Both the position numbers and the translations under genes were made by a program. Below, piece by piece: positions 1 to 64,000 of a stretch of 64,000 nt of DNA (position 1 is the first letter of the stretch; each line of letters begins with the position of its first letter). The notes below the pieces were generated by a model. That model searched no databases and had not been told where the DNA came from. It was given only the letters and a program-made list of their open reading frames with translations. This DNA comes from Georgenia subflava (GTDB lineage: Bacteria > Actinomycetota > Actinomycetes > Actinomycetales > Actinomycetaceae), in assembly GCF_009193155.1 (NCBI RefSeq), contig NZ_VUKD01000002.1:372001-436000 (forward strand), in the 5' to 3' direction.

Positions 1-313
1 CGTCCTCGCCGCTCGGGCCTGGGGCGGCCAGGTCCGCGGCCTCCGCCGGTGGCTGCTCCTCCCAGACCTCGGGCTCCTCACGTGCGAGCCGGTCGTCCCA
101 CGTCTCGCCCTCGGCCTGGCCCTCCTGGGTCAGGTCCAGGCCCGCCAGAGGGTCGGTGTCGGGCGCCGTGAGGCCCTCGTCGAGCACGTCCTCGCTGTCC
201 GTCTGCAGGAGTGCGTCCTCCTTGTTCGGCTGCCAGGACTCGTCGGTCAGGAACTGGTCGTCGCCGGGCGTCGCGCCGGTGGTGGGCTCGTACTCGGGGT
301 TCTCGGTGCTCAT
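1..313 (-). CDS. DUF5709 family protein, C-terminus cut by window edge
   Basis: The frame opens at an ATG (complement of 311-313) and runs off the left edge with no stop, giving 104 residues. The product is very acidic and proline-rich, opens MSTENPEYEP, and carries VLDEGLTAPD followed later by GETWDDRLAREEPEVWEE. This pairing of a LDEG-x-PP/AP motif with a GETxDxRLAxEEP motif is what I know from the actinobacterial DUF5709 family, small soluble proteins of unknown function. There is no signal peptide or membrane segment. It is divergent from the ABC-F gene, with under 90 bp between the starts. The function is unknown; only the family call is supported. Confidence 0.72.
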   Translation of the reverse strand, partial: MSTENPEYEPTTGATPGDDQFLTDESWQPNKEDALLQTDSEDVLDEGLTAPDTDPLAGLDLTQEGQAEGETWDDRLAREEPEVWEEQPPAEAADLAAPGPSGED

Positions 314-398
314 ACGGCCAGCGTGCCACCGCCGTGCGCGGTCCGCTCGGTCAGCGCCGCCGCCCTGCCAGGCATTGATGTGGACCGGCCCGCCCGGC

Positions 399-2096
399 AT
401 GCCGGACCATGGCGTCGTGGCACACCTCGACCTCGCCGGCATCGGCTACGACCTCCCCGACGGCCGGGGTCTTCTCGCCGACGTCTCGGTCCGGGTCGGG
501 GAGGGGGACCGGGTGGCGCTGGTCGGCCCCAACGGGGCCGGCAAGACGACCCTGGTGCGGATCGCCACCGGGCAGCTCGACCCCCACCGCGGCGCCGTCA
601 CCAGGTCGGGGGCGCTCGCGGTGATGGGCCAGCTCGTGGGCATCGCCGACGACGACCGCTGCGTCCGCGACCTCCTCGTCGAGCACGCCCCGGCCCGGCT
701 GCGGGGTGTGGCCGAACGGCTCTCCGCCGCCGAGCTGGCGATGATGACCCGCGACGACGAACCCACCCAGCTCGCGTACGCCCAGGCGCTCGCGGACTGG
801 GCGGACGTCGGCGGGTACGCCGCGGAGGCCGAGTGGGACGAGATCACCCAGGAGGTGCTCGCCCAGCCCTTCGACAAGGCGCAGTGGCGCGGCGTGCGCA
901 CCCTGTCCGGCGGCGAGGCCAAGCGCCTGGTGCTCACCGCCCTGCTGCGCTCGACGGCGGAGATCCTCGTGCTCGACGAGCCGGACAACTCCCTGGACGT
1001 GCCCACCAAGCGGTGGCTGGAGGACCGGCTGCGGACCAGCGCCAAGGGCGTCCTGTTCGTCAGCCACGACCGTGAGCTGCTGGCCCGCACGGCCACGCAC
1101 GTCGCGGCGCTCGAGCCGGGACCGGCGGGCGCGACCATGTGGGTGCACCCGGGCTCGTTCGCGACCTTCCCGGCGGCCCGGGCGGACCGGATGAGCCGCC
1201 TCGAGGAGCTGCGGCGCCGCTGGGACGAGGAGCACGCCAAGCTCCGCCAGCTCGTGGTGATGTATCGGCAGAAGGCGTCCTACAACTCGGACATGGCGGC
1301 CCGGCTGCAGGCCGCCCGGACCCGGCTGGCGCGGTTCGAGGCGGAGGGCCCGCCGGAGGTGGTCACCACCGAGCAGCACGTGACGATGCGGCTGCGCGGC
1401 GGGCGCACCGGCAAGCGGGCCCTCGTGTGCGAGGGGCTGGCGCTGGAGGGGCTCACGGCGCCCTTCGACCTGGAGGTGTGGTTCGGCGAGCGCGTGGCCG
1501 TGCTGGGTGCCAACGGCACCGGCAAGTCGCACCTCCTGCGGCTGCTCGCGGGCGGTGGCACCGACCCCGGCCCGGAGCACCAGCCGGCCGACGGCCAGCC
1601 GGTGCCAGCCGTACCGCACACCGGCACCGCGAGGCTGGGGGCCCGGGTGCGACCCGGGTGGTTCTCCCAGGGCCACGTGCGCCACGACCTCACCGGGCGC
1701 ACCCTGCTCGAGATCCTGCACCGTGGCGAGGGGGAGCGCGGAGGCATGGGCCGTGAGCACGCCGGACGCGTGCTGGACCGCTACGAGCTCGCCCACGCCG
1801 CCGAGCAGAAGGTCGAGACGCTCTCCGGCGGGCAGGCTGCCCGGTTCCAGATCCTGCTGCTCGAGCTCTCCGGCGCCACGCTGCTGCTGCTCGACGAGCC
1901 GACCGACAACCTCGACCTGCACTCCGCCGAGGCGCTCGAGGCCGGCCTCGCCGGCTTCGAGGGCACGGTCGTGGCGGTGACCCACGACCGGTGGTTCACC
2001 CGGGGCTTCGACCGGTTCCTCCAGGTCCGCGCCGACGGGACGGTCCTCGAGACGCCGGAACCGGTGTGGGAGGACGACGGCGTCCGGGTGCGCTGA
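399..2096 (+). CDS. ABC-F family ATP-binding protein
   Basis: A soluble protein of about 565 residues with two ABC ATPase domains and no membrane segments, the architecture of ABC-F proteins, which act on ribosomes (translation factors or antibiotic-resistance proteins) rather than as transporters. Domain 1 has Walker A GPNGAGKTT near residue 43, signature LSGGEAKR near 169 and Walker B ILVLDEPDNSLD near 189. A basic linker with MYRQKASYNSDMAARLQAAR separates it from domain 2, which has Walker A GANGTGKS near 369, LSGGQAAR near 475 and LLLLDEPTDNLD near 494. The start is uncertain: ATG at 378, ATG at 399 and GTG at 417 are in frame and none has a clear ribosome-binding site. The similarity cannot tell a resistance protein from a housekeeping factor. 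Confidence 0.85.
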   Translation: MPDHGVVAHLDLAGIGYDLPDGRGLLADVSVRVGEGDRVALVGPNGAGKTTLVRIATGQLDPHRGAVTRSGALAVMGQLVGIADDDRCVRDLLVEHAPARLRGVAERLSAAELAMMTRDDEPTQLAYAQALADWADVGGYAAEAEWDEITQEVLAQPFDKAQWRGVRTLSGGEAKRLVLTALLRSTAEILVLDEPDNSLDVPTKRWLEDRLRTSAKGVLFVSHDRELLARTATHVAALEPGPAGATMWVHPGSFATFPAARADRMSRLEELRRRWDEEHAKLRQLVVMYRQKASYNSDMAARLQAARTRLARFEAEGPPEVVTTEQHVTMRLRGGRTGKRALVCEGLALEGLTAPFDLEVWFGERVAVLGANGTGKSHLLRLLAGGGTDPGPEHQPADGQPVPAVPHTGTARLGARVRPGWFSQGHVRHDLTGRTLLEILHRGEGERGGMGREHAGRVLDRYELAHAAEQKVETLSGGQAARFQILLLELSGATLLLLDEPTDNLDLHSAEALEAGLAGFEGTVVAVTHDRWFTRGFDRFLQVRADGTVLETPEPVWEDDGVRVR

Positions 2097-2115
2097 CGCG
2101 CCGCCAGACGCCGTC

Positions 2116-2157
2116 AGGTCGCTGATGTGGTCGTCATAGCGACCGCATCAGCGACCT
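2116..2157. terminator. Long hairpin after the ABC-F gene (repeat family member 1)
   Basis: A 19-bp inverted repeat starts 20 nt after the ABC-F stop. The arms run from AGGTCGCTGATG to CATCAGCGACCT around a CATA loop, pairing fully if G-U pairs are allowed. No U-tract follows, as is common for actinobacterial terminators. Its centre is nearly identical to the hairpin at 36549-36598. Confidence 0.55.
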
Positions 2158-2230
2158 CGATGCGAGCGGTACGGCCGGGTCAGGGCCGCCGCCGCGTGGC
2201 AGGTCTCACGAAGTTCGCCGTCGGGAAGTT

Positions 2231-2260
2231 TTGACCCTGTGCGTGCCGCAGCGGTAACCT
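2231..2260 (+). promoter_or_regulatory. Predicted sigma-A promoter of rplM-rpsI
   Basis: TTGACC (2231-2236), an 18-bp spacer and TAACCT (2255-2260) form the best housekeeping promoter in the window. It predicts a start near 2267 and a leader of about 148 nt before rplM. With the hairpin at 2116-2157 it fills the 318-bp gap between the ABC-F gene and rplM. Confidence 0.7.
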
Positions 2261-2350
2261 TGGACGTCGCTTGGCATCCCCGTGCGCTCCCCGGCGCTCC
2301 CACTCGCCGGTCCGGGGCGCGGATGCCCCTAGCGAGCACCACCTGACCAT

Positions 2351-2378
2351 GGGTACCAGCGCAGCCATAGCTGTACCC
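2351..2378 (+). promoter_or_regulatory. Hairpin in the rplM leader
   Basis: GGGTACCAGC at 2351 can pair with GCTGTACCC ending at 2378 (one bulged base). It lies inside the predicted long leader, about 35 nt before the rplM start. Ribosomal protein operons often carry leader structures bound by one of their products. I see a stable hairpin only and no match to a specific known motif. Confidence 0.4.
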
Positions 2379-2414
2379 GATCGAGAGAACGCTGAAGAAA
2401 CGAAGGCTACGCCC

Positions 2415-2858
2415 GTGCGCACGTACACACCGAAGCCCGGCGACGTCACGAAGAACTGGTACGTCATCGACGCTACCGACGTCGTCCTCGGCCGACTGGC
2501 GACCCAGGTCGCCACCCTGCTCCGTGGGAAGCACAAGCCGACCTTCGCCCCGCACGTGGACAACGGCGACTTCGTCATCGTGATCAACGCTGACAAGGTC
2601 GCCCTCACCGGCAGCAAGCGCGACAACAAGCTTGCCTACCACCACTCCGGCTACCCGGGCGGGCTGAAGGCCACCAACTACACCGAGCTCCTGGCCAAGT
2701 TCCCGGAGCGCGCTGTGGAGAAGGCCGTCCGCGGCATGCTCCCGAAGAACTCCCTGGGCCGCGCCCAGATCAGCAAGCTGAAGGTCTACGCCGGTGCGGA
2801 GCACCCGCACAGTGCGCAGAAGCCGCAGACCTTCGAGATCACCCAGGTCGCCCAGTAG
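2415..2858 (+). CDS. rplM: 50S ribosomal protein L13
   Basis: A 147-residue large-subunit protein, the usual length for bacterial L13. It contains the family landmarks [20 protein letters not shown], the HSGYPGG motif and [10 protein letters not shown]13 binds 23S rRNA early in large-subunit assembly. The GTG at 2415 is chosen because it gives the normal L13 N-terminus ([10 protein letters not shown]) and is preceded by AAGG; upstream in-frame codons would add a tail not seen in the family. It is followed 46 bp later by rpsI, and the pair almost certainly forms one transcript from the promoter at 2231-2260. Confidence 0.97.
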
Positions 2859-2904
2859 GCGCACCCGCGCCGCGGCACCGTTGGAACAGGACTGAAGGAG
2901 AACT

Positions 2905-3396
2905 GTGGCTGAGACCACTGCCGACATCGAGCTGGACGACGAGAACGTCCCCAGCAGCTACACCAGCGAGAGCGACGCTCCCGCGACCGGTCAGGGCCAG
3001 TCCCTGACCGCACCGGGCCAGGCCCTGGGCCGCCGCAAGGAGGCGATCGCCCGCGTGCGACTCGTGCCCGGCACCGGCGAGTGGAAGATCAACGGGCGCA
3101 CGCTCGAGGACTACTTCCCGAACAAGCTTCACCAGCAGCTCGTGAGCTCGCCGTTCACGCTGCTCGACATCGCCGGCCGCTTCGACGTCGTCGCCCGGAT
3201 CTCCGGCGGCGGCATCTCCGGCCAGGCCGGTGCGCTGCGCCTGGGCATCGCCCGCGCGCTCAACGAGATCGACCGCGAGTCGAACCGTGGCACCCTGAAG
3301 AAGGCCGGGTACCTCAAGCGTGACGACCGTGCGGTCGAGCGCAAGAAGGCCGGTCTCAAGAAGGCCCGCAAGGCCCCGCAGTACTCCAAGCGCTGA
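2905..3396 (+). CDS. rpsI: 30S ribosomal protein S9
   Basis: A 163-residue small-subunit protein. The first 45 or so residues are an acidic extension typical of actinobacterial S9; the conserved part starts near [15 protein letters not shown] and ends in the basic tail PQYSKR, whose last residues reach the P-site tRNA in the ribosome. The GTG at 2905 has GAAGGAG just upstream. It is the second gene of the rplM-rpsI operon and is followed at once by a strong hairpin terminator. Confidence 0.97.
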
Positions 3397-3407
3397 CCGG
3401 CGCCACC

Positions 3408-3443
3408 ACGGCCCCGCCCGAGCCCGCCTCGGAGCGGGGCCGT
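3408..3443 (+). terminator. Terminator of rplM-rpsI
   Basis: ACGGCCCCGC (3408-3417) pairs perfectly with GCGGGGCCGT (3434-3443), 11 nt after the rpsI stop. It is GC-rich without a marked U-tract. Confidence 0.7.
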
Positions 3444-3603
3444 CGTGCGTCCAGGCGGCCGGGCCGTGAGCGGAACCACGCACGCGTGGCGCCGCGGACG
3501 CGCGTCAGGTGGCACGATTGACGGCGGCAACCGGTGCCCGGTGCTTCGCACGCACCCCGGGCGCACCGTGCGGGGGCACACCCGCGACACTCGGAGGTAG
3601 AAC

Positions 3604-4953
3604 ATGGCACGACTCTTCGGCACCGACGGCGTGCGAGGCCTCGCCAACCGCGACATCACCGCAGAGCTCGCGCTGGACCTCGGGGCTGCCGCGGCCCGGG
3701 TCGTCACCGCCTCCGGCGACTTCTCCGGCCGCCGGCCCCGCGCCGTCATCGGCCGCGACACCCGCATCTCCGGCGAGTTCCTCTCCTCGGCGATCGCGGC
3801 CGGGCTCGCCAGCGCCGGCGTGGACGTCACCCAGGTCGGCGTGCTGCCCACCCCGGGCGTCGCGCACCTGACCGCCAGCACCGACGTCGACCTCGGCGTC
3901 GTCATCTCTGCCTCGCACAACGCCATGCCGGACAACGGCATCAAGTTCTTCGCCCGCGGCGGGTTCAAGCTCGACGACGCCATCGAGGACGAGATCGAGT
4001 CCCGGCTCGGCACGCAGTGGGAACGCCCGCTGGGTGCGGACGTCGGCCGGATCGCCGACGACGTCGCGCTCGCCGACCGCAGCTACGTCGACCACCTCGT
4101 CGCCGCCGCGGGCAACCACCTGCAGGGCGTGCGCATCGCCGTGGACTGCGCCAACGGCGCGGCGAGCGACATCGCCCCGCTCGCGCTGCGCGAGGCCGGT
4201 GCCGACGTCGTGGTCGTCAACGCCTCGCCCGACGGGCGCAACATCAACGACGCGTGCGGCTCCACGCACCCCGAGCAGCTCCAGGCCGTCACGGTCGCCT
4301 CCGAGGCCGCCTTCGGTGTGGCCTACGACGGCGACGCGGACCGGTGCCTCGCCGTCGACCACACCGGCACGCTCGTCGACGGCGACCAGATCATGGGGCT
4401 GCTCGCCACCGCGATGAAGGAGTCCGGGACGCTGGCCAACGACACCCTCGTCGTCACCGTCATGTCCAACCTCGGTCTGCTGCTCGCGATGAAGGAGGCC
4501 GGGATCGAGACGGTGCAGGCGGGCGTCGGCGACCGCTACGTCCTCGAGGCCATGCGTGCCGGCGGGCACACGCTGGGCGGCGAGCAGTCCGGCCACATCA
4601 TCAACTCGCTGCACGCCACCACGGGCGACGGCATCCTCACCTCCCTGCTCCTGGCCGCCCGCGTGGTCAACACCGGACGAAGCCTCGCCGACCTCGCCGC
4701 GGTGGTCACGCGGCTGCCGCAGGTGCTCGTCAACGTCAAGGGCGTGGACAAGGCGCGCGCCGCGGACGACGAGGGCCTCCTCGCGGCCGTGCGCTCGGCG
4801 GAGACGTCTCTCGGAGAGACGGGCCGGGTGCTGCTGCGCCCCTCCGGCACCGAGCAGCTGGTCCGGGTCATGGTCGAGGCCGCCACGCAGGACCAGGCCG
4901 AGGTGGTCGCCTACGGTCTCGCCGACGTCGTCCAGGAGCGGCTGGCCCTCTGA
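3604..4953 (+). CDS. glmM: Phosphoglucosamine mutase
   Basis: A 449-residue alpha-D-phosphohexomutase that converts glucosamine-6-phosphate to glucosamine-1-phosphate on the way to UDP-GlcNAc, the precursor of peptidoglycan and mycothiol. The active phosphoserine loop ISASHN lies near residue 101, the metal-binding loop DGDADR near 242 and the phosphate-binding RPSGTE near 412. The N-terminus LFGTDGVRG is classical. ATG at 3604 has GGAGG 8 nt upstream. It supplies the step after GlmS, encoded 2 kb downstream. Confidence 0.96.
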   Translation: MARLFGTDGVRGLANRDITAELALDLGAAAARVVTASGDFSGRRPRAVIGRDTRISGEFLSSAIAAGLASAGVDVTQVGVLPTPGVAHLTASTDVDLGVVISASHNAMPDNGIKFFARGGFKLDDAIEDEIESRLGTQWERPLGADVGRIADDVALADRSYVDHLVAAAGNHLQGVRIAVDCANGAASDIAPLALREAGADVVVVNASPDGRNINDACGSTHPEQLQAVTVASEAAFGVAYDGDADRCLAVDHTGTLVDGDQIMGLLATAMKESGTLANDTLVVTVMSNLGLLLAMKEAGIETVQAGVGDRYVLEAMRAGGHTLGGEQSGHIINSLHATTGDGILTSLLLAARVVNTGRSLADLAAVVTRLPQVLVNVKGVDKARAADDEGLLAAVRSAETSLGETGRVLLRPSGTEQLVRVMVEAATQDQAEVVAYGLADVVQERLAL

Positions 4954-4956
4954 CCC

Positions 4957-4979
4957 GTGCGGCCGGCGCCCGGCCGCAC
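4957..4979 (+). terminator. Terminator of glmM
   Basis: GTGCGGCCG and CGGCCGCAC flank a 5-nt loop, starting 4 nt after the glmM stop. A second nested hairpin follows at 4987-5027: outer CCCTCCGG/CCGGAGGG, inner ATCAGGG/CCCTGAT. Confidence 0.65.
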
Positions 4980-5103
4980 CGGCACGCCCTCCGGGGCGGG
5001 ATCAGGGCGATCCCTGATTCCGGAGGGGCGGTGCGGTGCCGTACCGTTGGAACCCGCGCGACGAGAGGTCGGGCCGGCGGCGCACCCAGCCAGGAGGACG
5101 CCC

Positions 5104-5880
5104 ATGATGGAGCTCGTGCAGGGCGTGGAGGAGTTCGTCCTCGGCCTCGCGGGGTCACCGTGGATCCTCCTCGCCGTGGTCGTCCTCGCCACGATCGACG
5201 GCTTCTTCCCACCGGCGCCGAGCGAGTCGATCGTCATCGCGGTCGCCGTGCTCAGCGTGGCCGGCGAGGCACCGAGCCTGTGGTTCCTCGTGGCCGCCGC
5301 CGCCCTGGGAGCCTTCTGCGGGGACATGGTCGCGTACACGATCGGGACGAAGATCCCCATCGACAACCTCCGGATCTTCCGCGGCCCGCGCGGCGCCCAG
5401 GCCCTCGGCTGGGCCCGCCGGACCCTGGCCCGGCGCGGCACGGTCTTCATCCTCTCCGCCCGCTTCGTGCCCATCGGCCGCGTCGCGGTGAACATGACCG
5501 CCGGGGCGGTGGCGTTCCCGCGACGGCGCTTCGTCGTCATCGCCGCCGTCGCCGCCTGCGTGTGGGGGGCCTACACCACGCTCCTGGGCGTCGGCGCCGG
5601 CCACTTCCTCCACGAGCACCCGCTCATCGCCGTCGCCGTGGGCGTGGCCGGCGGCGTGGTCGCCGGGCTCGCGGTAGACAGGCTGCTCCGGCTGGTGCAG
5701 GACCGCTGGTTCCCCGACCTGCCCGACCCCGAGGTACGCATGGGCCTGGAGGACGCCTCGACCCAGCCGGTCACGCCCGGGCCGGCCGCACCGCTGCACC
5801 CGTCGTTGCGCGAGGACCCGCCGCAGCTGCTGCCCCGGCCCGCGGAGCGCAGCCCGGAGACAGCACCGCGCACGGACTGA
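5104..5880 (+). CDS. DedA family membrane protein (SNARE-associated/VTT domain)
   Basis: A 258-residue membrane protein with a hydrophobic first helix (PWILLAVVVLATIDGFFPPAP), the family motif GDMVAYTIGTKI and the conserved SARFVPIGRVAVNMTAGA, then two or three more membrane helices and a proline-rich cytoplasmic tail of about 45 residues. DedA proteins are lipid scramblase/flippase-like and affect proton-motive force and envelope stress; the substrate here is not known. Start: ATG at 5104 preceded by AGGAGG; a second ATG follows directly. It is convergent with coaA, 19 bp apart. Confidence 0.88.
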   Translation: MMELVQGVEEFVLGLAGSPWILLAVVVLATIDGFFPPAPSESIVIAVAVLSVAGEAPSLWFLVAAAALGAFCGDMVAYTIGTKIPIDNLRIFRGPRGAQALGWARRTLARRGTVFILSARFVPIGRVAVNMTAGAVAFPRRRFVVIAAVAACVWGAYTTLLGVGAGHFLHEHPLIAVAVGVAGGVVAGLAVDRLLRLVQDRWFPDLPDPEVRMGLEDASTQPVTPGPAAPLHPSLREDPPQLLPRPAERSPETAPRTD

Positions 5881-5899
5881 GCGGGCGGAGCACCAGGCG

Positions 5900-6859
5900 T
5901 CAGAGCTTGCGCAAGCGCATCCGGTGCATGCGGTGGTCCTCGGACTTCCGCAGCACCAGGGTGGCCCGGCCCCGTGTCGGCAGGATGTTCTGGGCGAGGT
6001 TCGGGGCGTTGATGCTGTCCCAGATGGCCCCGGCCTTCGCCACGGCAGCGGCGTCGTCGAGGTCCGCGTACCTGCGGAAGTACGAGTCCGGCTGCGCGAA
6101 CGCGGTACGCCGCAGCTTCAGGAACCGTTCGACGTACCAGCGCTTGATGTCCTGGGTGCGAGCGTCGACGTAGATCGAGAAGTCGAAGAAGTCGCTCACC
6201 GCGAGCGAGGAGGTGCCGTCCGCCGTCGCCCGGGCGGGAGCGAGCACGTTGAGGCCCTCGACGATCAGGACGTCGGGATGGTGCACCACCTGCCTGCGTC
6301 CCCGGACGATGTCGTAGGTGACGTGGTCGTACAGCGGTGCGGACACCTCCGACGCCCCACCCTTGACCTCGGCGACGAAGCGCAGGAGCGCGCGCCGGTC
6401 GTAGGACTCGGGGAAGCCCTTGCGCTCGAGCAGCCCGCGCCGCTCCAGCTCGGCGTTGGGGTAGAGGAAGCCGTCCGTGGTGATCAGCTCGACCCTGGGC
6501 GTCTGCGGCCACCGGCGCAGGAGCTCGCGCAGCAGGCGGGCCGTCGAGGACTTGCCCACCGCCACCGAGCCGGCCACCCCGATGACGTACGGGGTCCGGG
6601 TGGCCCGCTCGCCGAGGAACGTCGACGTGGCCCGGTGCAGCGCCCCGGTCGCCGCCGCGTAGAGCTGCAGGAGCCCGGAGAGCGGGCGGTAGACGACGTC
6701 GACCTCGGCCAGGTCGACCGGGTCGCCCAGGCCGCGCAGGTTCACCACGTCCGCCGTCGTCAGCGGCAGCGGGGTCGCGGCGGCGAGCCGGCTCCACGAG
6801 GCGCGGTCGAACTCGACGAAGGGGTTGGCTGCGGACGTCGTCGGTCGCGGGGAGTGCAC
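5900..6859 (-). CDS. coaA: Type I pantothenate kinase
   Basis: A 319-residue prokaryotic type I (CoaA) enzyme that phosphorylates pantothenate, the committed step of coenzyme A synthesis. The P-loop [13 protein letters not shown] is at 94-106, followed by [24 protein letters not shown] and the YDIVRG and IVEGLNVL motifs; the protein ends MHRMRLRKL as in the family. The GTG at 6859 is the best start in frame, but GGAGG lies further upstream than usual, so a non-standard start a few codons earlier is possible. It is divergent from glmS with only 72 bp between starts. Confidence 0.93.
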
Positions 6860-6918
6860 GGCGACCAGTGTGACGTACCTCCACGGGCGCTGCTGACAGC
6901 GCAGCGACGGCGGACAGT

Positions 6919-6924
6919 TATCCT
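6919..6924 (+). promoter_or_regulatory. Leaderless -10 box of glmS
   Basis: TATCCT ends 7 nt before the glmS ATG and no Shine-Dalgarno follows, so transcription probably starts at the start codon. CTGACA lies about 20 bp upstream. No glmS ribozyme is possible with such a leader. Confidence 0.6.
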
Positions 6925-6931
6925 GACGCAC

Positions 6932-8788
6932 ATGTGTGGAATCGTCGGGTACGTGGGTCCCGCTGGCCCGAGCAACCGTCCGCTCGAGGTCGCGATGGAA
7001 GGACTGGCGCGGCTGGAGTACCGCGGCTACGACTCCGCCGGCGTCGCCCTCGTCACCCCCGAGGGTCTGGCCGCCGCCAAGCGGGCGGGGAAGCTCGCCA
7101 ACCTGCGCGGCGCGCTCGAGGAGGACCCGCTGCCGCCGGCGACCGCCGCGATCGGGCACACCCGCTGGGCCACGCACGGCCCCCCGACAGACCTCAACGC
7201 CCATCCGCACCTCAGCGAGGACGGCCGGCTCGCCGTCATCCACAACGGCATCATCGAGAACTTCGTGACGCTGAAGGCGGAGCTCGTCGCTGCCGGTGTC
7301 ACCTTCACGTCCCAGACCGACACGGAGGTGGTGGCGCACCTCCTCGCCCGGTCCTACGCCGAGAACGGCGACCTCACCGCCGCGATGCTGGCCGTGACCC
7401 GTCGTCTCGAGGGCGCCTTCACCCTCCTCGCCGTGCACGCCGACGCGCCCGGCACGGTGGTCGGCGCCCGGCTGAACTCCCCGCTGGTTGTGGGCCTGGG
7501 CGACGGCGAGAACTTCCTCGGCTCCGACGTCGCCGCCTTCATCTCCTACACCCAGGAGGCGCTCGAGCTGGGCCAGGACCAGGTCGTGACCATCACCGCG
7601 GACGACGTCCGGGTGGTCGACGGTGAGGGCGCGCCCGTGGAGCCGCGTCGCTTCACCGTGGACTGGGACGCCGCGGCGGCCGTCAAGGGCGGCTTCGCGA
7701 CGTTCATGGACAAGGAGATCCACGACCAGCCCAAGGCGGTCGCGGACACCCTCCTCGGGCGCACCGACGGCCAGGGCAACCTCGTCCTGGACGAGCTGCG
7801 CATCGACGAGGCCGTGCTGCGCAGCGTCGACAAGATCGTCGTGATCGCGTGCGGCACCGCCGCCTACGCGGGCCACGTGGCCAAGTACGCCGTCGAGCAC
7901 TGGTGCCGCATCCCGGTCGAGGTCGAGCTGGCCCACGAGTTCCGCTACCGCGACCCGGTCGTGACCGAGAAGACCCTCGTCGTCGCCGTCTCCCAGTCCG
8001 GGGAGACCATGGACACGCTCATGGCCGTCCGGCACGCCCGCGAGCAGGGCGCGAAGGTCCTCGCGGTCGTCAACACGCACGGCTCCACCATCGCCCGCGA
8101 GTCCGACGCCGTCCTCTACACCCACGCCGGTCCCGAGATCGCCGTCGCCTCCACCAAGGCGTTCCTTGCCCAGATCACCGCCTGCTACCTGCTGGGCCTG
8201 TACCTGGCCCAGCTGCGCGGGAACAAGTACGCCGACGAGGTGGCCGGCTACCTCGAGGAGCTCGGGAAGCTGCCCGAGAAGATCCAGTCGGTCATCGACG
8301 GCGAGGAGGTGGTCCGCGAGGTCGCGCGCTCGATGGCGGACGCCACCTCGGTGCTCTTCCTCGGCCGCCACGTCGGGTACCCCGTCGCCATGGAGGGGGC
8401 GCTGAAGCTCAAGGAGCTCGCCTACATCCACGCCGAGGGCTTCGCCGCCGGCGAGCTCAAGCACGGCCCGATCGCCCTGATCGACGAGGGCCAGCCCGTC
8501 TTCATCGTGGTGCCGACGCCGCGCCGGCCCACCCTCCACGCCAAGGTGGTCTCCAACATCCAGGAGGTGCGCGCCCGCGGCGCCCGCACCCTGGTCATCG
8601 CCGAGGAGGGGGACGAGGCCGTCACCGAGTTCGCCGACGTCGTCTTCCGCGTCCCCCGGACGCCGACGCTGATGATGCCGCTCGTGACCGTGGTGCCGCT
8701 GCAGATCTTCGCCTGCGCGCTGGCCACCGCCAAGGGCCTGGACGTCGACCAGCCCCGCAACCTGGCCAAGTCCGTCACGGTCGAATGA
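6932..8788 (+). CDS. glmS: Glutamine--fructose-6-phosphate aminotransferase (isomerizing)
   Basis: A 618-residue enzyme making glucosamine-6-phosphate from fructose-6-phosphate and glutamine. It opens MCGIVGYVG, so Cys2 becomes the N-terminal nucleophile of the glutaminase domain once Met is removed; [19 protein letters not shown] and NAHPH follow. Two SIS sugar-isomerase domains fill the C-terminal half ([37 protein letters not shown]) and it ends KSVTVE as expected. The ATG at 6932 is fixed by the need for Cys2. acpS and nnr follow in the same direction. Confidence 0.97.
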
Positions 8789-8816
8789 CGACGGCGCGGC
8801 GCGGCCGGGTGGCGGC

Positions 8817-9167
8817 ATGATCGTCTCCGTGGGCATCGACGTGTGCGACGTCGCCCGGTTCATCGCCGAGCTCGACCGCGTGCCGCGCCTGCGCGAGAAG
8901 ATCTTCACCCCGGACGAGCGCGAGCTGCCCGACGCCTCCCTCGCCGCCCGGTTCGCGGCCAAGGAGGCGATCGCCAAGGCGCTCGGCGCGCCGGCCGGCA
9001 TGCGCTGGCACGACTGCACCGTGCACCGCGTCGCCGGCGGCCCGCCTGTCGTCGAGATCCGCGGCACCGTGGCGGCCCGGGCGGCAGAGCTGGGCATCAC
9101 CCGCTGGCACCTGTCGATCTCCCACGACGCCGGCATCGCCTCCGCCATGGTGGTCGCCGAGTCCTGA
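8817..9167 (+). CDS. acpS: Holo-[acyl-carrier-protein] synthase
   Basis: A 116-residue phosphopantetheinyl transferase that loads the CoA-derived 4'-phosphopantetheine arm onto acyl carrier protein. The metal and CoA-binding residues lie in [11 protein letters not shown] (Asp8) and [13 protein letters not shown], and the C-terminal WHLSISHD motif is present. ATG at 8817 lies 28 bp after the glmS stop. The divergent coaA nearby makes the CoA this enzyme consumes. The length is normal for AcpS. Confidence 0.94.
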
Positions 9168-9230
9168 GCCCGCACCCCACTCACGCCGTCCGCCACGTCG
9201 ACCGGCACGAACGGGTTCTCGTACGGGTGC

Positions 9231-9329
9231 TGGGGCGGTGCGGAGGGTGTCGTTCGGCGCACGGTCGGTGAGTGACACGTTGCGGTTGCCAGCGGGCGTC
9301 TGGGGCGGTGCGGTAGGTGTCGTTCGGCG
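9231..9329. repeat. 29-bp direct repeat pair between acpS and nnr
   Basis: TGGGGCGGTGCGG...GGTGTCGTTCGGCG occurs at 9231-9259 and again at 9301-9329 with two mismatches, 70 bp apart. It occupies much of the 212-bp gap. No promoter or coding role is evident. Confidence 0.6.
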
Positions 9330-9379
9330 GGTGCGTCGTGTCGAGTGGCACGACAGGCTCGTCACGGCACCATGGGGGC

Positions 9380-10987
9380 ATGATCCGCGCCCACACCGCT
9401 GCCGACGTCCGGGCGGCCGAGGCGCCGCTCCTCGCCGCGGGGAACCCGCTCATGGCGTCGGCTGCCTTCGCGCTGGCCACCGTCGTGACCGGTGAGCTCC
9501 GCAGACGCGGCGGCCGGGTGTCCGGCTCGGTGGTCCTCCTGCTCGTCGGCGGAGGCAACAACGGCGGCGACGCGCTCTACGCCGGCGCCCATCTCGTCCG
9601 CCGCGGCTGCCAGGTCCACGCCGCCCTGCTGTCCGCCCACGCCCACCCCGGCGGGACCGAGGCGGCCCGGGCCGCCGGCGTGCGCCTGCACGAGGTCCAC
9701 CGTGAGAGCGACCCGGCGGACGTCGTCGTCGCCCTGGCCCGGCGGGCCGGCGTATGGGTCGACGCCCTGACCGGCATCGGCGCCCGCGGCCCCCTGCGCG
9801 ACCCGCTCGGTCCCGTCGTCGCAGCGCTGGCCGCCGAGCGGGCGGCCTGGCCCGACGAGCCGCTCGTGGTGGCCGTGGACGTGCCCAGCGGCATCGGGGT
9901 CGACGACGGCACCGTCCCCGGGCCGGTGCTGCCGGCCGACGTCACCGTGACCATGGGCACTGCCAAGCCGGGTCTGCTCCTGCCGCCCGCGGCGGATGTC
10001 GCCGGCCGGGTCGAGGTGGTCGAGCTCGGCCTGTCCGGCCCGCTCGCCGCCGGCGACGGGCCCTCGGTGTGCACCCTGACGGGCGCCGACGTGGCCGACC
10101 TGTGGCCGGTGCCGGGTCCCGGCGACCACAAGTACTCCCGTGGCGTGCTCGGCCTCGTCGCCGGCAGCCAGACCTATCCGGGCGCCGCCGCGCTCGCTGC
10201 CGCCGGGGCGCTGCGCACGGGCCTGGGCATGGTGCGCTACCTCGGTCCGGAGGTGCCCACGGCCATGGTGCGCCAGCACCACCCCGAGGTCGTGGCGGTG
10301 CCCGGCCGGGTCCAGGCCTGGGTGCTCGGACCGGGGGTCGACCCGGCGGACGTGGCCCGTGCGCAGCAGCTCGAGGAGCACCTCGCCGGTGCGCTCGACG
10401 CGCGCCTGCCGGTGGTCCTCGACGCCGGTGCCCTGGCGCTCGTGCACGAGGACGCCCACCCGGACCTGCCCGCCACCGCCGTGCTCACCCCGCACGCCGG
10501 TGAGCTCGCCGCGCTGCTGACGGCCCGCGGCGAGGACACGGACCGGGACGCCGTCGAGGCCGCGCCGGCCCGGCACGCCCGGCTGGCCGCCGAGATCACG
10601 GGTGCCACGGTGCTGCTCAAGGGCGCCGTCACCGTGGTCGCCGCCCCGGACGGGCCGCTGTACGCCCAGGACGACGCGACCCCGTGGCTGGCCACCGCCG
10701 GTGCCGGGGACGTGCTCGCCGGCGTCCTCGGCGCCCTCCTCGCGGCCTACGGGGACGTCCTGGCCGAGGACGTCCGCGGCGACGTCCCTTCCGACGGCGC
10801 CGGGCTGCCTGCCTCGCTCGCCGCGGCGGCCGCGCTGGTGCACGGTCGGGCGGCCCGCCTGGCCGCGGGGGAGCGCGTCACCGAGGCGGGACCGCGCGGC
10901 TGGTCCCGGTCCCGGCGCGGGGTGCCGATCACCGCCGGTGACGTCGCCGCCGCGGTGCCCGCGGCGCTGCGCACCGTCCTGGGGTGA
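9380..10987 (+). CDS. nnr: Bifunctional NAD(P)H-hydrate epimerase / ADP-dependent NAD(P)H-hydrate dehydratase
   Basis: A 535-residue fused repair enzyme. The N-terminal YjeF/NnrE half (GGGNNGGDAL near residue 60, VAVDVPSGIGVDDG) epimerises damaged NAD(P)HX. The C-terminal ribokinase-like NnrD half (DHKYSRGVLGLVAGS, TPHAGELAALL, LATAGAGDVLAGVLGALLAA) dehydrates the S form back to NAD(P)H at the expense of ADP. The fusion is common in bacteria. ATG at 9380 is chosen because the conserved domain begins right after it (MIRAHTAADVRAAE) and GGGGG precedes it. alr follows 24 bp later, a frequent neighbour. Confidence 0.93.
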   Translation: MIRAHTAADVRAAEAPLLAAGNPLMASAAFALATVVTGELRRRGGRVSGSVVLLLVGGGNNGGDALYAGAHLVRRGCQVHAALLSAHAHPGGTEAARAAGVRLHEVHRESDPADVVVALARRAGVWVDALTGIGARGPLRDPLGPVVAALAAERAAWPDEPLVVAVDVPSGIGVDDGTVPGPVLPADVTVTMGTAKPGLLLPPAADVAGRVEVVELGLSGPLAAGDGPSVCTLTGADVADLWPVPGPGDHKYSRGVLGLVAGSQTYPGAAALAAAGALRTGLGMVRYLGPEVPTAMVRQHHPEVVAVPGRVQAWVLGPGVDPADVARAQQLEEHLAGALDARLPVVLDAGALALVHEDAHPDLPATAVLTPHAGELAALLTARGEDTDRDAVEAAPARHARLAAEITGATVLLKGAVTVVAAPDGPLYAQDDATPWLATAGAGDVLAGVLGALLAAYGDVLAEDVRGDVPSDGAGLPASLAAAAALVHGRAARLAAGERVTEAGPRGWSRSRRGVPITAGDVAAAVPAALRTVLG

Positions 10988-11011
10988 CGCGGCGGTGGGA
11001 GACTGTGCCCC

Positions 11012-12205
11012 GTGAGCCCTTCCCCGCCATCCGTGCACCCGGCGCGCGCCGTCGTCGACCTCGGCGCGATCGAGCACAACGTCCGGACCCTCCGGGCCGC
11101 CGCACCGACGGCCGAGGTCATGGCAGTGGTCAAGTCCGACGCCTACGGCCACGGCCTCCTCCCCGTCGCCCGGGCCACGCTGGCCGGAGGGGCCACCTGG
11201 CTGGGCGTCGCCCAGCTCGCCGAGGCGCTCGAGCTGCGTGCCGGTCTCGACGCCGCCCGGCCGCCCGGCGAGCCGCGTCCCCGCATCCTGACCTGGCTCT
11301 TCGCCCCGGGTGCCCCGCTGGCCCTCGCGCTGGACGCCGACCTGGACCTGTCCGCGTCGGCCCCGTGGGCGGTGGCGGAGATCGCCGCCGCGGCCCGGGC
11401 CACCGGCAGGCGTGCGCGGGTCCACCTCAAGGTCGACACGGGCATGGGCCGCGGCGGCGCCCGGCCGGAGGCCTTCGGCGAGCTGCTCGACGCCGCCCTG
11501 CGCGCCCGTGCCGAGGGCACCGTCGACGTCGCCGGCATCTGGTCGCACCTCGCGTGCGCCGACGAGCCGGACCGTCCCGTCACCGCCCAGCAGACCGAGG
11601 TCTTCGCCGCTGCGCTCGCCCAGGCCGAGGCCGCCGGGGTCCGACCCGAGGTGCGTCACCTCGCCGCCTCGTCGGGGACCCTGCTCCACCCCGGCACCCA
11701 CTTCGACCTCGTCCGGCCGGGCATCGCCGTGTACGGGCTCACGCCGGCACCCCAGGTGGCCGGCTCCGCCGAGCTGGGCCTGCGTCCCGCGATGCGGCTG
11801 GAGGCCCGGTTGACGGTGGTGAAGGCCGCACCGGCCGGAACGCCCCTGTCGTACGGGCACACCGCCACAACGACGGCCGACACCGTCCTGGGCGTGGTGC
11901 CGCTCGGCTACGGCGACGGCATCCCCCGCGCCGCCTCGAACCTCGGCCCGGTCGCCGTGGCCGGGCGCCGCTACCACGTGGCCGGGCGCGTGTGCATGGA
12001 CCAGGTGGTGCTCGACCTCGGCCCCGAGAGCGCCGGCGTGCGGGTGGGGGACGTGGCCGTCCTCTTCGGCGACGGCTCCGACGGCGCCCCCACCGCCGAC
12101 GACTGGGCGGTCGCCGTCGGCACCATCAACTACGAGATCGTCACCCGGCTGGGGGCGCGCGTCCCCCGGGTGCACGTGCCCAGCGCCACTGTGGAGGACG
12201 CATGA
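11012..12205 (+). CDS. alr: Alanine racemase
   Basis: A 397-residue fold type III PLP enzyme supplying D-alanine for peptidoglycan. The PLP lysine is Lys41 in VVKSDAYGHG and the second catalytic base is the Tyr of LSYGHTATT near residue 281; HLKVDTGMGRGG, RPGIAVYGL and VCMDQVVLDL are further landmarks. GTG at 11012 gives the normal N-terminus; GACTGT lies 5 nt before it and there is no clear ribosome-binding site. The stop overlaps the tsaE start by 4 bp, so the two are translationally coupled. Confidence 0.96.
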   Translation: MSPSPPSVHPARAVVDLGAIEHNVRTLRAAAPTAEVMAVVKSDAYGHGLLPVARATLAGGATWLGVAQLAEALELRAGLDAARPPGEPRPRILTWLFAPGAPLALALDADLDLSASAPWAVAEIAAAARATGRRARVHLKVDTGMGRGGARPEAFGELLDAALRARAEGTVDVAGIWSHLACADEPDRPVTAQQTEVFAAALAQAEAAGVRPEVRHLAASSGTLLHPGTHFDLVRPGIAVYGLTPAPQVAGSAELGLRPAMRLEARLTVVKAAPAGTPLSYGHTATTTADTVLGVVPLGYGDGIPRAASNLGPVAVAGRRYHVAGRVCMDQVVLDLGPESAGVRVGDVAVLFGDGSDGAPTADDWAVAVGTINYEIVTRLGARVPRVHVPSATVEDA

Positions 12206-12729
12206 GCCTGACCCTGACAGTCCCCGACGCCGAGGCCGCGCGTGAGCTGGGGCGCCGTCTTGCCACGGTCCTGCGCGCCGGTGACCTCGTGCTGCTCTCC
12301 GGCGACCTCGGTGCCGGGAAGACCACCCTGACCCAGGGCATCGGCTCCGGGCTGGGCGTGCGCGGCCAGGTGGCGTCGCCGACCTTCATCATCGCCCGCG
12401 TGCACCCCGCGCTCGGCGACGGACCCGACCTGGTGCATGTGGACGCCTACCGCCTGGGCTCGCTCGACGAGGTCGACGCCCTCGACCTCGACACCTCGCT
12501 CGAGGACTCGGTCACCGTGGTGGAGTGGGGGACCGGCAAGGTCGAGGCGCTCGCGGAGGACCGCCTCGAGATCGAGATCCGCCGTCCACGGGGCGAGGGC
12601 TTCTCGGCTGCGGGGTCGGAGCTGGCCGAGCTCGCTGCGCCGGCGCCGCGGGAGGTCGTCGTGGAAGGGCTCGGCGCGCGGTGGGCGGAGGTCGACCTCG
12701 GCCGGCATCTGCTGGCGGCGCCGGCGTGA
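12202..12729 (+). CDS. tsaE: tRNA threonylcarbamoyladenosine biosynthesis ATPase TsaE
   Basis: A 175-residue P-loop ATPase that works with TsaB and TsaD to place threonylcarbamoyl on A37 of ANN-decoding tRNAs. Walker A GDLGAGKTTL is at residues 35-44, then VASPTFIIARVH and HVDAYRLGSLDE, and VEWGTGK. The last 50 residues are a divergent tail. It starts inside the alr stop (ATGA) and ends overlapping the next start (GTGA), so all three reading frames are coupled. TsaB lies 0.85 kb downstream. Confidence 0.94.
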   Translation: MSLTLTVPDAEAARELGRRLATVLRAGDLVLLSGDLGAGKTTLTQGIGSGLGVRGQVASPTFIIARVHPALGDGPDLVHVDAYRLGSLDEVDALDLDTSLEDSVTVVEWGTGKVEALAEDRLEIEIRRPRGEGFSAAGSELAELAAPAPREVVVEGLGARWAEVDLGRHLLAAPA

Positions 12730-13562
12730 GCGCGGCCCGGCTGCTCGCCGCGGTCCTCGCGGTCTGCGTCGCGGTCCTCCTCGGTCCGGCGGCGGCAGCG
12801 GCGCCGGCGACGCCGGAGCCCGAGCGGCCGGACGAGACCAGCGTCCCCGGGCCGGTCGTCGTCGACGGGGTGCCGGAGGCCGTCGCCGCATGGTTCCGCA
12901 CCCAGGCGCGTGACGTGGTCTCCGTCCAGGCCGGCGCGGAGCTCGGCCTGGACGCCGCGCAGCGCGAGGACCTCACCCTCGGCGTGGTGCGGCCCGTCAT
13001 GTGGTGGTCGCCGGCACTGCTCGCCGGTACCGAGCTCGACCCGGCGGCAGTCCCGACGGAGCGCTGGACCGCGCCGCTGGAGCTCGACGGCGCCGGTGTG
13101 GGGGTCGTCTTCGCCGAGGCCACCTCCGACGGCGCCGACATGCAGACCACGCTCAGCGACGACCAGGTGCTCGCCGACGCGCTGCTCGCCCTCGCACCCG
13201 AGGCGCCGGCCGTCCACGACGTGCCGCTCGACGCCTGGTTCACCGTGCTCGACGGCGAGGTGCGGCCGCTCGACGAGGCCGCCCGCGAGAGTCTCGCCGG
13301 CTCGGCGCCGCTGGAGGTCTACCAGCCCTTCCTCGCCGAGCGCTACGCCGAGGCCGACACCACCGAGCCCGGCTCCGCCGTCCCCGAGGAACCCGGCCCG
13401 TCGTGGAGCCCGGCCGCCTGGGCCGCCGTCGTCCTGGTCCTCCTCCTGGTCTGGGCCGCCGTGGTGGTGTGGTTGCGCAGGCCGGAGAACGGCGAGCCCG
13501 AGCCGCCCGCCGGACCCCGGCGTGCGCCGCCCCGGCGGCCCTCGCGCGGTGCCCGCCGCTGA
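12726..13562 (+). CDS. Secreted, C-terminally membrane-anchored protein of unknown function
   Basis: A 278-residue product with a clear signal peptide (AARLLAAVLAVCVAVLLGPAAAAAP), a soluble domain of about 200 residues containing VVRPVMWWSPALLAGTEL and WFTVLDGEVRPLDEA, a Pro/Glu-rich stalk, one C-terminal membrane helix near residues 229-252 (WAAVVLVLLLVWAAVVVWL) and a basic cytoplasmic tail. I do not recognise the domain. The GTG at 12726 overlaps the tsaE stop (GTGA). Its position inside the tsaE-tsaB-rimI cluster is unusual; a role in t6A synthesis is unlikely for an exported protein. Confidence 0.78.
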   Translation: MSAARLLAAVLAVCVAVLLGPAAAAAPATPEPERPDETSVPGPVVVDGVPEAVAAWFRTQARDVVSVQAGAELGLDAAQREDLTLGVVRPVMWWSPALLAGTELDPAAVPTERWTAPLELDGAGVGVVFAEATSDGADMQTTLSDDQVLADALLALAPEAPAVHDVPLDAWFTVLDGEVRPLDEAARESLAGSAPLEVYQPFLAERYAEADTTEPGSAVPEEPGPSWSPAAWAAVVLVLLLVWAAVVVWLRRPENGEPEPPAGPRRAPPRRPSRGARR

Positions 13563-13568
13563 GCGCAC

Positions 13569-13574
13569 TACCCT
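13569..13574 (+). promoter_or_regulatory. Leaderless -10 box of tsaB
   Basis: TACCCT ends 7 nt before the GTG of tsaB, starting 7 nt after the preceding stop, with no Shine-Dalgarno. It suggests tsaB-rimI and the sulfurtransferase gene can be transcribed separately from tsaE. Confidence 0.55.
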
Positions 13575-13581
13575 TGGCCGG

Positions 13582-14286
13582 GTGCGGATCCTGTGCCTCG
13601 ACACCTCCGGCGGCAGCGCCGTCGCCCTCGTGGACACCCCGGCCGAGGGGGTGACCACCGTGCTCAGGCAGGCCGCGGGGACCGACCCGCGCCGCCATGC
13701 CGAGTCGCTCGCGCCGCTGATGACGCAGGTCCTCGGCGAGTCGCGCGAGGCCGTCGACGCCGTCGCGGTCGGCACCGGCCCGGCGCCCTTCACCGGTCTG
13801 CGCGCCGGGCTCGTGACCGCTCAGGCCTTCGCGCGGGGGCGGGGCATCGACGTGCACGGGGTGTGCTCCCTCGACGTGCTCGCCCGTCAGGCCCTCGACG
13901 TGCTCGGCGACGACGGCGAGGTGCTCGTCGCCACCGACGCACGCCGCAAGGAGGTCTACTGGGCGCGCTACCGCTCCCTCGGCGCGGACGACGTCGAGCG
14001 GCTCGCCGGTCCGGAGGTCACCACGGCCGAGGCCGCGGCCGCCGCCAACGACCTCGGCGGCGCCACCGCGCCGGTGGTCGTCGGGGCGGGGGCGGCGCTG
14101 TACCCCGCGCACCTGTCCGCCGGTAAGGGGATGCCCGCAGCTCCCGACCCCGCGGTGCTCGCCCGGCTGGTCCGTGCGCGGCTCGCCCGGCGGGCCGCGG
14201 GCGATGACGTCGAGCTCGGCACCGAGCCGCGCTACCTGCGCCGGCCCGACGTCCAGCTCCCGGCCGCCCCCAAGCGGGCCTCCTGA
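13582..14286 (+). CDS. tsaB: tRNA threonylcarbamoyladenosine biosynthesis protein TsaB
   Basis: A 234-residue ASKHA-fold protein, the inactive dimer partner of TsaD in t6A synthesis. Landmarks are MRILCLDTSGG at the N-terminus, HAESLAPLM, AVGTGPAPFTGLRAGL and DARRKEVYWARY. The GTG at 13582 gives the family N-terminus and fits the leaderless -10 box before it. rimI starts 1 bp after its stop. Confidence 0.93.
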   Translation: MRILCLDTSGGSAVALVDTPAEGVTTVLRQAAGTDPRRHAESLAPLMTQVLGESREAVDAVAVGTGPAPFTGLRAGLVTAQAFARGRGIDVHGVCSLDVLARQALDVLGDDGEVLVATDARRKEVYWARYRSLGADDVERLAGPEVTTAEAAAAANDLGGATAPVVVGAGAALYPAHLSAGKGMPAAPDPAVLARLVRARLARRAAGDDVELGTEPRYLRRPDVQLPAAPKRAS

Positions 14287-14287
14287 G

Positions 14288-14785
14288 ATGAGCCCCGGCG
14301 AGGTGCGGCTGCGCCCGCTGCGCCGCGACGACCTCGATCGCGTCATGGAGCTCGAGGACCAGCTATTCGGTGCGAGCGCGTGGTCACGCGGCACCTACAT
14401 CGACGAGCTGGCCGCGCCCGGACGCACCTATGTCGCCGCCGTCGTGACGACGCCGGAGGGGGCCGAGCCGGTGGTCGGCTATGCCGGCCTGGCCGCCGGC
14501 GAGGAGGCGATGGTCATGACCGTCGGGGTGGACGCGGCGTACCGCCGTCGGGGGATCGGCGGACGGCTCGTCGAGGCGCTGCTCGACCAGGCCCGCCACG
14601 ACGGCGCCCGCAGCGTGCTCCTCGAGGTCCGGGCGAGCGACGAGGGCGCCCAGCGTGTGTACGCACGGGCCGGGTTCGCACCGGTCGGGCGGCGCCGCAA
14701 CTACTACCAGGCCGAGCGGGAGGACGCCGTGGTCATGCGCGCGCTCCTGCGGCCCCGGGGCGGGCCGATCGGTGCCGAGCTGTGA
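14288..14785 (+). CDS. rimI: Ribosomal protein S18-alanine N-acetyltransferase RimI
   Basis: A 165-residue GNAT acetyltransferase. The acetyl-CoA loop is YRRRGIGGRLVEAL near residue 85, followed by LLEVRASDEGAQRVYARAGF and the RRNYYQ tail strand that marks RimI. Classical RimI acetylates the N-terminus of S18; in many bacteria its gene sits between tsaB and tsaD, as it once may have done here. ATG at 14288 is 1 bp after the tsaB stop. Confidence 0.9.
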   Translation: MSPGEVRLRPLRRDDLDRVMELEDQLFGASAWSRGTYIDELAAPGRTYVAAVVTTPEGAEPVVGYAGLAAGEEAMVMTVGVDAAYRRRGIGGRLVEALLDQARHDGARSVLLEVRASDEGAQRVYARAGFAPVGRRRNYYQAEREDAVVMRALLRPRGGPIGAEL

Positions 14786-14802
14786 ACCACGAGGAGAAGA
14801 GC

Positions 14803-15669
14803 ATGGACCCGCGGCAGGACGTGCTGACCACCGTCGACGAGCTCGCGGGCGCACTGGGCGGTGAGCGTCCGCCGGCGGTGCTGGACGTGCGCTGGTCGCT
14901 CGCCGAGCCGGACGGCCGGCCCGCCTACCGGGCGGGGCACGTGCCGGGTGCGGTCTTCGTCGACCTCGCCGCCGAGCTGGCGGCACCGCCTGCCGCCGCC
15001 GCGGGGCGGCACCCGCTGCCCGACCCAGCCGACCTCCAGGAGGCGGCCCGGGGGTGGGGCCTGCAGGAGGGTGCCCCGGTCGTGGTGTACGACGACGTCG
15101 GCGGCACGTCCGCGGCGCGTGCCTGGTGGCTGCTGCGCTGGGCGGGCCTGTCGCACGTGCGGGTGCTCGACGGCGGGCTCGCCGGCTGGCGCCGCGCCGG
15201 CCGGGACCTCGCCGCGGGGGAGGAGCGGCCCGCACGCGGCGACGTGGTGCTGCCGCTCGCGGCGGGCACGGCCGGGCCCGGGCTGCCGACCACCGACATC
15301 GACGGCGCGGCCGGCTGGCCGGGCCGCGGCGTGCTGCTCGACGCCCGCGCGGCGGTGCGCTACCGCGGCGAGCAGGAGCCGGTCGACCCGCGCGCCGGGC
15401 ACATCCCCGGGGCGCTGAGCGCCCCGACGACCGACCTCCTCGACGACGCGGCGACGTTCCGGTCCACCGACGAGCTGCGCCGGCGCTTCGCCGCGCTGGG
15501 TGCCGGCGGCTCCGCGCCGGTGGGGGTGTACTGCGGCTCCGGCGTCACGGCCGCGCACGAGGTGCTGGCACTGGCGAGCATCGGGGTGCGCGCGACGCTC
15601 TACCCGGGGTCGTGGTCGCAGTGGTCGGCCGACCCCGACCGGGAGGCGGAAACCGGCGCCGCCCCGTGA
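14803..15669 (+). CDS. Sulfurtransferase with two rhodanese domains (thiosulfate/3-mercaptopyruvate type)
   Basis: A 288-residue tandem rhodanese. The N-terminal domain (AVLDVRWSLAEPDGRPAYRA, HVPGAVFVDL) lacks a catalytic cysteine; the C-terminal domain carries DARAAVRYRGEQEPVDPRAG, HIPGALSAP and the active loop YCGSGVTA with Cys near residue 243. CGSGVTA is the loop type of mercaptopyruvate/thiosulfate sulfurtransferases; the sequence does not settle the donor. ATG at 14803 is preceded by GAGGAGAAG at ideal spacing. It is convergent with the nitroreductase gene, 4 bp apart. Confidence 0.9.
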   Translation: MDPRQDVLTTVDELAGALGGERPPAVLDVRWSLAEPDGRPAYRAGHVPGAVFVDLAAELAAPPAAAAGRHPLPDPADLQEAARGWGLQEGAPVVVYDDVGGTSAARAWWLLRWAGLSHVRVLDGGLAGWRRAGRDLAAGEERPARGDVVLPLAAGTAGPGLPTTDIDGAAGWPGRGVLLDARAAVRYRGEQEPVDPRAGHIPGALSAPTTDLLDDAATFRSTDELRRRFAALGAGGSAPVGVYCGSGVTAAHEVLALASIGVRATLYPGSWSQWSADPDREAETGAAP

Positions 15670-15673
15670 GCCG

Positions 15674-16300
15674 TCAGCGGGTCAGGACCGCCTGCGCCGC
15701 CTCCAGACGGCCCGCCCGGGGACGCTGGGCGGTCGGGTCCGCCGGGTCCGGGGCGTGGCCGAGGTTGAGCACCGCCAGGGTGCGCCAGCCGTTCTCGGCG
15801 TGCACGGCGGCGTCGACGCCGAGCGGGTCCAGCCCGCCGATCGGGCCCACCTGAAGCCCCTCGGCGCGCAGGGCGACGATGAGGTAGCCCAGCTGGATGA
15901 GCGCGTTGGTGCGGGCCATCGCGTCGCGGCGCTCCGGCTGGCCCTCCAGCTGCTCGCGCAGGCCCTCGCGGTGCGGTGCGAGCACGTCGAGGTGGGTGTG
16001 GAAGGCCGGGTCGTAGGCGGCCACGACGCTCAGCGGCGCGGCCAGCGTCTTCGCCTGGTTTCGTGGGCCCAGGTGCGCCACGACCGACTCCCGGGCGGCC
16101 CGGCTCACGAGCGCGGTCAGCCGCAGCGGCTGGATGTTCATCGACGTCGGGGCCCAGCGGAGCTGGTCGTAGGCGCGGTGCACCACGTCCGGGTCCACCG
16201 GCTCGGGCGTGAACGTGTTCGTCGTGCGTGCGCCGGCAAAGAGCAGGTCCAGCGACGCGGCGTCGAGGCGGGTGGGGGCTGCGAGATCGGTCTGGGTCAC
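15674..16300 (-). CDS. Nitroreductase family protein (RutE/malonic semialdehyde reductase type)
   Basis: A 208-residue flavin (FMN) reductase-fold protein. ARTTNTFTPEPV near the start, then RWAPTSMNIQPLRLT (the FMN-binding stretch) and the GPIGGLDP loop match the RutE/HadB-HadC group, which reduces malonic semialdehyde in pyrimidine breakdown; no other rut gene is nearby, so the substrate is open. The GTG at 16300 gives the family length (about 196-210). The frame stays open upstream to 16486, but that extension is unlike the family and would run into the sdhC start. Confidence 0.8.
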   Translation of the reverse strand: MTQTDLAAPTRLDAASLDLLFAGARTTNTFTPEPVDPDVVHRAYDQLRWAPTSMNIQPLRLTALVSRAARESVVAHLGPRNQAKTLAAPLSVVAAYDPAFHTHLDVLAPHREGLREQLEGQPERRDAMARTNALIQLGYLIVALRAEGLQVGPIGGLDPLGVDAAVHAENGWRTLAVLNLGHAPDPADPTAQRPRAGRLEAAQAVLTR

Positions 16301-16465
16301 GTCAAGGTCAAACCCGTCCGCGGGCCGAACACATCCCGCAGCCTCGGTGAGGTCCCCCACAGAGGAACCAGCAGAAGAGTGTTCGTCCACGGTGAGGACG
16401 GTCGCTGAGCGAACAGAATGTCGCCTGACGGTCGAGACGGTGCGATGGTGTGAGGCAGGACTCGG

Positions 16466-16471
16466 TACGAT
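16466..16471 (+). promoter_or_regulatory. Leaderless -10 box of sdhCAB
   Basis: TACGAT ends 7 nt before the ATG of sdhC with no ribosome-binding site between. The 178-bp gap shared with the divergent nitroreductase gene holds nothing else I recognise. Confidence 0.55.
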
Positions 16472-16478
16472 CGAGACC

Positions 16479-17174
16479 ATGGTCACGACCCCTGTGCCGA
16501 CGAAGCCACGCCGCGCGAGCTACACCACTGTCGCCCTCAAGTGGGCCATGGCGATCACGGGCATCCTCTTCGTCCTGTTCGTGCTCGCGCACATGTACGG
16601 CAACCTCAAGGCCTTCTCCGGCCAGGAGGCGTTCGACGGGTACGCGCACAGCCTGCGCGAGCTCCTCTACCCCTACCTCCCGCACGGCGGGTTCCTCTGG
16701 ATCCAGCGGGTGGTGCTCGTGGTGGCGCTCGTCGTGCACGCGGGCTCGGCGTTCGCGCTCTGGTCGCGGGCCAAGAAGGCGCGCGGCCACCGTTACGTCC
16801 AGCACAAGCGGCTCGTGCAGACCTACTCCGCGCGCACCATGCGGTGGGGCGGCGTGATCGTCCTCGCCTTCGTGGTCTTCCACATCCTGCAGTTCACGAC
16901 CATGACGATCGAGGTGGGCGGCAGCTTCGACAGCCCCTACGAGCGTCTCGTGGTGGCGTTCCAGCACTGGTACGTCTACGTCGCCTACCTGATCGCCATC
17001 GTGGCGCTGACGATGCACGTGCGCCACGGCGTGTGGAGCTCGCTGCAGACCCTGGGCGCCTCGGACCGCACCCGCCAGCGCGCCATCAACGTCGCCGCCT
17101 ACCTGGTCGCGGCCGCGCTCCTGGTCGGGTTCATGCTGCCCCCGACGGCCATCCTGCTCGGCTTCGTGAACTGA
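16479..17174 (+). CDS. sdhC: Succinate dehydrogenase/fumarate reductase cytochrome b subunit (b558 family)
   Basis: A 231-residue membrane protein with five predicted helices, of the single-subunit dihaem cytochrome b558 type that anchors SdhA-SdhB and passes electrons to quinone. Candidate haem histidines lie in [32 protein letters not shown] and [11 protein letters not shown]. There is no separate SdhD, as expected for this type. ATG at 16479 fits the leaderless -10 box. First gene of sdhCAB; 13 bp to sdhA. Confidence 0.92.
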
Positions 17175-17187
17175 GGAAGAAGAATCG

Positions 17188-19172
<1,985 letters not shown>

Positions 19173-19176
<4 letters not shown>

Positions 19177-19916
19177 AGATCACCCTCAACGTCATGCGCC
19201 AGGCCGGCCCGAACGACGAGGCCCGGCTGGTCGCCTACGAGCTGGTCGGCCTCTCCGAGGACATGTCGTTCCTCGAGATGCTCGACGTCCTCAACGAGCA
19301 GCTCACCGAGCGCGGCGAGGACCCGGTGGCCTTCGACTCCGACTGCCGCGAGGGCATCTGCGGCATGTGCGGCATCGTCATCAACGGTGTGGCGCACGGT
19401 CCCGAGCGCACCACCACCTGCCAGCTCCACATGCGGTCCTTCAAGGACGGCGACACCATCACCCTCGAGCCCTGGCGTGCCTCGGCGTTCCCGGTGATCA
19501 AGGACCTCGTCGTGGACCGGTCCGCGTTCGACCGCATCATCCAGGCCGGCGGCTACATCTCGGTCAACACCGGTGCGGCCCCGGACGCGCATGCCACCCC
19601 GGTGCCGAAGGCCGACGCCGACCGGGCCTTCGAGGCCGCCGCCTGCATCGGCTGCGGGGCCTGCGTCGCCGCCTGCCCGAACGCCTCCGCGATGCTCTTC
19701 ACCGCCGCGAAGGTGACCCACCTCGGGCTGCTGCCGCAGGGACAGCCCGAGCGCGAGGCCCGGGTGGTCAACATGCTCCACCAGCACGACGTCGAGGGCT
19801 TCGGCGGCTGCACGAACATCGGCGAGTGCTCGGCGGTGTGCCCCAAGGAGATCCCGCTCGACGTCATCGGCACCCTCAACGCCGACCTCGGGCACGCCCT
19901 GGTCCGCAACAAGTAG
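19173..19916 (+). CDS. sdhB: Succinate dehydrogenase/fumarate reductase iron-sulfur subunit
   Basis: A 247-residue ferredoxin-type subunit carrying three clusters: [2Fe-2S] ligands in [10 protein letters not shown] plus a later Cys in TTCQLHMR, [4Fe-4S] in [12 protein letters not shown] and [3Fe-4S] in [14 protein letters not shown]. It carries electrons from the flavin to the cytochrome. The GTG at 19173 overlaps the sdhA stop (GTGA). The operon ends here with a perfect hairpin 13 bp downstream. Confidence 0.96.
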
Positions 19917-19929
19917 GCCTCGACGACGG

Positions 19930-19960
19930 CGCAGGCCCCGGTCCGCGACCGGGGCCTGCG
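19930..19960 (+). terminator. Terminator of sdhCAB
   Basis: CGCAGGCCCCGGT and ACCGGGGCCTGCG pair over 13 bp around a 5-nt loop, 13 nt after the sdhB stop. Confidence 0.75.
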
Positions 19961-20074
19961 GCGTCCCTCGGGGACCCCTCGCTGTGACGGCCGGTGCGGC
20001 TGCACCGTCGGCGGGGCACCCTCGCTGCGGCCTGCGCCGCCCCGTCCGTGGACAGGTCGCGGTCGCACGCCGAC

Positions 20075-20080
20075 TACCCT
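20075..20080 (+). promoter_or_regulatory. Leaderless -10 box of tsaD
   Basis: TACCCT, identical to the tsaB box, ends 6 nt before the GTG of tsaD. No Shine-Dalgarno is present. Confidence 0.55.
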
Positions 20081-20086
20081 GGGACC

Positions 20087-21130
20087 GTGAGCGAACCCCT
20101 CATCCTGGGCATCGAGACCTCCTGCGACGAGACCGGCGTGGCGCTCGTGCGCGGCCGTGAGCTGCTCGCCGACGTCACCGCCTCGTCGATGGACGAGCAC
20201 GCCAGGTACGGCGGCATCGTGCCCGAGGTGGCCTCCCGCGCCCACCTCGAGGCCTTCGTGCCGACCATCGACGCCGCGCTGGCGGCCGCCGACGTGGACC
20301 TCGGCGACGTCGACGCGATCGCCGTGACCGCCGGCCCCGGGCTGGTCGGCTCGCTGACCGTGGGCGTCGCCGGGGCGAAGTCCCTGGCACTTGCTACCGG
20401 CCGACCGCTGTACGGCGTCAACCACGTCATCGGGCACGCCGCCGTCGACGAGCTCGTGCACGGCGCCTTCCCCGAGCGCTTCGTCGCGCTCGTCGTCTCT
20501 GGGGGGCACACCTCCCTCCTGCTCGTCGACGACATCGCCACCGGCGTGGTCGAGCTCGGCCAGACGCTCGACGACGCCGCCGGCGAGGCCTTCGACAAGG
20601 TCGGCCGGCTGCTCGGGCTGCCGTACCCCGGTGGTCCCCACGTGGACCGCCTGGCGCGGACCGGGGACCCGAGCGCCATCCGCTTCCCACGCGGCCTGAC
20701 CGCCGGCAAGGACAAGGCGCGGCACCCCTACGACTTCTCCTTCTCCGGGCTCAAGACGGCTGTGGCGCGCTACGTCGAGGCCTTCGCCGACCGCGGCGAG
20801 GAGGTGCCTGCGGCGGACGTCGCGGCCGGCTTCTCCGAGGCGGTGGCCGACGTGCTCGTGACCAAGGCGCTGGCCGCCTGCCGCACGCACGGGTGCGACA
20901 CCCTGGTGATCGGCGGTGGCTTCTCGGCCAACTCCCGTCTGCGCGAGCTCGCCGCGGAGCGGGCGCAGGAGCAGGGCGTGACCGTGCGGATCCCGCCGAT
21001 CCGCTACTGCACGGACAACGGCGCGATGATCGCCGCGCTCGGCTCGGCGCTCGTGCGCTCCGGGGCCGCGCCGTCGCAGCTCGACCTGCCGACCGACTCG
21101 GCGATGCCGCTCACCCTCGTCCAGGCCTGA
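20087..21130 (+). CDS. tsaD: tRNA N6-adenosine threonylcarbamoyltransferase TsaD
   Basis: A 347-residue catalytic subunit of t6A synthesis, transferring threonylcarbamoyl from its AMP ester to A37. [15 protein letters not shown] opens the ASKHA fold, the metal-binding histidines are His114 and His118 in [10 protein letters not shown], and [22 protein letters not shown] and [12 protein letters not shown] follow. The GTG at 20087 is chosen from the family N-terminus and the leaderless box. It lies about 5.3 kb from rimI, separated by the sulfurtransferase, nitroreductase and sdhCAB genes. Confidence 0.95.
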
Positions 21131-21287
21131 GGGACGGCGGGTCGCCTGACCGGGCACCGCACCGCGGGAGAGGCATCGTTCCGGGAGCCGGCTGATGGGC
21201 CGGCGCCGGCTATCCCAGGGGATCGGCTGCCGCCTGACCGGCCGAGAAGCTGCTGCACCGCCTGCATCGTGGTCACGGCGTGCAAGG

Positions 21288-21806
21288 TCAGACTGCTGCG
21301 TCCGCGCGGTCGCGGCGGCGCAGCACCCGCCAGGCCCGGGAGCCGACGAGGAAGACGACGGCGAGGAGCGCCAGCCCCACCCACGTCCCGCTCACCACGA
21401 GCGAGATCTCTTCCGGGGTGTCGACGGCGGTGACCTCAGCCCACAGCAGCTGCGCCGTGACACCGTCCGGGCCGCCGGCCGCGGCGACCTGGAGGAGGGC
21501 GGCGACGAAGGTCACGAAGAGGACCAGCCAGACGATCAGCCCGATGCTCACCCAGAAGCCACCGGCTGCCCACCGGGGCCGGCCCGCGGGCAGCGTCGCC
21601 CGGTACTCGCGCGCGAGCTCGCGGGGGCTTCCCATGGCCGAGACCGCCGACCTCATGGAGCTGTCCGCGGCGGCGAGGTCCAGCTCGCCGCGCAGCTGGG
21701 CGAGGAGCGACTTCTGCTCCCGGGCGGGGTAGTCGTCCAGCCACAGCGACAGGCGGGCCAGGAAGGCCTCGCGGCGCACGACGTCGCGGACGGGGAGCCT
21801 GTTCAT
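21288..21806 (-). CDS. HAAS/DUF1700-like membrane protein
   Basis: A 172-residue protein. Residues 1-70 form a soluble helical domain (FLARLSLWLDDYPAREQKSLL, AVSAMGSPRELAREYRA) like the HAAS domain of DUF1700 proteins; two membrane helices follow (ISIGLIVWLVLFVTFVAALL-like near 88-108, and one near 140-158). Such proteins are usually encoded directly after a PadR regulator, as here: its ATG overlaps the padR stop by 4 bp. They are thought to act with PadR in envelope stress or transport control, but the role is not established. Confidence 0.78.
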   Translation of the reverse strand: MNRLPVRDVVRREAFLARLSLWLDDYPAREQKSLLAQLRGELDLAAADSSMRSAVSAMGSPRELAREYRATLPAGRPRWAAGGFWVSIGLIVWLVLFVTFVAALLQVAAAGGPDGVTAQLLWAEVTAVDTPEEISLVVSGTWVGLALLAVVFLVGSRAWRVLRRRDRADAAV

Positions 21807-22156
21807 CGGCGGGTCTCCTTGGGGGAGTGGGTGAGGACGACGGCGACGACGTCCTTCAGCGTCTGCCAGCCGCGCCGCTGGGCCGTGAGGTGGTCCAGAC
21901 CGGCGTGGGTGGGGGTGTAGTACTTGCGGGCCGGGCCGGCGCTGGAGCTGACGAGGTAGGACTCGAGCAGCCCCTCCTTCTCCAGGCGGGTGAGGACCGG
22001 ATAGACCGAGCCGGCGGCGATGTCGGTGAGCCCGGAGTCCTGGAGGCGGGTGACGAGCTCGTAGCCGTACGAGTCCTGCTCGCGCAGCAGCGCGACGACC
22101 AGCATCGGCAGCACCCCCTTGAGGAGCTGCGGGTCACGCACCGGGACGGGGATCAC
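21803..22156 (-). CDS. PadR family transcriptional regulator
   Basis: A 117-residue winged-helix repressor. DSYGYELVTRLQDSGL, GSVYPVLTRLEKEGLLES and GPARKYYTPTHAG are the PadR signature stretches in order, with the wing Arg-Lys-Tyr-Tyr intact. The GTG at 22156 is the start. A perfect 16-bp palindrome lies 12 bp upstream between likely -35 and -10 boxes, so autorepression is likely. It is translationally coupled to the HAAS/DUF1700-like gene. Confidence 0.9.
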   Translation of the reverse strand: MIPVPVRDPQLLKGVLPMLVVALLREQDSYGYELVTRLQDSGLTDIAAGSVYPVLTRLEKEGLLESYLVSSSAGPARKYYTPTHAGLDHLTAQRRGWQTLKDVVAVVLTHSPKETRR

Positions 22157-22164
22157 AAGGACAA

Positions 22165-22191
22165 GGTATACCGAGTACTCGGTAATGCCAA
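22165..22191 (-). promoter_or_regulatory. padR promoter with palindromic operator
   Basis: On the minus strand, TTGGCA (22191-22186) and TATACC (22170-22165) flank the perfect palindrome TACCGAGTACTCGGTA (22169-22184). Its position and symmetry suit a PadR dimer blocking RNA polymerase. The binding protein is inferred from adjacency. Confidence 0.6.
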
Positions 22192-22237
22192 CTAGCAGGC
22201 ATTCGCGACATGCGGACGCGCGGGTCGCCGGCCACGG

Positions 22238-22341
22238 CTGCCGAGCCCCTCGGCCGAGCCCTGCCGAGCCCCGTCTGCCGAGCCCTGCCGAGCCCTGCCG
22301 AGCCCGTCTGCCGAGCCCGTCTGCCGAGCCCGTCTGCCGAG
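22238..22341. repeat. Tandem repeat CTGCCGAGCCCGT and shorter variants
   Basis: About eight imperfect copies of a 10-13 bp unit fill most of the gap between the MFS gene end (22350) and padR; the last three copies of 13 bp are identical. Part of a recurring pattern of gene-end minisatellites in this window. Confidence 0.8.
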
Positions 22342-22349
22342 GAGGACCG

Positions 22350-23858
22350 TCAGCTGACGGAGACCACGGCGCGTCCCTCGCCGGAGACCCGCCGGTCGCG
22401 CAGGGCGATGGCCAGCGAGAGCAGCAGGCAGACCGCCACCGCGGCGAAGCCCGCAGCGAACCCTGCTTGCCAGGCGTCAGCGCCGACGACCGCGAAGAAC
22501 ACGCCGGTGATCATGGCGTTGCCGATCGCGGTGCCGATGCGCTCGGCAGTCGACTTCACGCCTCCGGCGGTGCCGCCGTACCGGGTCGGCACGTCCTCCA
22601 GGGAGAGGGTCTGGTTGGCCGAGCCGAGGCCTCCCTGCCCGACCCCGCAGAGCATGAGCGGCAGGGCCAGCCACCAGAAGGCGATGCCGTACCGCTCGAT
22701 CAGGACCGCGACGACCACGCTGAGCGCGAGCCCGACGAGGACGAAGCACAACGACCTGATCACGATGGTGCGGCCCCGGGTCAGGGCGTGCCGTCCGGCC
22801 CGGATCGAGGCGAAGGCCGAGACGACGGCGTTCGGCAGACCGATCAGCCCCGTCTCCAGCGCGCTCGCACCGAGCCCGTTCTGCATGTAGATCGCCACCA
22901 CGACGAAGATCGAGGTCGAGCCGAGGAAGAACGACCCGGCGACTGCTGTGCCGTGCGAGAACGACGGGAACGAGAACAGGGTCAGGTCCACCATGGGCGC
23001 GCGTCCGCGCCGGCGGTAGAGGCGCTCCCACCGGACCCACAGGACGAGCAGCGCGACGCCGGCCGCGAGCAGCAGCCAGACGAGGCCACCGCCGTCGGAC
23101 ATGAACGGCAGCATCACGCAGAGCACGGCGAGGGCCAGGAGGACGGCACCGACCGGGTCCAGGTCGATCCTCTCGCGCAGCAGCGCCGGGGTACCCGTTC
23201 GCCGAGCCTCCATGGCCGCCTGCTTCGCGGCGCGGCGACGACGCTCCGTCTCGAACGGGAACCACCGCAGGGCCAGCGCGCAGCCGAGGAGCCCGGCCGG
23301 GAAGTTGATGAAGAAGGTCGCGCGCCAGCCGACCTCGGGCCCGAGCACCTCGATGACGGACCCGGCGAGGAGCGGTCCGACGGCGACCGACACGGCGACG
23401 ACGGTGCCGAAGAGCGCGAACGCCCGGGCCCGCTCCATGCCGCGCCAGTACTGCTGGATCATGCCCATCGTCTGCGGGTTGTACAGCCCGGCCCCCACGC
23501 CCTGGACGAACCGGGAGACGTTGAGGACCTGCGGGTCCGGCGCGAGCCCGCACGCGAGCGAGGCGAGCGAGAACACGAGGAGCCCGATGACGAAGAGCCG
23601 TCCGCGGCCGAGCACGTCCCCGGCCCGTCCCGCGGGCACGAGGCTGATGCCGAAGGTCAGGGCGTAACCGGAGAGGACCCACTGCAGGTCGGTGTCGGTG
23701 GCGCCGAGCGTCTGGGAGATCGACGGCAGCGCCACGTTGATCGAGGACACCGCGACGAGCGCCATCGCGATGGGGATGAGGAGGACGACGAGGATGCGGC
23801 TGCGTCGGTAGGCGCGCTCGGCGCCCTCGACGCGGATCAGATCGGGATCGTCGCTCAC
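22350..23858 (-). CDS. MFS transporter, DHA2-like (14 TM)
   Basis: A 502-residue multidrug-type exporter with about 14 membrane helices. Helix 1 contains SSINVALPSISQTLG and LQWVLSGYALTFG follows, both typical of the EmrB/QacA (DHA2) family; RAGDVLGRGRLFVIG is motif A, and VQGVGAGLYNPQ lies near motif C. Substrate unknown. The GTG at 23858 is the most likely start because the frame upstream is Pro/Gly-rich and unlike a transporter; no ribosome-binding site is visible. It lies between the PadR pair and the amine ligase, all on the minus strand. Confidence 0.88.
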   Translation of the reverse strand: MSDDPDLIRVEGAERAYRRSRILVVLLIPIAMALVAVSSINVALPSISQTLGATDTDLQWVLSGYALTFGISLVPAGRAGDVLGRGRLFVIGLLVFSLASLACGLAPDPQVLNVSRFVQGVGAGLYNPQTMGMIQQYWRGMERARAFALFGTVVAVSVAVGPLLAGSVIEVLGPEVGWRATFFINFPAGLLGCALALRWFPFETERRRRAAKQAAMEARRTGTPALLRERIDLDPVGAVLLALAVLCVMLPFMSDGGGLVWLLLAAGVALLVLWVRWERLYRRRGRAPMVDLTLFSFPSFSHGTAVAGSFFLGSTSIFVVVAIYMQNGLGASALETGLIGLPNAVVSAFASIRAGRHALTRGRTIVIRSLCFVLVGLALSVVVAVLIERYGIAFWWLALPLMLCGVGQGGLGSANQTLSLEDVPTRYGGTAGGVKSTAERIGTAIGNAMITGVFFAVVGADAWQAGFAAGFAAVAVCLLLSLAIALRDRRVSGEGRAVVSVS

Positions 23859-23941
23859 GAGCAGCAGTTGTATCCCCTGCGCGCGTGGTTCACCAGCGGC
23901 CGGCGTCGGTGGGCCCTGGGGGGACCCGGGCGGTATCCCGG

Positions 23942-25072
23942 TCAGAGCGGGTGGCCCGCGCGCATCTCCGCCACCAGTGACGCCACGACGGCGTCCAGGT
24001 CGCCGCGCTCCGCCACCCGGAGCTGGCGCTGGTAGGACGCGCCGTGGTCGAGGATGTCCTGCACCAGGGCGAGCTCGGCGGTGCAGCCCAGCCGATCGGC
24101 GACGGGCTCGAGCTCGACCAGCATCTTGGCGACCGTGTCGGTGACGAGCTCCTCCTCGCCGGCCTCGTCGAGGATGAGGATCGCGTCCATGCCGTATCGG
24201 GCGGACCGCCACTTGTTCTCCATGACGAACCAGCGCGGGGCGGTCGGCAGCTCCTCGCCGGCGTCGAGCATGGAGGAGTAGTGCTCCACCAGGCAGTGGG
24301 TGAGGGCCGAGAGCGCCAGCAGCTCCTGGAGGTTGGTCGCGGCGTCGCACACGCGCACCTCGACGGTCCCGAGCGCGGGGGAGGGGCGGATGTCCCAGCG
24401 GATCTCGCTGAAGGTGTCGATGACGCCCGTGCGCGTCATGTCGTCGACGTAGCGCTCGAGCTCGGACCACCTGTCGAACTGGTAGGGCACGCCGGCGGTG
24501 GGCAGCTGCTGGAACATCATCGCCCGGTTGGAGGCGTAGCCGGTGTCCTCGCCGCCCCAGAACGGCGACGAGGCGGCCAGGGACTGCAGGTGCCCGAACC
24601 GGGTGAGCAGCGCCTGCATGATCGGCAGCACCTTCGCCCGGTCCTCGATGCCCACGTGCACGTGGACCCCGTACAGCAGCATCTGGCGGCCCCACCACCG
24701 CGTCCGGTCGATCAGGGTGGCGTAGCGCTCCTTGTTGGTGACCTTCTGGAACGCCGGGCTCGCGAACGGGTGGGTGCCGGCGCTGGCCAGCTCGATCCGC
24801 AGCGCGTCGGTGACGGGCCGGAGCTCTTCGATGGCCCGCTGCAGGTCCGCGCCGGCACCGGCGACCGTGCGGCACACCCCGGAGACGACCTCGACGGTGT
24901 TGACGAGCAGCTCGGGGTGGACGTGGGGATGCTGCGACCCGTCGGTCGGGGCGATGCGCTCGAGCACGGTGGTGGCCGCCTGACGCAGGTCGCCGGAGTC
25001 CGCGTCGACGAGCTGGAGCTCCCACTCGATGCCGACCGACGACCGCTCGGAACGAGCGAAGGGAATGTCCAC
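23942..25072 (-). CDS. Carboxylate-amine ligase, glutamate-cysteine ligase family 2 (YbdK-like)
   Basis: A 376-residue GCS2-fold enzyme. SVGIEWELQLVD, HPELLVNTVEVVSGVC, LLYGVHVHVGIEDR, SSPFWGGEDTGYASNR, EIRWDIRPSPALGTVEVRVCD and RWFVMENKWRSARYGMDA match the family. These enzymes join an amino acid amine to glutamate; E. coli YbdK has weak gamma-glutamylcysteine activity. The real product here is uncertain, since actinobacteria use mycothiol. GTG at 25072; GACTGT lies 5 nt before it, as it does before alr. Confidence 0.85.
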   Translation of the reverse strand: MDIPFARSERSSVGIEWELQLVDADSGDLRQAATTVLERIAPTDGSQHPHVHPELLVNTVEVVSGVCRTVAGAGADLQRAIEELRPVTDALRIELASAGTHPFASPAFQKVTNKERYATLIDRTRWWGRQMLLYGVHVHVGIEDRAKVLPIMQALLTRFGHLQSLAASSPFWGGEDTGYASNRAMMFQQLPTAGVPYQFDRWSELERYVDDMTRTGVIDTFSEIRWDIRPSPALGTVEVRVCDAATNLQELLALSALTHCLVEHYSSMLDAGEELPTAPRWFVMENKWRSARYGMDAILILDEAGEEELVTDTVAKMLVELEPVADRLGCTAELALVQDILDHGASYQRQLRVAERGDLDAVVASLVAEMRAGHPL

Positions 25073-25217
25073 GTGCCACAGTCTGCCGCCTCGCCAGGCC
25101 CTGCGCGACGCCCGTCCCGCGGGGTCCGACGACGGGTCTGGGTACGTTGGCAGGGCCCGCGGTCCGCGGGCTCCGGCCCGGGTCCGGCCGTCGCCGTCGA
25201 CGCCGGACGGGTTCGGG

Positions 25218-26444
25218 CTACGGAGCGACCGGTTCGACGACCAGCACGCTCTGGCGTCCGGCGATCCGGGTGAGCACGATCGTCGCGCTCGCGGACCCCT
25301 TCAGCGCGAGCTGGCGACGCAGCTGCTCGGGCTCGACGGCCGTGCCGCGCTTCTTGATCGTGACCGGCCCGACGTCCCGCTCGCGAAGGTAGGCGCGCAG
25401 CCGCTTGAGGCTGAAGACGAAGTGGTCCAGCACCCGGTACGGCGTCGCGAAGGGCGTCTCGACGAGCCGGTCGGCGGTCAGGTAGGCGATGTCCTCGCTG
25501 AGGAGACCGGCGTCGAGGTCCTCGGCCGTGCGCGCGACGAGCCCGGACCGGATGACGGCACCGTCGGGCTCGTAGAGGTAGCTGCCGACCGGCCGCACGG
25601 TCCCGGCGCGGGCCGGGGCGTCCGGTGCGGCCGCGGGCGTGCCGCTCAGCGCGGCGGACTCGGACAGCACGTGCGGGCCGTCGGTCGAGAGCACAAGGGC
25701 CGATCGTCCCGGGCCCTCGGGCGCCAGCGGGCCGAACCACAGGCCGGCCTCGACGACGTCGCCCGCCACGCTGACCCACTGGGCGTGGGCGTCCGGCGGG
25801 AGGAAGGAGTACGGGATGCCGGGGGCGACCTTCATGCCCAGGGCCGGCACCGTGGTGCGCAGCCCGAGGACGGCGTCCAGCGGCGGGGACCAGTCGCCGG
25901 GCTCGAACACGCGACGTCCGCCCCTGGTGCGGCGGGCGGGGTCGGCGAAGACGGCGTCGACACCTTCCGCGGCGAGATCGAGCTCGAGGGCGTCGGCGTG
26001 ACGGACGCTCGCCGTGGGGAAGTGCCGGAGGTTGACGGTGGCCAGGGCCGCCGTCGTCTCGTCGGCCTCGACGGCGAGCACCGGCACTCCCAGGGCCGAC
26101 AGCGCCATCGCGTCCCCGCCCAGCCCCGAGCCGAGGTCGGCGACCAGGGCCGCCCCGGCGTCGGCATAGCGCCGGGCGTGGTGGGCCGCGACGGACAGCC
26201 GGGTCGCCTGCTCGAGACCGGCCGGGGTGAACAGCATCCCCGCGGCGAAGTCACCGAACTTCGCCGCCGCACGGGCGCGCAGGCGTGACTGGGTGAGCGC
26301 CGCCGCCACGAGGTCCGGTTCGACGCCCCGGTCCCTGAGGCCGGCGGAGAGACGTAGTGCCGCCTCCTCCGAGTAGGGCGGCAGCTGGTTCAGCAGCGCC
26401 CAACCCTCCGGGGCGAGCAGCTTGGCGAGCGAGGCGGGGTCCAC
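25218..26444 (-). CDS. Class I SAM-dependent methyltransferase with THUMP-like C-terminus
   Basis: A 408-residue protein. An N-terminal helical part (WALLNQLPPYSEEAALRLSA, then AGMLFTPAGLEQATRLSVA) precedes a Rossmann methyltransferase fold with VADLGSGLGGDAMAL, VLAVEADETTAALA and FADPARR. The last 90 residues (VGPVTIKKRGTAVEPEQLRR) resemble the THUMP-like domain used in RNA binding, so the substrate is probably RNA. The GTG at 26444 is preceded by CAGGAT 6 nt upstream, a weak leaderless arrangement. It is divergent from groES. Confidence 0.82.
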   Translation of the reverse strand: MDPASLAKLLAPEGWALLNQLPPYSEEAALRLSAGLRDRGVEPDLVAAALTQSRLRARAAAKFGDFAAGMLFTPAGLEQATRLSVAAHHARRYADAGAALVADLGSGLGGDAMALSALGVPVLAVEADETTAALATVNLRHFPTASVRHADALELDLAAEGVDAVFADPARRTRGGRRVFEPGDWSPPLDAVLGLRTTVPALGMKVAPGIPYSFLPPDAHAQWVSVAGDVVEAGLWFGPLAPEGPGRSALVLSTDGPHVLSESAALSGTPAAAPDAPARAGTVRPVGSYLYEPDGAVIRSGLVARTAEDLDAGLLSEDIAYLTADRLVETPFATPYRVLDHFVFSLKRLRAYLRERDVGPVTIKKRGTAVEPEQLRRQLALKGSASATIVLTRIAGRQSVLVVEPVAP

Positions 26445-26500
26445 CGCTCGATCCTGCCACCCGAGCACCGTGTCCGACCGCCGGCGCTGGCGGCAACACG

Positions 26501-26527
26501 TTGGCACTCACCTTGACCGAGTGCTAA
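26501..26527 (+). promoter_or_regulatory. CIRCE element (HrcA operator)
   Basis: TTGGCACTC, nine bases, GAGTGCTAA: the CIRCE inverted repeat with its exact 9-nt spacer and a single departure from consensus. It overlaps the -35 box of the groES promoter, so HrcA should repress groES in the absence of heat stress. hrcA itself is not in the window. Confidence 0.93.
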
Positions 26528-26541
26528 CGCGGGCCTAGATT
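26513..26541 (+). promoter_or_regulatory. groES promoter
   Basis: TTGACC (26513-26518), a 17-bp spacer and TAGATT (26536-26541) give a start near 26548 and a leader of about 130 nt. The -35 box lies within the CIRCE spacer. Confidence 0.75.
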
Positions 26542-26678
26542 GATCCCGGGCGCGGCCCCTACGGGGTCGCGGCTGCGCGTACCGGAGACGGAGCGTCCGA
26601 CCCCCGCGACGGCGGGCGTGCCGGCGAAGGTGGCGCACCCTTATCTGTCCCATCACTCATGCGAAGGGGAGGTCCGCA

Positions 26679-26975
26679 GTGTCGGTCTCCATCAAGCCGC
26701 TCGAGGACCGTATCGTCGTGCAGACCCTCGAGGCCGAGCAGACCACGGCTTCTGGTCTCGTCATCCCGGACACCGCCAAGGAGAAGCCCCAGGAGGGCAC
26801 CGTCCTGGCGATCGGTCCGGGCCGCGTCGACGACAACGGCAACCGGGTTCCGCTGGACGTCGCCGTGGGCGACGTCGTCATCTACAGCAAGTACGGCGGC
26901 ACCGAGGTGAAGTACGCCGGTGAGGACTACCTGATCCTCTCCGCGCGCGACATCCTCGCCGTCGTGGACAAGTGA
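26679..26975 (+). CDS. groES: 10 kDa chaperonin GroES
   Basis: A 98-residue co-chaperonin that caps Gro[24 protein letters not shown] (mobile loop region), [35 protein letters not shown] and the end [10 protein letters not shown] are classical. GTG at 26679 has GGGGAGG 10 nt upstream. groEL does not follow; a terminator and then whiB on the other strand do, so GroES must work with a GroEL encoded elsewhere. Confidence 0.97.
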
Positions 26976-27011
26976 TCAGCGACTAGCTGAACATCAGCGA
27001 CCAGCTGACAG

Positions 27012-27050
27012 ACGAAGCCCCGGCCCTCCTCGTGAGGGTCGGGGCTTCGT
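27012..27050. terminator. Terminator after groES
   Basis: ACGAAGCCCCGGCCCT pairs with AGGGTCGGGGCTTCGT (one G-U pair) around a 7-nt loop; it ends TTCGTTC. It may act for both convergent genes. Just before it, at 26976-27010, the 18-bp unit starting TCAGCGAC is duplicated. Confidence 0.8.
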
Positions 27051-27147
27051 TCATGCCTGGGCGGCGTTCATACCGGGGCCGCGTTCACGCCTGGGCGGCG
27101 TTCGTACGTGGGCCGCGTTCACGCCCAGGCCGCGTTCATGCCCGGGC
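27051..27147. repeat. Imperfect tandem repeat GCCTGGGCGGCGTTCAT at the whiB 3' end
   Basis: About six alternating units of 15-19 bp (GCCTGGGCGGCGTTCAT, GGGCCGCGTTCAC and variants). The last one runs into the whiB stop codon (complement of TCA at 27153-27155), where GCCCGGGCGGCCGTCA aligns with the repeat unit. Confidence 0.75.
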
Positions 27148-27152
27148 GGCCG

Positions 27153-27443
27153 TCAGGACGCGCGGCGGGCAGGGCGGGCGAGGATCGCCTGGCGGTCGTC
27201 CTCGCTGAGGCCACCCCAGACGCCGTACGGCTCACGCACGGCGAGCGCGTGCGAGCGGCACTGCTCGATCACCGGGCAGGTGGCGCACACGGCCTTGGCG
27301 GCCTCGTCGCGGCGGCGACGGGTCCCGCCGCGCTCACCCTCGGGGTGGAAGAAGAGGTTGGGGTCCGCCTCGCGGCACGCCCCCTCGTACTGCCACTCCC
27401 ACAGGTCCATCACCGGGCCGGGAAGCCTCGAGAGCTCAGCCAT
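27153..27443 (-). CDS. WhiB family [4Fe-4S] transcriptional regulator
   Basis: A 96-residue Wbl protein. The four cluster cysteines are in WQYEGACREAD, AKAVCATCP and VIEQCRSHALAVRE; the GVWGGLSEDDR turn and the basic tail (RPARRAS) form the DNA-contact part. Wbl proteins bind sigma-A region 4 and respond to NO or redox state. ATG at 27443 is preferred over an earlier in-frame ATG because MAELSRLPGPV is the usual N-terminus and GGAAGGA precedes it. It resembles the WhiB1/WhiB2 type; the subgroup is not certain. Confidence 0.93.
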   Translation of the reverse strand: MAELSRLPGPVMDLWEWQYEGACREADPNLFFHPEGERGGTRRRRDEAAKAVCATCPVIEQCRSHALAVREPYGVWGGLSEDDRQAILARPARRAS

Positions 27444-27622
27444 CAGTCCGTTCCTTCCGTCGTACATCCGTCGAGGGCGTGATCGCCGCTGCTGCTGCAC
27501 AACCTAGCAACCGATGCACAACTTGTTCAAGACCCTGTCGAAACTGATTCAGAAACGATGCTGCGCGGAATCTCGGGCGCGCCTAAGTGGCAGTAGGGGA
27601 CCGTTCGCGTCAAGATCGATTC

Positions 27623-28678
27623 ATGATGACGGATCGCGGAGCCGGACCGTCCGCGACCGACGACGGGGCAGCGGGACGGTCGGGCGACGCCGGGAACCAC
27701 TGGCCACGGGCAGTTCCGACGGCACGAGAGGGCGCAGGCCGGCCGCACGGCGGTGGTGGCGGTGCGCCGCTGACGGTCGCCGCCGTCGCCTCACGCCTCG
27801 GCGTCGCCGCCTCGACCCTGCGGACGTGGGACCGTCGCTACGGGCTCGGCCCGACCTCCCACGAGGCCGGCAGCCACCGTCGCTACACGCCCGACGACGT
27901 GGCGCGTCTGGAGCGGATGCGCCACCTCACCCTCCAGGGCGTGGCGCCGGCCGACGCCGCCCGCGCCGCCGCCAGCGCCGACCCCGAGGGGCAGGTCGTG
28001 CAGCTGCCGACCGACGGCGTCCAGCGCGGCCAGCAGCAGGCCGACCACGGCGAACGGCTCCTCGTGGACCCGCTCTCCCTCGCCGCCGCGGCGGTGGAGC
28101 CCGACCTGCCCAGGGTCCAGCGGATGCTCGACCAGGAGGTGCGCGACCAGGGCATCGTGAAGGCCTGGACCGCCGTCGCGAAGCCTGCCCTGGCCATGCT
28201 GCGTCAGCGTGAGCGCTCCGACCGTCCCGGCGTCGACCCCGAGGCCGTCGTCACGGCCGCGGTCCTCGGCGCCGTCCGGGACCTCACCGTGAGCCGTCTC
28301 CGCGGCTCAGGAGGCGGCGAGACTCTCCCGAACGGGCCGATCGTGCTGCTGTGCGCGGGTGCCGAGCGCCGGCTGCGGGCCCATGTCATCGGCGGGGGCC
28401 TCGCCGAGCGGGGAGTGCCCTCACGGGTGCTCAGGGCCGAGAAGGCAGGCGGCGTCGACCAGGTCCTGCAGTCGTTGCGCGAACGGCACGCCCGCGTGCT
28501 GGCCGTCCTCGGCAGCCCACCCGGGGTCGAGGACATCGTGCGCGCGGTCTCTGGGCGTGGTGACGTCGAGGTGTTCCTCCTCGGCGCCGACGCCCCCAGC
28601 CTGTGGCTGCCGAACGTGCACCGCGTACGTACGCCCGGCGCTGCGGTCGAGGAGATCGCCGAGGTCATGCAGGCCTGA
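27623..28678 (+). CDS. MerR-type HTH regulator with degenerate B12-binding-like domain
   Basis: A 351-residue protein. After a disordered N-terminus of about 45 residues comes a MerR helix-turn-helix (LTVAAVASRLGVAASTLRTW, then RRYTPDDVARLERMRHLTL). Residues about 150-240 form a helical bundle and 240-350 a Rossmann-like fold, the layout of CarH/MerR regulators that bind cobalamin. The cobalamin motif E-x-H-x-x-G is replaced by ERRLRA, so B12 binding is doubtful. CAAGAT lies 6 nt before the ATG at 27623 (a second ATG follows). It is divergent from whiB. Confidence 0.8.
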   Translation: MMTDRGAGPSATDDGAAGRSGDAGNHWPRAVPTAREGAGRPHGGGGGAPLTVAAVASRLGVAASTLRTWDRRYGLGPTSHEAGSHRRYTPDDVARLERMRHLTLQGVAPADAARAAASADPEGQVVQLPTDGVQRGQQQADHGERLLVDPLSLAAAAVEPDLPRVQRMLDQEVRDQGIVKAWTAVAKPALAMLRQRERSDRPGVDPEAVVTAAVLGAVRDLTVSRLRGSGGGETLPNGPIVLLCAGAERRLRAHVIGGGLAERGVPSRVLRAEKAGGVDQVLQSLRERHARVLAVLGSPPGVEDIVRAVSGRGDVEVFLLGADAPSLWLPNVHRVRTPGAAVEEIAEVMQA

Positions 28679-31281
<2,603 letters not shown>

Positions 31282-31431
31282 GATTGCCTCCTTCTCCGCT
31301 CAGCACTGTGCCAGCCGCCGCCCACATCCGGCGGGACCCGGCCGGGTGTGCCACAGGGCAACCGGTGCGGCCGGATGTGGTCCAATGCGGGAGGGAGGCG
31401 GTGACGGGCCGCGTACCGGCAGGGAGAGTCA

Positions 31432-32178
31432 GTGGACGGCAGCAGCGACGCGGAGACGCCCGCCGACGCGGCGACGTCCGTCGAGCGGGGGGAGGTCACC
31501 TGGGAAGGCCGCCGGGCGGCCCTGCGCGCCCTCTGCTCACGCGTGCTTGAGGGGACGGCGCGGCCGCTCGTCGGGCTGAACGCGTTCGACGCCGAGGTGG
31601 CCCGGGGATTCCGCCCCTCGGCCGTGCTCCTGCTGTTCAGCCCGCCGGCGGACGGTGGCGAGGAGCCGGACCTGTTCCTCGTCCAGCGCTCGTGGGAGCT
31701 GCGCCACCACCCGGGCGAGATCGCGCTGCCCGGTGGGCGGCTCGAGGACGGCGAGGACGACGTCGCCGCCGCCCTCCGGGAGACCCACGAGGAGATCGGG
31801 CTGCATCCCGAGCACATCGAGGTGCTCGGACGGCTCGCCCCTGTCATGGTGCCGATCACCAGGTACGTGGTCACCCCGGTGGTGGGATGGACCGATCGTG
31901 CCGCGGCGGCCACCCGGGTCGAGCCGGGCGAGGTGCTGCACACGATCCGGGTGAACGTCGGCACGCTCGTGGACCCCGGCACGCGCTACACCGTGCGGAT
32001 CTTCGACCGTCGCACGGCAGGTTTCCGTCTGCCGGACGGGTTGGTGTGGGGACTGACGGGCAACCTGCTCGACCACGTGCTCGCCGAGCTCGGCTGGGCC
32101 CGGCCGTGGGACCGGTCCCGCGAGGTCACGCTGCGCCGGGACCCGACCGGGCGGGTCTGGCTGCCGGAGAGCGACTGA
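31432..32178 (+). CDS. Nudix hydrolase, CoA pyrophosphatase-like
   Basis: A 248-residue Nudix protein. The Nudix box is complete: GGRLEDGED followed by RETHEEIGL. The stretch before it, LVQRSWELRHHPGEIALPGG, matches the UPF0035/NudL group (CoA pyrophosphatases), which cleave CoA to 4'-phosphopantetheine and 3',5'-ADP. GTG at 31432 follows AGGGAGAG. Convergent with the next membrane protein gene, 3 bp apart. CoA as substrate is inference from the family. Confidence 0.88.
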   Translation: MDGSSDAETPADAATSVERGEVTWEGRRAALRALCSRVLEGTARPLVGLNAFDAEVARGFRPSAVLLLFSPPADGGEEPDLFLVQRSWELRHHPGEIALPGGRLEDGEDDVAAALRETHEEIGLHPEHIEVLGRLAPVMVPITRYVVTPVVGWTDRAAAATRVEPGEVLHTIRVNVGTLVDPGTRYTVRIFDRRTAGFRLPDGLVWGLTGNLLDHVLAELGWARPWDRSREVTLRRDPTGRVWLPESD

Positions 32179-32181
32179 CCC

Positions 32182-33213
32182 TCAGGCGAGGTGCACCGCC
32201 GGCTCGCTGTCCCCGGGCTGCCGGGTCCGGCGGCCGACTGCCCGCACGGCACCCGTCAGCGCCAGCGCGACGCCCCACCCGAGGGCGACCGCACCCCAGG
32301 TGCTGCCGAGGCTGCCGCCGGCGTCGGGGTAGAGCATCGAGAAGGCGCCGAGCGCGCACGCGGCGAGACCGCAGGTCCACGTCGCCATGCGTACCGAGCC
32401 CCAGCCCGCCAGCGCCGCCGTCGGGACTGCCACGAGTGCCACCGCGAATGCCGCCTGTGCCGGCCAGTGGTCGATGTTGTTCGTCAGGTACGGGACGCGC
32501 TCGCGGCCGTGGGCCGACAGCTCGAGCGCGTACACCGACCACGGCACCGCACCGAGCACCGTCAGGACGCGTACGGAGAGCTGGAGGGGTCGACTCGGGG
32601 CCCGGCCCTCGGCGGCCCCGGCTGCCGGCAGGAGCCAGGCGGCGGCGACGGTGACGGCGAGCAGGATCGCCCCGTTGCGTGCCCCGGCGGGGTAGAACTC
32701 GCCCGACGTGCGCATGAACCCCACCCACGGCAGGCCGACAAAGACCACGACCGTCACGGCGGCCCAGCACGCGGTGAGTCGCCCTCCGACCGCGGCACCG
32801 GGCCGTGCGACCTCGTCCGGACCGAGACGTCGCCGACGACGTCGGCCGCGCAGGGTCGCCGCCTGGACGAGCGTGGTCAGGGCGAGCGCGGCACCGAAGA
32901 GCAGGAACGTCGCGTCGAGCGAGAGCGCCGCGGCGGGCACCGTGGCGGCCGTGACCACGGTCAGCTGGCGGGTGGCCGGGCGGCCCAGGCCGGGCCGGAG
33001 CATGAGGGCCAGCAGGGGGACGACCACCAGGCAGCTGAGATAGATGCCCCAGCCGGCCTCGAGCATGGCGTCCGCGCCGGCGAAGTCGGGGTGCGCGGGC
33101 GGGATGACCACCCACAGGTCCGTCGTCGCGAACCCCACGGTGGACCAGGCCAGGGCGAGGACGAGTGCGGCCGCCCGGCCGGCGGTCGCACGTTCGTCCA
33201 GATGTGTCGGCAC
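32182..33213 (-). CDS. Polytopic membrane protein of unknown function
   Basis: A 343-residue protein with about eight or nine predicted membrane helices and short loops, for example AALVLALAWSTVGFATTDLW, IYLSCLVVVPLLALML and ILLAVTVAAAWLLPAAG, plus one cytoplasmic Arg cluster (RGRRRRRRLG). No family motif is recognised. The GTG at 33213 is chosen since membrane character starts soon after it, and CACAAT lies exactly 6 nt upstream, a weak leaderless box. Divergent from the GuaB-like gene by 100 bp. Confidence 0.75.
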   Translation of the reverse strand: MPTHLDERATAGRAAALVLALAWSTVGFATTDLWVVIPPAHPDFAGADAMLEAGWGIYLSCLVVVPLLALMLRPGLGRPATRQLTVVTAATVPAAALSLDATFLLFGAALALTTLVQAATLRGRRRRRRLGPDEVARPGAAVGGRLTACWAAVTVVVFVGLPWVGFMRTSGEFYPAGARNGAILLAVTVAAAWLLPAAGAAEGRAPSRPLQLSVRVLTVLGAVPWSVYALELSAHGRERVPYLTNNIDHWPAQAAFAVALVAVPTAALAGWGSVRMATWTCGLAACALGAFSMLYPDAGGSLGSTWGAVALGWGVALALTGAVRAVGRRTRQPGDSEPAVHLA

Positions 33214-33301
33214 GGCCGCATTGTGGCGCCGGACGGCACCTCCTGGGGCCAGAACGGGCACGGCAGCCGGACGTCGAGAGCCTCGGCGGGCGGTGCACCG
33301 G

Positions 33302-33307
33302 TAGCCT
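33302..33307 (+). promoter_or_regulatory. Leaderless -10 box of the GuaB3-type gene
   Basis: TAGCCT ends 6 nt before the GTG at 33314, without Shine-Dalgarno. Confidence 0.55.
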
Positions 33308-33313
33308 GCAACG

Positions 33314-34438
33314 GTGAGCAACGAGATCGAGATCGGCCGCGGCAAGCGCGCACGCCGCGCCTACAGCTTCGACGACGTCGCCGTCGTCCCCTCCCGGCGT
33401 ACTCGGGACCCCGAGGACGTCTCGGTGAGCTGGCAGATCGACGCCTATCACGTCGAGCTGCCCGTGCTCGCCGCCCCGATGGACTCGGTCATGAGCCCGG
33501 CGACCGCCATAGAGCTCGGCAAGCTCGGCGGCATCGGTGTCCTCGACCTCGAGGGGCTGTGGACCCGCTACGAAGACGCCGAGCCGCTCCTCGCGGAGAT
33601 CGCCGCCCTGCCCGCCGGTGAGGCCACGGTCCGGATGCAGGAGATCTACGCGGAGCCAGTCAAGCCCGAGCTGATCACGCAGCGCCTGCACGAGATCCGG
33701 GCGGCGGGCGTGACCGTGGCCGGCAGCCTCTCGCCCCAGCGCACCCAGGAGCACTGGCGGACCGTCGTCGAGGCGGGAGTGGACCTGTTCATCATCCGGG
33801 GCACCACCGTCTCCGCCGAGCACGTCTCCTCCCGCGCCGAGCCGTTGAACCTCAAGCGCTTCATCTACGAGCTCGACGTCCCGGTCATCGTCGGGGGAGC
33901 GGCCACGTACACGGCCGCGCTGCACCTGATGCGCACCGGTGCCGCGGGGGTGCTCGTCGGCTTCGGTGGCGGTGCCGCGCACACGACCCGTCGCTCCCTC
34001 GGCATCCACGCCCCGATGGCGACAGCCGTCGCGGACGTCGCCGCGGCCCGACGGGACTACCTCGACGAGTCGGGCGGCCGGTACGTCCACCTCATCGCCG
34101 ACGGCGGGGTGGGGCGCTCCGGCGACCTCGTCAAGGCCGTGGCCTGCGGCGCCGACGCCGTCATGCTTGGTGCCGCCCTCGCCCGCGCCGCGGAGGCGCC
34201 CGGCCGGGGCTGGCACTGGGGACCCGAGGCGCACCATCCCGAGCTGCCTCGCGGCGAGCGGGTGCACGTGGGCACGGTCGGCACCCTCGCCGAGATCCTC
34301 CACGGCCCCTCCTCCACGGCCGACGGCACGGTCAACCTCATCGGCGCCCTGCGCCGCACCATGGCGACCACCGGGTACTCCGACGTCAAGGAGTTCCAGC
34401 GCGTCGAGGTCGTCGTCTCCCCGTACAACCCGTTCTGA
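33314..34438 (+). CDS. GuaB3 family IMP dehydrogenase-related protein
   Basis: A 374-residue TIM-barrel paralogue of IMPDH without CBS domains. YSFDDVAVVPSRRTRDPEDV, LAAPMDSVMSPATA, GRYVHLIADGGVG, CGADAVMLGAALARA and RRTMATTGYSDVKEFQ define the GuaB3 group. At the catalytic loop, where IMPDH has GSICTTR, this protein reads GGGAAHTTR near residues 218-226, so the nucleophilic cysteine is a histidine. Normal IMPDH chemistry is therefore doubtful; a GMP reductase or regulatory role has been suggested for relatives. The GTG at 33314 fits the box upstream. Confidence 0.87.
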   Translation: MSNEIEIGRGKRARRAYSFDDVAVVPSRRTRDPEDVSVSWQIDAYHVELPVLAAPMDSVMSPATAIELGKLGGIGVLDLEGLWTRYEDAEPLLAEIAALPAGEATVRMQEIYAEPVKPELITQRLHEIRAAGVTVAGSLSPQRTQEHWRTVVEAGVDLFIIRGTTVSAEHVSSRAEPLNLKRFIYELDVPVIVGGAATYTAALHLMRTGAAGVLVGFGGGAAHTTRRSLGIHAPMATAVADVAAARRDYLDESGGRYVHLIADGGVGRSGDLVKAVACGADAVMLGAALARAAEAPGRGWHWGPEAHHPELPRGERVHVGTVGTLAEILHGPSSTADGTVNLIGALRRTMATTGYSDVKEFQRVEVVVSPYNPF

Positions 34439-34500
34439 GCATCCGCCGCGGGCGCTCCTAGCCCAGGCACCCGTCACCCACAGCTTCCGGAAGGACAGTC

Positions 34501-34767
34501 ATGGCCCAGCGCAGCGCCGTCATCGCCTCCAAGGTCGGGCTCCACGCCCGTCCGGCCGCCCTCTTCGTCAAGGCGGTCAGCGCCAGCGGGATCCCGGTCT
34601 CCATCTCCAAGGGCGACGGCGACCCCGTCGACGCCGCCAGCATCCTCGCCGTGATGACCCTCGGGGCGGAGCAGGGTGACGAGGTCACGCTCACGGCCGA
34701 TGGGGACGGGGCCGAGAAGGTCCTCGACGAGCTCGCTGAGCTGCTCGCGCAGGACCTGGACGCCTGA
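34501..34767 (+). CDS. ptsH: Phosphocarrier protein HPr
   Basis: An 88-residue HPr. The phosphorylated histidine is His15 in [12 protein letters not shown] and the regulatory serine region is [12 protein letters not shown] (Ser47). HPr carries phosphate from enzyme I to the sugar-specific EII proteins. No other PTS gene is adjacent. ATG at 34501 has GGAAGGA upstream. Confidence 0.95.
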
Positions 34768-34783
34768 GGCTCGCGCGCAGACT

Positions 34784-34920
34784 CGGAGGGTTCGCCGTCG
34801 GGCGGCTCGGACCGGAAGGTTCGTCGTCGGGCGCCCGGAGCGGAAGGTTTCCCGTCGCCCGGACCGGAGGGTTCGCCGTCGGGCGCCCGGACCGGGAGGG
34901 TCGGCGTCGGGCGCTCGGAC
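34784..34920. repeat. Five 24-29 bp tandem repeats between ptsH and fumC
   Basis: Units begin CGGAGGGTTCGCCGTCGGGC or a close variant and end CTCGGAC/CCCGGAC; starts are near 34784, 34813, 34841, 34865 and 34893. They occupy half of the 274-bp gap, starting 16 bp after the ptsH stop. Confidence 0.8.
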
Positions 34921-35041
34921 TGAACGGCGCCGGGCCGTCCGGGACTTGGGAACGTGCCCGAGCCGGCCGGTCGCGGCGGATGGGAAGATGGACGCAGCCG
35001 GTGCTACGACGCGCCGGGACGAACGAGAGCATGGAGCAGCA

Positions 35042-36460
35042 GTGACCCAGCAGCAGCCCGGCAGCGCGGAGGACTTCCGCATCGAGCACGACACGATGGG
35101 TGAGGTGCGCGTCCCGCGCGACGCCCTGTACTCGGCACAGACCCAGCGCGCCGTCGAGAACTTCCCCATCTCCGGTCGCGGCCTGTCGTCGCACCACATC
35201 GCCGCGCTCGGCCAGGTCAAGCGCGCCGCCGCCCTGGCCAACGCCGAGCTCGGGGTGCTGGCCGACGACGTCGCCCAGGCGATCGTGGCCGCCGCCGAGG
35301 AGGTCATCGCCGGCAAGCACGACGTCCACTTCCCGATCGACGTGTTCCAGACCGGCTCGGGCACCTCGTCCAACATGAACACCAACGAGGTCGTCGCGAA
35401 CCTGGCGAGCACCCGGCTGGGCAGCCCGGTGCACCCCAACGACCACGTCAACGCCTCGCAGTCCTCCAACGACGTCTTCCCCTCCTCGATCCACATCGCC
35501 GCCACACAGGCCGTCGTCGAGGAGCTCCTGCCAGGCCTCGACGTGCTCGCCCGCGCCCTGGAGGCGAAGGCGGAGGAGTGGAAGGACGTCGTCAAGGCGG
35601 GCCGCACGCACCTCATGGACGCCACCCCGATCACGCTCGGGCAGGAGTTCTCCGGCTACGCCACGCAGATCCGCTACGGGATAGCCCGGGTCGAGGCCGC
35701 CCTGCCGCGGCTGGCCGAGCTGCCTCTGGGCGGTACCGCCGTCGGGACCGGCATCAACACCCCCGCGGGCTTCTCCCAGCGGGTCATCGAGCTCATCGCG
35801 GAGAACACCGGCCTGCCGCTGGTGGAGGCGCAGAACCACTTCGAGGCTCAGGCCGCCCAGGACTCGCTGGTGGAGATGTCGGGCGCGCTGCGCACCATCG
35901 CCGTCTCCCTGACGAAGATCGCCAACGACCTGCGGTGGATGGGCTCCGGCCCGCGCACCGGCATCGGCGAGCTGCAGCTGCCCGACCTGCAGCCGGGCTC
36001 GTCGATCATGCCCGGCAAGGTCAACCCGGTGGTCCCCGAGGCCACCGTCATGGTGGCGGCCCAGGTCATCGGCAACGACGCAGCGATCGCGTTCGCCGGC
36101 GCCCAGGGCAACTTCGACCTGCTCGTCATGCTGCCGGTCATGGCGCGCAACCTGCTGGAGTCCATCACGCTGGTCGGCAACGTCTCGCGGGTGCTGGCCA
36201 CCAAGACCGTCGACGGACTCGTCGCGAACGTCGAGCGCTGCCTCGAGCTCGCCGAGTCCTCGCCGTCGATCGTCACCCCGCTCAACCGGCTCATCGGCTA
36301 CGAGGCGGCGGCCAAGATCGCCAAGCACTCCGTCAAGGAGGGCATCACGGTGCGCGCCGCGGTGGAGGACCTCGGCTACGTCGAGCGCGGCGAGGTCACC
36401 CCCGAGCAGCTCGACGCTGCCCTGGACGTGCGCTCCATGACCTCCCCGAAGCAGGCCTGA
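35042..36460 (+). CDS. fumC: Class II fumarate hydratase
   Basis: A 472-residue iron-independent fumarase interconverting fumarate and malate, and so the step after Sdh[54 protein letters not shown] and the superfamily signature [11 protein letters not shown] near residue 320 are all intact. GTG at 35042 has GGAG 6 nt upstream and yields the expected N-terminus ([14 protein letters not shown]). Convergent with ackA. Confidence 0.96.
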
Positions 36461-36548
36461 CCCCAGCACTGGCCGAGCGGAGTTCGGACCCAGCCGGCAG
36501 ACCGACTGCGCGCACCGGAGGAATGGCTCGAGCCCGACCGCCGGGTCA

Positions 36549-36598
36549 AACTTCCCTGCCGATGTGGTCGCGATAGCGACCACATCGGCAGGGAAGTT
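36549..36598. terminator. Long hairpin after fumC (repeat family member 2)
   Basis: A perfect 23-bp inverted repeat, AACTTCCCTGCC...GGCAGGGAAGTT, with a GATA loop. The inner arms GATGTGGTCG/CGACCACATC match the hairpin at 2116-2157 almost exactly, while the outer arms differ and stay complementary. It lies between convergent fumC and ackA and could serve both. Confidence 0.6.
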
Positions 36599-36688
36599 CA
36601 TCCGCACGGCGCTGTTGGTCCGTTCCCGAGCGGCGCGGCGAGCCTGAACCGGCCGGGACGCGGTGAGCCCCGGACACGGATAGTCATG

Positions 36689-36741
36689 CCGGTCAGAGCA
36701 GCGCGACCGCCGGGCCGGGTCAGAGCAGCGAGACCGCCTGG
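36689..36741. repeat. Tandem duplication spanning the ackA stop codon
   Basis: CCGGTCAGAGCAGCGCGACC (36689) is repeated as CCGGGTCAGAGCAGCGAGAC (36715). The second copy contains the ackA stop (complement of 36720-36722) and the last codons, so the first is a displaced copy of the gene end. Confidence 0.8.
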
Positions 36742-37904
36742 CGCGCGATCGTGAGCTCCTCGTTGGTCGGGACGACCAGGACGGTGACCCGGGCGCCGTC
36801 GGGCGAGATCACTCGGGCCTCCTTGGAGCGCACCGCGTTGCGCTCCTCGTCGACCTCGATGCCGAGGAACTGCAGGCCTTTCGCGACCTTGGCCCGCATC
36901 ACCGCGTCGTTCTCGCCACCGCCGGCGGTGAAGCTCAGGGCGTCGAGCCCGCCCATGACCGCCGCGTAGGAGCCGATGTACTTGCGGATCCGGTGGGCGT
37001 AGACGTCCAGGGCGAGGCGGGCGTCGGCGCTGCCGTCGTCGGCCATGCGGTGGACCATCCGCAGGTCGTTCTCCCCGGTGAGTCCCTTGAGGCCCGACCT
37101 CTTGTTCACGAGGGTGTCGATCTCGTCCACGTCCATCCCGGCGACGCGTGCGAGATGGAAGATGATCGCCGGGTCCATGTCGCCGGTCCGGGTGCCCATG
37201 ACGAGCCCCTCGAGCGGGGTCATGCCCATGGAGGTCTCCACCGCCCGGTCGCCGACCACCGCCGAGACCGACGCGCCGTTGCCCAGGTGCAGGACGATCT
37301 GGCGCAGGTCGTCCCCGCCACCGACGAGCTTCGCGACCTGGCCCGAGACGTACTGGTGGGAGGTGCCGTGCGCGCCGTACCGGTACACCTGGTACCGCTC
37401 GGCGACCTCCTTGTTCAGCGCGTAGTTCCCGGCCGCGGCGGGCAGGCGCCGGAAGAACGCCGTGTCGAACACCGCCACGTGCGGCACGTCCGGCAGCAGC
37501 TCGCGCGCCACCTTGATCCCGGCGAGGTTCGGCGGGTTGTGCAGCGGCGCCAGCGGCGAGAGCCGGTCGATCGTGGCGATGACGTCCTCGTCGATGAGCG
37601 TCGGGCCGTCGTACTGCTTCCCGCCCATGACGACCCGGTGCCCCACCGCGACGATCCCGGCGTCGGACAGCTGCGGGCCGACAGTGTCGAAGAGCTCGAG
37701 GACGGTCCGAAGGCCCTCGCCGTGGTCGGGGACCGGGTCGTTGCGCTCGACGGTCTCGCCGCCCGCCCGGTGCTCGAGGTGGCCCTCGGACTCGCCGATC
37801 CGCTCGACCAGCCCGGAGGCCAGCGACGTGCCGTCCGCCGGGTCGAGGAGCTGGTACTTGATCGACGACGAACCGGAGTTGATGACGAGGACGGTGCTGC
37901 TCAT
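36720..37904 (-). CDS. ackA: Acetate kinase
   Basis: A 394-residue ASKHA enzyme making ATP and acetate from acetyl phosphate and ADP. VLVINSGSSSIKYQL, GHRVVMGGKQYD, FDTAFFRRLPAAAGNYALN, YGAHGTSHQYVS, LHLGNGASVSAV and TRTGDMDPAI are the family blocks. The ATG overlaps the pta stop by 4 bp (ATGA). It takes acetyl phosphate from both Pta and the phosphoketolase encoded upstream. Confidence 0.97.
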   Translation of the reverse strand: MSSTVLVINSGSSSIKYQLLDPADGTSLASGLVERIGESEGHLEHRAGGETVERNDPVPDHGEGLRTVLELFDTVGPQLSDAGIVAVGHRVVMGGKQYDGPTLIDEDVIATIDRLSPLAPLHNPPNLAGIKVARELLPDVPHVAVFDTAFFRRLPAAAGNYALNKEVAERYQVYRYGAHGTSHQYVSGQVAKLVGGGDDLRQIVLHLGNGASVSAVVGDRAVETSMGMTPLEGLVMGTRTGDMDPAIIFHLARVAGMDVDEIDTLVNKRSGLKGLTGENDLRMVHRMADDGSADARLALDVYAHRIRKYIGSYAAVMGGLDALSFTAGGGENDAVMRAKVAKGLQFLGIEVDEERNAVRSKEARVISPDGARVTVLVVPTNEELTIARQAVSLL

Positions 37905-40108
37905 GCGCGGATCTCCTTGTCGGCGGAGGCGGTGACGTCGGGTACCCGGGCGCCGGCGGAGGCGGCCGTGGCGTCCGGCGCGGGGGCACTGCCGGCGGCC
38001 TTGTCGGCGGCGGCCGTGGCGTGAGGCGCCGGGACACCGCCGGCGGCCTTGTCGGCCTGGGCCTGCACGGCGGTGATGGCCACCGTGTTGACGATGTCCT
38101 GGACCAGCGCGCCGCGGGAGAGGTCGTTGACCGGCTTGTTCAGACCCTGCAGCACCGGTCCCACGGCCACCGCGCCGGCGGAGCGCTGCACGGCCTTGTA
38201 GGTGTTGTTGCCGGTGTTGAGGTCCGGGAAGATGAACACGGTCGCCCGGCCGGCGACGTCGGACCCGGGCAGCTTGGTCTTGGCGACCGAGGCGTCGACG
38301 GCGGCGTCGTACTGGATGGGGCCCTCGACGAAGAGGTCGGACCGGTCCTCCCGCACGCGCTCGGTGGCGGCGCGGACCTTGTCCACGTCGGCACCCGCGC
38401 CCGACGCGCCGGTGGAGTAGGAGAGCATCGCGACGCGCGGGTCGACGTCGAACTGGGCGGCCGTGGCGGCGGAGGAGATCGCGATGTCGGCCAGCTGCTC
38501 GGCGGTGGGGTCGGGGTTGATGGCGCAGTCGCCGTAGACCAGGACCCGGTCCGCCAGGCACATGAAGAACACCGAGGAGACGATCGAGGTGCCGGGCTTC
38601 GTCTTGATGATCTCGAAGGACGGCTTGATGGTGTGCGCGGTGGTGTGCGCCGCCCCGGAGACCATGCCGTCGGCCTTGCCCGTGTGCACCATCATCGTGC
38701 CGAAGTAGGAGACGTCGCGGACGATCTCGCGCGCCCGCTCGATCCGCATGCCCTTGTGGGCGCGCAGCCGCGTGTACTCGGCGGCGAACTCCTCGGTCAG
38801 GTCGGAGGTGGCCGGGTCGAGCACCCGAGCACCCTCCAGGTCCAGCCCCAGCTCGGCGGCGCGGGCGCGGACCTGCGACTCGTTGCCCAGCAGCGTCAGG
38901 TCGGCGACCTGACGGGACAGCAGGGTGGAGGCGGCGCGGAGGATCCGGTCGTCGTCGCCCTCGGGCAGGACGATGTGCTGGCGGTCGGCGCGGGCCCGCT
39001 CGAGCAGCCGGGACTCGAACATCAGCGGCGTGACGACCTCGCTGCGCGGCACGTCGAGGGTCCGCATCAGCGCGTCGGCGTCGATGTGCTGCTCGAAGGT
39101 GCCGAGGGCGAGGTCGCGCTTGCGCTGCGTGCCGCGGGAGACCTGACCGCGGGTGGTGGCCACGATGCGCGCCGACTCGTACGTGTCGTGCGAGGTGGAG
39201 ATGACCGGCAGGCGCTGTCCGAGGCCCTCGACCATCTTGACCACCTGGGGCGAGGGGCGGTAGCCGCCGTTGAGGACGATCCCGGCCAGCGAGGGGAACG
39301 TCTCCGACGCGTGCGCGGTCATCAGGGTGATGAGGACCTCGGGCCGGTCGCCGGCGGCGATGCACAGCTGCCCCTCGCGGAGGCGCTCGAGGATGTGCTC
39401 GGTGTTCATGCCGGAGACGAGCATGTGCTCCGCCTCGCGGTCCAGCAGCGCCTCGTCGCCGTGGATGAGCTCACCGTCCAGGGCCCGCATGAGGTCGCGG
39501 ACGACCGGTGCGGACAGCAGCGGCACCTCCGGCATGACCCAGCCCGGCCGGCCCTCGGCCGTCAGCGCCGCGCGGACCTCCTCGAGCTGCGCCGGCGCGC
39601 ACCGGTTGGCGAGCACCCCGACCGTCGTCGCGTGCTCCTGGGCGATCTCGACGGCGGCCAGCTCGGCGACCTGCTCCACCTCCGCGGGGCTGCGGTCCAC
39701 CGCCGAGACGACGAGCAGCACGGGGGCGCCGAGGTTCGCGGCGACCCGGGCGTTGAAGGCGAGCTCGGCCGGGCTCGCCACGTCGGTGTAGTCGGAGCCG
39801 ACGACGATGACGACCTCGTTGGCGCTGTCCACCGCGCGGAACTTCTCCACGATCGTGGCCAGCGCCGCCTCGGGGTCGGTGTGGACGTCGTCGTAGGTGA
39901 CGCCGATGGCGTCCTCATAGCTGGTGGTGACTCCGCCCTGGCCGAGCAGCAGGTCCACCACGGTGTCCCGCTCGTCGCCGCTGCGGCTCACCGGGCGGAA
40001 CACCCCCACCCGTTCGACCCGGCGGACGAAGAGGTCCACCAGGCCCAGCGCCACTGTCGACTTGCCGGTGTACCCCTCGGGTGAGGCGATGTAGATGCTC
40101 TGCGCCAC
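37901..40108 (-). CDS. pta: Phosphate acetyltransferase (long form, with DRTGG domain)
   Basis: A 735-residue enzyme interconverting acetyl-CoA and acetyl phosphate. An N-terminal P-loop BioD-like domain (YIASPEGYTGKSTVALGLVD), a central DRTGG region and the C-terminal PTA domain (VLPEGDDDRILRAAS, GTMMVHTGKADGMVSGAAHT, VFIFPDLNTGNNTYKAVQRS) are in the usual order. The last 45 or so residues are an Ala/Pro tail with a repeated DKAAG-x-x-PAP-x-ATAA unit not normal for Pta. GTG at 40108 follows AAGGACAGC. Coupled to ackA by a 4-bp overlap. Confidence 0.95.
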   Translation of the reverse strand: MAQSIYIASPEGYTGKSTVALGLVDLFVRRVERVGVFRPVSRSGDERDTVVDLLLGQGGVTTSYEDAIGVTYDDVHTDPEAALATIVEKFRAVDSANEVVIVVGSDYTDVASPAELAFNARVAANLGAPVLLVVSAVDRSPAEVEQVAELAAVEIAQEHATTVGVLANRCAPAQLEEVRAALTAEGRPGWVMPEVPLLSAPVVRDLMRALDGELIHGDEALLDREAEHMLVSGMNTEHILERLREGQLCIAAGDRPEVLITLMTAHASETFPSLAGIVLNGGYRPSPQVVKMVEGLGQRLPVISTSHDTYESARIVATTRGQVSRGTQRKRDLALGTFEQHIDADALMRTLDVPRSEVVTPLMFESRLLERARADRQHIVLPEGDDDRILRAASTLLSRQVADLTLLGNESQVRARAAELGLDLEGARVLDPATSDLTEEFAAEYTRLRAHKGMRIERAREIVRDVSYFGTMMVHTGKADGMVSGAAHTTAHTIKPSFEIIKTKPGTSIVSSVFFMCLADRVLVYGDCAINPDPTAEQLADIAISSAATAAQFDVDPRVAMLSYSTGASGAGADVDKVRAATERVREDRSDLFVEGPIQYDAAVDASVAKTKLPGSDVAGRATVFIFPDLNTGNNTYKAVQRSAGAVAVGPVLQGLNKPVNDLSRGALVQDIVNTVAITAVQAQADKAAGGVPAPHATAAADKAAGSAPAPDATAASAGARVPDVTASADKEIRA

Positions 40109-40207
40109 AGCGCTGTCCTTCTCTCTCGTGCTGCACCGCGGCGGGTGCTGGGTGTTGTCCGGGGCCAGGCGGCGGGCCCCCGGCGGCCGGAGCACTGCCC
40201 CGGCCGC

Positions 40208-40262
40208 CGAGACGGCCGCCCTACGGAACCCCGTCCGAGACGGCCGCCCTACGGAACCCGTC
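40208..40262. repeat. 27-28 bp tandem duplication between pta and xfp
   Basis: CGAGACGGCCGCCCTACGGA and eight following bases occur at 40208 and 40236, nearly identical. No coding role. Confidence 0.8.
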
Positions 40263-40287
40263 CGGGTCGTGCCCGCCTCGCGCGACC

Positions 40288-40354
40288 GGGCGGGCTCGCC
40301 GTCCCGCTCGTTGTCCCGCCGGGCGGGCTCGCGGTCCTACTCGTTGTCCCCGCC
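40288..40354. repeat. 33-34 bp tandem duplication spanning the xfp stop codon
   Basis: GGGCGGGCTCGCCGTCCCGC (40288) is repeated from 40321 as GGGCGGGCTCGCGGTCCTAC, both followed by TCGTTGTCCC. The second copy holds the xfp stop (complement of CTA at 40337-40339) and its last codons. Confidence 0.8.
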
Positions 40355-42829
40355 GGTCACGGCGGAGGCGTTCGGTCCGCCGACCTCGGTCCCGGTCTCG
40401 CCGACGTCGGGCCACACCCAGTCCGCCACCACCGGGATGTCCGCCCCGTGCTGGAACGCGTACATCCGGGCCTCGACCCGGGCGTCGATCATCTTCTGCT
40501 TGAGTCCGGCGTACCGCTGGCCCAGGCCGGGGACCCGGTCGATCACGTCCATGACGAGGTGGTACCGGTCGAGGTCGTTGCGCATGACCATGTCGAACGG
40601 TGTGGTCGTCGTGCCCTCCTCCTTGAAGCCGCGGACGTGGATGTTCGGGTGGCCGTTGCGGCGGTAGGTCAGGCGGTGGATCAGCCAGGGGTAGCCGTGG
40701 TAGGCGAAGATGACCTGCTTGTCGGTGGTGAAGATGTTGTCGAAGCTGCGGTCCCCGAGCCCGTGCGGGTGCTCCTTCTCGTCCTGCAGGCGCATGAGGT
40801 CGACCACGTTGACCACGCGGACCTTCAGGTCCGGGATGTGCTGGCGCAGCAGGTCCGCGGCGGCGAGGGTCTCGAGGGTGGGGACGTCGCCGGCGCAGGC
40901 CAGGACGACGTCGGGGTCCTCGCCGTCGACCTCGGTGCCTGCCCAGTCCCAGATGCCAACGCCCCGGGCGCAGTGCTTGAGCGCCTCGTCGACACTGAGG
41001 AAGTTCGGGGCGGGCTGCTTGCCGGCGACCACCACGTTGACGTACTGCTTCGAGCGCAGCACGTGGTCGTACGTGGACAGCAGCGTGTTGGTGTCCGGCG
41101 GCAGGTACACCCGGATGATGTCCGCCTTCTTGTTGACGACGTGGTCGATGAAGCCGGGGTCCTGGTGGGAGAAGCCGTTGTGGTCCTGGCGCCACACGTG
41201 CGAGGACAGCAGGTAGTTGAGCGAGGCGATCGGTTGCCGCCACGCGAGCTCGTCGGTGACCTTCAGCCACTTCGCGTGCTGGTTGAACATCGAGTCGACG
41301 ATGTGGATGAACGCCTCGTAGGAGTTCATGAGCCCGTGCCGACCGGTGAGCAGGTAGCCCTCGAGCCAGCCCTGGCACTGGTGCTCGCTGAGGACCTCCA
41401 TGACCCGTCCGGCGCGGGCCAGGGGGTCGTCGGCGTCCGTGGGCAGGTACTCGGCGTTCCACTGCTTGTCGGTGACCTCGTAGACGTCCTGCAGCCGGTT
41501 CGACGCGGTCTCGTCCGGCCCGAAGATCCGGAAGTTGTCCGGGTTGAGCCGCACCACCTCACGCAGGAACTTCCCCAGCACCCGCGTCGCCTCGGTCATC
41601 GGCGCACCCGGGGTCTCGACGTCGACGCCGAAGTCGCGCCAGTCGGGCATGCGCAGGTCTTTCAGCACGAGCCCCCCGTTGGTGTGCGGGTTCGCGCTCA
41701 TGCGCAGGTGTCCCGCGGGGGCGATGGAGGCGATCTCGGCCTCGAGCCGGCCGGTGGCGTCGAAGAGCTCCTCCGCGCGGTAGCTCTTGAGCCAGGACTC
41801 CAGGTCGGCGAGGTGCTCGTCGGTGTCCCGGGCGCTGGCCAGCGGGACCTGGTGGGAACGCCAGTGGTTCTCGGTCTGCTTGCCGTCGATGCTCTCCGGC
41901 CCGGTCCAGCCCTTGGGGGAGGAGAAGACGATCATCGGCCACAGCGGCCGGTCCATGTCCGGGTTGCCGGCGGCCTCGGCCTTGATGGCCGCGATCTCGT
42001 CGAGCACGGTGTCGAGCAGCTCGGCGAAGCGCCGGTGGAAGTCGGCGGGGTCCTCGTCGTCGAAGCCGCCGGAGAAGAAGTGCGGCTTGTGGCCGTAGCC
42101 GCGCATCAGGTCCGCGAGCTCCTCCTGCGGGATGCGGGCGAGCACCGTGGGGTTGGCGATCTTGTACCCGTTGAGGTGCAGCACCGGCAGCACGACGCCG
42201 TCCCTGGCGGGGTTGACGAACTTGTTCGAGTGCCACGAGGTCGCCAGCGGTCCCGTCTCGGCCTCGCCGTCGCCGACGACGGCGAAGACGAGCAGGTCCG
42301 GGTTGTCGAACGCCGCGCCGTACGCGTGCGAGAGGGCGTAGCCGAGCTCGCCTCCCTCGTGGATCGAGCCGGGGGTCTCGGGCGCCACGTGCGAGGGGAT
42401 GCCGCCCGGGAAGGAGAACTGCTTGAAGAGCCGGCGCAGGCCCTCCTCGTCCTGGGTGATGTCGGGGTACGTCTCGGTGTAGGTGCCCTCGAGGTAGGTG
42501 TTGGCGACCAGACCGGGGCCGCCGTGGCCCGGGCCGGTGATGTACATCGCCGAGATCTCGCGCTCGGTGATGACCCGGTTCATGTGGGCGTAGAGGAAGT
42601 TCAGGCCGGGCGTGGTGCCCCAGTGCCCCAGCAGCCGTGGCTTGACGTCGTCACGGCTCAGCGGGGTCCGCAGCAGCGGGTTGTCGAGCAGGTAGATCTG
42701 CCCGACCGAGAGGTAGTTCGCGGCCCGCCACCAGGCGTCGACGTGCTCGAGCGTCGTGGCGTCGAGCTCGTCGGAGGTGGCGTCGTCGCGGCTGGGCCAG
42801 GCGCCGGTGGCAGTGGTCGTGGTGGTCAT
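40337..42829 (-). CDS. xfp: Xylulose-5-phosphate/fructose-6-phosphate phosphoketolase
   Basis: An 830-residue thiamine diphosphate enzyme splitting xylulose-5-P or fructose-6-P with phosphate into acetyl phosphate plus an aldose phosphate. [75 protein letters not shown] and [16 protein letters not shown] (thiamine diphosphate binding) are diagnostic. ATG at 42829 has AGGGAGAG upstream. With Pta and AckA just downstream on the same strand this makes a bifid-shunt module giving acetyl-CoA or ATP without decarboxylation. Confidence 0.96.
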
Positions 42830-43049
42830 CAGCTCTCCCTACGGTCTTCGACGCGGTGGCCCCGACGGCGTTGCGCGGGCCGGGCGGCCCCGGTTGCGGC
42901 GGGTGTCGGTGGCGCCGGGTCGAGCTTCGGTAACGACGCAGTCAGTCTCCAACAAATATCCGGTTCGCGCGTGTCTGGGCTGCCTCGACAGCCCGGCCGC
43001 GAAGGCCTTGTGGCCGAGTGCACAACGGCGGGGCACATCCGCGGGCACG

Positions 43050-43055
43050 TAACCT
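43050..43055 (+). promoter_or_regulatory. Leaderless -10 box of the SURF1 gene
   Basis: TAACCT ends 6 nt before GTG 43062, which supports that GTG as the true start and thus the long N-terminal extension. The gap shared with xfp also holds a small hairpin at 42977-42994 (GGGCTG/CAGCCC). Confidence 0.55.
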
Positions 43056-43061
43056 GGGTCC

Positions 43062-44222
43062 GTGGACCCAACCCCCGTGAGCGAGCCCGTGGCCCCGGTC
43101 ACGCCTGGGAGCGCCCCGCGCCCGGTCGCGGACCGCACCGCCGGGCGGGTGGGGTCCGTGGACGAGCGTCGGCCGGCCGGTCCGGTGCGGGAGAGCGACA
43201 CCGGTGGCACGGGCGACGACGGCCGGCCCGGCGACCCGGGTGACGACGGCCTGCCCGGCGGGCCCGGCGGCCTGGGTGACGCCGGCCGGCCCGGCGGGCC
43301 CGGCGACCCGCCTGACGAAGGCCGGCACGGTGGTCTGGGCGACGGTTCCTCGGGCGGGCCTGCCGGCGGAGGCGCCGACCGGATGACCGGTGGGCGCGGT
43401 GACTTCTGGCGGGTCGCCCGCACCCCGAAGATGGTCGGCCTGTTCGTGCTGCTGCTGGTGGCGGCGCTGGTATGCGTGCGGCTGGGGGCCTGGCAGCTGG
43501 ACCGCGCCACCTCCCGTGGCGCCGCCGAGGCCGAGGCCGAGCACGCCGCCGTCCTGGCGCAGGACCCGGCACCGATCGGGGAGGTCCTCGCCCCCCAGAC
43601 CTCGTTCCGCGCCGAGCACCTCGCCGTGCCGGTGGAGGTCACCGGCACCTATGACCCCGACCAGCAGGTCCTCGTCCCGGACCGTGCCATCGACGGTCAG
43701 GACGCCGTCCTGGTCGTCACGGCGCTGTGGGTCACCGAGGGCCCGCACACCGGGGCGATGCTGCCGGTGCTGCGCGGCTGGGTCGAGCCCGACGCCGTCA
43801 GCCTCGGTGACGGCGACCCCGTCCCGGTGGACGCGACGGTCGCGGACGCGCTCGAGCCGCCCGCCGGTGAGCAGACGGTCACCGGCTACCTCAAGGACTC
43901 CGAGGCGGGGGTGGCGACGGACCTGGGAGACGGCACGGTCGGGGCGATCAGCTCCGCCGAGCTCGCCAGTCTCTGGGGCGGGCCTACCTGGAGCGGCTAC
44001 CTGGTGGAGTTCACGACTGCGGACGGCGAGCGGGAGGCGACGTCGCCCGCGGGACTGGCGCACGCGACCCCGCCCGGGATGGCTGAGGAGACCGGGCTGA
44101 ACATCCAGAACCTGGCCTACGCCGTCGAGTGGGTGATCTTCGGCGGCTTCGCGCTCATGCTCTGGTGGCGCTCGGTGCGCGACGAGACCACCCGTCGTCG
44201 CGAGGACGCGGGGATCGTCTGA
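43062..44222 (+). CDS. SURF1 family protein with collagen-like N-terminal extension
   Basis: A 386-residue protein. Residues 115-386 are SURF1: one helix (VGLFVLLLVAALVCVRLGAW followed by QLDRA), a periplasmic domain with VPVEVTGTYDPDQQVLV and LPVLRGWV, and a C-terminal helix ending IFGGFALMLWWRSVRDE. SURF1 proteins help assemble cytochrome c oxidase. Residues 48-100 are Gly-x-y triplets such as GDDGLPGGPGGLGD, encoded by an imperfect 36-bp tandem repeat (43207-43330). An ATG at 43383 would give a short form without this part, but the leaderless box favours 43062. Confidence 0.85.
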   Translation: MDPTPVSEPVAPVTPGSAPRPVADRTAGRVGSVDERRPAGPVRESDTGGTGDDGRPGDPGDDGLPGGPGGLGDAGRPGGPGDPPDEGRHGGLGDGSSGGPAGGGADRMTGGRGDFWRVARTPKMVGLFVLLLVAALVCVRLGAWQLDRATSRGAAEAEAEHAAVLAQDPAPIGEVLAPQTSFRAEHLAVPVEVTGTYDPDQQVLVPDRAIDGQDAVLVVTALWVTEGPHTGAMLPVLRGWVEPDAVSLGDGDPVPVDATVADALEPPAGEQTVTGYLKDSEAGVATDLGDGTVGAISSAELASLWGGPTWSGYLVEFTTADGEREATSPAGLAHATPPGMAEETGLNIQNLAYAVEWVIFGGFALMLWWRSVRDETTRRREDAGIV

Positions 44223-44347
44223 CGGCGAGGACGCGGGAACCGTCTGGCGGCGACGACGCCGGATCGCTTGAGCGCGCCGCCGGGGTCGCCCCGCTTGAGC
44301 GCGCCGCCGGGGTCGCCCCGCTTGAGCGCGCCGCCGGGGTCGCCCCG
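44200..44347. repeat. Two tandem arrays at the SURF1 gene end: 25 bp x3 and 27 bp x3
   Basis: Array 1: 25-bp units at 44200, 44225 and 44250 (GCGAGGACGCGGGGATCG and variants); unit 1 includes the last SURF1 codons and the TGA at 44220-44222. Array 2: three identical 27-bp units at 44267, 44294 and 44321 (CTTGAGCGCGCCGCCGGGG...). The arrays overlap, the end of unit 3 of array 1 seeding array 2. Confidence 0.9.
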
Positions 44348-44508
44348 CACTCGACGCCGGGTGGCCCGAGCGCGAGGACCGTTGGACGCCCGTGCGCCGG
44401 GACGGTCTGACGGCCCTCCCGCGCCACTGGTGCGGGTGAGCGGAGAAGGTGCTGTCATGGAAGTGCTTCCGGAACGTCCGGGCATGCGGCACGGGATGGG
44501 TGAGGTCG

Positions 44509-45138
44509 ATGCAGGTCACGATCGTCGGATACGGAAACATGGGGCGCGCCATCGCCACCCGGGCCGTCCAGGCCGGCCATACGGTGCAGATCCTGGGCCG
44601 GGACCCGGAGAAGGCCCAGCAGCTCGCGGCCGAGCTCGGCGGCGACGCCACGGCCGGGTCGCTCGAGGACGAGCTCACCGGTGAGCTGGTGATCCCGACG
44701 CTCTACTACCAGCCGCTCCTGGAGCTGCTCGACGGTCTCGGCGACAAGCTCGCGGGCAAGGTCGTCGTCGACATCACGAACCCGGTGGACGTCGAGACGT
44801 TCGACGGCATGCTCCCGCCGGGGGACTCCTCCGGCGCGCAGGAGATCCAGCAGCGGCTGGGGAACGCGACGGTCGTGAAGGCGTTCAACACGACGCTGGC
44901 CGGTCCCTTGACCGCCGGGGAGGTCGACGGGCAGAAGCTGGACGTCCTCGTTGCCGCCGACGACGACGATGCGCGGCGGACCGTCACCGAGCTCGTCGAG
45001 TCGCTCGGCCTGCGGGCACTCGATGCCGGGTCGCTCAAGCGTGCCCGCGAGGTCGAGGCGATCGGGTTCCTGCAGATGGCCATGCAGGGCTCGCTCGGGA
45101 ACACGTGGAGCACGGCGTTCAAGGTCCTCGGGACCTGA
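44509..45138 (+). CDS. NADPH-dependent F420 reductase-like protein (NAD(P)-binding)
   Basis: A 209-residue Rossmann protein. VTIVGYGNMGRAIATRAVQAG is the dinucleotide fold with LGRDPEKAQQ after it, and VVVDITNPVDVETFDG, VVKAFNTTLAGPL and GFLQMAMQG match the F420-dependent NADP oxidoreductase fold family. Relatives without F420 activity are common, so the cofactor is open. ATG at 44509 (GGTGAGG upstream) is preferred over an earlier ATG that would add 20 unlike residues. Convergent with the ABC exporter genes. Confidence 0.85.
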   Translation: MQVTIVGYGNMGRAIATRAVQAGHTVQILGRDPEKAQQLAAELGGDATAGSLEDELTGELVIPTLYYQPLLELLDGLGDKLAGKVVVDITNPVDVETFDGMLPPGDSSGAQEIQQRLGNATVVKAFNTTLAGPLTAGEVDGQKLDVLVAADDDDARRTVTELVESLGLRALDAGSLKRAREVEAIGFLQMAMQGSLGNTWSTAFKVLGT

Positions 45139-45169
45139 CCGGAGGCCGCCTTCGGCGTCGTCGCGGCCC

Positions 45170-46903
45170 CTACTCCTGCTGCCAGGAGTGCCACAGGGCC
45201 GCGTACTCGCCCTCGGCCGCCACCAGGTCCTCGTGCGGCCCGAGCTCGACGATGCGGCCGTCCTCGACGACGGCGACCCGGTCGGCGTCGTGCGCGGTGT
45301 GCAGACGGTGGGCGATGGCCACGACCGTGCGGCCCGCGAGCACCGCCGAGAGGGACCGCTCGAGGTGCCGGGCGGCGCGCGGGTCGAGGAGCGACGTCGC
45401 CTCGTCCAGCACCAGCGTGTGCGGGTCGAGCAGCACCAGCCGGGCCAGCGCGACCTGCTGGGCCTGCGCCGGCGTGAGCTCGGTGCCGCCCGACCCGACC
45501 TCTGTCTCGAGGCCCTTCTCGAGCCGGCCGAACCAGCCGAGCGCGTCGACGGCGTCGAGGGCCTGGCGCATCTCCTCGGGTGAGGCCGCCGGGCGCGCGA
45601 GGCGCAGGTTGTCCGCCAGCGTGCCGACGAAGACATGGTGCTCCTGCGTGACCAGGGCGACGTGCGAGCGCAGGTCCTCCTCCGGCAGATCCACCAGCGG
45701 GACCTCCCCGACCGTCACCGACCCGCCGGTGGGCGGGTGGATCCCGGCGAGCATCCGGCCCAGCGTGGACTTGCCCGCGCCGGACGGCCCGACGACGGCG
45801 AGCCGCTCGCCGGGGACCAGGTCGAGGTCGACGTCGTGGAGGACGTCGGTGCCCGCGCGGTAGGCGTAGCGCACCTTCCGCGCCTCGATGTGCTCGTCGT
45901 CGGGCGCCGCGCCGCTGGCGGCACGGTCCGGCTCGACGAGGCTGACGCCGAAGATCCTGGACAGGCTGGCCAGGGCGACCTGCAGCTCGTCCACCCAGAA
46001 CAGCAGCTCCGAGACGTGCGGGCGCACCTGCATCGCGTACAGCGCGATGGTGGTGACCGCACCCAGGGTGACGGCGTCGCGCTCGACGAGCCACGCACCC
46101 CACAGCAGGGCCGCCGCGACCGGCAGCATGAAGGAGACGCCCAGCCAGAAGAACAGGCTCACACGCATGCGCAGGGTGACGACCTCGGTGTCCCACGCCT
46201 CGGCGATGGCCCGGTCGGTGATCCGCCGGCGACGGCGGCCGAGGCCGAGCGCGTCCACGGTGGTGGCGTGCTCGACCGACTCCGTCAGGACCCCGTTCAG
46301 CCGGGCGAAGGCCTCGGAGTTGCGCAGGTAGGCCGGGGTTGCGACGCGCAGGTAGCGGCGCACCGCCACGACGATGATCGGGATGCCGACCAGCAGGGAC
46401 AGGGCCGTGACCGGCGAGGCGAGGAGGGCGGCGACCACGGTCAGCAGGATGGTCGAGCTCGTGACCAGCACCCTGGGCACACCGAAGCGCACCATCCACT
46501 GGATCCGGTCGACGTCGTTGGTCGTGCGGCCGATGAGGTCACCGGTCCCGGCCCGCTCGACCGTCGAGAGGGGGAGATGGGTGACGGTGGCGAGGAAGTC
46601 CTCCCGGAGCCGGGCGAAGATCTCCTCGCCGAGGATCATGGCGTCGCGGTGCGCGAACCGGGTGAGCAGGGACTGGACGAGCACCACCCCGACGAGGACG
46701 AGCCCCAGCCGGTTGACGAAGGCGACGGTGGTGCCGGTGGCGACGGCGTCGACGAGGTCGCCGAGCAGCCACGGCAGGGCCAGGGCGGCGACGGCGGCCA
46801 GGGCCTGCACGATCACCACGCGGGCGAGCTGGCCTCGGTAGTTCTTCAGCAGGGCCAGGGAGCGGGTCCGGACGGTGCGCGCGTCCGCGGTGGGGAGCAG
46901 CAT
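45170..46903 (-). CDS. ABC exporter half-transporter B: intact P-loop, degenerate signature
   Basis: A 577-residue half-transporter: six membrane helices (about residues 20-300) then an ATPase domain. The A-loop Tyr is in VRYAYRAG, Walker A GPSGAGKST, the Q-loop Gln in VALVTQEHHVF, Walker B LVLDEATSLLD and the H-loop AIAHRLH, all intact. The signature is not LSGGQ but LTPAQAQQVALARL. Its ATG overlaps the partner's TGA by one base. It must pair with the upstream-encoded half, whose LSGGQ completes the ATP site. Substrate unknown; lipid, peptide and drug export are all possible. Confidence 0.92.
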   Translation of the reverse strand: MLLPTADARTVRTRSLALLKNYRGQLARVVIVQALAAVAALALPWLLGDLVDAVATGTTVAFVNRLGLVLVGVVLVQSLLTRFAHRDAMILGEEIFARLREDFLATVTHLPLSTVERAGTGDLIGRTTNDVDRIQWMVRFGVPRVLVTSSTILLTVVAALLASPVTALSLLVGIPIIVVAVRRYLRVATPAYLRNSEAFARLNGVLTESVEHATTVDALGLGRRRRRITDRAIAEAWDTEVVTLRMRVSLFFWLGVSFMLPVAAALLWGAWLVERDAVTLGAVTTIALYAMQVRPHVSELLFWVDELQVALASLSRIFGVSLVEPDRAASGAAPDDEHIEARKVRYAYRAGTDVLHDVDLDLVPGERLAVVGPSGAGKSTLGRMLAGIHPPTGGSVTVGEVPLVDLPEEDLRSHVALVTQEHHVFVGTLADNLRLARPAASPEEMRQALDAVDALGWFGRLEKGLETEVGSGGTELTPAQAQQVALARLVLLDPHTLVLDEATSLLDPRAARHLERSLSAVLAGRTVVAIAHRLHTAHDADRVAVVEDGRIVELGPHEDLVAAEGEYAALWHSWQQE

Positions 46904-48840
46904 CAGCGGACCTCCTCGGGGGTGGGCTCGGCGGCCGGCTCGTCGGACCCCGCGGCCTGCCGGGTGACGACCTGGTGGTAGGCGACCGCGTCGGGTTCCC
47001 CGCCGGCGGCCCGGGCGAGCAGGTCACGGTGCGGCCCGCGGGCGCGCTCGCGACCGCCGTCGAGGAAGACGACCTCGTCGGCGTGCTCGAGGACCAGCGG
47101 CGACGCGGAGACGATCACGGTGGTCCGTCCGGCCCGGTGGTCGGCCAGCCGTGCGGCGATGCGGGCCTCGGTGTGCGCGTCGACGGCGCTGGTCGGCTCG
47201 ACGAGCACGAGCGTCTCGGGCTCGGTCAGCAGCGCGCGCGCCAGGGCGACGCGCTGACGCTGCCCGCCGGAGAGGGAGCGGCCCTTCTCGGTGATCTCGC
47301 CGTCGAGGCCCGCCGGCATGGAGGTGAGGACGTCGTGGGCGTCGGCCGCCTCGAGGGCGCGGTACAGCGCCGCCTCGTCGGCCCGGTCGCGCAGGTCGAG
47401 CTCGTCGCGCAGCCGGCCGGTGAACAGCTGCGGGGTGGCGCCGGCGACGACGATCCGGTCGCGGACCTCCGCCAGCGGGAGGTCGGTCAGCGCGACGCCG
47501 CCGTAGGTGACGGTGCCTGCCGCGTCGTCGAACCGCCCGAGCCGGGTGGCCAGGGCCGCCGACTCGTCGGGGTCCTCGGAGACGATTACGGTCGTCCGGC
47601 CGGGACGGATCCGTACGCCCGAGGTGACGTCGACGAGCTCGGCCGCGGGGCGTGCGTTCGCGTCCGGCACGGTGGTGGTGGCGCGGGTTGTGGCCGCTCC
47701 GGGCGCAGCGGCAGCGCCGGACGCGGCATCGGCGCCGGGAGTGGCGGCGGCGCCGGGCGTGGCGGCGGCAGACGCCGCACCCGGTGCCCCGATCGGGGCG
47801 GCCGGGGCGCGCTCGTCGGCCGCCTCGGACTCGGCGAGGGTGCCGGCCGCCGGCTGGACCTTGAGCACGCCGATGACCTTGCCTGCGCCCACGCGGGCCC
47901 GGGTGATCATCTGGACGAACTGGGTGGCGGCGCGCAGCGGCTCGGCCAGGAACGCCGTGTAGCCGAAGAAGGCGACGAGCTGGCCGGGGGTGATCTCGCC
48001 CCGCACGGCGAGCAGCGCGCCGAACCAGACGACGCCGGCCACGAAGAGGCCGGGCAGCAGCACCTGGAGGGCGTGCAGGATCGCGGAGGTGGTCGCGACC
48101 CCGACGCCCGCGGTGCGCACCCGTTGGGACTGCTCGGCGTACCGGGCGGCGAAGACGTCCTCGCCGCCGATGCCGCGCAGCACGCGCAGTCCGGAGACGG
48201 TGTCCGAGCCGAGGGTCGTGAGGCGGCCCGAGGCCTCGCGGTGCGCCGCCTGACGGGTGTGCAGCGGCTTGACCAGCAGGCCGAGGACCGTGGTGGTCAG
48301 CGGCAGGCCGACGAGGATGACGAGCCCGAGGGTGACCGACTGCTGGAGCACGACGACGGCGACGACGACGAAGGCCACGACCGAACCGACGAACCGGGGG
48401 AAGACCTCCATGACGTTGCCGATGTGGAAGGCGTCCGAGGCGACGGTCGAGACGACCTCGCCCGTGGGCAGCTCGTCCGAGATCGCGTCGCCGGTGCGGG
48501 TCACGTGGTGCCCGACGAGCCGGGACGTGCGGAACGCCCCGTGCAGCCAGGCGCCGATCTCCCCGACGTGGCCGTACGCGCTGGCGACGGCGCCCACGAG
48601 CCCGACGCCCAGCAGCAGCAGGCAGGTGCGGAGGAGCTCGGTGGACAGGCCCTGCGCCAGCCCCTCGTCGAGGGCGACGCCGAGGAGGTACGGCACCGCG
48701 GCGACCGAGACGGCCTCGACGATGCCGAGGGCGACGGCGAAGGCCAGGACCCCGGCCTCGCTCCGGGCGAGCCACCCGAGAAACGCCATCGGGCGGGTCA
48801 GCGGAGGATGTCCAGGATGACCCTGGGGCACGTTGAGCAC
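46903..48840 (-). CDS. ABC exporter half-transporter A: no P-loop, intact LSGGQ
   Basis: A 645-residue half-transporter, starting at GTG 48840 (ATG 48879 or 48789 are alternatives; AGCCTA complement, i.e. TAGGCT, lies 8 nt upstream). Six membrane helices are followed by an Ala/Pro linker of about 50 residues and an ATPase domain. The signature LSGGQRQRVALARAL is perfect, but Walker A is replaced by VIVSEDPDESAALATRLG, Walker B reads LVLVEPTSAVD (no Asp) and the H-loop is VSASPL (no His). This half cannot bind ATP in its own site; it supplies only the signature to partner B. Confidence 0.9.
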   Translation of the reverse strand: MLNVPQGHPGHPPLTRPMAFLGWLARSEAGVLAFAVALGIVEAVSVAAVPYLLGVALDEGLAQGLSTELLRTCLLLLGVGLVGAVASAYGHVGEIGAWLHGAFRTSRLVGHHVTRTGDAISDELPTGEVVSTVASDAFHIGNVMEVFPRFVGSVVAFVVVAVVVLQQSVTLGLVILVGLPLTTTVLGLLVKPLHTRQAAHREASGRLTTLGSDTVSGLRVLRGIGGEDVFAARYAEQSQRVRTAGVGVATTSAILHALQVLLPGLFVAGVVWFGALLAVRGEITPGQLVAFFGYTAFLAEPLRAATQFVQMITRARVGAGKVIGVLKVQPAAGTLAESEAADERAPAAPIGAPGAASAAATPGAAATPGADAASGAAAAPGAATTRATTTVPDANARPAAELVDVTSGVRIRPGRTTVIVSEDPDESAALATRLGRFDDAAGTVTYGGVALTDLPLAEVRDRIVVAGATPQLFTGRLRDELDLRDRADEAALYRALEAADAHDVLTSMPAGLDGEITEKGRSLSGGQRQRVALARALLTEPETLVLVEPTSAVDAHTEARIAARLADHRAGRTTVIVSASPLVLEHADEVVFLDGGRERARGPHRDLLARAAGGEPDAVAYHQVVTRQAAGSDEPAAEPTPEEVR

Positions 48841-49088
48841 GAGGGACGAGCCTACGCGCCCCCACCGACGTCGGACCATCTCATTTACTGGTCTGGCGGC
48901 GCGCCCTGCCGGCCCGTCCTGTCGACCCCTGTCGGCCCGCGCTGGCGGCCGGCCCACCGCGGGCGGCCCCCGTCCCGCGGCCCGCCCGGTGCCTAGTTCG
49001 CCGCGCGCCCGATCGACCGCCGGACGGCACCCACCGGCGGACCTGAGACACTGGGGCCAGCGCCCGTCCGCCGTCGAGAGGAACCACC

Positions 49089-49481
49089 GTGAGCACGAGC
49101 AGCACCGCACCTACCGGCGGACCGGTCGCGGAGCGTGAGCGGAAGCTGCGGGGCACGTTCCGCAACTACAAGGTCATGGCCTTCGTCACCGGCGCCATGC
49201 TGCTGCTCCTGTGCGTGGAGATGATCCTGAAGTACGGCTTCGGCGTGGAAGAGGCCTGGCTCAACTGGATTCCGTTCGTGCACGGCTGGATCTACGTCGT
49301 CTACCTCGTCACGGTCTTCAACCTGTGGTCGGCGATGCGCTGGGACCTCGGCCGCGTCGTCGCCCTCGTCGCCGGTGGTGTGGTGCCGGTCCTCTCCTTC
49401 GTGATGGAGCGCCGCGCCCAGCGCTGGTTCGACGCCGACCTGCCCGCGCTGCTCCAGCGGGCCGCGGCCCGGACGCGCTGA
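49089..49481 (+). CDS. DUF3817 family membrane protein
   Basis: A 130-residue protein with three membrane helices: YKVMAFVTGAMLLLLCVEMI, FVHGWIYVVYLVTVFNLW and VVALVAGGVVPVLSFVMERR. HGWIYVVYL and the ERRAQRWFD end are typical of DUF3817, whose relatives include the integral membrane part found in some fatty-acid and transport loci; function unknown. GTG at 49089 has AGAGGAA upstream. Its gene end is tandemly duplicated. Confidence 0.85.
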   Translation: MSTSSTAPTGGPVAERERKLRGTFRNYKVMAFVTGAMLLLLCVEMILKYGFGVEEAWLNWIPFVHGWIYVVYLVTVFNLWSAMRWDLGRVVALVAGGVVPVLSFVMERRAQRWFDADLPALLQRAAARTR

Positions 49482-49569
49482 GCCGAGCTGTCCGCTGGGC
49501 CGCGCTGGGCGCGCTGAGCCGAGCTGTCCGCTGGGCCGCGCGGGACGCGCTGAGCCGAGCTGTCCGCGG
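49471..49569. repeat. 36-bp tandem repeat (2.7 copies) spanning the DUF3817 stop codon
   Basis: Units at 49471, 49507 and 49543 (GGACGCGCTGAGCCGAGCTG and on). The TGA at 49479-49481 is the gene's stop; each further unit repeats it in the same frame. Confidence 0.9.
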
Positions 49570-49628
49570 AGTCACCCGAGCATGCAGCGTCGCCCTGGAC
49601 GCCCGGGTGCGGGTGCGGCGCCGCCGTC

Positions 49629-49634
49629 TATCCT
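49629..49634 (+). promoter_or_regulatory. Leaderless -10 box of guaA
   Basis: TATCCT ends 6 nt before the GTG of guaA. The glmS box has the same hexamer. Confidence 0.6.
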
Positions 49635-49640
49635 GACCGC

Positions 49641-51272
49641 GTGAGCACGCCCGAAGAGCCTTCACCCACCGCGACCGAGCCGCAGACCGAGCCGGGGACG
49701 ACCGCGCCGGCGGCTCCCCGACCCGTGCTGGTGGTCGACTACGGCGCCCAGTACGCCCAGCTGATCGCCCGCCGGGTGCGCGAGGCCAACGTCTACTCCG
49801 AGATCGTGCCGCACACGGCCTCGGTCTCGGACATGCTCGCCAAGGACCCTGCCGCGATCATCCTCTCCGGCGGCCCCTCGTCGGTGTACGAGGAGGGCGC
49901 CCCGAGCACCGACCCCGCGCTCTTCGAGGCGGGGGTGCCGGTCCTCGGCATCTGCTACGGCTTCCAGTCCATGGCCCGCGCGCTCGGCGGCCGGGTGGCG
50001 CAGACCGGTACCCGTGAGTACGGCGGAACCACGGTGCGCGTCCAGTCCGCCGGCGGGCTGCTCGGTGGCTCGCCCAGCCAGCAGACCGTCTGGATGAGCC
50101 ACGGCGACTCCGTCCAGGCAGCCCCCGAGGGCTTCGAGGTCCTCGCCACCTCCGAGGGGTCCCCGGTCGCCGCGTTCGAGGACCGGGAGCGTCGCCTGTT
50201 CGGCATGCAGTGGCACCCCGAGGTCAAGCACTCCGTGCTCGGCCAGGAGGCCCTCGAGCGCTTCCTGTACGACGGCGCCGGGCTCGCCCCCGACTGGACG
50301 CCGGGCAACGTCGTCGCCGAGCAGGTCGCCGCGATCCGGGCGCAGGTGGGGACCGACCGCGTGATCTGCGCGCTCTCCGGCGGCGTCGATTCCTCGGTCG
50401 CGGCCGCCCTGGTGCAGAAGGCGGTGGGGGACCAGCTCACGTGCGTCTTCGTCGACCACGGGCTGCTGCGTGCCGGCGAGGCCGAGCAGGTCGAGAAGGA
50501 CTTCGTGGCCGCCACCGGCGTCAACCTCAAGGTCGTCGACGCCGCGGACCGGTTCCTCCGGGCGCTGGCCGGGGTGACCGACCCCGAGACCAAGCGCAAG
50601 ATCATCGGGCGCGAGTTCATCCGCGTGTTCGAGCAGGCCGCCCGGGAGGTCGTCGAGGAGGCCGGGGAGTCGTCGGCCGAGGTGAGGTATCTCGTCCAGG
50701 GCACGCTCTACCCCGACGTCGTGGAGTCCGGCGGCGGTGAGGGCGCCGCCAACATCAAGTCCCACCACAACGTCGGTGGACTGCCCGAGGACCTGCAGTT
50801 CGAGCTCGTCGAGCCGCTGCGCACCCTGTTCAAGGACGAGGTCCGTGCCGTGGGTCTCGAGCTCGGCGTGCCCGAGGCGATCGTGTGGCGCCAGCCCTTC
50901 CCGGGCCCGGGCCTGGGCATCCGCATCATCGGCGAGGTCACCGCCGAGCGCCTCGAGATCCTGCGCGCGGCGGACGCCGTCGCGCGGGAGGAGCTGACCG
51001 CCGCGGGTCTCGACCGGGACATCTGGCAGTGCCCCGTGGTGCTGCTGGCGGACGTGCGCTCGGTCGGCGTGCAGGGCGACGGCCGCACCTACGGCCACCC
51101 GGTCGTGCTGCGCCCGGTCTCCTCCGAGGACGCCATGACGGCGGACTGGTCACGACTGCCGTACGACGTGCTGGCCCGGATCTCGAACCGGATCACCAAC
51201 ACGGTCCCCGAGATCAACCGGGTCGTCCTCGACGTGACCTCCAAGCCCCCGGGCACCATCGAGTGGGAGTGA
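49641..51272 (+). CDS. guaA: GMP synthase (glutamine-hydrolysing)
   Basis: A 543-residue enzyme aminating XMP to GMP. The class I glutaminase half has [15 protein letters not shown], the nucleophile in GICYGFQ near residue 104 and the catalytic His-x-Glu in [10 protein letters not shown]. The synthetase half has the PP-loop [12 protein letters not shown] near 249, [13 protein letters not shown] and [13 protein letters not shown], and ends PPGTIEWE as in the family. The first 28 residues are a Thr/Pro-rich extension. It completes IMP to GMP with guaB. Confidence 0.97.
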
Positions 51273-51275
51273 GGC

Positions 51276-52532
51276 GTGCGGGTCGCGCACGTCTCCGACT
51301 GCTACCCGCCCCGGGTCGGGGGGATCGAGACCCAGGTCCGTGACCTGGCGACCCGCCAGGCCCGCGCGGGGCACGAGGTCCACGTCCTGACGGCGACGGC
51401 GGACCCCGCACTGCCCGGCGGCGGCTACCGGGCGGACACCGTGTCAGAGGGCGTCCACGTCCACCGCTACGCCTCCCGGGCCACCCTCGGGCTGCCGGTC
51501 CACCCGCTCGAGGGCCCGCTGCTGCGCCGCGCCCTGGCCGAGCTGCGACCGGACGTCGTCCACGTGCACGCCGGCGTCGTCTCGCCCTTCGCGTACGCCG
51601 GGGCGCGCGCCGCCCGGCGGCTCCGCCTGCCGCTGGCGATCACCTGGCACTGCATGCTCGACGGCACGGTCGGGGTGTACCGGCTCGGCGCCCGGCTGAC
51701 GGGCTGGCACCGCGCACCGGCGGCGCTGTCCGCCGTCTCGACGGTCGCGGCGCAGCGCGTCGCCGAGGTGTTCGCGCGGCCGCCGGAGGATGTCCTGGTC
51801 GTCCCGAACGGCCTCGACGTCGCCGCCTGGGCGCCGTCGACGACCGACGGCGCCGCACCAGGGCACGTGCCGCAGTCGACGACCGGCGACGGCGCAGCCT
51901 CCGTCGTACCAGGGCAGCTGCCGCCGTCGACCCCGTTGCGGGTGGTGGCCACCCAGCGCCTGGCGCCGCGCAAGCGCGCCGTCCCGCTGGTGCGGATCAT
52001 CGGCTCGGTGCACGACCGGCTCGGCCGCGACGCCGACGGACGGCCGCGGGTGCACCTGGAGCTCATCGGTTCCGGGCCGGCCGAGGCGGCCGTGCGGGCC
52101 GAGGTGGCCCGATCAGGGCTGACCGACGTGGTGGAGCCGGTGGGCCGGGTGCCGCGTGGCGAGCTGGCCCGCCGCTACGCCGACGCGCACGTCTTCGTCG
52201 CCCCGGCCCGGCTGGAGGCCTTCGGGATCGCGGCGCTGGAGGCCCGGGCATCCGGGCTCGCCGTCGTGGCCGGGCGGGGCACCGGGATCAGCGAGTTCGT
52301 CACCGACGGCGTCGACGGGCTCCTCACAGCCGACGGGAGCGACGGCCTCGGCGACGCCGCCGCGGACGCCGCGCTCGCCGCCGCGCTCGTGCGGCTCGCC
52401 CGGGACCCGGGGCTGCTCGACGGGATCCTCGAGCACAACGCCACCACCGCTCCCGCGGCCGACTGGCGCGACGTGCTCGCCGCTGCGGACGGGCTCTACG
52501 CGCGCGCCCGCACCACCACACGGTCGCCCTGA
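51276..52532 (+). CDS. Glycosyltransferase family 4 protein
   Basis: A 418-residue GT-B retaining glycosyltransferase. The N-terminal acceptor domain starts RVAHVSDCYPPRVGGIETQV; the donor domain has VVATQRLAPRKRAVPLVRI, ELIGSGPAEAAV and the EAFGIAALEARASG motif with the conserved glutamates. Between them (residues about 187-218) is a low-complexity insert with two similar copies of a DGAAPG/DGAAS...PGQ stretch. Acceptor and sugar unknown; envelope glycolipid synthesis is likely. GTG 51276 lies 3 bp after guaA. Confidence 0.9.
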   Translation: MRVAHVSDCYPPRVGGIETQVRDLATRQARAGHEVHVLTATADPALPGGGYRADTVSEGVHVHRYASRATLGLPVHPLEGPLLRRALAELRPDVVHVHAGVVSPFAYAGARAARRLRLPLAITWHCMLDGTVGVYRLGARLTGWHRAPAALSAVSTVAAQRVAEVFARPPEDVLVVPNGLDVAAWAPSTTDGAAPGHVPQSTTGDGAASVVPGQLPPSTPLRVVATQRLAPRKRAVPLVRIIGSVHDRLGRDADGRPRVHLELIGSGPAEAAVRAEVARSGLTDVVEPVGRVPRGELARRYADAHVFVAPARLEAFGIAALEARASGLAVVAGRGTGISEFVTDGVDGLLTADGSDGLGDAAADAALAAALVRLARDPGLLDGILEHNATTAPAADWRDVLAAADGLYARARTTTRSP

Positions 52533-52745
52533 CCCGGTCCACGAGCCGGATCGTCCGGTCGTCCAGGGAGCACACAGGCGAGGACCCCGGCCCCGGACCC
52601 GATCGGGGAGGCGTTGCCCGGTCGCCTCGGCCGGGCGAGTCCTGCGACCGCCGCGGTGGGACCTTGGACCCCGGGACCTTTGGCACAGAAACGGGCGAAA
52701 TGTCCGCTCTAGTGTTGTGAGTGTCGAAAGCGGAGAAGGCACCAG

Positions 52746-52820
52746 ATGCCGGATCCCCCAAGCACCCCGGACGGCTCACCGGCCGACCAGACCAACGGTC
52801 CTGAAAGGACACTGCCATGA
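52746..52820 (+). CDS. Possible 24-residue leader peptide
   Basis: A short frame opens at ATG 52746 with GGAGAAGG 7 nt upstream, encodes MPDPPSTPDG and 14 further polar residues, and ends in a TGA that overlaps the next ATG (ATGA at 52817-52820). The ribosome-binding site of the next gene lies inside it. The arrangement is that of a coupled leader peptide. No homologue is known to me and chance is possible. Confidence 0.4.
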   Translation: MPDPPSTPDGSPADQTNGPERTLP

Positions 52821-53326
52821 AGTCCACCCCCGCCAAGATCGCCGGCATCCTCGCCATCGTCGCCGGCGTCCTGTTCGTCGTCGCAGGCGGCGTCACCTGG
52901 GGCATCGTGACCAGCCAGCTCAAGGCCGAGAACATCACCGTCCCGGAGGACTCCGCGATGCTGCCGGGCGACCGGGTCGACGGCCCGCTGTCGGCCTACG
53001 CCCAGGCCAACATCATCAACGAGCACGCCCTCGCCGCGACCGAGGGGCGGACCTACGCCGAGCTCGGCGCCGCGATGAACGAGGTCGAGGAGGGCAGCGA
53101 GGAGCACCAGGCGCTCCAGGCCCAGCGCGGCACGATCATGAACGCGTCCTTCCTGCGGGCCTCCCTGTTCACCTCGGTGGTCTCCTACGGCGTGGCCGCC
53201 CTCGTCATGGGGCTGGGCGTCCTCTTCGTCCTCGTCGGCTGGGCGCTGACCAGCCTGGTCCGGCCCGCATCCGTCCCGGTGGCGACGTCGACCGGCTCCG
53301 ACCGGTCGGAGCCGGCCCGGGTCTGA
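52817..53326 (+). CDS. Two-helix membrane protein, often called 'LigA-like'
   Basis: A 169-residue protein: helix 1 KIAGILAIVAGVLFVVAGGV, an extracytoplasmic loop of about 85 residues (ENITVPEDSAMLPGDRVDGP, HALAATEGRTYAELG), and helix 2 VSYGVAALVMGLGVLFVLVG followed by a short polar tail. Relatives are frequently labelled aromatic ring-opening dioxygenase LigA, a label without support in this sequence; no metal ligands or enzyme motif are visible. ATG 52817 has AAAGGA upstream. No other gene is co-directional downstream. Confidence 0.8.
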   Translation: MKSTPAKIAGILAIVAGVLFVVAGGVTWGIVTSQLKAENITVPEDSAMLPGDRVDGPLSAYAQANIINEHALAATEGRTYAELGAAMNEVEEGSEEHQALQAQRGTIMNASFLRASLFTSVVSYGVAALVMGLGVLFVLVGWALTSLVRPASVPVATSTGSDRSEPARV

Positions 53327-53352
53327 CCCGCCGCGGCTGACGGCCGCCACAG

Positions 53353-53395
53353 CCACGGACGCCGTGGGCGACGATCTCGCCCACGGCGTCCGTGG
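53353..53395. terminator. Bidirectional terminator
   Basis: A perfect 19-bp stem (CCACGGACGCCGTGGGCGA and its complement) with a 5-nt loop between two convergent genes. The strongest hairpin of the window apart from 36549-36598. Confidence 0.85.
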
Positions 53396-53413
53396 TCTCG
53401 TGCCGCGCCGCGG

Positions 53414-53770
53414 TCAATCGGTGCCGGCGCGATCCTTCCGCCCACGCTGGGTGAGGGGGACGATCAGCAGGGTGAGAGCGGCGACGACCAGCACCACGAT
53501 CACCGCGAGCTGCAGGTCGATGCTGTACCCCAGGGCGACCGCGATCGCGCCGATCCCGCACAGGGTGAGGATCAGTCCCAGGATCAGGGTGCCGGTGCGG
53601 GCGCCGCGGCGGACGGCGGGGGCAGGGACGGTGGTCGCCGACCACACGGTGTCGGTGGACCCTGTGTCCGCGGCGCCCGGCCCGGGCGCGGACCCGGCGC
53701 TCGGTGCGGCAGACCACACCGGCTGCTCCGCGGTGGGTTCCTCGCTCGGCTCGTTCTGCTTGTCGTTCAT
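53414..53770 (-). CDS. Small membrane protein encoded after the PspC protein
   Basis: A 118-residue protein: a polar Pro/Ala-rich N-terminus of about 58 residues and two membrane helices (GTLILGLILTLCGIGAIAVA, and LQLAVIVVLVVAALTLLIVP), ending in a basic tail. No domain is recognised. Its ATG overlaps the stop of the PspC gene by 4 bp, so it probably works with that protein. Confidence 0.8.
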   Translation of the reverse strand: MNDKQNEPSEEPTAEQPVWSAAPSAGSAPGPGAADTGSTDTVWSATTVPAPAVRRGARTGTLILGLILTLCGIGAIAVALGYSIDLQLAVIVVLVVAALTLLIVPLTQRGRKDRAGTD

Positions 53771-55623
53771 CGCTGCTCCTCGATGGTGATGTCGCCGGCG
53801 CCGGCGGTGATGACGAGGACGATCTCCGCCTCGTCCTCCTGCGCGGCCGGAGAGATGAAGGTGGCGTCGATCGAGCTGCCGTCCTGCCAGGTCGCCGGGC
53901 CGAGAGCGCTCGTCGTCTCCTCGATCGGGCCCGACCAGCCCGGGGACGTGCGCCCCTGGATCTGGCCGGCACCGAGCTCGATGTCGAGCCGCACGGCGGG
54001 ATCCGCGGGCAGGACGACCCGGAGATCGCCGGCACCGAAGTGGACCGGGACCGTGACAGGGTCGCCGGCGGGGTCGAGCCGGCTGAGGTCGACATCGAGG
54101 TCCCCGGCCAGGAGGTCGTAGCCCTCGGCCGCCTCCTCCGTGGTGGTCGGCGCGAAGGTGTGGTCACCGAAGGCACCGCCCGGGGTGAACCCGGCGGCCA
54201 CCGGTCCGACGGTCGTCGCCGAGGTGACGGGGACGACCAGCAACGCGGCGAGGACGCCCAGCACCGACAGTGCGCCGCCGCGCCGCCCGACGGCGCCCGC
54301 GATCATGACGCCGAGGCCGAGGAGCGCGAGGACGGCGCCACCGATCGTCAGCGGCAGCATCCAGCCGAGGGGTTCGACGCGGTCCCACAGCAGCAGGCCG
54401 GCGGTCGTCAGCAGAGCGAGGGCGAGGATCACCGTCACGAGGGCCGAGCCCGGTCCGGGGGACTTCGGTCGCGGCGGCACCGGCGGCGGGTACGACGCCT
54501 GGGCTGGGCCGTACGGGCCCGCCGGTACGCCGGCCGAGCCCGCCGTCGTGGCCGACCACGGGACGCTGCCAGGTGCAGGCGACGGTCCCGCTGCCGGCGT
54601 GGCGCCGTAGGCGGCCTGTCCGTAGGCGGTCTGGGAGCGTTCGTCGCGACCGGTGCCGTAAGCCGCCTGACCGTATGCGGTCCCAGGCGATTCGGGACCG
54701 GTGCCGTAAGCGGCCTGGCCGTATGCGGTCCCAGGTGCTTCTGGCGCGCTCCGAGGCGCGCCGGCGGCGCCGGAGGCGGCCTGGCCGGGGGCCGTGTGTG
54801 CCGGGGGCGTCGTTGTGCCGTGGACGTCGTGCCCGGCGGACGAGGTGTGGAACTCCTGGCCGCCGGACCACACGGGTGCCGGACCCGGGCTCCACGGGGT
54901 GCCTCCGTGCGGCGGCGGGGCCGACGCCGCGGCGGACGACCCACGGCGGGCCAGGGCGACGACCCCGACGATCACCAGAGCGACGAACGCCAGGCTCAGG
55001 AGGAACCACCCGTCGCCCCAGTAGCCGAACCCGGCCCACCACGTGCCGGGTCGGGCCAGACCGATGATGACGAAGATGACGGCGCCGGCGAGTGCTGCGT
55101 CGACGTTGCCGCGCAGCGCCTCCTGCAGGTGGATACGACCGTCGGACTCCTCCGGGAGCAGCGCCCAGCCGATGCCGTAGAGCAGCAGCCCGAGTCCGCC
55201 GAAGAAGCTCAGGACCACGAGGATCCCGCGCACGAGCAGCGGGTCGACGTCGAGGCGGCGGGCTATCCCGGCCGCGACACCGCCGATCCACCGGTCCTGG
55301 CCACGCCAGATCCCGGTGCGCCGCATCGAGGCGAAGAACCCGGCCGTCGTCGACGGACGTGGCTGTGGCTCGGGGCCGCCCCACCCGGCGCCGCCCTGGG
55401 CTGCGCCGTGCTGCGTGCGGTGCGGGGAGCCACCGTGCGCGGTGCCCTGCTGGGTGCCGAAGTGCGTGCCGCCGTGCGTGCTCTCGCCGTGCGTGCCGCC
55501 ACCGTGGGACCACGTGTGCGGTGCGCCGGTGGATGGGGCGCCGTGCTGGTCGCCGGCGGGCGGGCGCTCGCCCGGTCCGCCAGGGACGGGGCCCGGACTG
55601 TCAGGTGTGCCTGTGCTGGTCAT
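53767..55623 (-). CDS. PspC domain protein with C-terminal LiaF/toastrack-like domain
   Basis: A 618-residue envelope-stress type protein. A His/Gly-rich N-terminus is followed by a PspC domain (RWIGGVAAGIARRLDVDPLL, LLLYGIGWALLP), membrane helices, a Gly/Pro/Tyr linker with three copies of TAYGQAAYG (DNA 54610-54735), three more helices and a soluble beta-rich end (GDLDVDLSRLDPAG, VHFGAGDLRVVLP, LDIELGAGQIQG) like LiaF/DUF4097. Start ATG 55623. Divergent from a kinase that also carries PspC; both probably sense membrane state. Confidence 0.85.
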   Translation of the reverse strand: MTSTGTPDSPGPVPGGPGERPPAGDQHGAPSTGAPHTWSHGGGTHGESTHGGTHFGTQQGTAHGGSPHRTQHGAAQGGAGWGGPEPQPRPSTTAGFFASMRRTGIWRGQDRWIGGVAAGIARRLDVDPLLVRGILVVLSFFGGLGLLLYGIGWALLPEESDGRIHLQEALRGNVDAALAGAVIFVIIGLARPGTWWAGFGYWGDGWFLLSLAFVALVIVGVVALARRGSSAAASAPPPHGGTPWSPGPAPVWSGGQEFHTSSAGHDVHGTTTPPAHTAPGQAASGAAGAPRSAPEAPGTAYGQAAYGTGPESPGTAYGQAAYGTGRDERSQTAYGQAAYGATPAAGPSPAPGSVPWSATTAGSAGVPAGPYGPAQASYPPPVPPRPKSPGPGSALVTVILALALLTTAGLLLWDRVEPLGWMLPLTIGGAVLALLGLGVMIAGAVGRRGGALSVLGVLAALLVVPVTSATTVGPVAAGFTPGGAFGDHTFAPTTTEEAAEGYDLLAGDLDVDLSRLDPAGDPVTVPVHFGAGDLRVVLPADPAVRLDIELGAGQIQGRTSPGWSGPIEETTSALGPATWQDGSSIDATFISPAAQEDEAEIVLVITAGAGDITIEEQR

Positions 55624-55759
55624 GGTGCCAGCCAACCCTCTCCACCGGGCCTGTCACCATCGGGGACGACCCTGGTCGGACCCTGAACTTGGCTGGGGAG
55701 AACCCTGGATTGCGTCGGTGCACGAGGGTCCGGAGGCGGTCGCGTGTGACGATTGGGCC

Positions 55760-56992
55760 GTGAGCGCACCTCCCGTGCCGGCTGTCGGACGCCGGCTCCC
55801 GCTGCGCCGTCCCCCACAGGGCCGGTGGCTGGCCGGCGTGTGCCACGGACTCGCCGTGCATCTCGACGTGCCGGTGGCGTACGTCCGGCTGGGCGCCGCC
55901 CTGACGGCGCTGGCCGGCGGCGCCGGGGTGCTCATGTACCTCTGGCTGTGGATCACAGTGCCCGCGGGCGACCCGCGCGACGCCGTACGACCCGCCGGAC
56001 GGACACGTCTCGCCCCGAGGCTGCGGGCGCTGCAGCTCACCGGGCCGGTCCGAGACATCGCGATAGCGCTCGCCCTCCTGGCCGTCGCCGGCATGCTCCT
56101 GCTGTGGCGCGCGGACGTCGCGGTGCCCGCGAGCTGGCTCGTCCCTGCCCTCATCGTCGCCGCGGGGGCGGCGCTGGCCTGGGGCCAGCTCGCCACGCTG
56201 AACCGTGCGGGCGGCCTCACGCCCGGTGGCCGCAGCGCCGTCGTCCTGCGCGTCGGCGGGGGCGTGGTCCTCGCCGTCGTCGGTGCGCTGCTGCTCGTGG
56301 GTCGCGACGAGAGCCCGGTCGAGCTGCTCCGTGGCACCGCGGCCGGGCTGGCCGTCGTGGCCGGGGTGGCCGTGGTGCTCGCGCCGCTGCTGCTCCGGCT
56401 GGTGCGCGAGCTCGGCACCGAGCGCGAGGCCCGCGCCCGCGAGTCCGAGCGCGCTGACATCGCTGCCCACCTGCACGACTCGGTGCTGCAGACGCTGTCG
56501 ATGATCCGCGCCCGCGCCGGGAACAGCGAGGAGGTGTCCCGGCTGGCCCGGGCCCAGGAACGTGAGCTGCGGGAGTGGCTCTACACGGACCGGCCCGCCC
56601 CCGGCACCTCCACCGCCGACGCCGTGCGCCAGGTCGCCGCCGAGGTCGAGGACCTGCACGGCGTGGCCATCGAGGTCGTCACCGCCGGCGACACGGAGCC
56701 GGACGCGGGCACCGAGATCCTCGTCGCCGCCACCCGGGAGGCCCTCGGCAACGCCGTCGTGCACGGCCGGGCGCCGGTGAGCCTGTACGTCGAGGTGACA
56801 CCGGAGCAGACCGAGGTCTTCGTCCGCGACCGCGGCGACGGCTTCGACCCGGACGCCATCCCGGACGACCGGCACGGCGTCCGGCAGTCGATCGTGGGGC
56901 GGATGGACCGCCACGGCGGCAGCGCCCGGGTGCGCTCGCGCACGACCGGTACCGAGGTCCACCTCGTGATGCCACGGAAGGGGCAGCAATGA
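55760..56992 (+). CDS. PspC-containing sensor histidine kinase (NarL/LiaS type)
   Basis: A 410-residue kinase. An N-terminal PspC domain (GRWLAGVCHGLAVHLDVPVA, LMYLWLWITVP) is followed by two or three further membrane helices. The HisKA_3 helix has the phosphoacceptor His in DIAAHLHDSVLQTL near residue 238, and the HATPase has EILVAATREALGNAVVHG and VRDRGDGFDPDAIP. GTG 55760 gives the start; GACGAT lies 6 nt upstream, a weak leaderless box. It overlaps the regulator gene by 4 bp. Confidence 0.9.
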   Translation: MSAPPVPAVGRRLPLRRPPQGRWLAGVCHGLAVHLDVPVAYVRLGAALTALAGGAGVLMYLWLWITVPAGDPRDAVRPAGRTRLAPRLRALQLTGPVRDIAIALALLAVAGMLLLWRADVAVPASWLVPALIVAAGAALAWGQLATLNRAGGLTPGGRSAVVLRVGGGVVLAVVGALLLVGRDESPVELLRGTAAGLAVVAGVAVVLAPLLLRLVRELGTEREARARESERADIAAHLHDSVLQTLSMIRARAGNSEEVSRLARAQERELREWLYTDRPAPGTSTADAVRQVAAEVEDLHGVAIEVVTAGDTEPDAGTEILVAATREALGNAVVHGRAPVSLYVEVTPEQTEVFVRDRGDGFDPDAIPDDRHGVRQSIVGRMDRHGGSARVRSRTTGTEVHLVMPRKGQQ

Positions 56993-57663
56993 CCGAGCAG
57001 AACCAGCCCATCAGGGTGCTCATCGTCGACGACCACGCGCTGGTGCGCAGCGGGGTGCGGGCCGAGCTGGTCCGCCACGCCCCGGACGTCGACGTCGTCG
57101 GCGAGGCCGAGGACGTCGAAGGGGCGGTGGCGGCGGTGCACGCCCTGCAGCCGGACGTCGTCCTGCTCGACGTGCACCTGCCCGGCGGCCGGGGTGGGGG
57201 AGGGGCCGAGGTCGTGGCCACGTGCGCCGACTCGCTCACCGCCACCAAGTTCCTCGCACTGTCGGTCTCCGACGCGAGCGAGGACGTCGTCGCCGTCATC
57301 CGTGCGGGTGCCCGCGGCTACGTCACCAAGGCGATCAGCGCCGACGACCTCGCGGCGTCGATCCGGCGGGTGGCAGCCGGCGACGCCGCCTTCTCGCCCC
57401 GGCTGGCTGGCTTCGTGCTCGACGCCTTCGGCACCGCCGCCGCCGACGTCGCCGTGCACGACGACGAGCTGGACCGGCTGACGGCCCGGGAGCGTGAGGT
57501 CATGCGCCTCATCGCGCGCGGCTACACCTACAAGGAGGTGGCGAGCGAGCTGTTCATCTCGGTCAAGACCGTGGAGACGCACGTCTCGGCGGTGCTGCGC
57601 AAGCTCCAGCTCTCCTCCCGGCACGAGCTGACGAGGTGGGCGGCAGCGCGTCGCCTGCTCTGA
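56989..57663 (+). CDS. LuxR/NarL-type response regulator
   Basis: A 224-residue regulator. The receiver has the acidic pair in VLIVDDHALVR, the phosphorylated Asp61 in VVLLDVHLPGG and the Lys of GYVTKAIS; the C-terminal LuxR helix-turn-helix is LTAREREVMRLIARG, YKEVASELFISVKTVETHVS. Its ATG overlaps the kinase stop (ATGA), so kinase and regulator are made together. Targets probably include the divergent PspC gene. Confidence 0.94.
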   Translation: MTEQNQPIRVLIVDDHALVRSGVRAELVRHAPDVDVVGEAEDVEGAVAAVHALQPDVVLLDVHLPGGRGGGGAEVVATCADSLTATKFLALSVSDASEDVVAVIRAGARGYVTKAISADDLAASIRRVAAGDAAFSPRLAGFVLDAFGTAAADVAVHDDELDRLTAREREVMRLIARGYTYKEVASELFISVKTVETHVSAVLRKLQLSSRHELTRWAAARRLL

Positions 57664-57700
57664 GCCCGGCTCGACAGGCCGACGACCGCGCCTGGACACG

Positions 57701-57732
57701 ACGACCGCTGCTGTCACGCCACGAGCGGTCGT
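57701..57732 (+). terminator. Probable terminator after the response regulator
   Basis: ACGACCGCT and AGCGGTCGT flank a 14-nt loop 37 nt after the stop; further partial pairing extends outward. Confidence 0.45.
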
Positions 57733-57837
57733 GTCGTCGCACGGTCGCGCAGAGCTGATGCTCCGGGCGGCCGCCGGTGTGAGCACCTTCACCAGGCAGG
57801 GCCGGGACTTTGGTGACAGCCTGTCCGTAAACGTTCG

Positions 57838-57843
57838 TAGGGT
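57838..57843 (+). promoter_or_regulatory. Leaderless -10 box of the 57850 gene
   Basis: TAGGGT ends 6 nt before ATG 57850; no ribosome-binding site. Confidence 0.5.
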
Positions 57844-57849
57844 GGGTGC

Positions 57850-58191
57850 ATGGACATCGTCTCGGGCATCCTCCTCGTCATCCACATGATCGGCTGGGCC
57901 ATCGTGCTCGGCGGCGCGCTGACCAGCATGCGCGAGCCGAGAATCGCCAAGGGTGTCACCCACGGGGCGCTGACCGCCCTGGTCGCCGGTGTGCTCCTCG
58001 TCGGCATGGCGGAGATGGGCGACGGCGACGTCAACCACATCAAGATCGCCGTCAAGCTCGTGGTCGCCCTGGTGATCACAGCCATGGCCTTCTACGGGTC
58101 GAAGAACGAGGAGAAGGTCACCACCGGGTTCCTCGGCGGCCTCGCCGGGCTGACCGTGCTGAACATCGCCGTGGCTGTGCTCTGGCGCTGA
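57850..58191 (+). CDS. Small four-helix membrane protein
   Basis: A 113-residue, mostly hydrophobic protein with helices ILLVIHMIGWAIVLGGALTS, GALTALVAGVLLVGMAEMG, IKIAVKLVVALVITAMAFYG and FLGGLAGLTVLNIAVAVLW. The pattern is familiar from actinobacterial proteins of unknown function; His12 lies in the first helix. No domain name can be given. It precedes the DUF456 gene by 68 bp on the same strand. Confidence 0.78.
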   Translation: MDIVSGILLVIHMIGWAIVLGGALTSMREPRIAKGVTHGALTALVAGVLLVGMAEMGDGDVNHIKIAVKLVVALVITAMAFYGSKNEEKVTTGFLGGLAGLTVLNIAVAVLWR

Positions 58192-58259
58192 CGCAGGTGG
58201 CTGCCTCTGTCGCGAGCCGGCTCGGCGCGAGCGCCGCGCACCAGGCAGGATGAGGTCCC

Positions 58260-58742
58260 GTGGATCCCTTAGCTGAGCTGCTCGTCGGCCTCGTCATCGT
58301 CGTCGGACTCGTCGGTGCCGTCGTCCAGGTCTACCCGGGCAGCCTCATCGTGCTGGCCGCGGTGGCGGTCTGGGGCGTGGTGACCGGCGGCGTGGTCGGC
58401 TGGGTGGTGCTCGTCGTCGCCGCTCTCGCGGTGCTCGGCGCCGGGATCGCCAAGTACTTCTACGCCGGGCGCTACCTCAAGGGCGCCGGTGTGCCCAACC
58501 GCACCCTCCTGGTCGGGGCGGTGCTCGGAGTGATCGGCTTCTTCGTCGTCCCCGTGGTCGGGCTGCCGCTCGGCTTCGTCCTCGGCGTCTACCTCTCCGA
58601 GATGCAGCGCCGGCGCAACCAGCGCGAGGCCTGGCGGGCCACCATCTCCGCAATGAAGGCCACCGGTCTGACCATCCTCATCGAGCTCTCGGGTGCCATG
58701 GTGGCCACCGGTGCCTGGGTCGTGGGACTTCTGCTCACCTGA
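58260..58742 (+). CDS. DUF456 family membrane protein
   Basis: A 160-residue membrane protein with a DUF456 pattern: VVGLVGAVVQVYPGSLIVLA at the start, AKYFYAGRYLKGAGVPNRTL in the middle, then VVGLPLGFVLGVYLSE and a last helix after the RRRNQREAWRATISAMKATG amphipathic stretch. The family function is unknown. The GTG at 58260 is preceded by AGGATGAGG. Convergent with the sigma-factor partner gene. Confidence 0.85.
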   Translation: MDPLAELLVGLVIVVGLVGAVVQVYPGSLIVLAAVAVWGVVTGGVVGWVVLVVAALAVLGAGIAKYFYAGRYLKGAGVPNRTLLVGAVLGVIGFFVVPVVGLPLGFVLGVYLSEMQRRRNQREAWRATISAMKATGLTILIELSGAMVATGAWVVGLLLT

Positions 58743-58878
58743 GCTACCGCCGCGCCTCGAGCTGTGCGAGCGGGCCGTGCGCGCTTGCACCCAGGAACGG
58801 ACCTCCGCCCGCTCGTGTCGGGACGAGCGGTGGCCAGTGTCGCCTGGTCGGCGCTCGGCCGGCTGGCCCGCTAGTGCC

Positions 58879-59676
58879 TCAGGGGTGCGTGACGTCGTCG
58901 AGCTCGATCCACGCGACGGCGCCGTCCGCGCTGGTGACCTCGACAGGTCCGGCGATCGGGTCGCTGCCGGGGATCCACACCGCCCACCAGCCGTCGGTGA
59001 CCGAGGCCTCGGCGGTCCTGCCGCTCGCGGTGGTGATGGTGATGCTCTCGACCTCCGGCCCGGCCATGCCGTAGGCGGTGGTCACCGAGCCCTCGCCCGC
59101 GCCGTCACCCGCTCCCCACGAGCTCTCACCGGTGGCCAGGGCGAGAAGGCCGGTGCCCGCAGGTGAGGACGGCAGGGGCGCCGGACCCGACATGCTGTTG
59201 GCCATGGCGTCCCAGCCGGAGGCGGTGCCGACGCCGTCCGTGATGAAGCACTCCTGGTAGCCGCGCACCCCTGCCTGCAGGACGAAGGTGTAGTCGCCGC
59301 GCTGCTCGGCGATGACCGGCGTCACCGCCTCGGTCTCCGTGCCCTCCGGGTTGGCCGGAATCCCGGCGGGGCACCGGGCGGCGCTCTCGGTGGTCGCGGC
59401 TCGGGGGAGGGCGAGCGGCACCGGCTCCCAGGAGGCGAAAGCCGGCGGTGCTGCGCTCGGCCACAGTGCCGACGCGACGGCGACCAGCACGGTCGCGGAC
59501 GCGACGCCCGCGAGCGCCAGCCGTGAGACCCGACGGGGCGGGTTCTGGGTGTCGCGGGGCTGGGCGAGGACCCACGCAAGGGTCGAGTCGCTGTCCGCCG
59601 GCGAGGCAGGGGGCTCGCCGACGGACGGATCGAGCTGGGACAGCCGGTGCAGGACCGTGTTCTCGGTGGCGCTCAT
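58879..59676 (-). CDS. Single-pass membrane protein coupled to an ECF sigma factor
   Basis: A 265-residue protein: about 50 cytoplasmic residues (ENTVLHRLSQLDPSVGEPPA, STLAWVLAQPRDTQNPPRR), one membrane helix near 53-71 (LALAGVASATVLVAVASALW) and an extracytoplasmic domain with two or more Cys (ARCPAGIPANPEG, YQECFITDG). Topology and the 4-bp overlap with the sigma gene fit an anti-sigma factor, but the zinc-binding HxxxCxxC motif is missing. It may be a different type of sigma partner. Confidence 0.72.
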   Translation of the reverse strand: MSATENTVLHRLSQLDPSVGEPPASPADSDSTLAWVLAQPRDTQNPPRRVSRLALAGVASATVLVAVASALWPSAAPPAFASWEPVPLALPRAATTESAARCPAGIPANPEGTETEAVTPVIAEQRGDYTFVLQAGVRGYQECFITDGVGTASGWDAMANSMSGPAPLPSSPAGTGLLALATGESSWGAGDGAGEGSVTTAYGMAGPEVESITITTASGRTAEASVTDGWWAVWIPGSDPIAGPVEVTSADGAVAWIELDDVTHP

Positions 59677-60215
59677 CGCGCTTCTGTCCTCTCTGCCAGG
59701 ACCGTGGGCCGGGCGGCCGGGGACTTCTCGGCCGGGAGCCGGTCGAGCAGGTCCAGCAGGTGGCGGCGGGCACGCAGCAGCCGGACGGAGTAGGTGCCCT
59801 GGCGGCAGCCCAGGACGGCAGCGGCCTCGCGCGAGGTGAGCCCGTCCCAGGCGGTGAGGGCGATGACCTCGCGCTCGCCGTCGGTGAGCCTCGCCCAGGC
59901 GCGGGCCAGGTCCGTCAGGCCCGCGACCTCGGCGGCGATCTCCGTCGGCGCAGGCTCGGGCTCCCGGGCGAGGCGCACGCCGAGCGCCTGCCACCGTCCG
60001 TGCCCCCGGGTCATCGTGAGCATCACCCGACGGGCGATCCCGAACAGCCACGGACGCGCCTCGGACGGGAGATCGTCCAGCCGGCGCCAGACGACGAGGA
60101 ACGTCTCGGCCACGGCGTCCTCGACCTGCGGTGGGGGCAGCCTGCGACGCACGAAGCGTTCGAGGTCGCCGCGGTGCTCGGCATAGACCCGCGCGAAGCG
60201 TTCCTCGTCCGTCAC
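59673..60215 (-). CDS. ECF-type RNA polymerase sigma factor
   Basis: A 180-residue sigma-70 family protein. Region 2 is [20 protein letters not shown] with [20 protein letters not shown]; region 4 is [20 protein letters not shown] with [20 protein letters not shown] and [11 protein letters not shown]. The GTG at 60215 gives a normal ECF length. Its stop overlaps the partner gene by 4 bp. The 278 bp upstream, shared with pcrA, holds likely promoters for both; GTAAGAAG near 60279 (minus strand) might be an ECF -35 box, but this is a guess. Confidence 0.88.
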
Positions 60216-60493
60216 CGCTGACCACCCTGTGCTCGAAGCCCTGTCACTGCGTACATTGCCGGGAGCACGGCACTTCTTACACCGCGACCTGCCGCAGACG
60301 GCGTCGGAACCGTGTGCCGGCCTTCTCCGGGCTGGTCGGCCGCTCCAGCTCAAACCGGCCGGCACGGTCTGACCACTCGGTGTGGCTGGGCGCCGACGGC
60401 TGGGTTCTCGAAGAAACGTCCGTGCGGCTGCGCCGGTGCGCCTGTGGGCCGGTGCCGCCGGTGTCGGTGCGGGCGCTTAGCATGGCTGTCGCC

Positions 60494-63118
60494 ATGATCT
60501 CTTTGTTCGACAACCTCCCGCTGCCAGGTCTCGCCGGCGGCGACCATCCTCTGCCCGCCGCCGTCCCGCCCCGGGACGACGACGCGACGACCGGTGCGCC
60601 GTCGCCGTCCGCGGCAGGCGCCGCCGAGGACCCGGTCGCCCGGGCCCGTCGGCGCGCCCTGCAGGCGGGCGGCGCGGGCGGCGCGGAAGAACCCGGCGGG
60701 CACGGGCTCGACCCCGCGGCGCTCCTCGAGGGGCTCAATCCCCAGCAGCGTGCCGCGGTCGTCCACTCCGGCGGTCCGCTGCTCATCGTCGCCGGCGCGG
60801 GCTCGGGCAAGACCCGGGTGCTGACCCACCGCATCGCCCACCTGCTCGCCACCCGCCGGGCCCAGCCCGGCCAGATCCTCGCGATCACCTTCACGAACAA
60901 GGCCGCCGCCGAGATGCGCGAGCGCGTCGTCGACCTCGTCGGGCCGGGCGGGCAGCGGATGTGGGTGTCCACGTTCCACTCCGCCTGCGTGCGGATCCTG
61001 CGCAAGGAGCACGAGGTCCTCGGCCTGCGGTCGAGCTTCTCGATCTACGACGCCGCCGACTCCCAGCGGCTGATGACCCTGGTGTGCCGGCAGCTCGACC
61101 TCGACCCCAAGCGCTACCCGCCGCGGAGCTTCTCCCGCAAGGTCTCGGACCTGAAGAACGAGCTGGTCGACCCCGAGGACTTCGCGGCCACCGTGAGCGA
61201 GTCGAACAGCTTCGACTCCGCGCTCTCGCAGGCGTACACGCTGTACAACCAGCGACTGCGTCAGGCGCACGCGCTGGACTTCGACGACCTCATCATGACC
61301 ACGGTGAACCTGCTCCAGGCGTTCCCCGCCGTGGCCGAGCACTACCGCCGGCGCTTCCGCCACGTGCTGGTCGACGAGTACCAGGACACCAACCACGCCC
61401 AGTACGTGCTGGTCCGCGAGCTGGCGGGCGTCGACCGGGACGGCGACGGCCGGGCCGACGGCGACGCGCGCGGGCTTCCGCCGGCCGAGCTGACGGTGGT
61501 CGGCGACGCGGACCAGTCGATCTACGCCTTCCGCGGCGCGACGATCCGCAACATCCTCGAGTTCGAGGAGGACTACCCGCAGGCGACGACGATCCTGCTC
61601 GAGCAGAACTACCGCTCCACCCAGAACATCCTCACCGCCGCGAACGCGGTCATCTCCCTCAACCCGGGGCGCCGCGCCAAGAACCTGTGGACCGACTCCG
61701 GCGACGGGCCGAAGATCGTGGGCTACGTGGCCGACTCCGAGCACGAGGAGGCGCGGTTCATCGCCGAGGAGATCGACCGCCTCGGCGACGACCGCGGCAC
61801 CCGGCCGGGCGACGTCGCCGTCTTCTACCGCACCAACGCCCAGTCCCGCGCGCTGGAGGAGGTGCTGGTCCGCACCGGGATCCCGTACAAGGTGGTCGGC
61901 GGGACCCGCTTCTACGAGCGCAAGGAGATCAAGGACGCGGTCGCCTACCTGCGGGCCGTCGTCAACCCCGACGACGCCGTCAACCTCCGTCGCATCCTCA
62001 ACGTGCCCAAGCGCGGACTGGGGGACCGCAGCGAGGGCCTGCTCGCCGCGCACGCCGAGCGCGAGCGCGTCTCCTTCGGTCAGGCAATCGCCAACGCCGC
62101 CGCCGAGGGCGAGGAGGCCGACACGGTGCCCGAGGTCATCGGCCTGACGACCCGGGCACGCACCCAGGTCCGCGCCTTCCACGAGCTGCTCACCGGCCTG
62201 CGCGACCTCGAGCTCTCGGGCGCGAGCCCGGCGGAGGTGCTCGACGCCGCCCTCGACCGCTCCGGCTACCTCGCCGAGCTCCGCGCCAGCGAGGACCCGC
62301 AGGACGCCACCCGGGTCGAGAACCTCGCCGAGCTCCACGCGGTGGCCGCCGAGTTCACCGAGCTCGACCCCGAGGGGGGCCTCGGCGACTTCCTCGAACG
62401 GGTCTCGCTGGTGGCCGACACGGACCAGATCCCCGACGCCGACGGCGCCGACCAGGGACAGGTCACCCTCATGACCGTCCACACCGCCAAGGGGCTGGAG
62501 TTCCCGGTCGTCTTCGTCACCGGGATGGAGGACGGCACGTTCCCGCACCAGCGCTCCCTCGGCGAGGAGGACGAGCTCTCCGAGGAGCGCCGCCTCGCCT
62601 ACGTCGCGCTCACCCGCGCGCGGGAGCGGCTCTACCTCTCCCGTGCCGCGGTCCGTACCGCCTGGGGCATGCCGCAGGAGCTGCCGGCGTCGAGGTTCCT
62701 CGACGACATCCCCGGCGACCTGCTCGACTGGCGCCGCGCCGAGTCCTCGATGGAGACCCTGCGCGCCTCCGGCCGCGGCGGGTACGGATCCGGCGGGTTC
62801 GGCAGCCAGCGCACGGGCGGCTGGGGGAGCGGCCGCGGCGGGTCCGCTGCCGCCACGCGCAGCGGACCCGCGCGGACCGGCAAGCTCGGCACGACGTCGA
62901 CAGCCACGACGGCCCCCAGCTTCGGCTCCGCCGCACCGCGGCCCGCCGGCGACATCCCGGGCCTCGACGTGGGGGACAAGGTCACCCACGACAGCTACGG
63001 CGTCGGCACCGTGATCGCCCTGGAGGGCGGCGGGTCGTCCGCGGTGGCGAAGATCGACTTTGGCGGCGGTCAGGTCAAGCGGCTGCTGCTGCGCTACTCG
63101 CCGGTGACGAAGCTCTGA
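60494..63118 (+). CDS. pcrA: UvrD/PcrA-type ATP-dependent DNA helicase
   Basis: An 874-residue superfamily 1A helicase moving 3' to 5' on DNA in repair. Motif I is [20 protein letters not shown], Ia [77 protein letters not shown] and [15 protein letters not shown]. About 70 disordered residues precede motif I, and a Gly/Ser/Arg linker leads to a C-terminal Tudor-like domain ([15 protein letters not shown]) that binds RNA polymerase in PcrA. ATG 60494 is preferred to 60482, as TAGCAT at 60478 would be the -10 box. Confidence 0.95.
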
Positions 63119-63169
63119 CCGGCGGGGCAGCGGGGACGACTCCGTGGCCCGCTCGTCCTGCCCGGCTGG

Positions 63170-63237
63170 TCGGGCACGGGCTGGCGTCGGGCACGGGCTG
63201 GCGTCGGGCACGGGCTGGCGTCGGGCACGGGCCAGCC
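63170..63237. repeat. 17-bp tandem repeat x4 after pcrA
   Basis: TCGGGCACGGGCTGGCG is repeated exactly three times from 63170 with a fourth, diverged copy, 51 bp after the pcrA stop and 28 bp before the end of the convergent gene. Confidence 0.9.
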
Positions 63238-63265
63238 GTGGCAACCTCGGCGAGCACAGGAACAG

Positions 63266-63874
63266 TCAGGCGACGCTGGGCTCGGAGGTGCGGCCGCGGT
63301 GCACCGCCTGGGTGACGGGGGCGGTCCGACCGAGGAGCGCGACGCCGAGGTACATCAGCACCTCCGGGTAGGCGGGGTGCGCCCAGTCGGAGCCGAGCGC
63401 GCCGAGGCCGAACGTGAGGACGAAGGCCACGGCCACCCCGGCGAGCAGGGCGGCGCCCGGACGCATCTCGGGCCGGCGCAGCAGGAGGATGCCCAGCACC
63501 GCGCTGACAGGGAAGGCCAGCACGAACGCAGCGGTCCCCAGCGCGCCCAGCAACTGTGGGGCGTCATCGATCCGTACGACGATCCCGACGACGAACGGCA
63601 CTGCGAGCATCACGAGGAGCACGACGAGGAGCCGCCTGGTCCACCGGACCGCGGACCGGCCAACGTCGATCCGCGCGGCGTCCCTGACCAGGACGGCGGC
63701 GAGCAGCGCGAACAGCACGCCGTGCGACACCGTAGCGACGTAGTACGCCCAGTCGGGGCCGCCGTCGGTGAAGACGGAAGGTCGTCCGGTCAGGCCGTGG
63801 GTGACGGCATCGGTCAGCGCGACCGCCGAGACGGTGGCGGCCGCAGCGAGAGCGGCGAGCGTGAGACGGTTCAT
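63266..63874 (-). CDS. Membrane protein, six predicted helices
   Basis: A 202-residue protein: helices LTLAALAAAATVSAVALTDA, YVATVSHGVLFALLAAVLV, LLVVLLVMLAVPFVVGIVV, LGALGTAAFVLAFPVSAVLG, AALLAGVAVAFVLTFGLGAL and a last one near VLMYLGVALLGR. No domain is recognised. ATG 63874 has GAGGAGC upstream and gives a clean N-terminus. The remaining 126 bp to the window edge hold only its likely promoter (TAGCGT on the minus strand near 63925). Confidence 0.78.
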   Translation of the reverse strand: MNRLTLAALAAAATVSAVALTDAVTHGLTGRPSVFTDGGPDWAYYVATVSHGVLFALLAAVLVRDAARIDVGRSAVRWTRRLLVVLLVMLAVPFVVGIVVRIDDAPQLLGALGTAAFVLAFPVSAVLGILLLRRPEMRPGAALLAGVAVAFVLTFGLGALGSDWAHPAYPEVLMYLGVALLGRTAPVTQAVHRGRTSEPSVA

Positions 63875-64000
63875 GGCTTGCTCCTCGAACGAGGCGCACC
63901 CGGCGTGCGCCGACGACCTCGACGCTAGGGACCGGGTGGCACGGGCCGCGTCCTGCCCGGAGGACGTGCTTCTCGCCACGCCGGTCAGTCGTGCGGTCGC

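Follow-up and report, generated by a model that had tools for sequence, protein, structure and literature searches.

The window analysed here, a 64,000-nucleotide stretch of the Georgenia subflava contig NZ_VUKD01000002.1, carries on its reverse strand two adjacent genes for ABCB-type half-transporters, which we term half A and half B. The stop codon of half A (46903-46905) shares one base with the ATG of half B (TGATG), and Pfam places the exporter membrane domain (PF00664) before the ATPase domain (PF00005) in each of these two separate chains, both domains scoring above cut-off. The pair is flanked by DUF3817 and guaA on one side and by an F420-oxidoreductase-like gene, SURF1 and phosphoketolase on the other. 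Rfam at gathering score gave no match across the whole window, which also contains no tRNA. The features of the pair are as follows.

46903..48840, minus strand: half A, ABCB-type half-transporter of 645 aa, GTG start at 48840, P-loop-less ATPase domain with LSGGQ
47644..47850, minus strand: half A, Ala/Pro-rich linker from TM6 to the ATPase domain, residues 331-399, pLDDT <50 at residues 349-389
47554..47589, minus strand: half A, ex-P-loop, VIVSEDPDESAA, residues 418-429, a conserved stretch in place of Walker A, forming the start of a helix in the model
47422..47451, minus strand: half A, Q-loop region VVAGATPQLF, residues 464-473, Q position without Gln
47260..47274, minus strand: half A, LSGGQ signature, residues 523-527, predicted to close over the one ATP bound in half B
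47179..47211, minus strand: half A, Walker B and D-loop LVLVEPTSAVD, residues 544-554, Asp replaced by Val, Glu kept
47095..47112, minus strand: half A, ex-H-loop VSASPL, residues 577-582, Ser in place of His, then Pro
45170..46903, minus strand: half B, ABCB-type half-transporter of 577 aa, ATG at 46903, Walker A, Q-loop, Walker B and H-loop complete, signature LTPAQ
45764..45790, minus strand: half B, Walker A GPSGAGKST, residues 372-380
45464..45478, minus strand: half B, degenerate signature LTPAQ, residues 476-480
45383..45415, minus strand: half B, Walker B and D-loop LVLDEATSLLD, residues 497-507
45296..45319, minus strand: half B, H-loop AIAHRLHT, residues 529-536

The first-pass annotation of this DNA described half A as having LSGGQ and lacking Walker A, the Walker B Asp and the H-loop His, and all of these motif claims are right. 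The alignment gives VIVS-EDPDESAA at the P-loop position of half A. Two further features were absent from that annotation: Ala stands at the Q-loop position, and the linker occupies the stretch where the A-loop strand of half A would be expected. A shifted but intact P-loop in half A, which would have undone the reading, was seen neither in the sequence nor in the Pfam profile match nor in the AlphaFold model; the ABC_tran match begins no earlier than profile position 32 in half A (44.8 bits) and covers positions 1-137 in half B (86.5 bits). Together with the alignment of relatives, the motifs, the start of the profile match and the model lead us to reject a hidden P-loop. The Walker A P-loop of an ABCB-type half-transporter is present in half B and missing from half A, which is, judged by its motifs, homologous to and yet no canonical ABC ATPase subunit.

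Our reading of half B likewise confirms the claim that its core motifs are all present beside the signature LTPAQ. By these motifs, one composite site of the window pair is complete and the other impaired, as in the class of TM287/288, TmrAB and BmrCD: the core of half B and the signature of half A form the complete site, and the core of half A and the signature of half B the doubly dead one. This complementary pattern, already proposed at first pass, holds for the pair and is conserved in its relatives.

The AlphaFold model of half A alone, with no partner and no nucleotide (pLDDT 87.4), has a strand at 416-421 and then a helix from Pro424, which takes the column of the second GxxG glycine in the alignment; the blocks concerned have a mean pLDDT of 93-97. 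For half B, the model (pLDDT 80.9, with low confidence at 421-424 and 494-513 within the ATPase domain) places the start of the helix at Lys378, beyond the phosphate loop. The best structural matches of half A include TmrAB chain B, TM287/288 chain A and MsRv1273c/72c chain A; we take TM287 and TmrB to be the degenerate-core halves of their exporters.

The Ala/Pro linker that had been noticed before the ATPase domain of half A is real, and it is long only in the lineage of the window, where 92 residues separate the end of TM6 from the ex-P-loop strand; the median in 129 A halves is 38. Since this length ranges from 34 to 97 residues, the linker is no part of the general design, and we discarded it as an element of the mechanism.

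A wider set of relatives was gathered with a profile built on P-loop-less halves (E <= 1e-95), and the set consequently favours such halves. The same profile still retrieved one pair with a P-loop, L163. Left out of the motif counts were two loci at contig ends with no A half (L058, L105), three fragments (L059, L092, L165), the window encountered again (L118), L163 itself, near-duplicates, and B rows cut by the fetched stretch, which reduced the A rows from 144 to 129 and the B rows from 146 to 117 (distinct, B full-length). In the 129 distinct A halves, the Walker A lysine is missing throughout, no Gln stands at the Q-loop column, and the H-loop His has given way to Ser-Pro in every one; single P-loop glycines are left in few rows, and the family consensus at the ex-P-loop is VSxDPDESA. 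All 129 retain the D-loop Asp and, in LSGGQ, the Ser and the second Gly. Every B half (117/117) has the Lys, Gln, Asp, Glu and His of a complete core, and Gly at the fourth signature position occurs in four of the 117. In the nearest family the lysine is missing from all 77 readable halves, window included, and a P-loop is present in each of the seven further exporter proteins aligned from this genome; on this comparison, the absence of the P-loop in half A is no chance event.

Loss of the P-loop and loss of the partner's signature, which the first-pass annotation had suggested might be found together in adjacent pairs, do occur together. Among 133 pairs readable at both positions (duplicates included), the Walker A lysine is absent in 132, and in 131 of these the partner signature is without S-x-G; the exception, L117, has an S-x-G signature beside a P-loop-less partner, and L163, the only lysine-bearing pair, has a partner with SAG. 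As far as motif conservation can tell, the one-ATP-site design is common to a large group of actinobacterial pumps and is no local defect of the window pair.

Could half A nonetheless be decaying into a pseudogene, or reflect a sequencing artefact? Several normally invariant motifs are indeed lost. Against this, the same motifs are lost and the same ones kept across all 129 A halves, a conservation that contradicts decay; no relative with an intact P-loop lies inside the clade among those examined; and the frame is open. Compared with L038, dN/dS is 0.20 for the A ATPase domain, 0.18 for the A membrane domain and 0.11 for the B ATPase domain, values indicating that the ATPase domain of half A is under purifying selection. 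We hence regard decay as having next to no probability, and a pseudogene or sequencing error as ruled out by the 129 sequences and dN/dS.

It is also highly improbable that each half pairs with some other partner or with itself and that the combination of A core and B signature never forms, even though 113 places in the genome match half B (half B included), many of them other ABC proteins. Of the 80 named loci, 78 have half A directly upstream of half B, and in the remaining two the contig ends; the earlier reading, which pairing with other partners would have refuted, stands on this point as far as sequence can show. The two genes of the window pair overlap by one base, and the tree of the A halves has its mirror image in that of the B halves. 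As for homodimers, B/B would be without LSGGQ in both sites and A/A without a P-loop in both.

Phylogenetic analysis consisted of a quick tree with SH-aLRT support only, midpoint-rooted and containing long branches (TetA, TetB and two outgroup rows). In it, 44 P-loop-less A halves, TetA included, fall on one side of a branch with SH-aLRT 100, and 16 partner B halves mirror this grouping (SH-aLRT 99). L163, an ordinary degenerate-site pair with an intact P-loop, falls outside both groups. Given the midpoint root, the order of loss can only be inferred. Ordinary pairs were sought with L163 as query, and 30 loci out of a longer match list were examined: the A-like half keeps its P-loop in all 30 (L163 included), and the partner signature keeps its fourth-position Gly in all nine readable loci among them.

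Frames related to SURF1, phosphoketolase and guaA (named by eye) recur in 44, 38 and 37 of the 80 named loci, respectively. This looks like inherited gene order, and as such it is no pointer to the substrate.

The role of the degenerate site in heterodimeric ABC exporters is debated, a common answer being that trapped ATP glues the ATPase domains together. We consider it quite probable that the window pair forms a heterodimer, an ABCB-type transporter of the type IV fold that has a single nucleotide site and, opposite it, a contact free of nucleotide. Half B would bind the ATP with its Walker A and Walker B motifs and its A-, Q- and H-loops, half A would cap it with LSGGQ, and hydrolysis would take place at this composite site. 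On the opposite side, the P-loop of half A would have become the N-terminal turn of a helix and its H-loop His a Ser-Pro, facing the LTPAQ signature of half B; given these motif losses in both halves, the second site is expected to be empty. This side most likely links the ATPase domains as a contact or hinge that contains no nucleotide; a protein contact would replace the long-lived unhydrolysed ATP thought to act in ordinary degenerate-site exporters. A more specific proposal, to which we would give somewhat less than an even chance, is that of a clade-wide permanent latch, in which half A uses its VSxDPDESA helix cap and its Ser-Pro to clamp the LTPAQ loop of half B; the ATPase dimer would then work as a hinged clam on a single ATP, and the ordinary degenerate site would represent an intermediate towards it.

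We note several points that run against a one-site reading. The catalytic Glu is kept in 110 of the 129 A halves, with Asp there in 17, for which we offer no explanation; an aromatic residue or His is found in the A-loop stretch of 50 of the 129; and a Streptomyces-like group has a Gln two residues off the Q-loop column of the A half. To these may be added L117, the four Gly-bearing B halves, and the higher dN/dS against the more distant L042 (0.53 for the A ATPase domain, 0.32 for that of B). According to PMC7756269, mutating either Walker A of ABCB1 blocks function, which makes a one-site pump unexpected.

If, instead, the pair were an ordinary degenerate-site exporter, the second site would bind nucleotide through unusual contacts and only hydrolysis would be lost. 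The fold of half A, which matches that of such exporters, is consistent with this, and so are two precedents: nucleotide is bound at the degenerate site of MsRv1273c/72c (PMC12038006), and ATP is still seen at the degenerate site of yeast Pdr5, one of the most strongly altered on record, where every motif of one site is changed and the partner domain has the signature LNVEQ (PMC7756269 and PMC8421411). Motif loss alone is thus no proof of an empty site. In Pdr5, however, the Walker A Lys is replaced by Cys and the loop is not lost, in contrast to half A, where the loop is modelled as helix, and the 30 ordinary pairs examined keep the P-loop that the A halves have lost along with the lysine, Gln and His. 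We judge this ordinary degenerate-site reading to be very unlikely.

With a single nucleotide site as the preferred reading, a natural clade without a P-loop, with a complete partner and under purifying selection, would suggest that the second nucleotide is dispensable, and would give access to a natural one-site pump in which the ATP used per transport step could be counted. In the literature searched, with subscription papers largely outside it, we found no description of an ABC exporter clade without a P-loop.

Transport is probably outward, although some type IV-fold pairs, such as IrtAB, import siderophores, and the direction is hence not certain. IrtAB and YbtPQ, the latter also an importer, are among the structural matches of half A, and some loci of a distant subgroup adjoin NRPS, FecCD, Peripla_BP_2/binding-protein and formyltransferase genes. 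An importer, for example of siderophores, using the same one-site mechanism is nevertheless unlikely. The distant-subgroup loci beside siderophore genes already hold FecCD or binding-protein uptake genes, and no siderophore genes were seen among the genes directly beside the window pair. The coelichelin cluster presumably has a gene set similar to that of these neighbours. CchGI of Streptomyces coelicolor, likened to the distant subgroup by gene neighbourhood only, a neighbourhood that the window pair lacks, is presumed to export coelichelin (PMC12161575). Siderophore handling fits this subgroup of P-loop-less pairs.

Among known systems, TM287/288, TmrAB, BmrCD and MsRv1273c/72c share the fold of half A, and ordinary degenerate-site pairs resemble the window pair in being adjacent genes, one with a degenerate core and the other with a degenerate signature; the P-loop that this class has in its degenerate site is absent from the window pair. 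Pdr5 differs also in architecture, being a single chain with its ATPase domains before the membrane domains, an order that the window pair does not have. The closest counterpart in layout is TetAB of the Corynebacterium striatum plasmid pTP10, in which, as in the window, a P-loop-less LSGGQ half lies upstream of a P-loop half without LSGGQ. TetA is like half A in lacking the P-loop and the H-loop His and having LSGGQ, and TetB is like half B in having an intact Walker A (GTSGAGKST) and no LSGGQ; profile matches link A2 with TetA (E 1e-34, 26% identity) and A3 with TetB (E 3.4e-53, 36% identity). In TetA, unlike half A, the Walker B Asp is still present (LILDDPT), the H-loop reads VITGNA without Ser-Pro and the ATPase domain is shorter; TetB, unlike half B, has AEAG in place of the D-loop. 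TetB and TetA fall with the distant subgroup in the tree (support 99, and 91 on a long branch). The annotation of TetAB is that of a tetracycline exporter or efflux pump (PMC8304765), which argues against import, and a named drug exporter seems to belong to the P-loop-less group.

We suggest that the two adjacent ABCB-type half-transporter genes of the window encode a heterodimer in which, on motif content, a single complete ATP site is most likely. The genes share one base:

48840-46903, minus strand: half A, GTG start, 645 aa
46903-45170, minus strand: half B, 577 aa

By Pfam, each half combines a membrane domain of exporter type with an ABC ATPase domain. Sequence inspection bears out the motif losses described in the first-pass annotation: half A lacks Walker A, the Walker B Asp and the H-loop His and keeps LSGGQ, and half B has every core motif intact and a signature reading LTPAQ. 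The Q-loop position of half A is also without a Gln, and a linker occupies the place expected for its A-loop strand; its D-loop is retained, as is the Glu of Walker B. The Pfam ABC_tran profile is covered only from position 32 on in half A and from 1 to 137 in half B, and a P-loop is present in all seven other exporter proteins aligned from the same genome. The Ala/Pro linker previously reported in half A is real, a low-complexity stretch at window positions 47644-47850; counted from the end of TM6, the linker spans 92 residues against a median of 38, and it is long in the window's lineage.

AlphaFold models half A (pLDDT 87.4) with a strand (416-421) and a two-residue turn leading into a helix that starts at Pro424, the residue aligned to the second P-loop glycine, whereas in the half B model (mean pLDDT 80.9, the ATPase domain partly below 50) the helix begins at Lys378, after a normal loop. 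The phosphate loop of half A thus seems, as modelled, to have been turned into the first turn of the helix, capped by a conserved S-x-D-P-D/E. Among the closest solved structures to half A are TmrAB chain B (548 residues at rmsd 4.1; VIA-align Z 27.0) and the A chains of MsRv1273c/72c and TM287/288, with many other exporters within 1 Z unit of them.

Within the order, 53 of 149 genomes (the window's own among them) carry relatives of half B (E 1e-110 or better), the closest named one being that of Georgenia sp. EYE_87 (87% identity); a Georgenia-like actinobacterium is therefore the probable source of the window. Within the phylum, half A relatives (E 1e-95 or better) occur in 45 of 396 genomes, a count that takes in the window's own genome and that of locus L163, whose half has a P-loop. 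Half A lies directly upstream of half B in 78 of 80 named loci, the contig breaking off in the other two. Two members (L108, L079) sit on contigs labelled Spirochaetaceae (a metagenome bin) and Sporosarcina; wrong labels or binning, or else horizontal transfer, may account for this.

After removal of duplicates and fragments, none of 129 A halves has the Walker A lysine or a Gln at the Q-loop column, and all have Ser-Pro at the H-loop, the Ser and second Gly of LSGGQ, and the D-loop Asp; at Walker B, the Asp is found in 12/129 and the Glu in 110/129. The lysine, Q-loop Gln, Walker B Asp and Glu, and H-loop His are invariant among 117 full-length B halves, four of which have Gly at the fourth signature position. 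The two losses, sought together in adjacent pairs as the first-pass annotation had coupled them, do coincide: the lysine and the partner's S-x-G are both missing in 131 of the 133 pairs readable at both positions (duplicates retained), the exceptions being L117, without the lysine only, and L163, which has both. The D-loop Asp is missing in 16/117 B halves, where it would be expected to look onto the empty side, and in 0/129 A halves, where it would be expected on the active side, an asymmetry predicted by a single working site.

Against locus L038, dN/dS is 0.20 for the half A ATPase domain, 0.18 for its membrane domain, 0.11 for the slower half B ATPase domain and 0.61 for the freer half A linker (36 codons). 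With L042, a more distant locus, the three domains score higher, at 0.53, 0.57 and 0.32, yet the share of synonymous differences is barely above that against L038; synonymous sites are thus probably saturated, and we give the L038 pair more weight. In both comparisons the ATPase and membrane domains of half A are under roughly equal constraint.

We propose that one ATP would be held on half B and capped by the half A LSGGQ; closure of the ATPase domains would then flip the membrane domains outward, and hydrolysis at the half B Glu would reopen them. The opposite side would remain nucleotide-free, acting as a hinge or latch. We consider a one-site heterodimer a probable explanation of the whole; the nucleotide-free latch is a more tentative proposal, with chances slightly short of even. 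Confidence in both is slightly lowered by aromatic residues and a nearby Gln that persist in some A halves.

In a quick maximum-likelihood tree (SH-aLRT support), one branch (100) sets off 44 P-loop-less A halves, TetA among them, and another (99) sets off 16 LSGGQ-less B halves, TetB among them; the L163 pair, an ordinary degenerate-site pair, falls outside both. A search with L163 as query brought up further ordinary degenerate pairs: in all 30 loci examined, that of L163 among them, the P-loop is present in the A-like half, and the partner signature has Gly at its fourth position in all nine readable cases. These A-like halves mostly read LDDAT, where Asp replaces the catalytic Glu, the usual degenerate Walker B; four read LDEATA. 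Tree placement and the L163-type pairs therefore make it likely that an ordinary degenerate-site pair came first and that the P-loop was then lost as the partner signature decayed. A halves of a Streptomyces-like group (L166, L175 and similar loci) are P-loop-less and retain the Walker B Asp-Glu (LDEPTS), with a Gln two residues off the Q-loop column, and are possibly an intermediate state.

In a distant subgroup (L148-L162, L164), the half A Walker B Asp is mostly replaced by His, and the half B D-loop reads AEAG, AESG or ADAG in place of the usual S-x-L-D. A related reading frame adjoins the pair in 7 of 16 loci; the frame tested from that set, in L150, is a siderophore-type binding protein (Peripla_BP_2). 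Single neighbour frames tested in L148, L150 and L151 matched FecCD, NRPS and formyltransferase, respectively. The siderophore-type genes beside these members are:

L150:6577-7500: binding protein (NRPS also in L150)
L148:1504-2652: FecCD
L151:6424-7500: formyltransferase

The window pair's own neighbour genes gave no substrate clue.

TetAB of the Corynebacterium striatum plasmid pTP10 is annotated as a tetracycline efflux ABC transporter, and a review gives tetracyclines and beta-lactams as its export substrates (PMC8304765). Like half A, TetA has LSGGQ and lacks the P-loop and the H-loop His; like half B, TetB has a P-loop, and it lacks LSGGQ (L187:4566-7691). The TetA ATPase domain is below the usual length. 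TetAB is a functional precedent for the P-loop-less pairs, and it appears to be an unrecognised member of their group; the portions of the literature searched that were available hold no remark on either absence.

The fold and the heterodimer are already known. The available portions of the literature searched contain no description of a natural, complete P-loop loss that has become fixed in a broad group of actinobacteria and is matched by a loss in the partner. Pdr5 is a caution, since ATP can still be held there by altered motifs (PMC8421411), but in its Walker A a Lys is replaced by Cys (PMC7756269), whereas in half A the whole loop is gone. The P-loop-less pairs would be a further form of degenerate-site ABC exporters.
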